DNA of 37,454 bases. Source: Actinomycetota bacterium (GTDB lineage: Bacteria; Actinomycetota; Actinomycetes; Actinomycetales; Microbacteriaceae). The position numbers and the translations under genes are program-made. Below the pieces are notes generated by a model. It was not told where the DNA came from. It made no database searches and worked only from the letters and a program-made list of their open reading frames with translations. Below, piece by piece: positions 1 through 37,454 of the stretch (its first letter is position 1; the number at the start of each line of letters is the position of its first letter). Where the stretch lies: positions 45,404 through 82,857 of the forward strand of contig JAFDWK010000050.1 of assembly GCA_018268515.1 (NCBI GenBank), written 5' to 3'.

Positions 1-2
1 CG

Positions 3-1160
3 CCGGCCTCCACCGCCGCGATCGACCCCGCGGCCTGCATCCCGGATCCGGCATCCGTGATCGATCGCACGCAGGCCGCCGCAGCCACCGGGAAGCTGCC
101 GGCAGCGCAGTCCGCGCCGCTCGACGCGGCGGCGTCAGCGGCGTTCACCGCGACCGCGGCGCCGGGCGCGGTCGTCGCCGTGCGCTCCCCGAAGGGCACC
201 TGGATCGGCGCCTACGGCGTCGCGGATCTGGTGTCGAAGGATCCGCTTGCCGCCGACGTCTACCACCGGATCGGGTCGGTGACGAAGACGTTCACCACGA
301 CACTGGTCATGCAGCTGGTCGCGCAGAAGAAGCTGTCGTTGGACGACCCGATCAGCAGATACGTGACGAACGTGCCGAACGGATCCCACATCACGATCCT
401 CGAGCTGACGAACATGACCAGCGGCATCGCCAATTACACCGATGACCTGGAATTCATGAAGCTGTATCTCACGGACTACAGCATCATCTGGACCGTCGAC
501 CAGCGCCTGGCGACGGCGTACGCGATGGGTCCGCTCTCCGCCCCCGGCGCCGAGTTCCACTACTCCAACACCAACACGGTCCTGCTCGGGGAAGTCATCG
601 AGAAGATCACCGGCCGCCCGCTCGCCGAGGCGCTGAAACGCGGGATCTTCGATCCGCTCCGGCTGAAGGACACCTCGTACCCGCTGGCGTCCGCAGTCCT
701 GCCGGAACCGCATGCGCATGGCTACACGAACCTCGGCATCGTCGACGGCGCCATCAGCGCGGATGCGCCGACGCGCGATGCGACCGCGTGGAACGTGTCC
801 CAGGCCGGCGCATCGGGGGAGATCGTCAGCCGGGTCGATGACCTGCTCACCTACGGCCGCGCGCTCGGCACCGGGCAGGGCCTGCTCCCCCGCGACGCGC
901 AGATCACCCGGCTGTCCTCCTTCCCCACACCCGCGGGCTACGGCATCGGCCTGAACTGCGTGCAGGGCTGGATCGGGCACAACGGGCAGGTGCCCGGCTA
1001 CAACACCGCGCTCTACTACGACACCCGCACCGACACCACCGTCGTGGTCGAGGTCAACGGCGACCACCCGACCTCCTCCGGGGCGACTCCGGCGGACGCG
1101 ATCTTCTACGCGGTCGCGACCGCCCTCGGGCGAGGGGTCGCCGGTGCACCCAGCCTGTGA
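3..1160 (+). CDS. Secreted serine hydrolase, beta-lactamase / D-Ala-D-Ala carboxypeptidase family (5' truncated by window)
   Basis: This is a class C beta-lactamase-like (PF00144 type) serine hydrolase, probably a D-alanyl-D-alanine carboxypeptidase or esterase acting outside the membrane. The catalytic SxxK motif (S-V-T-K) is encoded at 276-287, the Y-S-N motif at 561-569 and the H-N-G motif, standing for the KTG box, at 978-986. The open frame runs to the left edge of the window without a stop. The GTG at 57 lies inside a sequence that already reads as a mature N-terminal linker (A/P rich, with one Cys), so I treat the true start and signal peptide as outside the window. The exact substrate cannot be read from the sequence. 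It is followed by an unrelated gene with its own promoter. Confidence 0.85.
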   Translation, partial: PASTAAIDPAACIPDPASVIDRTQAAAATGKLPAAQSAPLDAAASAAFTATAAPGAVVAVRSPKGTWIGAYGVADLVSKDPLAADVYHRIGSVTKTFTTTLVMQLVAQKKLSLDDPISRYVTNVPNGSHITILELTNMTSGIANYTDDLEFMKLYLTDYSIIWTVDQRLATAYAMGPLSAPGAEFHYSNTNTVLLGEVIEKITGRPLAEALKRGIFDPLRLKDTSYPLASAVLPEPHAHGYTNLGIVDGAISADAPTRDATAWNVSQAGASGEIVSRVDDLLTYGRALGTGQGLLPRDAQITRLSSFPTPAGYGIGLNCVQGWIGHNGQVPGYNTALYYDTRTDTTVVVEVNGDHPTSSGATPADAIFYAVATALGRGVAGAPSL

Positions 1161-1233
1161 CGCCGCGCGACACGGCCATCATCGGCATGTCCGGATCCGC
1201 GCCCCTCGGATCCGGATCGTCTTCGGATCCCCG

Positions 1234-1239
1234 TAGGCT
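1234..1239 (+). promoter_or_regulatory. -10 element of the YaeQ-family gene
   Basis: TAGGCT lies 10 nt before the ATG at 1249, which would place transcription start about 3 nt upstream of the codon. No Shine-Dalgarno is visible. The 88-nt gap before the gene also carries three GGATCC hexamers. Confidence 0.5.
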
Positions 1240-1248
1240 GAGACGCCT

Positions 1249-1788
1249 ATGGCTATCGGGGCGACGATCCACACGTTCGACGTGCAGTTGGCGGACACCG
1301 ACCGCGGCGTCTACGAGGACTACTCGCTGCGCGTGGCGCGGCACCCCTCCGAGACCGATGCGTACATGCTGACCCGGTTGCTCGCCTACGGTCTGGAGTT
1401 CACCGAGGGCGTGGCGTTCAGCGAGGGGCTCTCCTCCACCGACGAGCCCGCCGTCGTCGTGCGCGATCTCACCGGACGCACTACGGGATGGATCGAGGTC
1501 GGCGCACCCGACGCCGAGCGCCTGCACTACGGCAGCCGCCTGGCCGATCGCACCGTCGTCTACACCCACCGCGATCCGGCCAAGGTCATGGCCCCGTGGG
1601 AGGGCAAGCGGATCCACCGCGCGGAGGACATCCGCGTCTACAGCTTCGACCCCGGCTTCATCGAGTCGGCCGTGCCGCTGCTCGAACGCCGCAACACGGT
1701 CACGATGACCGTCACCGAGCGTACGCTGTACCTCGACCTCAACGGCACGACGCTGACGACGACGATCCACGAGCACGAACTCGCCTGA
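1249..1788 (+). CDS. YaeQ family protein
   Basis: The 179-residue product matches the YaeQ family: an N-terminal MAIGATIHTFDVQLADTDRGV-like beta segment, the central conserved stretch around residues 25-60 (H-P-S-E-T-D-A-Y-M-L-T-R-L-L-A-Y) and a C-terminal block around residues 95-150. YaeQ proteins have a PD-(D/E)XK nuclease-like fold, and their cellular role is unsettled. The length is normal for the family (about 180). A putative TAGGCT -10 sits 10 nt before the ATG, so the mRNA is nearly leaderless. The gene is single, between the serine hydrolase and the convergent RND gene, whose stop is only 21 nt away. Confidence 0.85.
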   Translation: MAIGATIHTFDVQLADTDRGVYEDYSLRVARHPSETDAYMLTRLLAYGLEFTEGVAFSEGLSSTDEPAVVVRDLTGRTTGWIEVGAPDAERLHYGSRLADRTVVYTHRDPAKVMAPWEGKRIHRAEDIRVYSFDPGFIESAVPLLERRNTVTMTVTERTLYLDLNGTTLTTTIHEHELA

Positions 1789-1809
1789 CGTCTCGCCCGA
1801 CCCTGCTGG

Positions 1810-4800
1810 TCATCCGTCCGACAGCCCGTGTTCGCGCAGCTCGCGCCGGGTCGGGTGATGCGCAGGGGATTCCGCCCCCTCGACGTAGGCCGCCGCGATG
1901 GCGGACAGCTGCGACGTGGAGGTCGGAGGCTCCGACGGAGCCGCCGACAGCACCGCGGGCTCAGCGGCGGCTGCGGCCTCCGCGGAGCCGGCTTCCCCGG
2001 ACACGCCCGACGGGACCGATACGGACGGAACCGCCTCCGCACCGTCCTCCGCCGGCGCACCCGGCTCATCGCTCTCCCGAGCGGTGTCGCCCGCAGGTGC
2101 ACTCTCCTGTTCTGCGGCGGTCGAGGTGCCGTCGCCCGATGGGGCGCTCGGCGCCGTGGGGGTGCCCGGATCCGGTGCGCCGGGACCGTTCGGCGATCCG
2201 CCGGCCCTCGCGGCGCGCTTGGCGGCCCGCCGCTCCCTGGCGCCCTCGACGAGGTTGTAGAGCGTGGGCAGCACGAGCAGCGTCAGCACGGTCGACGACA
2301 CCAGGCCGCCGATCACGACGATCGCGAGCGGCTGCGAGATGAAGCCGCCGTGCCCGGTGATGCCGAGGGCCATCGGGGTGAGCGCGAAGATCGTGGCGAG
2401 CGCGGTCATCAGGATCGGCCGGAGACGCCGGGATCCACCGGCGATCGTGGCGTCGTGCGCGTTCATGCCCTTCTCGCGGTACTGGTTCACCAGATCCACG
2501 AGCACGATCGCATTGGTCACCACGATGCCGATGAGCATGAGCACGCCGATCAGCGAGGCGACGCCGAGCGGCACGCCGGTCGCGATCTGCAGCAGGATCG
2601 CGCCGGTCGCCGCGAACGGCACCGAGCTCAGCAGCAGGATCGGCTGGCGCAGCGACTTGAACGTCGCGACCATCACGATGTAGACGATGAGGATCGCCGC
2701 GAGCATCGCGAGCCCGAGCTGGCCGAACGCGTCCTGCTGCTGCGTGACCACGCCGCCGAGCGAGGCGTCGGCCCCGGACGGGAGCTTCGCGTTCGTGATC
2801 GCCTTCGACACCGACGCCGACGCGCTCGCGAGGTCGTTGCCCTTCGGCGTGACGGACACCGTCGCCGTGCGCTGCCCGCGCTGGGTCGTGACCGACGCCG
2901 GGCTCTCGCTCTGCTGCACGGTCGCGATCTGGTCCAGGCGGATCAGGCCCGCGCGGCTCGGGACGGTCAGGGCCTTCAGCGCATCGACCGTGGTCGGCTG
3001 GTTCGCGCTCTGCAGGTAGACGGTGAGCGAGGATCCGTCGATCTCCACGGATCCGATCTGCTGCGGACGCATCGCCTGCGAGACGATGCCGCCCACCGCG
3101 ACCTCGCTGAGACCGTGCTGCGCGGCGGCCACGCGGTCCACCTGCACCGAGATGTACGGCAACGAGGCCGAGAGGTTGCTCGTGACCTGGTTGACACCCG
3201 CGGAGTCCTTCAGCTCCTTCAGGAGCGCGTCGGTCGCATCGTTCAGCGTCTTCGCGTCCGGCGCGGTGATCTTCACTTGGATGTCACTGGATCCGAAGCC
3301 CTGTGACGCCGCGATCGTGATGTCGCCCACCCCGTCGAGCTTGGTGACGGCTGCGCGCACGTCGGCTTGCACGGTCTCCTGGTTCACCGACGGATCCGTC
3401 GTGATCGAGTAGGTGATGCCGGATCCGCCCCCGGAGAACGCGTCGCGCAGAGCGGATCCGCTCGAGCCGATCGAGACCTGCACGGTCTTGATGCCGTGGA
3501 TGTCCTTGATCGCCTCCTCGACCTTCTGCGCCGCGGCGTCCTCGGCGTCGAGGCTGGGCGCCTGCCCGAGCTTCTGCGTCATCGTGAAGGTGTTCTGGCC
3601 GCTGGAGCCGAGGAAGTTCACCTTCATCAGCGGGGCGGCGGCCATCGTGCCGATGAGCACGACCACGGCGAGCACGAGCGTGATCCAGGAGTGCTTGAGC
3701 GTCCAGCGCAGGATCGGCAGGTACGCCTTCTGCAGCCGCGTCGGCGGCGCATCCTCGTGCTCGGGGTCGATCGCATGGCCGTCCGGGCCGAGCAACTGCT
3801 TGCCCGGGCGCAGGAACCAGTACGCGAGCACCGGCACGATGGTGAGGGCGACGAGCAGCGACGCCGTCATCGCGATCGTCACGGTGAGCGCGAACGGGCG
3901 GAACAGCTCCCCCGTCATGTCGCCGACGAACGCGATCGGCAGGAACACCGCGACCGTGGTGATGGTCGAGGCGGTGACCGCCATGGCGACCTCGCGCACG
4001 GCGCTGATGATCGCGGCCTTCTTGTCGGCGCCCTGCACGTAGTGGCGCTTGATGTTCTCGATCACCACGATCGAGTCGTCCACGACGCGGCCGATCGCGA
4101 TCGTCAGGGCCCCGAGCGTCAGGATGTTGAGCGAGTATCCGAACGCCTGGATCCCGATGAAGGTGATGAGCACGCTGGTCGGGATCGAGATCGCGGTGAC
4201 GAGCGTCGAGCGCACCGACAGCAGGAAGATCAGGATCACCACCACCGCGAACACGAGTCCGAGCAGGCCCTCCTGGGCGAGCGACTCGATCGACTGCTGG
4301 ATGAACGGCGCCTGATCGAACACGGTCGTGAACGTCGCGCCCGGCAGGTCCTTCTTGAGCTGCGGGACGAGGCCGGTGACGGCCTTGGACACGTCGACCG
4401 TGTTGGCCGACGGCAGCTTGGTCACCGCGATCGTGAGGGCGGTCTTGCCGTCGACGCGGGAGAGAGAGGTGACCGGATCCCCGGCGATCGCGACCTTCGC
4501 GACGGATCCGACCGTGGTCCCCGGCACGGTCGCTCCGATCAGCGGGATCGCCTGGATCTGCTCGACGCTGGTGAGCTTCTCACCGGTCTGCACCGTGAGC
4601 GTGTTGTCGTTCTCGGTGATGGATCCGCCCGGGAACAGGGTGCCGTTCTGCTGCAGTGCGTCCTTGATCGCGCTCGAGGAGAGCCCCGCCGCGAGCAGCG
4701 CCGTGTTGTCGGGCGTGATCGTGAGGCGCTTGCCCTGCCCGCCGACGAGCGAGGCGGCGTTCACGCCCTTGAGCCGCTCGATCTTAGGGATGATCGTGTT

Positions 4801-5271
4801 CGTGAGGCGCTGCTGCGCCGCCTCCGCGTCGGAGAACCCGGTGACGGCGATCTGGATCACCGGGAAGTCGTCGATCGATGCGGTGATGACCTGCGGATCC
4901 ACCCCGTCCGGCAGCTGCGATTTGATCCGCCCGATCGCCTGGTTGATCTTCTGCTCGGCGGTGGCGAGGTTGGTGCCGTACGTGAAGGACGCCTGGATCA
5001 CGGAGGAGTTCGTCGTGCTCGTCGCGGTGGACGTGTCGAGACCGGGCACGCCTTGGATCGCGGTCTCGATCGGGGTCGACACGTCGTGCTCGACGACCTC
5101 CGGCGAGGCTCCCGGGTAGCTCGCGACGATCGCGAGCTGCGGGAACTCGATCGACGGGATCAGCTCCTGCTTGAGGTTCGTCAGCGCGAGGCCGCCGAAC
5201 ACCGCGGCCACGATCGTGATGAGCGCGATCAGGGCGCGGTTGCGCAGGCTCAGGACGGCGAGTGCGGACAC
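1810..5271 (-). CDS. RND-superfamily efflux transporter, AcrB/HAE1-like
   Basis: The 1153-residue protein has the HAE1-type RND layout: TM1 near residues 10-28, a large external loop, a TM2-6 block containing the signature G-R-V-V-D-D-S-I-V-V-I-E-N-I, a second external loop and a TM8-12 block ending near residue 1010. It probably exports hydrophobic or amphiphilic compounds using the proton gradient. An in-frame ATG exists at 5310. I prefer the GTG at 5271 because GAGGGG sits 7 nt before it and the family sequence (S-A-L-A-V-L-S-L-R-N-R-A) starts there. The last roughly 140 residues are a low-complexity A/P/S/E/G-rich cytoplasmic tail ending in H-P-T-R-R-E-L-R-E-H-G-L-S-D-G. No membrane-fusion or outer-membrane partner is adjacent, as expected in a monoderm. 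Confidence 0.9.
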   Translation of the reverse strand: MSALAVLSLRNRALIALITIVAAVFGGLALTNLKQELIPSIEFPQLAIVASYPGASPEVVEHDVSTPIETAIQGVPGLDTSTATSTTNSSVIQASFTYGTNLATAEQKINQAIGRIKSQLPDGVDPQVITASIDDFPVIQIAVTGFSDAEAAQQRLTNTIIPKIERLKGVNAASLVGGQGKRLTITPDNTALLAAGLSSSAIKDALQQNGTLFPGGSITENDNTLTVQTGEKLTSVEQIQAIPLIGATVPGTTVGSVAKVAIAGDPVTSLSRVDGKTALTIAVTKLPSANTVDVSKAVTGLVPQLKKDLPGATFTTVFDQAPFIQQSIESLAQEGLLGLVFAVVVILIFLLSVRSTLVTAISIPTSVLITFIGIQAFGYSLNILTLGALTIAIGRVVDDSIVVIENIKRHYVQGADKKAAIISAVREVAMAVTASTITTVAVFLPIAFVGDMTGELFRPFALTVTIAMTASLLVALTIVPVLAYWFLRPGKQLLGPDGHAIDPEHEDAPPTRLQKAYLPILRWTLKHSWITLVLAVVVLIGTMAAAPLMKVNFLGSSGQNTFTMTQKLGQAPSLDAEDAAAQKVEEAIKDIHGIKTVQVSIGSSGSALRDAFSGGGSGITYSITTDPSVNQETVQADVRAAVTKLDGVGDITIAASQGFGSSDIQVKITAPDAKTLNDATDALLKELKDSAGVNQVTSNLSASLPYISVQVDRVAAAQHGLSEVAVGGIVSQAMRPQQIGSVEIDGSSLTVYLQSANQPTTVDALKALTVPSRAGLIRLDQIATVQQSESPASVTTQRGQRTATVSVTPKGNDLASASASVSKAITNAKLPSGADASLGGVVTQQQDAFGQLGLAMLAAILIVYIVMVATFKSLRQPILLLSSVPFAATGAILLQIATGVPLGVASLIGVLMLIGIVVTNAIVLVDLVNQYREKGMNAHDATIAGGSRRLRPILMTALATIFALTPMALGITGHGGFISQPLAIVVIGGLVSSTVLTLLVLPTLYNLVEGARERRAAKRAARAGGSPNGPGAPDPGTPTAPSAPSGDGTSTAAEQESAPAGDTARESDEPGAPAEDGAEAVPSVSVPSGVSGEAGSAEAAAAAEPAVLSAAPSEPPTSTSQLSAIAAAYVEGAESPAHHPTRRELREHGLSDG

Positions 5272-5331
5272 GTCAGATCCCCTCGATCGGCGCGTGCGGA
5301 CGACCGGCATGCGTACGGCTGCGCTGCCACG

Positions 5332-5337
5332 AGTCTA
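5332..5337 (-). promoter_or_regulatory. -10 element of the RND transporter gene
   Basis: On the minus strand TAGACT is placed so that transcription would begin near 5325. That leaves a leader of about 54 nt containing the GAGGGG ribosome-binding site before GTG 5271. It is divergent from the DDAH promoter, with the two -10 elements 40 nt apart. Confidence 0.45.
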
Positions 5338-5376
5338 GATGCGTTCGTGTATCCGGAAACGCCCGGCGACGGCGTC

Positions 5377-5382
5377 TAGTCT
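5377..5382 (+). promoter_or_regulatory. -10 element of ddaH, leaderless arrangement
   Basis: TAGTCT ends exactly 7 nt before the A of the ATG at 5389 and no Shine-Dalgarno is present. Transcription would therefore begin at or within a base of the start codon. The same spacing recurs before other genes in this window. Confidence 0.6.
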
Positions 5383-5388
5383 GGGACG

Positions 5389-6150
5389 ATGCCGCGCCTT
5401 CTCGTCCGTCGTCCGTCGCCCCGTCTCGCCGAGGGCGAGCTGACCCACCTCGACCGCGTGCCGGTGGATCCCGAGCTCGCGCTGCGCCAGTGGGAGCAGT
5501 ACGTCGACGTCTACCGTGCCCGCGGCTGGGACGTGATCGACATCGAGGCGGCCGACGCGCACGCCGACGGGGTCTTCGTCGAAGACGCCGTGGTGATGTT
5601 CGGCGACTTCGCCGTGCTGACCCGCCCCGGCGCGGACTCGCGGCGGGGCGAGATCGACACCGCCCGGGTCACGCTGGAGCGCACGGGCATCCCGTTCGCG
5701 GCGATCGAGGCCCCTGGCACGCTCGACGGCGGCGACGTGCTCAAGGTCGGTCGCACGGTCTACGTCGGCCAGACCCTGCGCACGAGCGCCGAGGGCATCC
5801 GCCAGCTGGACGCGCTGCTCGCCCCGCGCGGCTGGAGGGTCGTGCCCGTCGAGGTCACCAAGGTGCTGCACCTGAAGAGCGGGGTCACCGCGCTCCCGGA
5901 CGGCACCGTGATCGGCTATCCGCCCCTCGTCGACGACCCTTCGATCTACCCCCGGTTCCTCGCGGTGCCCGAGGAGCACGGCACGGCCGTCGTGGTGCTC
6001 GACGAGAACACCGTGCTGATGTCGTCCGATGCCCCGCAGAGCGCGCAGCTGTTCCGCGACCGCGGTCTCACCGTGCTCGAGACGCCGATCAGCGAGTTCG
6101 AGAAGCTCGAGGGCTGCGTGACCTGCCTCTCCGTGCGCGTGCGCGACTGA
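5389..6150 (+). CDS. ddaH: Dimethylargininase (N(G),N(G)-dimethylarginine dimethylaminohydrolase)
   Basis: The 253-residue enzyme belongs to the amidinotransferase/DDAH pentein superfamily and is expected to hydrolyse N-omega-methylated arginines to citrulline plus methylamines in the cytoplasm. Visible motifs are F-V-E-D at 63-66, the R-P-G-A-x-S-R-R substrate-binding block at 79-86, L-D-G-G-D at 112-116, the catalytic His region L-H-L-K-S-G at 160-165 (His161) and the C-terminal G-C-V-T-C-L-S with the likely nucleophile Cys246. Length is typical. The start is set by the family N-terminus (P-R-L-L-V-R-R-P-S) and the leaderless promoter. A related arginine deiminase-like activity on free arginine is less likely given the short length. 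Confidence 0.87.
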   Translation: MPRLLVRRPSPRLAEGELTHLDRVPVDPELALRQWEQYVDVYRARGWDVIDIEAADAHADGVFVEDAVVMFGDFAVLTRPGADSRRGEIDTARVTLERTGIPFAAIEAPGTLDGGDVLKVGRTVYVGQTLRTSAEGIRQLDALLAPRGWRVVPVEVTKVLHLKSGVTALPDGTVIGYPPLVDDPSIYPRFLAVPEEHGTAVVVLDENTVLMSSDAPQSAQLFRDRGLTVLETPISEFEKLEGCVTCLSVRVRD

Positions 6151-6172
6151 GGCCGGTCAGCCGGACCACCGG

Positions 6173-6538
6173 TCAGCCGGCGAGCGCTGTGCCGAGCGCG
6201 AGCCCGGCGATCGCGGAGAGGATCCCGAGGAGCAGCATCCCCGCGGCGTTGAACACGGCGGCCGGGGAGGATCCGTCCCGCCACAGCGCGACCGTGTCGA
6301 GCATGGCGGTGCTGAACGTGGTGTAGCCGCCGAGCAGCCCCGCACCGACGATGAACGCCGCGCCCGGGAAGCCGCCGGTGATGACTCCGAGCGCGAAGGA
6401 TCCGGTGAGATTGATCACCAGCACACCCCACGGGTACCGGGTGCCGACGAGCCGCGCCACCCCGAGGTCGACGAGATAGCGCAGGCCGGCACCGAGGCCT
6501 CCGGCGAGCGCGGCGGACAGGAACAGCAGCGGGTTCAT
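6173..6538 (-). CDS. crcB: Fluoride efflux channel CrcB/Fluc, second subunit
   Basis: The 121-residue, four-TM protein exports fluoride through a dual-topology channel. The family signatures are G-A-G-L-R-Y-L near residues 15-22, W-G-V-L-V-I-N-L-T-G-S-F near 37-48 and G-G-Y-T-T-F-S-T at 70-77, the last supplying the Phe and Thr/Ser track. The ATG at 6538 overlaps the end of the upstream crcB by 4 nt (ATGA), so the two are translationally coupled. Paired crcB genes in Gram-positives make heterodimeric Fluc channels. The first subunit here carries the partner motif. The stop converges on ddaH with 22 nt between them, containing two direct copies of CCGGTCAGCCGG (6153-6164 and 6169-6180). Confidence 0.92.
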   Translation of the reverse strand: MNPLLFLSAALAGGLGAGLRYLVDLGVARLVGTRYPWGVLVINLTGSFALGVITGGFPGAAFIVGAGLLGGYTTFSTAMLDTVALWRDGSSPAAVFNAAGMLLLGILSAIAGLALGTALAG

Positions 6539-6942
6539 CCGTGCGCCTGCGTGTGCGAGGAGCGCGGCCGGGCGATGTCGAGGCCGAACGCGGCGGCGCC
6601 GATGCCCAGCACGACGCTGCCGATCGCATAGGCCGCGGCGAGCCAGGGCTGCGCATGCCAGAGGGTGACGCTGCCCACGGCGAACGCGCTGTAGGTGGTG
6701 AAGCCGCCGAGCGCGCCCGTGCCGAGGAAGACGCGCGCCGCGCTGGAGGACGGCAGCCGCGCGGCGAGCGCGCCGATGAGGAACGCGCCTGCGATGTTGG
6801 CGATCAGCGTGGCCCACGGGACCGCGCCGAGTCCGTTCCCGTCCGACGCGGGAAGGGCGAGTCCCAGCCCCAGTCGCGCGGCGGTGCCGATCGCCCCGCC
6901 GGCGACGACGAGCGCGAGGCGGAGCGGAACCTGCGACGTCAT
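6535..6942 (-). CDS. crcB: Fluoride efflux channel CrcB/Fluc, first subunit
   Basis: The 135-residue four-TM protein contains G-G-A-I-G-T-A-A-R at 15-23, W-A-T-L-I-A-N-I-A-G-A-F at 43-54 and G-G-F-T-T-Y-S-A-F at 79-87, all diagnostic of Fluc channels. The open frame extends far upstream in GC-rich sequence. The ATG at 6942 is chosen because the family N-terminus begins there and TAGGCT lies 7 nt before it, making the transcript nearly leaderless. It overlaps the second crcB by 4 nt. I looked for a fluoride riboswitch upstream and saw no convincing pseudoknot leader; the near-leaderless promoter leaves no room for one. Confidence 0.9.
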   Translation of the reverse strand: MTSQVPLRLALVVAGGAIGTAARLGLGLALPASDGNGLGAVPWATLIANIAGAFLIGALAARLPSSSAARVFLGTGALGGFTTYSAFAVGSVTLWHAQPWLAAAYAIGSVVLGIGAAAFGLDIARPRSSHTQAHG

Positions 6943-7148
6943 GCCCGCCAGCCTAGACCTGGCGCCCGTGCGTCCGGTCATGGGGCGGCGCGCGGTCGGC
7001 CATCGGACCGCCCCGTGGGAGAACGGAGGAGCCGGAGCCTGGACGCGGCGTGTCGGCCGGGCGCTTGGGTGCGACGCGCCGTGGGTTCCTCCGTTTTCCG
7101 GCGACGAGCTCCAGCCCCGGTCGCCGACACGGGCCCAGCCGGATTCCG

Positions 7149-7154
7149 TAGACT
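7149..7154 (+). promoter_or_regulatory. Candidate -10 element for the membrane protein gene
   Basis: TAGACT in an otherwise GC-rich gap would start transcription near 7161, giving a leader of about 65 nt with GAGGAGG at 7208-7214 ahead of the coding start. An out-of-frame ATG lies at 7162, at leaderless distance, and could be a short overlapping upstream frame. Confidence 0.35.
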
Positions 7155-7225
7155 CGGCCGAATGGCGGGTCCGGCCCGGGGTGCCCGCCGATCGGTTCGC
7201 AGTGACCGAGGAGGACGACGCGCGC

Positions 7226-7921
7226 GTGACCATGAGGAAGGCCTTCGGCTGGTCGCGTCTGCTGACCGCGGCCGTGTGCGCCCTCGCCCTCGTGGACCGG
7301 CTGTTCTGGGGCCTCAGCTCGCAGACCATCGCCGGGCAGAACTACCTCGCGTACCTCACGATCGAGTCGAACATCGCGTTCGCACTCCTCGCCCTGATCG
7401 CCGGCGTGGTCGCGCTGCGCACCGCAGAGGATCCGACCTGGCTCACCACCGCCCGCGCGGTGGTGCTCAGCTGGACGATCACGGCCGGCCTCGCGTTCGG
7501 GCTGATCGTGTGGCAGGCAGGGGTGCGCGGCGTCCCGATCACCGTGCCCTGGTCGGATGTGGTGCTGCACTTCGTGCTGCCCGCCTGGACGATCGTCGCC
7601 TGGATGTTCGGCCCCCGCCGGCGCACGGCGTCCTGGCGGATCGTGCCGTACGTGCTGCTGTACCCGATCCTCTGGGGCGTGTTCACGATCTGGCGCGGCG
7701 GCGTGGTGGGCTGGTATCCGTACTACTTCCTGGATCCGCGTCAGGTGTCCGGACCGCTCGAGCTGATCGGGTCCTCGGCGATCGCGCTGGCGATCTTCGC
7801 GCTGGTCGCGAGCGGCCTGGTCGCGCTGAGCCGGCTGCCCACGATGGCGAGGGCGGATCTGAAGCCCGCGAGGGCTGCGGATCCGGAGGAGCCGGATCCG
7901 CAGGAGCCGGATCCGGTCTGA
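7226..7921 (+). CDS. Multi-pass integral membrane protein, Pr6Pr / FAR-17a-like family
   Basis: The product of about 231 residues has six or seven predicted membrane helices: R-L-L-T-A-A-V-C-A-L-A-L near the N-terminus, then Y-L-A-Y-L-T-I-E-S-N-I-A-F-A, a V-L-S-W-T-I-T-A-G-L segment, D-V-V-L-H-F-V-L-P-A-W-T-I-V-A-W, P-Y-V-L-L-Y-P-I-L-W-G and a final helix. The N-rich T-x-E-S-N and H-x-x-x-P motifs fit the Pr6Pr / androgen-induced-like group of membrane proteins, possibly lipid hydrolases, but no activity can be assigned. Starts at GTG 7181, 7202, 7226 and ATG 7232 are all in frame. I chose 7226 for its spacing of 11 nt from AGGAGG. The C-terminus is a P-D-P-E-E-P-D-P-Q-E-P-D-P tail written with three GGATCC hexamers. 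Confidence 0.7.
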   Translation: MTMRKAFGWSRLLTAAVCALALVDRLFWGLSSQTIAGQNYLAYLTIESNIAFALLALIAGVVALRTAEDPTWLTTARAVVLSWTITAGLAFGLIVWQAGVRGVPITVPWSDVVLHFVLPAWTIVAWMFGPRRRTASWRIVPYVLLYPILWGVFTIWRGGVVGWYPYYFLDPRQVSGPLELIGSSAIALAIFALVASGLVALSRLPTMARADLKPARAADPEEPDPQEPDPV

Positions 7922-7996
7922 CGCTGATCCATCCTGACGTCGCTCCGACTCCGCGGTTCGGACCACCCCTCCACCTCTCCGCTCCTCCGCTCCTCC

Positions 7997-8095
7997 GCTC
8001 CCTGGGCTCCCCCCGCTCCCTGGGCTCCCCCCGCTCCCTGGGCTCCCTCCGCTCCCTCCGCTCCCTCCGCTCCCTCCGCTCCCTCCGCTCCCTGG
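7997..8095. repeat. 9-bp minisatellite, 11 units
   Basis: Eleven tandem 9-bp units built on GCTCCC plus a variable last three bases (TGG, CCC or TCC). Units alternate TGG/CCC at first and then five identical GCTCCCTCC copies occupy 8042-8086. The last unit (8087-8095) forms the first part of the left arm of the palindrome at 8087-8147. It is noncoding, in the gap between convergent genes. Confidence 0.9.
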
Positions 8096-8147
8096 TCGCA
8101 GATTGCGACTTCGAGGCAGCCATACCCGCAATACGCGACCAGGGAGC
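8087..8147. repeat. Long intergenic palindrome 1 (two-block stem)
   Basis: GCTCCCTGGTCGC (8087-8099) pairs perfectly with 8135-8147 (13 bp). A 2x2 internal mismatch follows, then ATTGCG (8102-8107) pairs with CGCAAT (8127-8132), leaving a 19-nt loop. It sits between the convergent ends of the membrane protein and amine oxidase genes and could end transcription from both sides, although no U-tract is present. Its arms are the seeds of the tandem arrays on each side. Confidence 0.85.
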
Positions 8148-8254
8148 AGTCCGGATCCGCGACCAGGGAGCAGTCCGGATCCGCGACCAGGGAGCAGTCC
8201 GGATCCGCGACCGGGGAGCAGTCCGGATCCGCGACCGGGGAGCAGTCCGGATCC
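8135..8254. repeat. 24-bp tandem array, 5 units
   Basis: Five perfect-length 24-bp units start at 8135, 8159, 8183, 8207 and 8231. Each begins GCGACC(A/G)GGGAGCAGTCC and ends GGATCC. Units 1-3 carry A and units 4-5 carry G at position 7. The first 13 bases of units 1-3 equal the right arm of palindrome 1. There are no spacers, so this is not CRISPR. The last unit abuts the end of the amine oxidase gene by 9 nt. Confidence 0.93.
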
Positions 8255-8263
8255 GATCCGGTG

Positions 8264-9649
8264 TCAGGGTGTCGGCGTCGCCGCGACGAAGAACCGCAGC
8301 GACTCGCGGACGGCGGCCTGCGCGTCGCCGTCTCCGAGGCGTGCGAACGCCTCCGCGGCCGGCCCGCCGACGAGACCGACGAGCACGGGCTTGCCGGTGA
8401 CCGGCTGCAGGTTCAGCCAGGTGCGCACGACCGCCTCCCCGCCGATGACGTGCCACAGGTCGGCGTCGGCCTTCCAGAACGCGTCGTCGAACTGCACCCA
8501 CACGGTCTCCACGAATCCGGAGGCGAGTGCGGCGATCGCGCCGCGGTGACCGAACGGCAGCGGCGGCGCGAACTCGATCGCCTGATGCTGCAGGACTCCG
8601 AGCGGGACCGTCACGACCACCCGGTCGAACGACAGCGACTCCCCCGTGCCCAGGCGCAGGCTCACCCCGGAGTCGTCGTGGGCGATGCGCGTCACCGGAG
8701 AGGCGAACGTGACCTTGATGTCTTTGAGCGGGGTGTCGACGAGCACTCCGACATCGCCGTCAGCGCCCACGAGCGCGTCGGGGAGGATGGCCGGCGGATA
8801 CCAGCTCGACGCCTTCGCCGCGTCGGCGCCCGTGGTCGCCTGCAGCCAGGCAAGCGCGGCTTCGAGCGCGGGGTCGGCAGGGTTCGCCCCCGCCGCCTTG
8901 AGCGCATCGATCACCGACACATCGGACGCCGCGTTCGCCGCCTGCTGCACGGCGTTGCGCAGGGGCCCTTCGTCGATCGTGGGCACGGCGCCGTGGTCGG
9001 ACCAGCCGGTCGGCGCATCGAACCCGAGCCGATGGATGCCCTGCGCGGCGAGCAGGGCGCCCAGGGTTCCCGCGCCCTCCCCGGCCGAGAGCCACGCTCC
9101 CAGCTGCACAGGCATCGGCCACTTCTTGTCGTCGACCGAGCGGATCCGCCCGCCGGTGCGCTCGCGCGCCTCGAACACGGTCACGGTGCGCCCGGCATCG
9201 GCGAGGGCGCGTGCGGCCGCGGCTCCGGCCGCGCCCGCGCCGACCACGGCGATGCGCTCACCGCTCGACGAGGCGGCGATGATCGCGGCCGCGGCCCGTT
9301 GTCCGGAGCCGATCGCACCGGGAACGGTGCCCGGGCGATCCGGATCCGTCGTCTCGCCGGCGAAGAACAGCCGGTCGCCGATCGGCACGGCGAGGTCCTT
9401 GCGCAGCTGCGGCGTCGCCCCCGCCGGCAGATAGCTCATCGCACCGCGGGCGTACGGATCCGTCGACCAGGTGCTGCGCATCCAGGCGGAGGGCTCCGGG
9501 GCCGCGCCGGGCGTGACGATCGGTGTCGGCGAGGGCGGCCCCGAGGTGGGGCTCTTCGTCGGCTGCGGCTCGGGCGTGCAGGCCGCGAGCACGACCGCGA
9601 CGGCGCCCGCCCCGGCGCCGACGAGCAGGGTTCGCCGCGAGATGCCCAT
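8264..9649 (-). CDS. Flavin-dependent amine oxidase, secreted lipoprotein, circularly permuted FAD-binding segments
   Basis: This 461-residue protein belongs to the flavin monoamine oxidase group and should oxidise an amine outside the membrane. The N-terminus S-R-R-T-L-L-V-G-A-G followed by L-A-A-C (Cys24) combines a Tat-like twin arginine with a lipobox. A P/T-rich linker runs to about residue 55. Residues 61-120 then contain the segment that normally closes the family C-terminus (D-P-Y-A-R-G-A-M-S-Y-L-P at 64-75, L-F-F-A-G-E-T at 94-100, P-G-T-V-P-G-A-I-x-S-G at 106-116). Only afterwards comes the Rossmann FAD motif G-A-G-A-A-G at 137-142 and R-T-G-G-R-I at 164-169. The V-P-L-G-V-L block is at 348-353. 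The chain ends where the canonical protein would enter the W-x-x-D-P segment. The start ATG at 9649 lies 9 nt after TAGGCT, so the mRNA is nearly leaderless. Confidence 0.88.
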   Translation of the reverse strand: MGISRRTLLVGAGAGAVAVVLAACTPEPQPTKSPTSGPPSPTPIVTPGAAPEPSAWMRSTWSTDPYARGAMSYLPAGATPQLRKDLAVPIGDRLFFAGETTDPDRPGTVPGAIGSGQRAAAAIIAASSSGERIAVVGAGAAGAAAARALADAGRTVTVFEARERTGGRIRSVDDKKWPMPVQLGAWLSAGEGAGTLGALLAAQGIHRLGFDAPTGWSDHGAVPTIDEGPLRNAVQQAANAASDVSVIDALKAAGANPADPALEAALAWLQATTGADAAKASSWYPPAILPDALVGADGDVGVLVDTPLKDIKVTFASPVTRIAHDDSGVSLRLGTGESLSFDRVVVTVPLGVLQHQAIEFAPPLPFGHRGAIAALASGFVETVWVQFDDAFWKADADLWHVIGGEAVVRTWLNLQPVTGKPVLVGLVGGPAAEAFARLGDGDAQAAVRESLRFFVAATPTP

Positions 9650-9845
9650 CGTGCTGTCAGCCTATCCTCGCGTCGCGAGGGTGTCGGGACGGGCCGCGTC
9701 GCCGTGGCCGAACCGTTCTCGGGATGGATTCGCGCCCGTCGCGGCGTGCACGTCGACACGGTCGTGCGGCCGTCTCCGTCCTGAGAACGGTCGACTCGTG
9801 CGCGGATCCTGTCGGCGCCAGCCGGCTCCGGACGACCGTTCGGGA

Positions 9846-9899
9846 CGCGCCCGGTCTGAGCGCGCCCGGTCTGGAGCGCGCCCGGTTTGGAGCGCGCCC
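9846..9899. repeat. Short 15-16-bp tandem repeat in intergenic gap
   Basis: The 267-bp gap between the amine oxidase start and the MerR gene end holds no gene that I can support. Its right part has three imperfect copies beginning CGCGCCCGGT (9846, 9861, 9877) and a partial fourth at 9893. A TAGGCT -10 for the amine oxidase lies at its left edge. Confidence 0.75.
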
Positions 9900-9916
9900 C
9901 GAACGGTGCTCGGTTC

Positions 9917-10879
9917 CTACAGGTTGCCCTCGGCGTAGATCCGCAGGGCGTCACGCACGAACTCCGCCCCTGCGGTGCCGGCGGTTCCCGACGCCGCCTC
10001 GGCGGCCCGGTCCGATGCGGTGGCGTAATTCGCGCCGAAGCGCGGATCCGCCACGTACATCTCGCCGAGACCGACGACGTAACCCCTGCGGTCTCCGCGC
10101 TCGTCATAGGCGGGCGTACCGGGGATGCCGGTGAGCCAGCCCACGTGCCGCCGTGCGATCTCCTGCGCTTCGGATGAGGCCGGATCCGCACCCGCCTCGG
10201 CAAGCGCGATCCACGATGCGTTGAGGTCGGCGACGAAGGCCTTCCACGACTCCTGGCCCTCCGTGCCGAGCCCGCGCCACCAGCGGTCGCCGTCGGCGTA
10301 GGCCTTCTTCCCCCAGCGGCTCTCGACCTCCTCCTGGTACCGGGTGTGGTCGAAGCCGTCGAACATGTTCTCGGGCATGAGTGATCCTCCTTCTCTGAGT
10401 GTGGTGATGGTGTTCTCGACCGACGCGATCTGCCGCGCCAGCCGGGTCTGCTCCGCGCGCAGCAGCGCGAGGTGCTTCTCGAGGGCTGCCGCCTCGATCG
10501 CGGCGGTCGCGGCGGCCGATCCGGCCCTCACGGATCCCGGCGATCCGGATCCGGTGGATCCCGGCGATCCGGATCCCGGCGATCCGGATCCCGGCGATCC
10601 GGATCCGGCGGATCCGGCGGATCCGGTGCCGTCCCGCCTTCCGGTCGGATCCGGATCCGCGGCGACGACCTCGGCGATCGCCGGCAGCCCGAGTCCGAGC
10701 CCGCGCAGCAGCAGGATGCGCTGCAGGCGCAGGAGCGCGCCCTCGTCGTAGTGGCGGTACCCGTTCGAGGAGATCCGCGTGGGCGGCAGCAGTCCGATGT
10801 CGTCGTAGTGCCGCAGGGTGCGGCTCGTGGTGCCGGCCAGCCGCGCGATCTCCTGGATCGACCAGTCCCGATGCTCCAT
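9917..10879 (-). CDS. MerR-family transcriptional activator with TipAS ligand-binding domain
   Basis: The 320-residue protein has a MerR winged-helix DNA-binding domain at residues 6-75 (W-S-I-Q-E-I-A-R-L-A-G, T-L-R-H-Y-D-D-I-G-L, G-Y-R-H-Y), a coiled-coil dimerisation helix near 125-165 and a TipAS domain at 170-320 (F-D-G-F-D-H-T-R-Y-Q-E-E-V-E-S-R-W-G). TipA-type proteins sense small molecules such as thiopeptide antibiotics and activate promoters with a 19-bp spacer. Exactly such a promoter lies upstream of its own gene. ATG 10879 has AGGAGG 7 nt upstream. Unusually, a G-S-P repeat linker of about 35 residues (85-121), written by a run of GGATCC-containing repeats, is inserted between the HTH and the coiled coil. 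The longer in-frame extension upstream to 11353 is GC-rich read-through. Confidence 0.88.
   Translation of the reverse strand: MEHRDWSIQEIARLAGTTSRTLRHYDDIGLLPPTRISSNGYRHYDEGALLRLQRILLLRGLGLGLPAIAEVVAADPDPTGRRDGTGSAGSAGSGSPGSGSPGSGSPGSTGSGSPGSVRAGSAAATAAIEAAALEKHLALLRAEQTRLARQIASVENTITTLREGGSLMPENMFDGFDHTRYQEEVESRWGKKAYADGDRWWRGLGTEGQESWKAFVADLNASWIALAEAGADPASSEAQEIARRHVGWLTGIPGTPAYDERGDRRGYVVGLGEMYVADPRFGANYATASDRAAEAASGTAGTAGAEFVRDALRIYAEGNL
10531..10652. repeat. GGATCC-rich tandem repeat inside the MerR gene
   Basis: About ten GGATCC hexamers occur within roughly 120 bp, built from a degenerate 15-bp unit GGATCCCGGCGATCC. In the MerR reading frame this gives the S-G-S-P-G linker at residues 85-121. 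Repeat length is a multiple of three, so copy-number changes keep the frame. Confidence 0.85.
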
Positions 10880-10908
10880 GGGATCCTCCTTCCGTCGTCG
10901 ATGAGACC

Positions 10909-10939
10909 ACGGTAGAAGTTGACGCTGCGTCAAGGTCAA
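10909..10939 (-). promoter_or_regulatory. MerR-type promoter and operator with 19-bp spacer
   Basis: On the minus strand the -35 TTGACC (10939-10934) and the -10 TACCGT (10914-10909) are separated by exactly 19 bp (10915-10933). The spacer contains the palindrome TTGACGCtGCGTCAA at 10919-10933 (plus-strand reading). This is the hallmark of promoters untwisted by MerR-family activators, and it directs transcription of the merR gene itself. The operator also lies about 50 bp upstream of the divergent glycogen phosphorylase start. Confidence 0.9.
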
Positions 10940-10972
10940 GAGATCTCCGGAAGACGGGGCGGAACTCTGCGG

Positions 10973-10978
10973 TACGTT
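10973..10978 (+). promoter_or_regulatory. -10 element of glycogen phosphorylase, leaderless arrangement
   Basis: TACGTT ends 7 nt before the GTG at 10985. There is no ribosome-binding site, and the family N-terminus begins just after this codon, which fits a leaderless mRNA. Confidence 0.5.
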
Positions 10979-10984
10979 CGTCGC

Positions 10985-13465
10985 GTGACCTCCTCCGATG
11001 CCACCGCCCCGCACTCGCCCGCCCTCGCACTCGACCTGCCGCCGAGCGTGGACGGCTTCACCGCGCAGTTCCTGCGCAACCTGAACCTCTCCGGCGGCGT
11101 CGCTCTGGCCGAGGCCAGCACGAACGATCGCTACCTCGCCCTCGCCCGCACCGTGCGCGACTTCCTCATGGTGCCGTGGCTCGCCGATCAGCACCGGCAG
11201 GCCGAGGCCGCGGCGAAGACGGTCTGCTACCTGTCCGCGGAGTACCTGCTCGGCCGCCAGCTCGACAGCGATCTGCTGGCCGGGGACCTCGCCGGGATCG
11301 CGGCCGAGGCGATGACCGCCTGCGGGGTCGACCTCGACGAGCTGCGCGGCCACGAGATCGAGCCCGGGCTGGGCAACGGCGGGCTGGGGCGCCTGGCCGC
11401 GTGCTTCATCGACTCGCTCGCGACGCTCGGCGTGCCCAGCATCGGCTACGGGATCCGGTACGAGTACGGCATCTTCCGGCAGACGTTCGAGGATGGCCAG
11501 CAGGTCGAGCAGCCCGACGCATGGCTCACGCTCGGCGCCCCCTGGGAGCGCTCCCGCCCCGAGGCGGCGCAGACGGTGTCGTTCGGCGGACGCACCGAGA
11601 CGTACGACCAGGACGGCGCCGTCCGCTCACGCTGGATCCCGGGGTGGGACGTGAGCGCCGTGCCCTATGACTACCTCGTGCCCGGCTACCGCAACGGGCG
11701 GGTGAACACCCTGCGGCTCTGGCGCGCGAAGGCCACCGACGCCTTCGATCTGCGCATCTTCAACGCCGGCGACTACGAGCAGGCCGTGCGCGCGCAGACC
11801 TTCGCGGAGAACATCTCCAAGGTGCTCTACCCGGAGGACTCCACGCCGCAGGGCAAGGAGCTGCGCCTGCAGCAGCAGTACTTCTTCGTGGCCGCGTCGA
11901 TCCGCGATCTCCTGGACCGGCTGCCGGAAGGGTTCGACCTCGCCCGCCTGCCCGAGCGGGTGATCTTCCAGCTCAACGACACCCATCCGGTGATCGCCGT
12001 GCCGGAGCTCATGCGGGTGCTCGTCGACGAGCGCGGCATGGCGTGGGATGCGGCCTGGGCCGTCACGCAGCAATGCTTCGCCTACACCTGCCACACGCTG
12101 CTGCCGGAGGCGCTCGAGGTGTGGCCGGTGGAGCTGCTCGGCAGCCTGCTGCCCCGGCACCTCGAGATCGTCTACCGGATCAACGAGGAGTTCCTCACCG
12201 CCGTGCGCGCCCGCTTCGGCGACGACGAACTGCGGATCCGCGACATGTCGATCATCGCCGAATTCCCGGTGCGCGCCGTGCGGATGGCCTACCTCGCGAC
12301 GGTCGCAGGCGCGAAGGTCAACGGCGTCGCCGAGCTGCATTCGCAGCTGCTGCGCGACAAGGTGCTGCCCGCGTTCGCGGAGTTCTTCCCGGAGAAGTTC
12401 ACCAATGTCACCAACGGCGTCACCCCGCGCCGGTTCCTGCGGCTCGCAAACCCCGGCCTCTCCTCGCTCATCACGGAGGCGGTCGGCGACGGCTGGCTCA
12501 CGGATCTGGAACGGCTGCGCGGGCTCGAGCCGCTCGCCGAGGACGCGGCGTTCCGCGCGTCCTTCGCCGCGGTGAAGGACGCGAACAAGCAGCGCCTCAA
12601 CGCGGTGCTGCAGGCGCGAGACGGGATGCGGGTCGGCGACGGCCACCTCGTCGACGTGATGGTCAAGCGCCTGCACGAGTACAAGCGGCAGTTGCTCAAG
12701 GTGCTGCATGTGGTGAGCGAGTACGAGGGCGTCATGTCGGGCCGGATCCCGCTCGAGGAGCTGCAGCCGCGCACGGTCCTGTTCGGCGCGAAGGCGGCGC
12801 CCGGCTACGCGATGGCGAAGCGGATCATCCACCTGATCAACGCGGTCGGATCCGTCGTGAACACGGATCCGCGCCTCGATGGGCGCCTGCAGGTGCTGTT
12901 CCCGCCGAACTACAACGTCACCCTCGCGGAGAGCGTGATCCCGGCGGCGGATCTCAGCGAGCAGATCTCGCTGGCGGGCAAGGAGGCGTCGGGAACGGGC
13001 AACATGAAGTTCGCGCTGAACGGCGCCCTCACGATCGGCACCGACGACGGCGCGAACGTGGAGATCCGCGAGCTCGTCGGCGACGAGAACTTCTTCCTGT
13101 TCGGGATGACGGAGCCCGAGGTCGCCGAACTCGCCCAGGCCGGGTACCACCCCGCCGCCTACTACCAGGCCGACCCCGGGCTGCGCCGCGCGATCGACCT
13201 CATCGCCTCCGGGACGTTCTCCGGCGGCGACCGCTCGGTGTTCGAGCCCGTCGTGTCGAACCTGCTCTACGAGGACCGCTTCATGGTGCTCGCCGACTAC
13301 GCGGCCTACATGGCGGCGCAGCGGCGCGTCGACGCGGCCTACGCCGACCGGGACGGCTGGACCCGCGCCGCGATCCTCAACGTCGCCCGCTGCGGCTTCT
13401 TCTCCTCCGACCGCTCGATCCGCGACTACCTCGACCGGATCTGGCACGCCGCGCCCACGCACTGA
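10985..13465 (+). CDS. glgP: Glycogen/starch/alpha-glucan phosphorylase (GT35)
   Basis: The 826-residue enzyme releases glucose 1-phosphate from alpha-1,4-glucans in the cytoplasm using pyridoxal phosphate. Conserved blocks are Y-L-S-A-E-Y-L-L-G-R near residue 80, G-L-G-N-G-G-L-G-R-L-A-A-C-F-I-D-S near 128-145, Q-L-N-D-T-H-P near 325, N-V-T-N-G-V-T-P-R-R-F near 475, V-K-R-L-H-E-Y-K-R-Q near 560 and E-A-S-G-T-G-N-M-K-F-A-L-N-G-A. The PLP-binding Lys of that last block is encoded at 13007-13009. Length is normal (about 800-850). The GTG at 10985 is preferred over the upstream in-frame ATG because of the leaderless -10. It is divergent from the TipA-like MerR gene, with no sign of other glycogen genes nearby. 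Confidence 0.95.
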   Translation: MTSSDATAPHSPALALDLPPSVDGFTAQFLRNLNLSGGVALAEASTNDRYLALARTVRDFLMVPWLADQHRQAEAAAKTVCYLSAEYLLGRQLDSDLLAGDLAGIAAEAMTACGVDLDELRGHEIEPGLGNGGLGRLAACFIDSLATLGVPSIGYGIRYEYGIFRQTFEDGQQVEQPDAWLTLGAPWERSRPEAAQTVSFGGRTETYDQDGAVRSRWIPGWDVSAVPYDYLVPGYRNGRVNTLRLWRAKATDAFDLRIFNAGDYEQAVRAQTFAENISKVLYPEDSTPQGKELRLQQQYFFVAASIRDLLDRLPEGFDLARLPERVIFQLNDTHPVIAVPELMRVLVDERGMAWDAAWAVTQQCFAYTCHTLLPEALEVWPVELLGSLLPRHLEIVYRINEEFLTAVRARFGDDELRIRDMSIIAEFPVRAVRMAYLATVAGAKVNGVAELHSQLLRDKVLPAFAEFFPEKFTNVTNGVTPRRFLRLANPGLSSLITEAVGDGWLTDLERLRGLEPLAEDAAFRASFAAVKDANKQRLNAVLQARDGMRVGDGHLVDVMVKRLHEYKRQLLKVLHVVSEYEGVMSGRIPLEELQPRTVLFGAKAAPGYAMAKRIIHLINAVGSVVNTDPRLDGRLQVLFPPNYNVTLAESVIPAADLSEQISLAGKEASGTGNMKFALNGALTIGTDDGANVEIRELVGDENFFLFGMTEPEVAELAQAGYHPAAYYQADPGLRRAIDLIASGTFSGGDRSVFEPVVSNLLYEDRFMVLADYAAYMAAQRRVDAAYADRDGWTRAAILNVARCGFFSSDRSIRDYLDRIWHAAPTH

Positions 13466-13493
13466 CGACGCGCTTCGCGACGCGCCTCCTCGT

Positions 13494-13558
13494 GAGAAAC
13501 CAGATCCTGCATGAGACACCACGCCTGCCGTGATGTCTCATGTCGGATCTGGTTTCTC
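13494..13558. repeat. Long intergenic palindrome 2 (two-block stem)
   Basis: GAGAAACCAGATCC (13494-13507) pairs perfectly with 13545-13558 (14 bp). A 2x2 internal mismatch (13508-13509 against 13543-13544) follows, then CATGAGACA (13510-13518) pairs with TGTCTCATG (13534-13542), with a 15-nt loop. It follows glgP by 28 nt and precedes the PadR-controlled promoter by 11 nt. It may act as a terminator or RNA-processing element. Architecture matches palindrome 1 but the sequence does not. Confidence 0.88.
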
Positions 13559-13569
13559 GCCGATCCCTC

Positions 13570-13619
13570 TTGACAGATTCGAGATATATCGTGTTATTCT
13601 CAAGACACGATATATCTCG
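13570..13619 (+). promoter_or_regulatory. Promoter and PadR-type operator of the DUF4097-padR operon
   Basis: The -35 TTGACA is at 13570-13575, with an AT-rich -10 region near 13593-13600 (GTTATTCT). A perfect inverted repeat, CGAGATATATCGTG (13580-13593) and its complement (13606-13619), is separated by 12 nt and spans the spacer and the bases just after the -10. Each arm has the GATATATC core typical of PadR-family sites. It is by far the most AT-rich stretch in this part of the window. The layout predicts repression by the PadR protein encoded in the same operon. Confidence 0.88.
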
Positions 13620-13657
13620 ATCAGCGGATCGGGATCCCCCGACCCAGGAGAACAGAC

Positions 13658-14509
13658 ATGACCGAGAAGTGGCTCATCGCCCCCGGGCAGGAGCGCGTGA
13701 TCGACATCGAGCGCGCGTCGAAGCTCAAGATCGGACTCGTCGGCGGCCAGGTCGACGTCATCGCGCACGACGAGCCGGGCATCCGGATCGAGGTGCACAA
13801 CGTGACCATCAAGGATCTGCGCATCGAGTCCGACGGCGACCAGATCGAGATCGACCACCCGCAGATCGGGTGGGACAACTTCCTCGAGGTGTTCCGCAAC
13901 TTCGGCGCCGGCGGCCCGAAGGCCGAGATCAGCCTGGCCGTCCCCCGCGACATCGCGCTCAACCTCGGCGTGGTGAGCGCAGGCTCCCTCGTCTCGGGCC
14001 TCACCGAGGACGCGCGCCTGAACACGGTGTCGGGCGACCTCATCGTCGACACCCACACCGGCGACCTGAACGTCAACACCGTCTCGGGCGATGTGCAGGT
14101 GCGCGGGCTGTCCGGATCCGCCATGGCCAACACGGTCTCGGGCAGCGTCGCGCTGACCGGCGAGATCCGCAAGGCCACGATCGACAGCGTCTCGGGCGCG
14201 ATGCTCATCGACGCGACCGGATCCGTGAACACCGTGTCGCTGAACAGCGTCGCGGGCGACGCCACGGTGCGCCTGGACGAGGGTCTCGCCGCCAACTACG
14301 TCACCCGCACCATGAGCGGCCGGGTCACCATCGACGGCGTGCCGCGCGGCTCGTCCGGACCGTCCAACTTCACCGGATCGCGCGGGGAGCTGTCCGGCTC
14401 CTTCGCCGACGTGCGCGTGAACACCGTGTCGGGCGACATCACCGTGCTGCGCCGCGACGCCGCCGAGGCGCCGGTGGCGTTCACCTCCGACGGGGAGGAC
14501 CTGCTGTGA
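13658..14509 (+). CDS. DUF4097 family beta-strand repeat protein
   Basis: The 283-residue protein shows the repeated short beta-strand pattern of DUF4097 (adhesin-like, right-handed parallel beta structure). The motif N-T-V-S-G-D (or S-G-S) recurs about every 18-20 residues between positions 125 and 270. The N-terminus M-T-E-K-W-L-I-A-P-G-Q carries no signal peptide, so a cytoplasmic location is likely. Function is unknown. In actinobacteria such genes are commonly paired with a PadR regulator, as here. The ATG at 13658 is preceded by CAGGAGAA. The stop overlaps the next start by 4 nt (GTGA), so the two genes form one operon behind the PadR-type operator. Confidence 0.85.
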   Translation: MTEKWLIAPGQERVIDIERASKLKIGLVGGQVDVIAHDEPGIRIEVHNVTIKDLRIESDGDQIEIDHPQIGWDNFLEVFRNFGAGGPKAEISLAVPRDIALNLGVVSAGSLVSGLTEDARLNTVSGDLIVDTHTGDLNVNTVSGDVQVRGLSGSAMANTVSGSVALTGEIRKATIDSVSGAMLIDATGSVNTVSLNSVAGDATVRLDEGLAANYVTRTMSGRVTIDGVPRGSSGPSNFTGSRGELSGSFADVRVNTVSGDITVLRRDAAEAPVAFTSDGEDLL

Positions 14510-15141
14510 GCCCCGCCGTCTTCTCCCACGGCGATCTGCGCCTGTACCTGCTCGCGCTGCTGGCGGAATCGCCGCAGCACGGCTACGGCATCATCCAGGC
14601 GCTCACCGACCGCACCGGGGGAACGTACACGCCGAGCGCCGGCACGATCTACCCGCGGCTCGCGAAGCTCGAGGAGGAGGGCCTGGTCTCCAAGACCGCC
14701 GACGGCCGCACCACGATCTATGCGATCACCGAGGCCGGACGCGCCGAGCTCGCGGCCCGCGAGGGCGATCTGCAGGGCATCGAGGCCGGGCTCAACGACT
14801 CCGTGCGCCTGATCGCGAACGAGGTGCGCCAGAGTGTGCAGGAGGCCATGAAGAGCCTCCGTGCGGATCTGGCCGCCGCGGCCCGCGAGGAGCAGAGGGG
14901 CGCGTCGGCGTCGTCCTCCCGCGAGGCCTCGGCCCGCGCCGACGAGCGGATCACCAGCCGCGAGGAGCTGCGCCGCGCCGATGCCTCGATCAACGCCTTC
15001 CGCGCCCGGGTGCGCGCCGACCTGCGCACGCACGTGGCGAAGGGGGGCACACTGCCGTCATCGCTCGTGTCGCAGCTGGACAGCGCGCTCGACGACGCGG
15101 CCCGTGCAGTGACGTCGGCCCTGGCGGCGCTCACGCACTGA
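14506..15141 (+). CDS. PadR family transcriptional regulator
   Basis: The 211-residue protein begins with a PadR winged helix at residues 8-85 (L-R-L-Y-L-L-A-L-L-A-E-S-P-Q-H-G-Y-G-I-I-Q, G-T-I-Y-P-R-L-A-K-L-E-E-E-G-L, T-I-Y-A-I-T-E-A-G). A long helical C-terminal half (95-205) rich in A, R, E and S follows; it is longer than the usual PadR dimerisation helix. GTG 14506 overlaps the DUF4097 stop, showing translational coupling. The palindromic GATATATC-type operator at the operon promoter is the probable target, giving negative autoregulation. The inducing signal is unknown. The gene converges on the universal stress protein gene. Confidence 0.9.
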   Translation: MSPAVFSHGDLRLYLLALLAESPQHGYGIIQALTDRTGGTYTPSAGTIYPRLAKLEEEGLVSKTADGRTTIYAITEAGRAELAAREGDLQGIEAGLNDSVRLIANEVRQSVQEAMKSLRADLAAAAREEQRGASASSSREASARADERITSREELRRADASINAFRARVRADLRTHVAKGGTLPSSLVSQLDSALDDAARAVTSALAALTH

Positions 15142-15175
15142 GCCGGATCCCGGCCGTCGATCGGTTCCCCTCCTC

Positions 15176-15254
15176 TGACCGCGAGACTGCAACCGGGCGA
15201 CGAGACTGCGCTCGTGAGCTGCAGTCTCGTCGCGGAGATGCAGTCTCGCGGTCA
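15176..15254. repeat. Long intergenic palindrome 3 (nested stem)
   Basis: The 16-bp arm TGACCGCGAGACTGCA (15176-15191) pairs perfectly with 15239-15254. After a 5x5 internal loop, GCGACGAGACTGC (15197-15209) pairs with 15221-15233 (13 bp). The nonamer CGAGACTGC occurs in both left arms, so the element is four copies of one motif, two direct and two inverted. It lies between the convergent padR and usp genes and may terminate both. Confidence 0.9.
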
Positions 15255-15278
15255 CGGATGGAGCGCGGGGCGGCCGAG

Positions 15279-15821
15279 CTACTCCACCCAGGGGTCCTTC
15301 TTGTCGTCTGCGATCGGCTCCTCGAGCGGGACGACCAGGATCGGCCGGGACTGGCGGTGCGAGAGCCGGGCCGCGACGGATCCGGTGAAGAACTCGCGGA
15401 TCGACTCGCCGATGCCCCGGCTGCGCGTGCCGACCACGATCAGCTGCGCGTCGACCTCTCCGGCGAGGTGCTTGATCGCGAGCGCGGGGTCGCCGACGAG
15501 CTGGCGGGCGGCCCAGGTGAGCCCGGATCCGCTGAGCACCTGCTCGACCTCGCGCCGCAGCTCCGCGAACTCCTCGGCGCCGGTGTCGATGTTCAGATCG
15601 ATGGGCGCGGAGTGCACCATCCCGTCCGGATCCTCGAACGTCACGAACCGGGTGACGTCGACGTGCACCACCACCAGCGCGGCCTTCAGCAGTCCGGCGT
15701 AGTGCATGGCCTCGGCCAGCACGCGCGGCGGCTGACCGGGGCGCAGAGCGACGATCACGGCCTTCTGCAACTGCGCGCTCTGCAGCTCCTGATCGTCGGG
15801 CGTGGAGGTGGAGTCGCTCAT
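15279..15821 (-). CDS. Universal stress protein, UspA family
   Basis: The 180-residue protein has a single Usp alpha/beta domain. An N-terminal S/D-rich tail of about 25 residues is followed by V-I-V-A-L-R-P-G-Q, a central beta strand A-A-L-V-V-V-H-V-D-V-T, the A-x-x-L-V-G-D-P-A-L-A-I block and the nucleotide-binding signature L-I-V-V-G-T-R-S-R-G-I-G-E near residues 130-142, then T-G-S-V-A-A-R-L-S-H and P-I-L-V-V-P-L. The G-2x-G-9x-G-(S/T) pattern suggests the ATP-binding subclass. ATG 15821 has GGAAGGAA at a suitable distance. It is monocistronic, with its stop facing palindrome 3. Confidence 0.88.
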   Translation of the reverse strand: MSDSTSTPDDQELQSAQLQKAVIVALRPGQPPRVLAEAMHYAGLLKAALVVVHVDVTRFVTFEDPDGMVHSAPIDLNIDTGAEEFAELRREVEQVLSGSGLTWAARQLVGDPALAIKHLAGEVDAQLIVVGTRSRGIGESIREFFTGSVAARLSHRQSRPILVVPLEEPIADDKKDPWVE

Positions 15822-15885
15822 CTCGTCGTTCCTTCCGGCTGGCGGTCGCGGGGCCCGTCACGGCGAGGTGAGGTGGCCCTCGTGC

Positions 15886-15973
15886 TATCCTGGATGCTAC
15901 TCTTACCGGCCGCGAGCCGGTGCCGGAAATAGACAACGGGCCCCGTTCCCGCCCGTTGCTTACAGTAAGGGGG
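15886..15973 (+). promoter_or_regulatory. Promoter and structured 5' leader of the DUF3073 gene
   Basis: A -10-like TATCCT (15886-15891) would start a leader of about 84 nt. The leader contains two consecutive hairpins, ACCGGC/GCCGGT (15905-15910 with 15916-15921) and AACGGGC/GCCCGTT (15935-15941 with 15951-15957), then AAGGGGG (15967-15973) as ribosome-binding site 8 nt before the ATG. Whether the hairpins regulate translation is not known. Confidence 0.5.
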
Positions 15974-15981
15974 TCTCGCGC

Positions 15982-16170
15982 ATGGGCCGTGGCCGTCAGA
16001 AGGCAAAGCACACCAAGATCGCTCGCGAACTCAAGGCGTACAGTCCTTCGGTGAACTACTCCGCGCTGGAGCGCGAGCTGGGTCATCCCGCTTCTGAGGA
16101 AGACCAGTACGTCGACAAGTGGGCCGATCAGTACGCCGACGAAGACGAGGACGAGCTCGAAAAAGCCTGA
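15982..16170 (+). CDS. DUF3073 domain-containing small protein
   Basis: The 62-residue protein opens M-G-R-G-R-Q-K-A-K-H-T-K-I-A-R-E-L-K-Y-like (here A-R-E-L-K-A-Y-S-P), the diagnostic N-terminus of DUF3073, a family found in actinobacteria. The N-terminal half is strongly basic. The C-terminal third (D-Q-Y-V-D-K-W-A-D-Q-Y-A-D-E-D-E-D-E-L) is strongly acidic. Function is unknown; the charge pattern would allow nucleic-acid contact. A strong ribosome-binding site, a structured leader and a hairpin terminator show a monocistronic, probably well expressed gene. Confidence 0.92.
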   Translation: MGRGRQKAKHTKIARELKAYSPSVNYSALERELGHPASEEDQYVDKWADQYADEDEDELEKA

Positions 16171-16184
16171 GCCCCGTCGTTCGA

Positions 16185-16215
16185 AACCCCGCCCGAGTCC
16201 GCTCGTGGCGGGGTT
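16185..16215 (+). terminator. Rho-independent-like terminator after DUF3073
   Basis: AACCCCGCC (16185-16193) pairs with GGCGGGGTT (16207-16215), with a 13-nt loop that can itself pair CGAG with CTCG. It lies 15 nt after the stop codon. The following bases (TTCGTCGTTGG) form only a weak U-rich tail, common in high-GC actinobacteria. Confidence 0.8.
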
Positions 16216-16274
16216 CGTCGTTGGCGTGCTGCGAGTCGAGCGCGAGTCGGTCTGACGCGCGCGATCGCGCACCG

Positions 16275-16326
16275 GCCAAGGGCGCCTGCCAAGGGCGCCT
16301 GCCGAGGGCGCCTGCCGAGGGCGTCT
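16275..16326. repeat. 13-bp tandem repeat, 4 units
   Basis: Four 13-bp units GCC(A/G)AGGGCGCCT occupy 16275-16287, 16288-16300, 16301-16313 and 16314-16326; the last has GTCT in place of GCCT. They are noncoding, between the DUF3073 terminator and the MOSC gene. Confidence 0.88.
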
Positions 16327-16416
16327 GCCCGCGCCCTCCGGGTCTGAACCGCTCGTGCGCGCCGGCCCACGCACTCCTGGTCCGAACCGTTCCAGCGCTC
16401 CTGCGAGGATGGATCC

Positions 16417-17241
16417 ATGCCTCACGTCGTCGCGCTGTACCGCCACCCGGTCAAGGGCTTCACACCCGAGAGCCTGCCCGCCCTCACCGTGCAGGCCGAT
16501 GGGCGCATCGCCGGAGACCGGGTGCTCGCGTTCCGCTTCGCCGACGCAGCGACGCCCGAGGAGCGCGACGGCATCGACTACTGGCCGAAGTCGAAGGGCC
16601 TCGCCCTGGAGTCCTTCCCCGGCCTCGCCGCGCTGCAGCTGTCGTACGACGACGCGACGCAGCGCGTGCGCATCGTCCACGACGGATCCGCACTCGTCGA
16701 GGCGGGCCTGGACGACGACGGCCGCGCCGCGCTCGTCGACGCGGTGACCGCGTTCGTGCTCGGCTCCCCCGACGGCAGACGGCTGCGGCGCCCCGGCCGA
16801 CTGCCCCTGGTGCTCGTCGGCGACGGCGAGCGGTCGCGCTTCCAGGACCGCGGACGCGGCTATGTCACCGTGCACAGCGCTGCGAGCGTCGCCGCCCTCG
16901 GCGCCGCCCTGGAACGGGAGATCGATGACCGCCGGTTCCGCTCGAACGTGGTGATCGGCGGCGTCGACGCCTGGGACGAACTGGACTGGCAGGGCGACGT
17001 CACGATCGGCGAGGTGCGCCTCGCCACCGCCGGCCCCATCGTGCGGTGCCTGGCGACGCACGCGAACCCCGACACGGGCGAGCGCGACGCGAGCGTGCTG
17101 AAGACGCTGACCGGATCCCTCGGCCAGGACGAGCCGACCCTGGGCCGGCTGCTGATCCTGCCCGGTGTGAGCGGCGCCGTGGGCGACGACTCCGGAGCCG
17201 GCGGCACGATCCGGGTCGGCGACAAGGTCGCCATCGGGTGA
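16417..17241 (+). CDS. MOSC domain-containing protein
   Basis: The 274-residue protein has an N-terminal MOSC beta-barrel (Y-R-H-P-V-K-G-F-T-P-E-S-L near 8-20, G-R-I-A-G-D-R-V-L-A-F near 29-39) and a C-terminal MOSC domain with R-F-R-S-N-V-V-I near 170-177 and the conserved cysteine in R-C-L-A-T-H-A-N-P-D-T-G-E-R-D near 209-223. MOSC proteins bind molybdenum cofactor or transfer sulfur and include mARC-type reductases. The exact substrate cannot be told. No molybdopterin biosynthesis genes lie nearby. The ATG is exactly 7 nt after a GAGGAT hexamer (16405-16410), with GGATCC between the two, a possible leaderless start. Confidence 0.88.
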   Translation: MPHVVALYRHPVKGFTPESLPALTVQADGRIAGDRVLAFRFADAATPEERDGIDYWPKSKGLALESFPGLAALQLSYDDATQRVRIVHDGSALVEAGLDDDGRAALVDAVTAFVLGSPDGRRLRRPGRLPLVLVGDGERSRFQDRGRGYVTVHSAASVAALGAALEREIDDRRFRSNVVIGGVDAWDELDWQGDVTIGEVRLATAGPIVRCLATHANPDTGERDASVLKTLTGSLGQDEPTLGRLLILPGVSGAVGDDSGAGGTIRVGDKVAIG

Positions 17242-17277
17242 CCGCCTCCCGGCGCCGTCGCCGCATGGGCGCCCCGC

Positions 17278-18348
17278 TCAGCGCGACGGCGGGGCCGTGC
17301 TGGCCCGCACCACCAGCTCGGTCGGGATGAGCTGCGGGGCGACGGGGTCGGGTTCGGATCCGGTCGCCGCCACGCCGTCCAACTCGGCGATCAGCGCGTC
17401 GACGGCGAGTGCGCCGACCTCCTCGAAGCGCTGGCGCACAGTCGTCAGCGGCGGCCACACGTAGCCGGCATCCGAGGTGTCGTCGAACCCGACGACGCTC
17501 ACCTCCTCGGGCACCCGCCGTCCCGCCTCGTGCAGGGCGCGGAGCAGGCCGATCGCCATGCCGTCGTTCGCCGCGAAGACCGCGGTCACGTCGTCCCGGG
17601 CGGCGAGCACTCGCCCCGCGGCGTACCCGGACTCGGCCGACCAGTCGCCGATCAGCACCTCGGGCACTGACCGTGCGTGCTCCTCGAGCACCGCCCGCCA
17701 CGCCTCGGTGCGCCGGGTGGCGGCATAGGAGGATCGCGGTCCCGCGACGTGCCACACCGTGTCGTGCCCCAGCGCCAGCAGATGCTCGGTGGCCTGGCGG
17801 GCGCCGAGCGCCTGGTCGTTGTCGACGAGCGGGTGGGAGAAATGCTGATTCGAGTCGATCACCACGATCGGAAGGCCCGGCGGGATCTCGATCTCGGATC
17901 CGTCCAGCTGATGCGCCTCGATGAGGATGATGATGCCGTCCACGGCGTGCTCTGCCAGCCTGTGGAAGGCGCCGCTCACCGTGGACAGGTTGCCCTGTTC
18001 GACGGGGATGAGCGTGAGCGCGTAGCCCGCCTGCGCGGCGCGCACCGCGATCGCGTCCAGCGTGCGGTGATTGCCATAGGGCGCGAGGGTGAACATGATC
18101 ACGCCGATCGCGCGGAAGCGCCCGGAGCGCAGCGCCCGCGCCGCGCTGTTCGGGCGGTATCCGAGGCTCGCCATCGCCGCCTCGACCTTCGCGCGGGTCG
18201 CGGCGCCGACGTAGCCCTTCGCATTCGCGACGCGGGAGACGGTCTGCCCGGAGACGCCGGCGGCCCGCGCGACATCCTCCAGCGACGGGTCGCGCCGTCG
18301 CAGCGGAGCGGTCGGGGGCGACCCGGGTGCGACGTCCTCGGCGTTCAT
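17278..18348 (-). CDS. LacI family transcriptional regulator
   Basis: The 356-residue repressor has a LacI helix-turn-helix at residues 22-45 (P-S-L-E-D-V-A-R-A-A-G-V-S-G-Q-T-V-S-R-V), the hinge G-Y-R-P-N-S-A-A-R-A-L-R-S-G at 63-76 and a periplasmic-binding-protein-like effector domain to the end. The ATG at 18348 with GCGAGGA upstream is chosen. The in-frame GTG at 18378 lies inside the operator and gives a non-family N-terminus. The gene is divergent from a galactoside ABC transporter and GH35 operon, separated by 98 nt holding two identical operator copies. It should repress that operon and probably itself, with a galactoside as inducer. Confidence 0.9.
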   Translation of the reverse strand: MNAEDVAPGSPPTAPLRRRDPSLEDVARAAGVSGQTVSRVANAKGYVGAATRAKVEAAMASLGYRPNSAARALRSGRFRAIGVIMFTLAPYGNHRTLDAIAVRAAQAGYALTLIPVEQGNLSTVSGAFHRLAEHAVDGIIILIEAHQLDGSEIEIPPGLPIVVIDSNQHFSHPLVDNDQALGARQATEHLLALGHDTVWHVAGPRSSYAATRRTEAWRAVLEEHARSVPEVLIGDWSAESGYAAGRVLAARDDVTAVFAANDGMAIGLLRALHEAGRRVPEEVSVVGFDDTSDAGYVWPPLTTVRQRFEEVGALAVDALIAELDGVAATGSEPDPVAPQLIPTELVVRASTAPPSR

Positions 18349-18361
18349 GCGTCCTCGCTTC

Positions 18362-18411
18362 TGTTGACGTTGACACACTAGCGCGACTCCCTATATGTTG
18401 ACGTTGACACA
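18362..18411 (+). promoter_or_regulatory. Twin LacI operators overlapping the galactoside operon promoter
   Basis: Two identical 16-bp copies of TGTTGACGTTGACACA lie at 18362-18377 and 18396-18411, 34 bp apart (about three helical turns). TTGACA within the first copy (18370-18375) can serve as -35 and TATATG (18392-18397), overlapping the start of the second, as -10 with a 16-bp spacer. The site is a near-palindrome around ACGT. Occupancy of both would block the permease operon promoter and also cover the region just upstream of lacI. Confidence 0.88.
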
Positions 18412-18446
18412 CGGGGATCCCGACCCCCTTCACCAAGGAGACGTCG

Positions 18447-19352
18447 ATGATGACACTGCAGGATCTGCGCAGCGCGACGCGCCGCGATCGGGCGGACTGG
18501 CGGGGGTGGGCGTTCGTCGGACCTTTCCTGGTCGTGTTCGCCCTGGTGTTCTTGGCCCCGCTGGCGTACTCCGTGTATCTGAGTCTGTTCCGCGAGCAAC
18601 TGGTCGGCGGCAACGCGTTCGTCGGGCTGGACAACTACGTCGCGGCGCTCACCGACCCGCAGTTCTGGGAGTCGTTCGGCCGGGTGCTGCTGTTCCTCGT
18701 GGTGCAGGTGCCGATCATGCTGGCGCTCGCCCTCGGCGCCGCGCTCGCCCTCGACAGCGGGCGCCTGCGCGGTGCGTCGTTCTTCCGGATCCTGGTGTTC
18801 CTGCCCTACGCGGTGCCCGCGGTCGTCGCCGTGCTGATGTGGGGATACATCTACGGAGACCAGTTCGGCCTCGCCGGCAACATCAACCAGCTGGTCGGAT
18901 TCAACCTGCTCACCCCGTTCGCCCGGGAATGGATCCTGGCCTCGATCGGCAACATCGTCACCTGGGAGTTCGTGGGCTACAACATGCTGATCTTCTACTC
19001 GGCGCTGAAGACCATCCCCGGCGACCTGTACGAGGCCGCGGCCCTCGACGGCGCCGGCCAGTGGCGCATCGTGACCGCCATCAAGATCCCCGCCGTGCGC
19101 GGCGCCCTCGTGATCGCCACCATCTTCTCGATCATCGGCAGCTTCCAGCTGTTCAACGAGCCCAACATCCTACGTCCGCTCGCACCGAACGTGATCACCA
19201 CGTTCTTCACCCCGAACATGTACGCCTACAACCTCTCCTTCGCCGGTCAGCAGTTCAACTACGCCGCCACCATCGCGATCGTGATGGGCGTCATCACGGC
19301 CGTGATCGCCTACGTCGTGCAGCTGCGCGGATCCCGGGCGGAGGTGCGCTGA
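18447..19352 (+). CDS. Carbohydrate ABC transporter permease, MalF/LacF-like
   Basis: The 301-residue protein has six predicted membrane helices, beginning G-W-A-F-V-G-P-F-L-V-V-F-A-L-V-F near residue 22. The permease EAA loop is Y-E-A-A-A-L-D-G-A-G-Q-W-R-I-V near 196-210. It is the first gene of the LacI-controlled operon and should form the membrane channel with the next gene. AAGGAG (about 18435-18440) precedes the ATG pair at 18447/18450; I chose the first. Substrate is inferred from the beta-galactosidase at the end of the operon. Confidence 0.92.
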   Translation: MMTLQDLRSATRRDRADWRGWAFVGPFLVVFALVFLAPLAYSVYLSLFREQLVGGNAFVGLDNYVAALTDPQFWESFGRVLLFLVVQVPIMLALALGAALALDSGRLRGASFFRILVFLPYAVPAVVAVLMWGYIYGDQFGLAGNINQLVGFNLLTPFAREWILASIGNIVTWEFVGYNMLIFYSALKTIPGDLYEAAALDGAGQWRIVTAIKIPAVRGALVIATIFSIIGSFQLFNEPNILRPLAPNVITTFFTPNMYAYNLSFAGQQFNYAATIAIVMGVITAVIAYVVQLRGSRAEVR

Positions 19353-19353
19353 G

Positions 19354-20289
19354 ATGACCGCCCTCACCACCCCACGCGGAACGAATGGAAACCGTGGAAC
19401 CCGCAGCGCGAATCGAACCCGCGGAGCGAACGGATCGCACGCCATGCGCCCTCGCAGCTCGAAGCTGCTGCTGCTCGTCATGGTGCTGTACGCGCTGTAC
19501 ACCCTGGTGCCGCTCGCCTGGCTGCTGATCAGCGCGACCAAGACCCAGGCGGGCCTGTTCGGATCCTTCGGACTCTGGTTCTCCGGCGACTTCGCCTTCT
19601 TCGACAACCTGATGCAGACGCTCACCTACCGCGACGGGATCTTCCTGCGCTGGCTCGGCAACACGCTGCTGTACGTCGTGATCGGGGCGGGCGGGGCGAC
19701 CCTGCTCGCGACCCTGGCCGGCTACGGTCTGGCGAAGTACCGCTTCCCGGGCCGCCGCGCGGTGTTCGCCGTGGTGCTCGGCGCGGTCGCCGTTCCCGGC
19801 ACCGCGCTGGCCGTGCCGACCTTCCTGCTGTTCAGCCAGATGGGCCTCACGAACTCCCCCTGGGCCGTGATCATCCCGTCGCTGATCAGCCCGTTCGGCC
19901 TCTACCTGATGTGGGTGTTCGCCTCGGATGCGGTGCCCGCCGAGCTGCTCGAGGCGGCCAGGATCGACGGCGCCGGTGAGTTCCGGATCTTCTTCACGAT
20001 CGCGATGCGCCTACTCGCCCCCGGCATCGTCACGGTGGTCCTGTTCACCGTCGTCGCGACCTGGAACAACTACTTCCTGCCGCTCATCATGCTCAGCGAT
20101 CCGTCCTGGTACCCGCTCAGCGTGGGCCTGAACCAGTGGGCGGCGCAGGCCTCGGGCGTGAGCGCCCAGCCCATCTACAACCTCGTGATCATGGGGTCCG
20201 TCCTCACGATCATCCCGATCGTCATCGCATTCCTCCTGCTGCAGCGGTTCTGGCAGGCGGGCCTCAGCGCTGGCAGCGTCAAGCAGTGA
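19354..20289 (+). CDS. Carbohydrate ABC transporter permease, MalG/LacG-like
   Basis: The 311-residue protein has a basic, Asn/Arg-rich N-terminal tail of about 30 residues and six helices. The EAA motif is L-L-E-A-A-R-I-D-G-A-G-E-F-R-I-F near 197-212. It starts 1 nt after the stop of the first permease, so the two are translationally linked and should form a heterodimeric channel. No ATP-binding subunit is encoded in the operon. In actinobacteria a shared MsiK-type ATPase encoded elsewhere commonly energises such importers (established for Streptomyces; inferred here). Confidence 0.92.
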   Translation: MTALTTPRGTNGNRGTRSANRTRGANGSHAMRPRSSKLLLLVMVLYALYTLVPLAWLLISATKTQAGLFGSFGLWFSGDFAFFDNLMQTLTYRDGIFLRWLGNTLLYVVIGAGGATLLATLAGYGLAKYRFPGRRAVFAVVLGAVAVPGTALAVPTFLLFSQMGLTNSPWAVIIPSLISPFGLYLMWVFASDAVPAELLEAARIDGAGEFRIFFTIAMRLLAPGIVTVVLFTVVATWNNYFLPLIMLSDPSWYPLSVGLNQWAAQASGVSAQPIYNLVIMGSVLTIIPIVIAFLLLQRFWQAGLSAGSVKQ

Positions 20290-20332
20290 CGCACCCCTGC
20301 ACAGCAAGCACAACGTAGTGAAGGAGAAACTC

Positions 20333-21673
20333 ATGGCACCCACTCGCACGGTGCGTCGAACCCTCGTCGCGGCGGCGGCCGTCATCGCGACGATCGGCAC
20401 CCTGGCCGGCTGCTCGGGCGGAGGAGCATCGACGGGCGGATCCGGATCCGCCTCCGATCTCGACGCCGCGCTGAAGACGGGCGGCGAGATCACCTACTGG
20501 TCGTGGACGCCCAGCGCCGAGGCGCAGGTCGCCGCGTTCGAGAAGGCCTACCCGAACGTCAAGGTCAAGCTCGTGAATGCCGGTACCAACACCGAGGAGT
20601 ACACGAAGCTGCAGAACGCGATCAAGGCCGGCTCCGGGGCTCCCGATGTCGTGCAGATCGAGTACTACGCGATGCCGCAGTTCGCGCTCTCCGACTCCCT
20701 GGTCGATCTGTCGGCGTACGGCATGTCCGACCTGAAGTCGAAGTACAGCGCCTCCACCTGGGGCGCGGTGAACATCGGCGGCAAGCTGGTCGGGCTCCCG
20801 CAGGACTCCGGCCCCATGGCGCTGTTCTATAACAAGAAGGTCTTCGACACCTACGGCATCGAGGTCCCGAAGACGTGGGACGAGTACGTCGCGGCCGCCA
20901 AGAAGCTGCACGCCGCCGACCCCACGAAGTACATCACCGCGGACACCGGCGACTCCGGCTTCACCACCAGCATGATCTGGCAGGCGGGCGGCAAGCCGTT
21001 CACCACCGATGGCACGAAGGTGACCATCGACCTGGCCGATGAGGGCACCAAGAAGTGGACCTCGGTCTGGAACCAGCTCTCCCAGGAGGGGCTGCTCTCC
21101 TCGACCCCCGGCTGGTCGGACGAGTGGTACAAGGGCCTCGGTGACGGCTCGATCGCCTCGCTCGTGATCGGCGCCTGGATGCCCGGCGTGCTGGAGTCCA
21201 GCGTCGCGAGCGCGTCCGGCGACTGGCGTGTGGCCCCCACCCCGACGTACGACGGCACGGCCGCGAACTCCGAGAACGGCGGCGGCGGCCAGGCCGTCAC
21301 CAAGCAGTCGAAGAACCCCGCGCTGGCTGCCGCCTTCCTGCGCTGGCTGAACAGCGACCCGGCCTCGATCAAGGTCTTCCTGGAGTCGGGCGGCTTCCCG
21401 TCGACCACGGCCGACCTCGAGGACCCGACGTTTCTCTCCGCAGCCCCGGCCTACTTCGGTGGTCAGAAGATCAACGAGGTGCTCACCCAGGGCTCGAAGG
21501 ACGTGCGAACCGGCTGGAGCTACCTGCCGTTCCAGGTGTACGCGAACAGCATCTTCGGCGACACCGTCGGCCAGGCGTACCAGAACAAGACCGACCTCAA
21601 CGACGGCCTGAAGGCGTGGCAGGAGGCGCTCGTCAAGTACGGCAACGCCCAGGGCTTCACCGTCAACAAGTAA
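20333..21673 (+). CDS. Sugar ABC transporter substrate-binding lipoprotein
   Basis: The 446-residue protein has a signal peptide with lipobox L-A-G-C (Cys27) followed by a G/S-rich tether, then a family 1 solute-binding fold: G-G-E-I-T-Y-W-S-W-T-P-S-A-E near 49-62, P-D-V-V-Q-I-E-Y-Y near 104-112 and G-L-P-Q-D-S-G-P-M-A-L-F-Y-N near 152-165. It should capture a galactoside outside the membrane for the two upstream permeases. ATG 20333 is chosen for the AAGGAG 6 nt before it over an in-frame GTG at 20318. A strong hairpin follows the gene and may raise its transcript level relative to the downstream enzyme. Confidence 0.92.
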   Translation: MAPTRTVRRTLVAAAAVIATIGTLAGCSGGGASTGGSGSASDLDAALKTGGEITYWSWTPSAEAQVAAFEKAYPNVKVKLVNAGTNTEEYTKLQNAIKAGSGAPDVVQIEYYAMPQFALSDSLVDLSAYGMSDLKSKYSASTWGAVNIGGKLVGLPQDSGPMALFYNKKVFDTYGIEVPKTWDEYVAAAKKLHAADPTKYITADTGDSGFTTSMIWQAGGKPFTTDGTKVTIDLADEGTKKWTSVWNQLSQEGLLSSTPGWSDEWYKGLGDGSIASLVIGAWMPGVLESSVASASGDWRVAPTPTYDGTAANSENGGGGQAVTKQSKNPALAAAFLRWLNSDPASIKVFLESGGFPSTTADLEDPTFLSAAPAYFGGQKINEVLTQGSKDVRTGWSYLPFQVYANSIFGDTVGQAYQNKTDLNDGLKAWQEALVKYGNAQGFTVNK

Positions 21674-21680
21674 TCACCGC

Positions 21681-21714
21681 ATCGGGGAGGGGGCGCTCCT
21701 GCCCCCTCCCCGAT
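21681..21714 (+). terminator. Strong hairpin between binding protein and beta-galactosidase genes
   Basis: A perfect 14-bp stem, ATCGGGGAGGGGGC (21681-21694) with its complement at 21701-21714, has a 6-nt loop. It begins 8 nt after the binding-protein stop and 36 nt before the GH35 start. Lacking a U-tract, it may stabilise the upstream mRNA or act as a partial terminator, giving more binding protein than enzyme. Confidence 0.85.
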
Positions 21715-21749
21715 CCGTCTGCGCCCCCGGGCGCTCAGGGAGCATCCGC

Positions 21750-23498
21750 GTGACCACCTTCTCGATCGGCGAGACCGATTTCCTCCGCGACGGCGCACCG
21801 CACCGGATCCTGTCCGGCGCGATCCACTACTTCCGGGTGCACCCAGACCAGTGGGCGGATCGGATCCGCAAGGCCCGGCTGATGGGGTTGAACACCATCG
21901 AGACGTATGTGGCGTGGAACGCGCACGAGCCGCGTCGCGGCGCCTGGGACGCAACCGGCGCCAACGACCTCGGCAGGTTCCTGGACCTCATCGCGGCCGA
22001 GGGCATGGACGCGATCGTGCGCCCCGGACCGTACATCTGCGCGGAGTGGCACAACGGCGGCCTCCCCGTGTGGCTCACCCGTGACGAACGCATCCGTCTG
22101 CGCAGCTCGGATCCCCTCTTCCTCGCCGAGATCAAAACCTACCTGGGCCGCGTGTACGACATCGTGGCGCCCCGCCAGATCGACCATGGCGGGCCCGTGG
22201 TACTGGTACAGATCGAGAACGAGTACGGCGCTTACGGTGACGACGCCGCCTACCTCGACGCCCTCGTGCATCTCACCCGGGACAGTGGCATCACGGTGCC
22301 GCTCACCACCGTCGACCAGCCCCAGGATCGCATGCTGCGCGACGGGAGCATCCCGGGCCTGCATCGGACCGGATCCTTCGGCTCTCACGTCGATCAGCGG
22401 CTGGCCACCCTGCGCGCGCATCAGCGCTCGGGCCCGCTGATGTGCTCCGAGTTCTGGGACGGCTGGTTCGACTGGTGGGGCGGCGTGCATCACACCACCT
22501 CAGCCGAGGACGCCGCGGATCAGCTCGACCGGCTTCTCGCGGCAGGCGCTTCGGTGAACATCTACATGTTCCACGGCGGCACGAACTTCGGCCTCACCAA
22601 CGGCGCGAACCACAAGGGGCGGTATCTGCCCATCACGACCTCATACGACTACGACGCGCCGCTCGACGAGGCGGGCGATCCGACCGCGAAGTTCCACGCC
22701 TTCCGCTCTGTGATCGCGAAGTACGCGCCGGTGCCCGCAGAGACCGCACCTGCGGCGACCCCGAGAGCCGTCGCAGAGGCGCCGCTGCACCCGCTCGGCC
22801 CCTGGGGCGCCGCATCCGCCGCGTCGACCGGTGTCGTGCATGCGGATCCGCCCTCCTTCGAGGAGCTGGACACGCTCGCGCCACTCGTCCGCTACGAGAC
22901 CGTGCTGCCCGACGCCGACGGACGACATCAGCTCTTGTTCGGCGAGGTCCGCGACTCCGCACTCGTGAGCGTCGACGGCGTCCCCGTGGGGCGGATCTCC
23001 CGCACGGCCGGCGAGCGATCGCTGCAGATCCCGTCGGGCCACCTGCTCACGGTGCTCGTCGAGGAGCAGGGGCGCGTGAACTACGACCATCGGCTGGGCG
23101 AGCCGAAGGGCCTCATCGGGGGAGCCTCGCTCGACGGTGAGCCGCTGCGGTCCTGGCGCGCCACCGCGATCGACCCCGTGACCGCGTCGACCGCGCTCAC
23201 TGCCGCGATTCCCGGGGATGGCACGGACCCCGGCCCCTCTGCGTGGACCGCCGAGGTGGTGCTCGACGCGCCGTCGGATCTGTTCCTGGACACCACCGGC
23301 TGGGGCGAAGGATACGCGCTCGTGAACGGCTTCCTGCTGGGCCGCTACCGGCGCACCGGACCGCAGCGCACCCTGTTCGTCCCGGCGCCGGCGACGCGCG
23401 CCGGGGGCAACACGATCACCGTGCTGGAGCTGCACCACCTCGACGATCGGAGGGTGCGCCTCGTCCCCGCCGCGCTGCTCGGTCCGGTCGAGGAGTGA
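21750..23498 (+). CDS. Beta-galactosidase, glycoside hydrolase family 35
   Basis: The 582-residue cytoplasmic enzyme cleaves terminal beta-galactosides by a retaining mechanism. The TIM-barrel GH35 signatures are present: S-G-A-I-H-Y-F-R near 22-29, T-Y-V-A-W-N-A-H-E-P near 52-61, R-P-G-P-Y-I-C-A-E-W-H-N-G-G-L-P near 91-106, acid/base Glu158 in I-E-N-E-Y-G and nucleophile Glu234 in S-E-F-W-D-G-W-F-D-W-W-G. The C-terminal 230 residues are beta-sandwich-like. No signal peptide is present, so intact sugar must be imported by the adjacent ABC system. GTG 21750 has CAGGGAG upstream. It closes the LacI-controlled operon. Confidence 0.93.
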   Translation: MTTFSIGETDFLRDGAPHRILSGAIHYFRVHPDQWADRIRKARLMGLNTIETYVAWNAHEPRRGAWDATGANDLGRFLDLIAAEGMDAIVRPGPYICAEWHNGGLPVWLTRDERIRLRSSDPLFLAEIKTYLGRVYDIVAPRQIDHGGPVVLVQIENEYGAYGDDAAYLDALVHLTRDSGITVPLTTVDQPQDRMLRDGSIPGLHRTGSFGSHVDQRLATLRAHQRSGPLMCSEFWDGWFDWWGGVHHTTSAEDAADQLDRLLAAGASVNIYMFHGGTNFGLTNGANHKGRYLPITTSYDYDAPLDEAGDPTAKFHAFRSVIAKYAPVPAETAPAATPRAVAEAPLHPLGPWGAASAASTGVVHADPPSFEELDTLAPLVRYETVLPDADGRHQLLFGEVRDSALVSVDGVPVGRISRTAGERSLQIPSGHLLTVLVEEQGRVNYDHRLGEPKGLIGGASLDGEPLRSWRATAIDPVTASTALTAAIPGDGTDPGPSAWTAEVVLDAPSDLFLDTTGWGEGYALVNGFLLGRYRRTGPQRTLFVPAPATRAGGNTITVLELHHLDDRRVRLVPAALLGPVEE

Positions 23499-23501
23499 GT
23501 A

Positions 23502-24851
23502 TCACCAGCGCCCGTGCCGGCGCTCCCACGCGGCCTCGATCGTGAGCGGACGGCCGGCGTAGATCCCAGCCGGGATCGACGCCGCGAGCAGCGCGATGAG
23601 TACGATCAGCGGCACCTGCCAGCCGCCGGTCGCGGTGTGCATCAGGCCCAGCAGGAACGGGAAGATCGCGGCGATCACGTATCCGACGCTCTGCACGAAG
23701 CCGCTGAGCGTGACCGCGGTCTCGGCCTCGCGCGCACGGATGCTGATCAGCACGAGCGCGAGCGGGAACAGGAGCCCCGCGAGGCCGTACAGCAGCACCC
23801 AGAGCCACACGAGCGAGGGCGACGGCACGAGCAGCAGGCCGAGGAGCCCTGCCGCGGCGCCGAGCGCGCCGATCACGTACAGCGCCGCGGTGGCGCGGAA
23901 GCGCACGATCAGCACGGGCACGATGAGCGACGCGGGAAGACCGATGAAGGCGAACAGCGACAGCAGGAAGCCGGCCGCCTGCGGGGTCGTGCCGGCGTGC
24001 TCGACCAGCATCGTGGGCAGCCACGCGAAGGCCGTGTAGGCCATGCTCGCCGAGGTGCCGAAGACGGCGGCGAGCACCCACGCGAGCGGGATCCGCGCCA
24101 TCCGCCCGAACGCCCGCGAGCTGGACGGCGCCACGACGATGGGCCCGGTGGACAGGGCGGTCGCGTCCTCGAAGCTGAGCCGGTCGGATCCGGCCCCTGC
24201 GCCTTCCGGCGGAGCGGGATCCGACGGATCGGGATCCGACGGAGCGGGATCCGCGAGCGTCCCGGCGGCGGACCTCTCGACACGCGCCCGCATCAGCATG
24301 AGCAGCCACGGAATGGTGCCCGCCAGCGCGAACACGGCCCACATCGCGAGGGAGAACCGCCAGCCGGCGGCGTCGGCCACGGGCACGGCCACGAGCGGCG
24401 GCAGGAACGTCGAGAACGCCATCACCGTCGTGTACAGCGTCATCATGAGGCCGAGACGGTCGGGGAAGTACTTCTTCACCAGCGGCGGCATCAGGATGTT
24501 GGCCATGCCGACGCCGGCGAACACCAGGGCGGTCGCCAGCAGCAGCGTGGTCGCGTCCACGGCGATGCCGCGCGCCACCAGGCCCACCGTGACGGCGACG
24601 AGGGCGATCACCGTCACCCGTTCCAGCCCCAGCCGGCGCTCCATGAGCGGGGTGAGCAGCCCGAACAGGGCGAAGCACACCGGCGGCGCGGTGCCGATCA
24701 GCCCGACCACCGCGGCCGGCATCGGGAACTCCGCCGCGACGTGATCGACGACCGGCGACAGCGAGGCGACCGCCGATCGCAGCGAGAACGCGACCAGCAC
24801 GATCCCGAGCACGGCCAGCGTCCGGCCCCGCCAGAGCGGCCGGGCGGTCAC
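23502..24851 (-). CDS. MFS transporter, CynX/NimT-like
   Basis: The 449-residue protein has 12 predicted helices in two halves. The N-terminus has S-L-R-S-A-V-A-S-L-S-P near 23-33, and P-L-V-K-K-Y-F-P-D-R-L-G near 123-134 marks the CynX/NimT group (cyanate or nitroimidazole-related transporters). The true substrate is unknown. The central cytoplasmic loop (188-245) contains a D-P-A-P-S-D-P-D-P-S-D-P-A-P repeat encoded by GGATCC-bearing repeats at 24219-24252, which looks like a lineage-specific expansion. GTG 24851 lies 13 nt after the purF stop on the same strand, so it may be co-transcribed as the last gene of a purM-purF unit. Confidence 0.82.
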   Translation of the reverse strand: MTARPLWRGRTLAVLGIVLVAFSLRSAVASLSPVVDHVAAEFPMPAAVVGLIGTAPPVCFALFGLLTPLMERRLGLERVTVIALVAVTVGLVARGIAVDATTLLLATALVFAGVGMANILMPPLVKKYFPDRLGLMMTLYTTVMAFSTFLPPLVAVPVADAAGWRFSLAMWAVFALAGTIPWLLMLMRARVERSAAGTLADPAPSDPDPSDPAPPEGAGAGSDRLSFEDATALSTGPIVVAPSSSRAFGRMARIPLAWVLAAVFGTSASMAYTAFAWLPTMLVEHAGTTPQAAGFLLSLFAFIGLPASLIVPVLIVRFRATAALYVIGALGAAAGLLGLLLVPSPSLVWLWVLLYGLAGLLFPLALVLISIRAREAETAVTLSGFVQSVGYVIAAIFPFLLGLMHTATGGWQVPLIVLIALLAASIPAGIYAGRPLTIEAAWERRHGRW

Positions 24852-24864
24852 CGCCGGCGCCGCA

Positions 24865-26355
24865 TCACGAGGTCTGCGACCCCTCGAGCCAGCCCAGGTA
24901 CTCCTCGGTGACGGTCCCGGTGACGTACCGGCCGTCGAACGGGCTGAGATCGAGGTCGGTGAGCTCGGATCCCTCGGTGATCGCCGCCTTGAGGTCGTCG
25001 ACCTCCTGGTACACGAGCCGGTCGGCGCCCAGCGCCTCCGCGATCTCGGGGATGGTGCGGCCGTAGGCGACGAGCTCGTGCTTGGACGGCATGTTGATGC
25101 CGTACACGTGCGGGTGGCGGATCGGCGGAGCCGCGGAGGCGAAGATCACCGAGGCGGCGCCTGCGTCACGGGCCATCTGGATGATCTGCTTCGAGGTGGT
25201 GCCGCGCACGATCGAGTCGTCGATGAGCAGCACGTTCTTGCCCTTGAACTCGGTCGACATCGCGTTGAGCTTCTGCCGCACGCTCTTCTTGCGCACCGCC
25301 TGCCCGGGCATGATGAACGTCCGGCCCACATAGCGGTTCTTGTAGAAGCCCTCGCGGTACTCGATGCCGAGCTTGCGGGCGACCTCCATCGCCGCGGGGC
25401 GCGAGGAATCCGGGATCGGCATGACCACATCGATCTCATCGAGCGGCACGTGCTTCGCGATGGTGTCGGCGAGGCGCTCGCCCATGCGCAGGCGCGACTC
25501 GTACACGGAGATGCCGTTCATGACCGAGTCGGGCCGGGCCAGGTACACGTACTCGAAGGCGCAGGGCGCGAGGATCGGATCCGCCGCGCACTGCTTCGTG
25601 AACAGCTCGCCCTCGTTGGTGATGAAGACGGCTTCGCCGGGCGCGACCTCGCGGACCACCTCGTAGTCGCCGTTCTCGAGCACCAGCGACTCGCTCGCGA
25701 CGACCCACTCGTCCTTCATCGGCCCCTCGGCCCCCGTGACGGGGTCGAGGGAGGGGCGTACGCGCCGGCCGAGGATGAGCGGGCGGATCCCGAACGGGTC
25801 CCGGAACGCGAGCAGGCCGTAGCCGGCGAGGATCGCGATGACCGCGTAGGCGCCCTCGATCCGCTCGTGGGTGCGCGAGACGGCCTCGAAGATGCGCTCC
25901 GGGTCGAGGTCGACCGTGGAGGTCGTGGTCTGCAGCTCGTGCGCGAGCACATTCAGCAGCAGCTCGGTGTCGCTCGAGGAGTTCAGGTGACGGCGGTCGC
26001 GGTGCGCCATGTCGGCGGTGAGCTCGCGCGTGTTGGTGAGGTTGCCGTTGTGGATGAGGACGATGCCGTAGGGCGCGTTCACGTAGAACGGCTGCGCCTC
26101 CTCCTCGCTCGACGCGGTGCCCTTGGTGGCGTAGCGCACGTGGCCGAGGCCGACGTTGCCGAGGAGGGATCGCATGTCGCGGGTGCGGAACGCCTCGCGC
26201 ACCATGCCCTCGGCCTTGGCCATGTGCATGACGCCGCTGGGTTCGGCGGTGGCGATGCCGGTGGCGTCCTGGCCGCGGTGCTGCAGCAGCAGGAGAGCGT
26301 CGTAGATGTCCTGGTTGACCGGGGCGTGCCCGACCATTCCGACGATGCCGCACAT
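24865..26355 (-). CDS. purF: Amidophosphoribosyltransferase
   Basis: The 496-residue enzyme makes 5-phosphoribosylamine from PRPP and glutamine, the first committed step of purine synthesis. It begins directly M-C-G-I-V-G-M-V-G with the N-terminal nucleophile Cys2 and no propeptide. It has the class II glutamine amidotransferase blocks L-Q-H-R-G-Q-D-A-T-G-I and H-N-G-N-L-T-N, and the PRPP-binding motif V-L-L-I-D-D-S-I-V-R-G-T-T near residue 372. Longer upstream in-frame sequence is inside purM and was rejected. It starts 5 nt after the purM stop, so the two are co-transcribed. Confidence 0.97.
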   Translation of the reverse strand: MCGIVGMVGHAPVNQDIYDALLLLQHRGQDATGIATAEPSGVMHMAKAEGMVREAFRTRDMRSLLGNVGLGHVRYATKGTASSEEEAQPFYVNAPYGIVLIHNGNLTNTRELTADMAHRDRRHLNSSSDTELLLNVLAHELQTTTSTVDLDPERIFEAVSRTHERIEGAYAVIAILAGYGLLAFRDPFGIRPLILGRRVRPSLDPVTGAEGPMKDEWVVASESLVLENGDYEVVREVAPGEAVFITNEGELFTKQCAADPILAPCAFEYVYLARPDSVMNGISVYESRLRMGERLADTIAKHVPLDEIDVVMPIPDSSRPAAMEVARKLGIEYREGFYKNRYVGRTFIMPGQAVRKKSVRQKLNAMSTEFKGKNVLLIDDSIVRGTTSKQIIQMARDAGAASVIFASAAPPIRHPHVYGINMPSKHELVAYGRTIPEIAEALGADRLVYQEVDDLKAAITEGSELTDLDLSPFDGRYVTGTVTEEYLGWLEGSQTS

Positions 26356-26360
26356 GGGTG

Positions 26361-27500
26361 TCAGTTCATCCCGTTCTCTGCCTGGCCGCGGGCGCTGTCC
26401 GCGTACGCGCCGACCAGGCGCACGGCACCGCCGTCGACGCCCTTGGCGCCCTGTTCGAAGTCGCCGGCCGGGCGCGCGGCGACGGCGTCCAACCGCACCG
26501 TGCCGACCTGCCAGGTGTCGATGCCGCCGGCCGTGAGCGCCTCGGCGATCGCCGTCGCGGAGGACGCGTCGACGACGGCGAGGAAGCCGATGCCGAGGTT
26601 CCAGGTGCCCTCGCTGGACTCGAGGGAGGTGCCCGCGATGTCGCTCAGCACGCGGAACACCGGGGCCGGGGACCACGTGGAGCGGTCGACCTCGGCCCAG
26701 GATCCCTGCGGGAGCACGCGGGCGAGGTTGGACGCGATGCCGCCGCCGGTGACGTGGCTGAGGGAGTGCACCGTGCCGTCGAAGCGCTCGATGAGACCGA
26801 GCAGCGGCGTCGTGTACAGGCGGGTCGGGGTGAGCAGCGCCTCGCCCCAGGTCGCGCCGAGCTCGGCGGCGCGGTCGCCGTAGCCGATGCCGGCCTTGGC
26901 CAGGATGTGCCGCACGAGCGAGTAGCCGTTCGAGTGCAGGCCGCTGGAGGCGAGGGCGAGCACGACGTCGCCGTCCTGCACGCGGTCGGATCCGAGGATA
27001 CGGTCCGCCTCGACGATGCCGGTGGCGGCTCCCGCGACGTCGTAGTCGTCCACGCCCAGCAGGCCAGGGTGCTCGGCCGTCTCGCCGCCGACCAGGGCGG
27101 TGCCGGTCAGCTCGCAGGCGGTGGCGATGCCGCGCACGATGTCGGCGATGCGCTCGGGGAACACCTTGCCGCAGGCGATGTAGTCCGTCATGAACAGCGG
27201 CTTCGCGCCCACCACGACGATGTCGTCCACGACCATGCCGACCAGGTCGTGCCCGATCGTGTCGTGCTTGTCGATGGCCTGCGCGATCGCGACCTTGGTG
27301 CCGACGCCGTCGGTGCTCGAGGCGAGCAGCGGCCGGCGATAGCCGAGCAGGGCGGAGGCGTCGAAGAGACCGGCGAATCCGCCGACCCCGCCGAGCACCT
27401 CGGGTCCGTGCGTGGCACGGACGGCGGACTTCATGAGTTCGACGGCGCGATCGCCGGCTGCCGTATCGACGCCGGCCTCAGCATAGGTGCGGGAGGACAC
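26361..27500 (-). CDS. purM: Phosphoribosylformylglycinamidine cyclo-ligase (AIR synthetase)
   Basis: The 379-residue enzyme closes the imidazole ring to give AIR in an ATP-dependent step. Family blocks are S-T-D-G-V-G-T-K near 62-69, G-H-D-L-V-G-M-V-V-D-D-I near 83-94, G-K-V-F-P-E-R near 111, G-G-E-T-A-E-H-P-G near 138-146, L-A-S-S-G-L-H-S-N-G-Y-S-L near 183-195 and H-V-T-G-G-G-I near 268-274. GTG 27500 is set by the family N-terminus and a -10 TAGGAT exactly 7 nt upstream, implying a leaderless mRNA. It is followed by purF. Confidence 0.96.
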   Translation of the reverse strand: MSSRTYAEAGVDTAAGDRAVELMKSAVRATHGPEVLGGVGGFAGLFDASALLGYRRPLLASSTDGVGTKVAIAQAIDKHDTIGHDLVGMVVDDIVVVGAKPLFMTDYIACGKVFPERIADIVRGIATACELTGTALVGGETAEHPGLLGVDDYDVAGAATGIVEADRILGSDRVQDGDVVLALASSGLHSNGYSLVRHILAKAGIGYGDRAAELGATWGEALLTPTRLYTTPLLGLIERFDGTVHSLSHVTGGGIASNLARVLPQGSWAEVDRSTWSPAPVFRVLSDIAGTSLESSEGTWNLGIGFLAVVDASSATAIAEALTAGGIDTWQVGTVRLDAVAARPAGDFEQGAKGVDGGAVRLVGAYADSARGQAENGMN

Positions 27501-27506
27501 CCGACA

Positions 27507-27512
27507 ATCCTA
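27507..27512 (-). promoter_or_regulatory. -10 element of purM-purF, leaderless arrangement
   Basis: On the minus strand TAGGAT ends 7 nt before the GTG start at 27500. There is no room for a leader, so a purine riboswitch upstream of this operon is excluded at this promoter. Confidence 0.65.
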
Positions 27513-27605
27513 CCGGCGGGCGGCTGTGCGATCGCCCGCCGCGGGTGGGCGTCACCGCTGCCCGATCCGGTCATGCGAACCGCCCCCGCGGAGCCCGGGA
27601 ATCCG

Positions 27606-27611
27606 TACGAT
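27606..27611 (+). promoter_or_regulatory. -10 element of the 199-residue gene, leaderless arrangement
   Basis: TACGAT ends exactly 7 nt before the ATG at 27618. An out-of-frame ATG at 27610 overlaps it. The divergent -10 of purM is about 95 bp away. Confidence 0.55.
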
Positions 27612-27617
27612 GGGGCC

Positions 27618-28217
27618 ATGGTCGACAAGCCGCAGTGGCTCGTGCGCGAGGAGGCCGGGGTCCCGGTGCTCGTCGCGCTCGCCCTGCGCCAGCGGCTCGG
27701 GATCCGGGTGCCGCCGGAACTCCCCACCCTGCGCGACCATCCGCTGCGCGCCTTCGACGACGGCGAGGCCGACGACGCCCTGGAACGCCAGTGGCGGGCG
27801 TACTGGGACATGACCGTCGAACCGGAGACGCATCCGTCCGCCACTCCCCTCGAGCTCATCGACGGCTTCGACACCGTGGTCGCCCTCCCGGCCCGGGGCG
27901 CCGAGCGGCTGCGCGCCGCGATCGCCCCCTTCGCCGCCGAGGTGATCCGCTACGCGAACGACGCGCAGCAGCGCTACTCGCGCTCGGTCTCCGGCACCGG
28001 CGACCCCTATCGCGCCTACGCGGCGGCGCTCGCGGAGTTCGAGCGCGACACCGGCCGCCGTGCGCATTCGTTCGAGCTGAACGTTCATGTGCTGCCGCTC
28101 GCGCAGCGCGGGATCTGGCGCATCGGCGCGTTCAGCATCGCGGTGACCGACAGCCTGCGGCACGACCCGGTGGACTTCGACTCCGCGATCCGCCCGGTCA
28201 TCGCCGAGGTGGCGTGA
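27618..28217 (+). CDS. Conserved-looking hypothetical protein
   Basis: I do not recognise a named domain in this 199-residue, soluble, acidic protein. It opens M-V-D-K-P-Q-W-L-V-R-E-E-A-G-V-P-V-L, has a helix-rich middle with A-P-F-A-A-E-V-I-R-Y-A-N-D-A and ends with a beta-rich part containing H-S-F-E-L-N-V-H-V-L-P and I-G-A-F-S-I-A-V-T. It has no signal peptide or membrane helix. Codon use and start context match the neighbours, and the leaderless -10 supports the ATG at 27618. The longer in-frame extension upstream is antisense to purM. It is divergent from purM. Its last 12 nt are the first part of a 27-bp tandem repeat. Confidence 0.72.
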   Translation: MVDKPQWLVREEAGVPVLVALALRQRLGIRVPPELPTLRDHPLRAFDDGEADDALERQWRAYWDMTVEPETHPSATPLELIDGFDTVVALPARGAERLRAAIAPFAAEVIRYANDAQQRYSRSVSGTGDPYRAYAAALAEFERDTGRRAHSFELNVHVLPLAQRGIWRIGAFSIAVTDSLRHDPVDFDSAIRPVIAEVA

Positions 28218-28289
28218 TTCCGCGGCATCGCTGAGCAGGCGTGGTTTGGCGGCACCGCTGAGGTGGCGTGATTCCGCGGCATCGCTGAG
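28206..28289. repeat. 27-bp tandem repeat copying a gene end, 3 units
   Basis: Units start at 28206, 28233 and 28260, each bounded by GAG. Units 1 and 3 are identical (GAGGTGGCGTGATTCCGCGG then CATCGCT); the middle unit is diverged. Unit 1 contains the last codons and the stop of the upstream gene (GAG GTG GCG TGA), so the array arose by duplication of that end. The remaining gap to 28410 is GC-rich with short CGCAGGCGG-type echoes and no supportable gene. Confidence 0.85.
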
Positions 28290-28410
28290 GGGGCGCGGTG
28301 CCTGTCGCTGCAGGGGCGACGCATTCAGTCCGCAGGTGGACGGGGTCTCGCGCGTCCGCGGCCGGGCGCGGTCTTGCGCGCTGCTCCGCAGGCGGGTGCT
28401 GTCTCCCGCG

Positions 28411-28728
28411 CTACTCCGCGATCGACTCGTGATCGACGCGCACCACGCGCTCCGTCCGGCGAGCGGCCCGCTCGAAGAGCAGCGCGACCACGCCCAGCAC
28501 CGCCAGACCCGCCGGCACGGTGCCCAGCAGCAGGAAGCCGAACACCTGCCCGAACGGGTAGGCGACCTGCGTGGCCGCCGAGGCCTCGAAGTTGCCGAAC
28601 GCCGTCAGCACGAACGCGAGCACCACACCCAGTGCGACGCCGATGCCGAGGAAGACGCCCCAGCGCGGCGCACGACGGACACGCGCGATCTCGATGTCGG
28701 GCGTGCGGTGCGGCTGCGACGTGCTCAT
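28411..28728 (-). CDS. Small two-helix membrane protein, hypothetical
   Basis: The 105-residue protein has two clear hydrophobic helices at about 24-46 (W-G-V-F-L-G-I-G-V-A-L-G-V-V-L-A-F) and 62-86 (F-G-F-L-L-L-G-T-V-P-A-G-L-A-V-L-G). Its N-terminal tail is polar and its C-terminal tail basic then acidic, both probably cytoplasmic. I cannot assign a function. A -10-like GACAAT (28740-28735) ends 7 nt before the ATG, with GGATCC filling the gap, consistent with a leaderless mRNA. It follows the sterol-carrier-like gene on the same strand with its own promoter. Confidence 0.72.
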   Translation of the reverse strand: MSTSQPHRTPDIEIARVRRAPRWGVFLGIGVALGVVLAFVLTAFGNFEASAATQVAYPFGQVFGFLLLGTVPAGLAVLGVVALLFERAARRTERVVRVDHESIAE

Positions 28729-28841
28729 GGATCCATTGTCCCACGCGCTCCTGTGCGAGGATCCTCCGCCGGATCAGGGCTCGGGGCCGATGGGCGTACC
28801 CGGGAGGATCCGGAACCCGAACCCCCGGCGGGGCTCTCGGA

Positions 28842-29210
28842 TCAGGGCCGCAGCGGCAGCAGGGCGGTGAGGTCGGCGCGGGTGCCGGAGGCGTGGATCC
28901 GGCCCGCGTCGAGAGCGGCAGTCCACGTCTCGGATCCGGTCGCGACCGCGATCCACGTGGCCGGATCCAGCTCGACCACGTTCGGCGGAGTGCCGCGGGT
29001 GTGCCGAGGGCCCTGCACCACCTGCACGGCGCCGAACGGCGGCACGCGCACCTCGACGCTGTTGCCGGGCGCCTTCTCATCGAGCAGCTGCAGCAGGTAG
29101 CGCACGGCCGTGGCGTAGTCGGAGCGGGCGGGCTTCTCCCCCGCGGCGAGCGCGGCACGGGCGCCGTCGAGCGCCGCGCGCCCGGTCGTCGTGTCGATCC
29201 TCGGGGCCAT
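28842..29210 (-). CDS. Sterol carrier family (SCP2-like) small protein
   Basis: The 122-residue protein matches the short actinobacterial sterol-carrier-like family: M-A-P-R-I-D, then A-R-S-D-Y-A-T-A-V-R-Y-L-L-Q-L-L near 29-43, the V-E-V-R-V-P-P-F-G-A-V-Q-V-V-Q-G-P-R-H-T-R-G-T-P-P-N-V-V-E region at 52-79 and W-x-x-A-L-x-x-G-x-I-x-A-S-G-T-R-A-D-L near 96-114. Such genes often sit beside purine genes in actinobacteria; the ligand is unknown. The ATG at 29210 lies 7 nt after TAGCAT (29222-29217), a leaderless arrangement. Confidence 0.82.
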   Translation of the reverse strand: MAPRIDTTTGRAALDGARAALAAGEKPARSDYATAVRYLLQLLDEKAPGNSVEVRVPPFGAVQVVQGPRHTRGTPPNVVELDPATWIAVATGSETWTAALDAGRIHASGTRADLTALLPLRP

Positions 29211-29216
29211 GGGTCC

Positions 29217-29222
29217 ATGCTA
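29217..29222 (-). promoter_or_regulatory. -10 element of the sterol carrier family gene, leaderless arrangement
   Basis: On the minus strand TAGCAT ends exactly 7 nt before the ATG at 29210. The hexamer itself contains an upstream ATG that is also in frame, five codons ahead of the true start when counted from the overlapping region, but it would lie within the -10. Confidence 0.5.
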
Positions 29223-29284
29223 GGCACCGACCGGGCGATAGCGCTCGCGCCGAACCACCGCCCTCGCCCGGTGCCGGTGTCCGG

Positions 29285-30046
29285 CTACTTCGCGACGAGC
29301 GTCGTCTCGAAGCTGTACATGTCGGGGCGATAGCAATGGTGCCCGTACTCGATGGCCTTGCCCGAGTCGTCGAACGCGATGCGTTCCATCGTGAGCACCG
29401 GGCCGCCGGCCTCGATGTCGAGCAGATCGCTTTCATCGCCGGCTGCCCGGCGCGCGCCGATCTTCTGTTTGGCCACCCGGATCGTCACTCCGCGGGCGCG
29501 AAGGATCTGGTACAGCCCTCGAGAGTTGAGATCGTCGACGGTGATGTCCCGATATTCCTGGGGAAGATGGTTCTCCAGGACGGCGACCGGTGTGCCGTCG
29601 GTACTGCGCTGACGCCGGATGTAGACCACCTCGGCACCGATCTGAACCCCGAGGGCGTCCGCGACCGCCTCCGGCGCCGGTCGCACGTCATAGGCGAGCA
29701 CCCGCGTGCCCGGCTCGTGGTGCGAACCCTGCAGATCCTCGTAGAGGCTCGTGAGCTCGACCTGTCTCGTGACCTGGCCCTGCACCACCTGAGTGCCGAT
29801 GCCTCGGCGACGCACGAGAAGCCCCTTGTCCACGATCTCCTGAATCGCACGGCGAATCGTCGGGCGCGACAGCCCGAGCCGTTGAGAGATGGAGATCTCG
29901 TTCTCGAGGCGCGCGCCCGCCGGGATCGCTCCCGACAGAATGGCCGCCTCGAGTCTGCTCGATACCTGGAAATACAGCGGGACGGGGCCTGTGCGGTCAA
30001 GATCCGCGAACAGTTCCGCCGGCCAGAGCGGCTCATCGCTCGCCAT
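29285..30046 (-). CDS. GntR family transcriptional regulator with UTRA domain (HutC subfamily)
   Basis: The 253-residue regulator has a GntR winged helix at residues 22-90 (P-L-Y-F-Q-V-S-S-R-L-E-A-A-I-L-S-G, L-G-L-S-R-P-T-I-R-R-A-I-Q-E-I-V, G-L-L-V-R-R-R-G-I-G-T) and a UTRA ligand-binding domain to the end (I-R-R-Q-R-S-T-D-G-T-P-V-A, E-Y-G-H-H-C-Y-R-P-D-M-Y-S-F near the C-terminus). It is divergent from the inositol operon and is the obvious candidate for its repressor, relieved by an inositol intermediate. GGAGGGGGA precedes the ATG. A -10-like TAGGAT lies at 30097-30092 on the minus strand. Confidence 0.9.
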   Translation of the reverse strand: MASDEPLWPAELFADLDRTGPVPLYFQVSSRLEAAILSGAIPAGARLENEISISQRLGLSRPTIRRAIQEIVDKGLLVRRRGIGTQVVQGQVTRQVELTSLYEDLQGSHHEPGTRVLAYDVRPAPEAVADALGVQIGAEVVYIRRQRSTDGTPVAVLENHLPQEYRDITVDDLNSRGLYQILRARGVTIRVAKQKIGARRAAGDESDLLDIEAGGPVLTMERIAFDDSGKAIEYGHHCYRPDMYSFETTLVAK

Positions 30047-30124
30047 CGCTCCCCCTCCGGCCCGCCCTGTTCACGGCCCCATGTCGTGACAATCCTATGA
30101 CCGCAGCCCGATCAGGGAGAACCC

Positions 30125-30161
30125 TTGCACGAACATCCCTATGTGCTATTGTTAAGACATA
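30125..30161 (+). promoter_or_regulatory. Promoter and candidate operator of the iol operon
   Basis: TTGCAC (30125-30130) and TATTGT (30147-30152) form -35 and -10 elements with a 16-bp spacer. The inverted repeat TATGT (30140-30144) and ACATA (30157-30161), 12 nt apart, brackets the -10 and is a plausible GntR-family site. The stretch is much richer in A and T than its surroundings. Confidence 0.65.
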
Positions 30162-30204
30162 CAGGCGTCGCAAGGGACGCCACTTGAGAGAGGTGCGCAC
30201 ACGC

Positions 30205-31161
30205 ATGACAAGGATGCAGGATGCACCCGAGATCGTCGCTCTGGGGCGCCTCGGCGTCGACCTCTACCCGCTGCAGAGCGGAGTCGGCATCGAAGACGTG
30301 ACCAGCTTCGGCAAGTACCTCGGTGGAAGTGCAGCCAACGTCACGGTTGCCGCCGCACGGCATGGCCGGCACTCGGCCCTCATCTCGCGGGTCGGAGACG
30401 ACCCGTTCGGTCGATATCTGCTCCGCGAGCTGGACGACCTCGGAGTCGACCGGTCCCGAGTGACCGTGGATCCGCTGCTGAAGACGCCGCTCACGTTCTG
30501 CGAGATCTTCCCTCCCGATGACTTCCCGCTCTACTTCTATCGCGACCCCAAAGCGCCGGACCTCAACATCGATGCCGACCAGCTCGATCTGGACGCGGTG
30601 CGCGCCACTCCGCTGCTCTGGCTGACGGCCACAGGGCTGAGCCAGGAGCCGAGCCGCAGCGCCCACCTCGCCGCCCTGGAGGCGCGGGCCCGCGCCCGGC
30701 ACACGGTGCTCGACCTCGACTACCGACCGATCTTCTGGAACGATCCGGCCGCGGCGTCGGCTCAGATCGGTGCCGTGCTCGACCGGGTGACCGTGGCCGT
30801 GGGCAACCGCGAGGAGTGCGAGATCGCAGTGGGCGAGACAGATCCGCACCGCGCCGCCGACGCACTCCTGGCCCATGGCGTCGAGATCGCGATCGTGAAG
30901 CAGGGCCCTCGAGGAGTGCTCGCGAAGACGCGCGAAGAATCCGTCGAGGTGCCGCCACTCATCATCGACGTCGTCAATGGCCTGGGGGCAGGCGACGCCT
31001 TCGGCGGGGCACTGTGCCACGGCCTGCTCAGCGGGTGGCCGCTGGAGCGGATCATCCGCTTCGCGAACGCGGCGGGAGCAATCGTCGCTTCCCGCCTGGA
31101 ATGCTCCACGGCCATGCCGAACACGGCCGAGGTCGACGCGGTGATCGCGAAGGGTGACTGA
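30205..31161 (+). CDS. iolC: 5-dehydro-2-deoxygluconokinase
   Basis: The 318-residue PfkB-family kinase phosphorylates 5-dehydro-2-deoxygluconate in myo-inositol degradation. It shows the N-terminal PfkB box G-G-S-A-A-N-V-T-V-A-A-A-R-H-G near 44-58 and the C-terminal box V-N-G-L-G-A-G-D-A-F-G-G-A near 255-267, with the catalytic Asp in G-A-G-D. G-R-L-G-V-D-L-Y-P-L is typical of IolC. ATG 30205 has AGAGAGG upstream; an alternative ATG at 30214 would remove three residues. It is the first gene of the iol operon, 8 nt or less from the next. Confidence 0.92.
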   Translation: MTRMQDAPEIVALGRLGVDLYPLQSGVGIEDVTSFGKYLGGSAANVTVAAARHGRHSALISRVGDDPFGRYLLRELDDLGVDRSRVTVDPLLKTPLTFCEIFPPDDFPLYFYRDPKAPDLNIDADQLDLDAVRATPLLWLTATGLSQEPSRSAHLAALEARARARHTVLDLDYRPIFWNDPAAASAQIGAVLDRVTVAVGNREECEIAVGETDPHRAADALLAHGVEIAIVKQGPRGVLAKTREESVEVPPLIIDVVNGLGAGDAFGGALCHGLLSGWPLERIIRFANAAGAIVASRLECSTAMPNTAEVDAVIAKGD

Positions 31162-31162
31162 C

Positions 31163-32059
31163 ATGGGCGTGCTGACGGCCTCCGATTTCGACCGCTTGCG
31201 AGAGATCCGCTCGCGCCATCCCCACCTGATCCATGACGCACTGCGCGCGCGCACTCGGCGCGAGATCCTCGGCGACGATGACCGGATGTTCATCGTCGCC
31301 GCCGATCATCCCGCCCGGGGCGCGCTCGGCGTCGGCGCAGATGCGACGGCCATGGCCGACCGTTACGACCTGCTCGATCGCCTCGCCACCGCGCTCTCCC
31401 GGCCTGGCGTCGACGGCGTGCTCGGCACGCCCGACATCATCGATGACCTCGCCGCGCTGGGACTCCTCGACGGCAAGGTCGTCGTCGGCTCAATGAACCG
31501 CGGCGGGCTGCGCGCGGCCTCGTTCGAGATGGATGACCGTTTCACCGCCTACGACGTGCAGAGCCTGGTGGATTCTCGACTCGACTTCGCCAAGACACTG
31601 ATGCGCATCAACCTCGACGACGAAGGCACCTCGGCCACGCTGGAGGCGACGGCGCATGCCGTCACCCAGGCCGCAGCCGCCCGCCTGCCGATCATGCTCG
31701 AGCCCTTCCTGAGCGTCTGGAGCGACGGACACATCGTCAATGACCTCACCCCGGACGGGGTGATCCGCTCGATCGCCATCGCCGCGGGCCTTGGCGGCAA
31801 CAGCGCCTACACCTGGATGAAGCTGCCCGTCGTGGCTGAGATGGATCGAGTCATGGCGGCGACCACGATGCCCACGGTGCTGCTCGGCGGCGATTCCGGC
31901 GCGGATCCCGATGAGACGTTCGCCGCCTGGGAAGACGCTCTGTCGCTGCCGGGCGTGCGCGGTCTCACGGCCGGCCGTGCCCTGCTCTACCCGCCCGACG
32001 GCGATGTCGCGGCAGCCGTCGACATCGCCGCACGACTCGTCCACCCCACGCTGATCTGA
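31163..32059 (+). CDS. Cgl0159-type (beta/alpha)8 aldolase-like protein of the inositol operon
   Basis: The 298-residue protein resembles the actinobacterial Cgl0159 family, related to deoxyribose-phosphate aldolase-type barrels. Blocks include D-R-M-F-I-V-A-A-D-H-P-A-R-G-A-L near 37-52, L-M-R-I-N-L-D-D-E near 144-152, L-P-I-M-L-E-P-F near 174-181, W-M-K-L-P-V near 217-222 and L-L-G-G-D-S-G near 238-244. In this context it should replace IolJ and split 6-phospho-5-dehydro-2-deoxygluconate into dihydroxyacetone phosphate and malonate semialdehyde; this role is inferred. ATG 31163 is preferred (AAGGG 8 nt before it) over a GTG at 31154 that overlaps iolC. Confidence 0.85.
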   Translation: MGVLTASDFDRLREIRSRHPHLIHDALRARTRREILGDDDRMFIVAADHPARGALGVGADATAMADRYDLLDRLATALSRPGVDGVLGTPDIIDDLAALGLLDGKVVVGSMNRGGLRAASFEMDDRFTAYDVQSLVDSRLDFAKTLMRINLDDEGTSATLEATAHAVTQAAAARLPIMLEPFLSVWSDGHIVNDLTPDGVIRSIAIAAGLGGNSAYTWMKLPVVAEMDRVMAATTMPTVLLGGDSGADPDETFAAWEDALSLPGVRGLTAGRALLYPPDGDVAAAVDIAARLVHPTLI

Positions 32060-32069
32060 GGAGCCCACC

Positions 32070-33599
32070 ATGACCACCGAGACGAACATGCCGCTGCCGC
32101 AGATCGGCCATTGGATCAACGGCGCACCGCGGTCGTCGACGAGCGGGCGCACAGCCGATGTCTTCAATCCGGCGACCGGTGTCGTCGTCGGTCATGTCGC
32201 GCTCGCGGACGAGGCCGAGATCGCCGAGGCGATCGCCACCGCCGAGGCCGCACAGCGCGCCTGGGGTCGCACCTCGATCGCCAAGCGCCAGACGGTGATG
32301 TTCGCGTTCCGGGAATTGCTGAACGCCCGCAAGGGCGAGTTGGCCGAGATCGTGACCCGCGAGCACGGCAAGGTCCTCTCGGACGCGATGGGTGAGATCC
32401 TGCGTGGACAGGAGGTCGTCGAGCTTGCCACCGGCTTCCCCCACCTGATCAAGGGCGCCTTCTCAGAGAACGCCTCCACCGGCATCGACGTCTACTCGAT
32501 CAAGCAGCCGCTCGGCATCGTCGGCATCATCAGTCCCTTCAACTTCCCGGTCATGGTGCCGATGTGGTTCTTCCCCATCGCCATCGCCGCGGGCAACGCG
32601 GTCATCCTCAAGCCGAGCGAGAAGGATCCGTCCGCGGCGCTCTGGATGGCCGCGCTGTGGCGCGAGGCCGGCCTTCCGGACGGCATCTTCACGGTGCTGC
32701 AGGGCGACAAGCTCGCCGTCGATGGCCTGCTGACGAGCCCTGCGGTGCAGTCGATCTCCTTCGTCGGTTCGACGCCCATCGCGCAGTACATCTATGAGAC
32801 CGCATCGCGAAACGGCAAGCGCGTGCAGGCTCTCGGCGGTGCCAAGAACCACATGCTGGTGCTCCCGGATGCGGACCTCGACCTGGTCGCCGATCAGGCG
32901 ATCAACGCCGGCTACGGCGCAGCGGGAGAGCGGTGCATGGCGATATCCGTCCTGATCGCGGTCGAGCCGGTTGCGGACCGTCTCATCGAGAAGATCACCG
33001 AGCGGATCTCGCGCCTGCGCGTGGGCGACGGCGCGGGGGGCCCAGATGGGGAACCCGACCTCGGCCCGCTGATCAGCAGCGCACACCGCGACAAGGTGTC
33101 CGGCTATGTCGATCTGGCCGCCGCCGACGGGGCCCGCATCGTGGTCGACGGGCGCAACGTGGTCGTGGACGGACATGAGGACGGATTCTTCTTCGGACCG
33201 ACCCTCATCGACGAGCTCCCGTTGACTTCGAGGGCGTACCGCGAGGAGATCTTCGGCCCCGTGCTGTCGATCGTGCGCGTGACGACGTTCCAAGAGGGTG
33301 TCGACCTGATCAATTCGGGCGAGTTCGGCAACGGCACCGCGATCTTCACCAACGACGGGGGCGCCGCCCGGCGGTTCCAGACCGAGGTGCAGGTCGGCAT
33401 GATCGGCATCAACGTGCCGATCCCCGTCCCGGTCGCATACCACTCCTTCGGCGGCTGGAAGGCCTCGCTGTTCGGAGATGCCAAGGCGTATGGTGTGCAC
33501 GGGTTCGAGTTCTTCACGCGGGAGAAGGCTGTCACCAGCCGATGGCTTGATCCCGCCACGCACGAAGGCATCAACCTCGGCTTCCCACAGAACCACTGA
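32070..33599 (+). CDS. iolA: CoA-acylating (methyl)malonate-semialdehyde dehydrogenase
   Basis: The 509-residue aldehyde dehydrogenase converts malonate semialdehyde to acetyl-CoA with NAD and CoA. Visible are W-I-N-G near the N-terminus, P-F-N-F-P-V-M-V-P-M-W near 152-162, K-P-S-E-K-D-P near 182, F-V-G-S-T-P-I-A-Q-Y-I-Y near 230-241 and the catalytic Cys in G-Y-G-A-A-G-E-R-C-M-A near 285-291. The M-W-x-x-P-I block and R-C-M-A pattern separate this family from ordinary aldehyde dehydrogenases. GAGGAGCC (32059-32066) serves as ribosome-binding site. It lies 10 nt after the aldolase gene. Confidence 0.94.
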   Translation: MTTETNMPLPQIGHWINGAPRSSTSGRTADVFNPATGVVVGHVALADEAEIAEAIATAEAAQRAWGRTSIAKRQTVMFAFRELLNARKGELAEIVTREHGKVLSDAMGEILRGQEVVELATGFPHLIKGAFSENASTGIDVYSIKQPLGIVGIISPFNFPVMVPMWFFPIAIAAGNAVILKPSEKDPSAALWMAALWREAGLPDGIFTVLQGDKLAVDGLLTSPAVQSISFVGSTPIAQYIYETASRNGKRVQALGGAKNHMLVLPDADLDLVADQAINAGYGAAGERCMAISVLIAVEPVADRLIEKITERISRLRVGDGAGGPDGEPDLGPLISSAHRDKVSGYVDLAAADGARIVVDGRNVVVDGHEDGFFFGPTLIDELPLTSRAYREEIFGPVLSIVRVTTFQEGVDLINSGEFGNGTAIFTNDGGAARRFQTEVQVGMIGINVPIPVPVAYHSFGGWKASLFGDAKAYGVHGFEFFTREKAVTSRWLDPATHEGINLGFPQNH

Positions 33600-33605
33600 G
33601 GCACC

Positions 33606-34532
33606 ATGCGCGAACAGACCTGGTTCCATCGCCGCGGCGCACTGACCGGCAGCGGTTGGGAGAGCGTCGTCGACGGGAGCCTCGACGGCTGGCAGCACAC
33701 GGGTCTGCGCATCGGCGTCCTGAACGATGGCGATGTGCTGACGCTGCCCGACGCCGCCGAGGAACGCATCATCGTGCCGCTCGCCGGCCGGTTCACGGTC
33801 GACGTCGTCGAACAGGGCGCGACGACGTCGGAGGTCGAGCTGACCGGACGCGCATCCGTCTTCGACGGCCCGAGCGATGTGCTCTATCTCGCGTCTTCCG
33901 CCTCAGCCTCGGTGCGCGGGGCCGGCCGATTCGCCGTGGCGTCCTCGCCGACGGCACAGAGCCGTCCAACCCGATACATCGCGGCGAGCGAGACACCGAT
34001 CGAACTGCGCGGAGCCGGATCCGCAAGCCGTCAGGTGCACAACTTCGGCACACCGCAGGCCCTCGATGCCGCGCGGCTGATCGTGTGCGAGGTGATCACC
34101 CCTGCCGGCAACTGGTCGTCCTATCCGCCGCACAAGCACGATGAGCATGTGCCGGGTCAGGAGTCCCGACTCGAGGAGATCTACTACTTCGAGGCCGCGC
34201 GATCGGATCGTTCCACACGCGGCGGCGATGCCGCATTCGGCCTGTTCAGCGCGTATTCCTCGCCGGTGGGCGACATCGAGATCGATGCGATGGTGCACAC
34301 CGGCGATATTGCGCTGGTGCCGTTCGGCTACCACGGCCCTGCCGTCGCCGCCCCCGGATACGACCTGTACTACCTGAACGTGATGGCGGGGCCCGACGCA
34401 GAACGCGCGTGGCTGATCACGGACGACCCGGCGCATGCCTGGGTACGCGAATCATGGCCGTCGCAGACGATCGACGCGCGGCTGCCGCTCTCCGCCATGG
34501 CGGGAGACCACGACCACGGAGAGACACGATGA
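33606..34532 (+). CDS. iolB: 5-deoxy-glucuronate isomerase
   Basis: The 308-residue protein has the two-cupin fold of IolB, which isomerises 5-deoxyglucuronate to 5-dehydro-2-deoxygluconate. The metal-binding cupin motif is P-P-H-K-H-D-E-H near 178-185 followed by L-E-E-I-Y-Y-F near 195-201. The second half has the H-G-P and Y-Y-L-N-V-M-A-G-P blocks characteristic of the family. Length is typical. It begins 6 nt after iolA and overlaps iolD by 4 nt (ATGA). Confidence 0.93.
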   Translation: MREQTWFHRRGALTGSGWESVVDGSLDGWQHTGLRIGVLNDGDVLTLPDAAEERIIVPLAGRFTVDVVEQGATTSEVELTGRASVFDGPSDVLYLASSASASVRGAGRFAVASSPTAQSRPTRYIAASETPIELRGAGSASRQVHNFGTPQALDAARLIVCEVITPAGNWSSYPPHKHDEHVPGQESRLEEIYYFEAARSDRSTRGGDAAFGLFSAYSSPVGDIEIDAMVHTGDIALVPFGYHGPAVAAPGYDLYYLNVMAGPDAERAWLITDDPAHAWVRESWPSQTIDARLPLSAMAGDHDHGETR

Positions 34533-36445
34533 GCACGACCAAGAGAATGTCGGTGAGCCAGGCGCTCGTGGAGTTCCTGGCGAATCAGTGGACGGTCGAC
34601 GGGGATCGGCGCGAACGGACGATCCCCGGAGTCTTCGGCATCTTCGGACACGGCAACGTCGCCGGCATCGGGCAGGCGCTGCGTCAGCTGGACGCGGAGC
34701 GGCCGGGGCTGATGGCCTACCACCAGGCCCGCAACGAGCAGGCGATGGTGCACCAGTCGGTGGGCTACGCCCGCATGCACCGGCGCCGTGCCACCTTCGC
34801 ATCGGCCGCATCGGTCGGCCCCGGCGCCACCAATATGCTCACCGGTGCCGCCCTCGCAACGACGAACCGCCTGCCCGCGCTGCTGCTGCCGAGCGACACC
34901 TTCGCCACACGGGTCGCCGACCCCGTGCTGCAGCAGCTCGAGCAGCCCTGGGACACCGGACTGAGCGTCAACGACGCCTTCCGGCCGCTCTCGCGCTTCT
35001 TCGACCGCGTGCAGCGTCCGGAGCAACTGTTCTCCATCGCGCTGAACGCGATGCGGGTGCTCCTCGACCCCGCGGAGACCGGCGCCGTCACGATCGCGCT
35101 GCCGGAAGACGTGCAGGCCGAGAGCGTCGATGTGCCGTTGGCGTTCCTCGCCGAACGGGAGTGGCACGTGCGCCGCCCGGGACCCGAGCAGGGTGCGCTC
35201 GAGCGTGCCGTGCGGGCGATCCGCGCCGCGAAGCGCCCGTTCATCGTCGCCGGTGGCGGCGTGATCTACGCCGGCGCCGAGGAACAGCTGCGCGCGTTCG
35301 TCGAAGCGACCGGGATCCCCGTCGGCACCACGCAGGCCGGCGGCGGAAGCCTTCATTGGGACCATCCTCAGTACCTCGGCGGCGTAGGAGCGACCGGCAC
35401 CACTGCGGCGAACCGCCTGGCTGCCGACGCGGACGTCGTGATCGGCATCGGCACCCGCTACAGCGACTTCACGACCGGATCCCGGACGGCGTTCCAGCAC
35501 CCCGGTGTGGAGTTCGTGAACATCAATGTGGCCGCGTTCGACGCCTACAAGCACGGCACCCAACTGCCGGTCATCGCCGATGCCCGCGAGACGCTGGTCG
35601 CGCTCACCGCAGCGCTGCCCGGGCCCGTCGTCGATGAGGCCTACGCCACCCGCATCACACACGAGAAGGCCGACTGGGACGCCAGTGTCGACGCAGCGTT
35701 CACCCCGTCGGGTCTGGCCCTACCCGGGCAGACCGAGATCATCGGCGCCGTGCAGGCGGCGACGGATCCGGAAGACGTCATCGTGCAGGCGGCAGGATCC
35801 CTGCCCGGCGATCTGCACAAGCTGTGGCGCGTGCGCGATGCGCTGGGCTATCACGTCGAGTACGCCTTCTCGTGCATGGGTTACGAGATCGCCGGCGGCC
35901 TCGGCGTCAAGCGAGGTGCACTCGCCGATGACTCCGGCCGCGATGTCGTGATCATGGTGGGCGATGGCTCGTATCTGATGCTCAGCTCGGAGCTCGCCAC
36001 CATCGTGGCCGAGGGCATCAAGGTCATCATCGTGATCGTGCAGAACCACGGTTACGCCTCGATCGGGCATCTCTCCGAGACCGTGGGATCGGAGCGGTTC
36101 GGTACCCGGTACCGGATGCAGGACGACCCGACGCAGACCCTGCCGGTCGACCTGGCGATGAACGCCCGCAGTTACGGCCTCGACGTGGTCGAGATCGCCG
36201 CGACCGGATCGGCCATCGCCGACCTGTCCGCGGCGATGACCACGGCGAAGGCCTCGCCGCGCTCGACGGTGATCCACATCGAGAGCGACCCGCTGCTGTA
36301 CTCGCCGAGCGGCGAAGGGTGGTGGGACGTGCCGATACCGGCCGAGGCGACTCTGCCCTCGACCCGTCGGGCACGCCGCGAGTACGAGGCCCAACGCGCC
36401 GCGCAGCGGCCATTGCTCGGTAAAGAAGGCGCAGGAGACAAGTGA
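34529..36445 (+). CDS. iolD: 3D-(3,5/4)-trihydroxycyclohexane-1,2-dione acylhydrolase
   Basis: The 638-residue thiamine-diphosphate enzyme opens the inositol ring. It has R-M-S-V-S-Q-A-L-V-E-F-L-A-N-Q near the N-terminus, the catalytic Glu region in A-R-N-E-Q-A-M-V-H near 69-77 and the ThDP-binding signature G-D-G-S-Y-L-M-L-S-S-E-L followed by I-V-Q-N-H-G near 476-505. The C-terminus has the family W-W-D-V-P block. ATG 34529 overlaps the iolB stop, so an upstream in-frame extension within iolB was rejected. It overlaps iolE by 4 nt (GTGA). Confidence 0.95.
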   Translation: MSTTKRMSVSQALVEFLANQWTVDGDRRERTIPGVFGIFGHGNVAGIGQALRQLDAERPGLMAYHQARNEQAMVHQSVGYARMHRRRATFASAASVGPGATNMLTGAALATTNRLPALLLPSDTFATRVADPVLQQLEQPWDTGLSVNDAFRPLSRFFDRVQRPEQLFSIALNAMRVLLDPAETGAVTIALPEDVQAESVDVPLAFLAEREWHVRRPGPEQGALERAVRAIRAAKRPFIVAGGGVIYAGAEEQLRAFVEATGIPVGTTQAGGGSLHWDHPQYLGGVGATGTTAANRLAADADVVIGIGTRYSDFTTGSRTAFQHPGVEFVNINVAAFDAYKHGTQLPVIADARETLVALTAALPGPVVDEAYATRITHEKADWDASVDAAFTPSGLALPGQTEIIGAVQAATDPEDVIVQAAGSLPGDLHKLWRVRDALGYHVEYAFSCMGYEIAGGLGVKRGALADDSGRDVVIMVGDGSYLMLSSELATIVAEGIKVIIVIVQNHGYASIGHLSETVGSERFGTRYRMQDDPTQTLPVDLAMNARSYGLDVVEIAATGSAIADLSAAMTTAKASPRSTVIHIESDPLLYSPSGEGWWDVPIPAEATLPSTRRARREYEAQRAAQRPLLGKEGAGDK

Positions 36446-37359
36446 AGGCGACAGTTGCGGGCGCTCCGGTCAGCTTCGGCGTTTTCGAGCTCACTCCGGA
36501 GGGGTCGGAGACGATCCGTCCCGACGACATGCTGGCGACCCTCGCCGCATCGGACTACAAGGGTGTGGATCTGGGCCCCGCCGGATTCTTCGGTCGGGGT
36601 GCCCAGCTGCGCTCACGACTGCGCAGCCACGGGCTCGAACTCGCCGGCGGCTGGGTGCAACTGCCGTTCTCGGACGATGAGGCCTTCGAGGCGTCGCTGC
36701 CCGAGCTGCGCGATGCCCTGCGCGCATTCTCGGAGGCGGCCGGCGACGGCCCGCAGCGGCTGCCCCTGCCCACCCTGGCCGATAGCGGATCCGCCACGCG
36801 CCAGGGTGCCCCGGGGCGCGGCGCCGAGGTCGACCCGCTCGCCGATGCAGCGTGGGGCCGGTTGCTCAAGAACACCGAGCGCGCGGCGGCCCTCGTGCGG
36901 GCGGCCGGGTTCGAACCGACCTTCCACCACCACGCCGGAACGTTCGTGGAGTCGCCGGCCGAGATCGACCGCTTCCTCGCGAACGTCGACGTGAACCTCA
37001 CCCTGGACACCGGTCACCTGTTCATCGCCGGTGGCGACCCGCTCGACGCCGTGCATCGCTGGGGTGACCGGATCAACCACCTGCACCTGAAGGACGTGAA
37101 CCTCGCCGAACTCAACCGGGTGCTCACCGCCGGCGGCGGTATGCGCGAGGTCTGGTCATCGGGATCCTTCGTCGCGTTCGGGGAGGGCGACATCGACCTC
37201 ACCGCTGTGATGGATGCCGTCGAGACCCGCGGCTTCGACGGCTGGATCGTCGTCGAACAAGACGTGCTCAACGGCCCCGACGTGTCGATCGACACCTTCC
37301 GCGCCGCCCGTGGCGCCGACCAGGTCCGCAATCGCGAGGCGCTGCGCCCCTGGGCGTGA
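36442..37359 (+). CDS. iolE: Inosose dehydratase-like sugar phosphate isomerase/epimerase
   Basis: The 305-residue TIM-barrel protein of the AP endonuclease 2 superfamily dehydrates scyllo-inosose in the pathway. It shows P-V-S-F-G-V-F-E-L near 7-15, the metal-ligand motifs F-H-H-H-A-G-T-F near 161-168, L-D-T-G-H-L near 189-194, H-L-K-D-V-N near 216-221 and E-Q-D near 272. The opening differs somewhat from the usual IolE (N-W-x-N-D-D), so a related inositol isomerase (IolH/IolI type) is a minor alternative. GTG 36442 overlaps the iolD stop. Confidence 0.88.
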   Translation: MKATVAGAPVSFGVFELTPEGSETIRPDDMLATLAASDYKGVDLGPAGFFGRGAQLRSRLRSHGLELAGGWVQLPFSDDEAFEASLPELRDALRAFSEAAGDGPQRLPLPTLADSGSATRQGAPGRGAEVDPLADAAWGRLLKNTERAAALVRAAGFEPTFHHHAGTFVESPAEIDRFLANVDVNLTLDTGHLFIAGGDPLDAVHRWGDRINHLHLKDVNLAELNRVLTAGGGMREVWSSGSFVAFGEGDIDLTAVMDAVETRGFDGWIVVEQDVLNGPDVSIDTFRAARGADQVRNREALRPWA

Positions 37360-37403
37360 ACCGCCCTTCTCCCCGATTCACCTCGTACCCCAAGGACCCT
37401 CCT

Positions 37404-37454
37404 ATGTCACACGCTCCTCTTCGCTTTGGTCTGATATGTGCTGAGTTTTGTCAA
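37404..37454 (+). CDS. Start of an iolG-like oxidoreductase gene, apparently interrupted
   Basis: AAGGACC (37392-37398) and the ATG at 37404 begin M-S-H-A-P-L-R-F-G-L-I, the normal opening of an inositol 2-dehydrogenase with its Rossmann strand. The expected G-A-G-x-I-G is replaced by C-A-E-F-C-Q. From about 37436 the DNA becomes AT-rich (7 of the last 19 bases are G or C) and reads like foreign sequence starting TGTGCTGAG. The gene is cut by the window edge, so whether it is intact cannot be seen. Confidence 0.5.
   Translation, partial: MSHAPLRFGLICAEFCQ

Follow-up and report, generated by a model that had tools for sequence, protein, structure and literature searches.

A probable natural circular permutation in a flavin amine oxidase-fold protein, with replaced active-site residues in Microbacteriaceae

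Flavin amine oxidases rank among the most thoroughly studied flavin families, and the closest described relatives of the protein reported here are LSD2/KDM1B and LSD1/KDM1A, whose amine oxidase domain (PF01593) has the same fold and FAD motifs and gave the best sequence and structure matches. The canonical order of the family, also found in maize polyamine oxidase, has the Rossmann segment N-terminal and the FAD tail C-terminal. An active site lysine holds a water molecule at flavin N5 and, as PMC3184146 relates from earlier work, the K661A substitution of LSD1 abolishes activity and the K300M substitution of the equivalent lysine of maize polyamine oxidase makes flavin reduction 1400-fold slower; the same paper assigns LSD1 Tyr761 to the aromatic cage. 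A natural circular permutation of such a large two-domain flavoenzyme in several phyla would provide a test of separating chain order from fold. Its Microbacteriaceae branch would be a natural loss of the key lysine and tyrosine of the family with retention of the FAD motifs, and directs attention to a family of possible membrane partners (Pr6Pr) for which we found no known function.

The window, the whole 37,454-nucleotide stretch of DNA that was analysed, encodes on its minus strand (8264..9649, ATG at 9649) a 461-residue protein (P0002) in which the fold of the flavin amine oxidases (LSD/PAO/MAO) has very probably been circularly permuted in nature. Very probably, too, the gene is functional and the chemistry of its product is altered in Microbacteriaceae. 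All segments lie on that strand. A predicted Tat lipoprotein signal, read from the sequence and a conserved pattern (residues 1-24, 9578..9649; ISRRTLL ... LAAC, with C24 the cysteine expected to be lipidated), is followed by a Pro/Thr/Ser-rich linker (residues 25-53, 9491..9577), where model confidence is mostly low. Next stands the segment that alignments and model identify as C-terminal in canonical enzymes (residues 54-127, 9269..9490; WSTDPYARGAMSY, LFFAGE, PGTVPGAIGSG and the helix of residues 109-126), then the Rossmann FAD-binding segment (residues 130-190, 9080..9262; GAGAAG at 137-142, E160 and RTGGR at 164-168), and finally the substrate domain together with the second FAD-domain segment (residues 191-455, 8285..9079), the end of the chain being the cut site. 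The protein thus differs from LSD1 and LSD2 both in its order and in having replaced their catalytic lysine and cage tyrosine, and from maize polyamine oxidase in its order and in lacking the native lysine (K300) of that enzyme. The sequence and structure searches made with the window protein gave no match to the other domains of LSD1 and LSD2.

Pfam PF01593 matched the protein in three stretches (E 3.1e-49, 168.9 bits versus a gathering score of 19.8), and the features of the family are present: Rossmann glycines G137, G139 and G142, the downstream E160, the RxGGR motif of R164-R168, the AGE motif (A97-G98-E99) and the closing helix of the FAD domain (109-126). The order of the canonical chain is reversed. 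In the 461-residue protein D64-P-Y-A-R-G69 stands N-terminal to the Rossmann GAGAAG of residues 137-142, as do WSTDPYARGAMSYLP, LFFAGE (94-99) and PGTVPGAIGSG (106-116), all of which fall within residues 54-127. The original prediction had located this closing segment at residues 64-116, ahead of the Rossmann motif at 137-142, and the motifs that it quoted sit at those residues.

Searches against solved structures gave LSD2 (4gu0) as the best single-sequence match. By phmmer, query residues 50-125 aligned with LSD2 700-775, the end of its chain (i-E 4.1e-07), whereas residues 129-178 aligned with LSD2 335-382 and residues 302-442 with LSD2 535-682. A profile built from 20 permuted proteins (alignment A2) and aligned to PDB sequences gave a cleaner picture: profile positions 112-440 fell on LSD2 333-694 (i-E 2.1e-66) and positions 34-109 on LSD2 698-773 (i-E 7.9e-18). 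The two blocks do not overlap and only three residues (the 694/698 split) part them in LSD2, which argues that nothing is missing from the permuted chain. None of the best 60 of 271 PDB sequences had its best stretch across the permutation junction. The two LSD2 blocks bear out the proposal that the chain ends where the canonical tail would begin and, together with recurrence of the order in many independent genomes (see below), the reading of that order as a circular permutation.

Two AlphaFold models (pTM 0.80 and 0.88) both matched LSD1/LSD2 as far as the cut site, the aligners being sequential and the moved segment therefore outside the alignment. Judging from pLDDT, pTM and the shared motifs, the moved segment (54-127) would pack at the FAD site, which would be rebuilt from the same parts as in the canonical enzyme. 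About six residues connect the closing helix 109-126 to Rossmann strand 1 (132-136), and it is this link that would join the natural ends of the canonical chain. The cut would place the new ends in a loop, after the helix that stops near residue 455 and ahead of the strand preceding W61.

A frameshift, pseudogene or assembly artefact, with a canonical C-terminal segment lying elsewhere, is a rival explanation. None of the frames of the window contained a second significant tail match, and no canonical tail was found downstream of the stop codon, where the three frames contain repeats and the antisense of the next gene; hence, a frameshift that would refute the permutation is excluded. The FAD motifs are invariant, and the same order is present in 14 other genomes of the same genus and in at least 134 of 398 Microbacteriaceae genomes. 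These independent genomes refute the artefact, for which we found no evidence in favour and to which we assign a negligible probability. The downstream tail that the original prediction named as its own refutation is therefore absent from both the window frames and the region past the stop.

The survey of homologues that had been proposed as a check recovered the same order within the genus, across the family and in other phyla. Among 58 genomes of relatives, 15 had near full-length matches with the same order, these being the window's own genome and 14 of 34 same-genus genomes (alignment A1 comprises 14 of the 15; L003 was left out, though its order is identical). In the Microbacteriaceae the match runs through both the tail and Rossmann segments in at least 134 of 398 genomes, from 31 genera, as judged by eye among the matches listed with at most four candidates scored per genome. 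A search of named genomes gave at least 595 stretches, 455 of which encoded relatives, and 80 loci were kept for likeness to the permuted query; given this selection the resulting counts of 20 permuted, 57 canonical and 3 loci that could not be judged give no prevalence. Judged by the titles of their records, fifteen of the 20 permuted loci were outside the Microbacteriaceae, in other Actinomycetota, Proteobacteria and a verrucomicrobium: fourteen in Acidimicrobiaceae (2), Microthrix, Nitratireductor, Sphingomonadaceae, Hyphomicrobiales (2), Devosiaceae, Opitutaceae, an unplaced actinomycetote, Rhodobacteraceae (a fragment), Gamma- and Alphaproteobacteria MAGs and Pseudomonas citronellolis. 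The fifteenth locus, in a MAG labelled Bifidobacterium breve (L054), encodes a permuted protein which groups with that of the unplaced actinomycetote in trees; the label is probably wrong.

Sampling of broader groups gave at least 8 of 296 Actinomycetota genomes with permuted proteins (E limit 1e-40, five candidates scored per genome), four of which are Microbacteriaceae including the window's own, and at least 2 of 240 genomes of the class of the Nitratireductor genome, Nitratireductor itself included (E limit 1e-50, seven candidates scored per genome). In the genus of P. citronellolis the order was found in 15 of 25 genomes, P. citronellolis itself included (E limit 1e-60). A plasmid search with the Pseudomonas permuted protein returned eight records, none having a place that covered 80% of the protein, and PHROGs gave four weak matches limited to the Rossmann part. 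The search among relatives also detected, in the window's own genome, a paralogue (G000:C37:31610-33040) of the same family but with its tail C-terminal, as read from the positions of its three matches. The fold family is already known; the permuted order is apparently undescribed, as we found no report of it in the literature searched, most subscription journals being outside its scope.

Trees were built from permuted chains rotated to the canonical order. In a 103-row tree (34 of the 62 permuted and all 69 canonical sequences then collected) order changed 3 times versus 28.7 times with shuffled labels. A 61-row tree of 25 chosen permuted and 36 canonical sequences, with most long branches left out, also had 3 order changes; enforcing a single permuted clade was 2.63 log-likelihood units worse (AU p 0.42), and thus a single origin of the permutation is not rejected. 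It is possible, although we consider it unlikely, that permutation arose more than once: the free trees require three order changes and none of 200 bootstrap trees had a single change, but the cost of one permuted clade is only that small difference and the cut site is similar across groups, its distances having medians of 17, 17.5 and 18 residues in the three groups. None of 189 ORFs holding both segments (re-fetched copies included) had tails at both ends, the intermediate expected of duplication, and thus the path of permutation was not seen. That absence could favour loss of the tail followed by N-terminal gain of a tail from another oxidase, rather than permutation of one chain. We regard such a gain as very improbable, as permuted and canonical groups have similar distances around the cut, the two pieces complement one another without overlap and with only the three-residue gap, and the permuted sequences group together in trees built from the rotated full-length chains.

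The active site was compared in an alignment of 50 Microbacteriaceae permuted, 28 other permuted and 83 canonical-order rows, from which known re-fetched copies and the fragment L050 were left out and in which some genomes may be represented twice. With columns assigned through the phmmer alignment to LSD2, the flavin-bridging lysine was present in 81 of 83 canonical and 27 of 28 other permuted rows, but in only 2 of 50 Microbacteriaceae permuted rows, 39 of which have threonine. The window protein has T382 (codon 8504..8506, minus strand) where LSD2 has lysine. The aromatic-cage tyrosine behaved likewise (79/83 canonical, 26/28 other permuted, 1/50 Microbacteriaceae permuted), the window protein having M71 (codon 9437..9439, minus strand) where LSD2 has tyrosine. 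We take T382 and M71 to occupy the positions of LSD1 K661 and Y761, respectively. None of the three groups of rows shows any variation at G98, G137, G139, G142, E160 or R168. As nearly all permuted rows elsewhere retain the catalytic residues, permutation and active site change are separate. The two Microbacteriaceae permuted proteins with lysine at 382 (L136 and L139) have serine and leucine at the tyrosine position and are possible witnesses to the order in which the residues were lost.

Replacement of both bridging lysine and cage tyrosine indicates that the Microbacteriaceae branch most likely no longer oxidizes amines in the usual way. Hence, the description of this protein as a flavin amine oxidase holds for its fold and FAD motifs, whereas amine oxidase activity is doubtful for the Microbacteriaceae branch given T382 and M71. 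That the protein still works as an exported amine oxidase seems rather improbable: the PF01593 match (3.1e-49) and retained FAD residues speak for it, and an alternative mechanism of amine oxidation might use T382 or W384, but the lysine and tyrosine, which few canonical or other permuted rows lack, are almost absent from this branch. A lipoprotein that binds FAD but is catalytically dead, serving in structure or sensing, is somewhat less improbable, both hallmark catalytic residues having been lost with retention of FAD motifs and export signal. Against it stand three new tryptophans that are nearly invariant in the Microbacteriaceae permuted rows (W384 in 47, W399 in 48 and W283 in 48 of 50); they would line the pocket and suggest that the pocket has been selected. 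We give about an even chance to the reading in which the Microbacteriaceae protein binds FAD and performs other redox work at the membrane with a Pr6Pr partner.

The signal of the window protein has a twin arginine (R5-R6), a hydrophobic stretch and an LAAC lipobox ending at C24. R5, R6, L21, A22 and C24 are invariant in the 14 rows of alignment A1, and the Tat-plus-lipobox pattern fits all 50 Microbacteriaceae permuted rows, in agreement with the predicted Tat/lipoprotein signal; the PF10518 Tat signal profile was below its cut-off in the window protein (14.8 versus 22.7). From this sequence pattern, Tat probably exports the protein as a folded holoprotein, which a lipid on C24 would anchor to the outside of the membrane. 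A common text pattern was applied to the region ahead of the fold, where some of the bases may precede the true start; it gave Tat-like signals in 15 of 28 other permuted rows (5 with a lipobox), the remaining 13 having none, and in 26 of 83 canonical rows (9 with a lipobox). Of two alternative patterns, the first gave 16 of 28 other permuted rows and a stricter one gave 13 of 83 canonical rows. Permutation therefore neither needs export nor is needed for it, and the suggestion that permutation was favoured because an export signal could be added is not upheld. The Pseudomonas permuted proteins appear to start close to the cut site.

Upstream of the window gene, a -10-like TAnnnT read by eye (9659..9664, minus strand) ends nine bases before the ATG and there is no evident Shine-Dalgarno sequence; the transcript may be leaderless. 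Of 19 upstream regions (the window, L002, L004-L015, L031-L034 and L046), 18 have a TAnnnT that ends 8-9 bases ahead of the ATG, the exception being L034.

A gene convergent with the permuted gene (6695..7921, plus strand) encodes a Pr6Pr-family membrane protein that matched NF038065 with 95.4 bits versus a cut-off of 30 (domain at about 7343-7834). Orthologue lengths indicate that its true start is probably near 7230. A Pr6Pr gene lies directly downstream, tail-to-tail, in 49 of the 50 Microbacteriaceae permuted loci, and in 44 of these 49 the two frames end fewer than 100 bases apart or overlap by fewer than 100. The exception, L033, has no Pr6Pr neighbour despite 1,818 bases of downstream sequence. 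The gap is near zero or negative in most other loci and, at 349 bases, is largest in the window, where it holds tandem repeats. These are G+C-rich (a 24-bp unit repeated 5.1 times and a 9-bp unit repeated 13.2 times) and span 7878-8255, comprising the end of the Pr6Pr frame and the gap. The upstream side is less constant: among the 25 loci that have called genes, even the most frequent family immediately upstream occurred in just five. The neighbour profile had no match at the loci of 31 other permuted ORFs, which represent 29 distinct genes and for many of which the downstream sequence extends 1.5 kb at most, nor at those of 83 canonical ORFs. Some Pr6Pr gene was present in 44 of the 58 genomes of relatives, including genomes that lack the permuted gene, and thus the pairing is a linkage rather than a proven partnership.

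No function for Pr6Pr and no paper naming it was found in the literature searched. A supposed likeness of Pr6Pr to AIG1/ADTRP hydrolases was not borne out by a Pfam scan of the Pr6Pr alignment, which returned only scattered single-member matches and nothing usable. A PDB scan of the same alignment matched lectin chains over 63 profile positions (best E 3e-05), which we took to be unrelated. The fullest scenario has the fold permuted once in bacteria and spread across phyla, with the Microbacteriaceae form giving a new redox system of the envelope, in which a Tat-exported, lipid-anchored permuted flavoprotein that lacks amine oxidase chemistry works with the Pr6Pr protein encoded tail-to-tail with it; as a whole it may hold, but we offer it only tentatively.

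Other genes surround the pair. A dimethylargininase is encoded at 5389-6150 on the plus strand (NF045660, 408 bits versus 340), and two neighbouring CrcB fluoride-channel genes, overlapping as called and both matching PF02537, lie at 6173-7329 on the minus strand. At 9917-11353, also on the minus strand, is a MerR/TipAS regulator having a Gly/Ser/Pro-rich repeat between its DNA-binding and TipAS domains, which is encoded by tandem repeats at 10517-10626.
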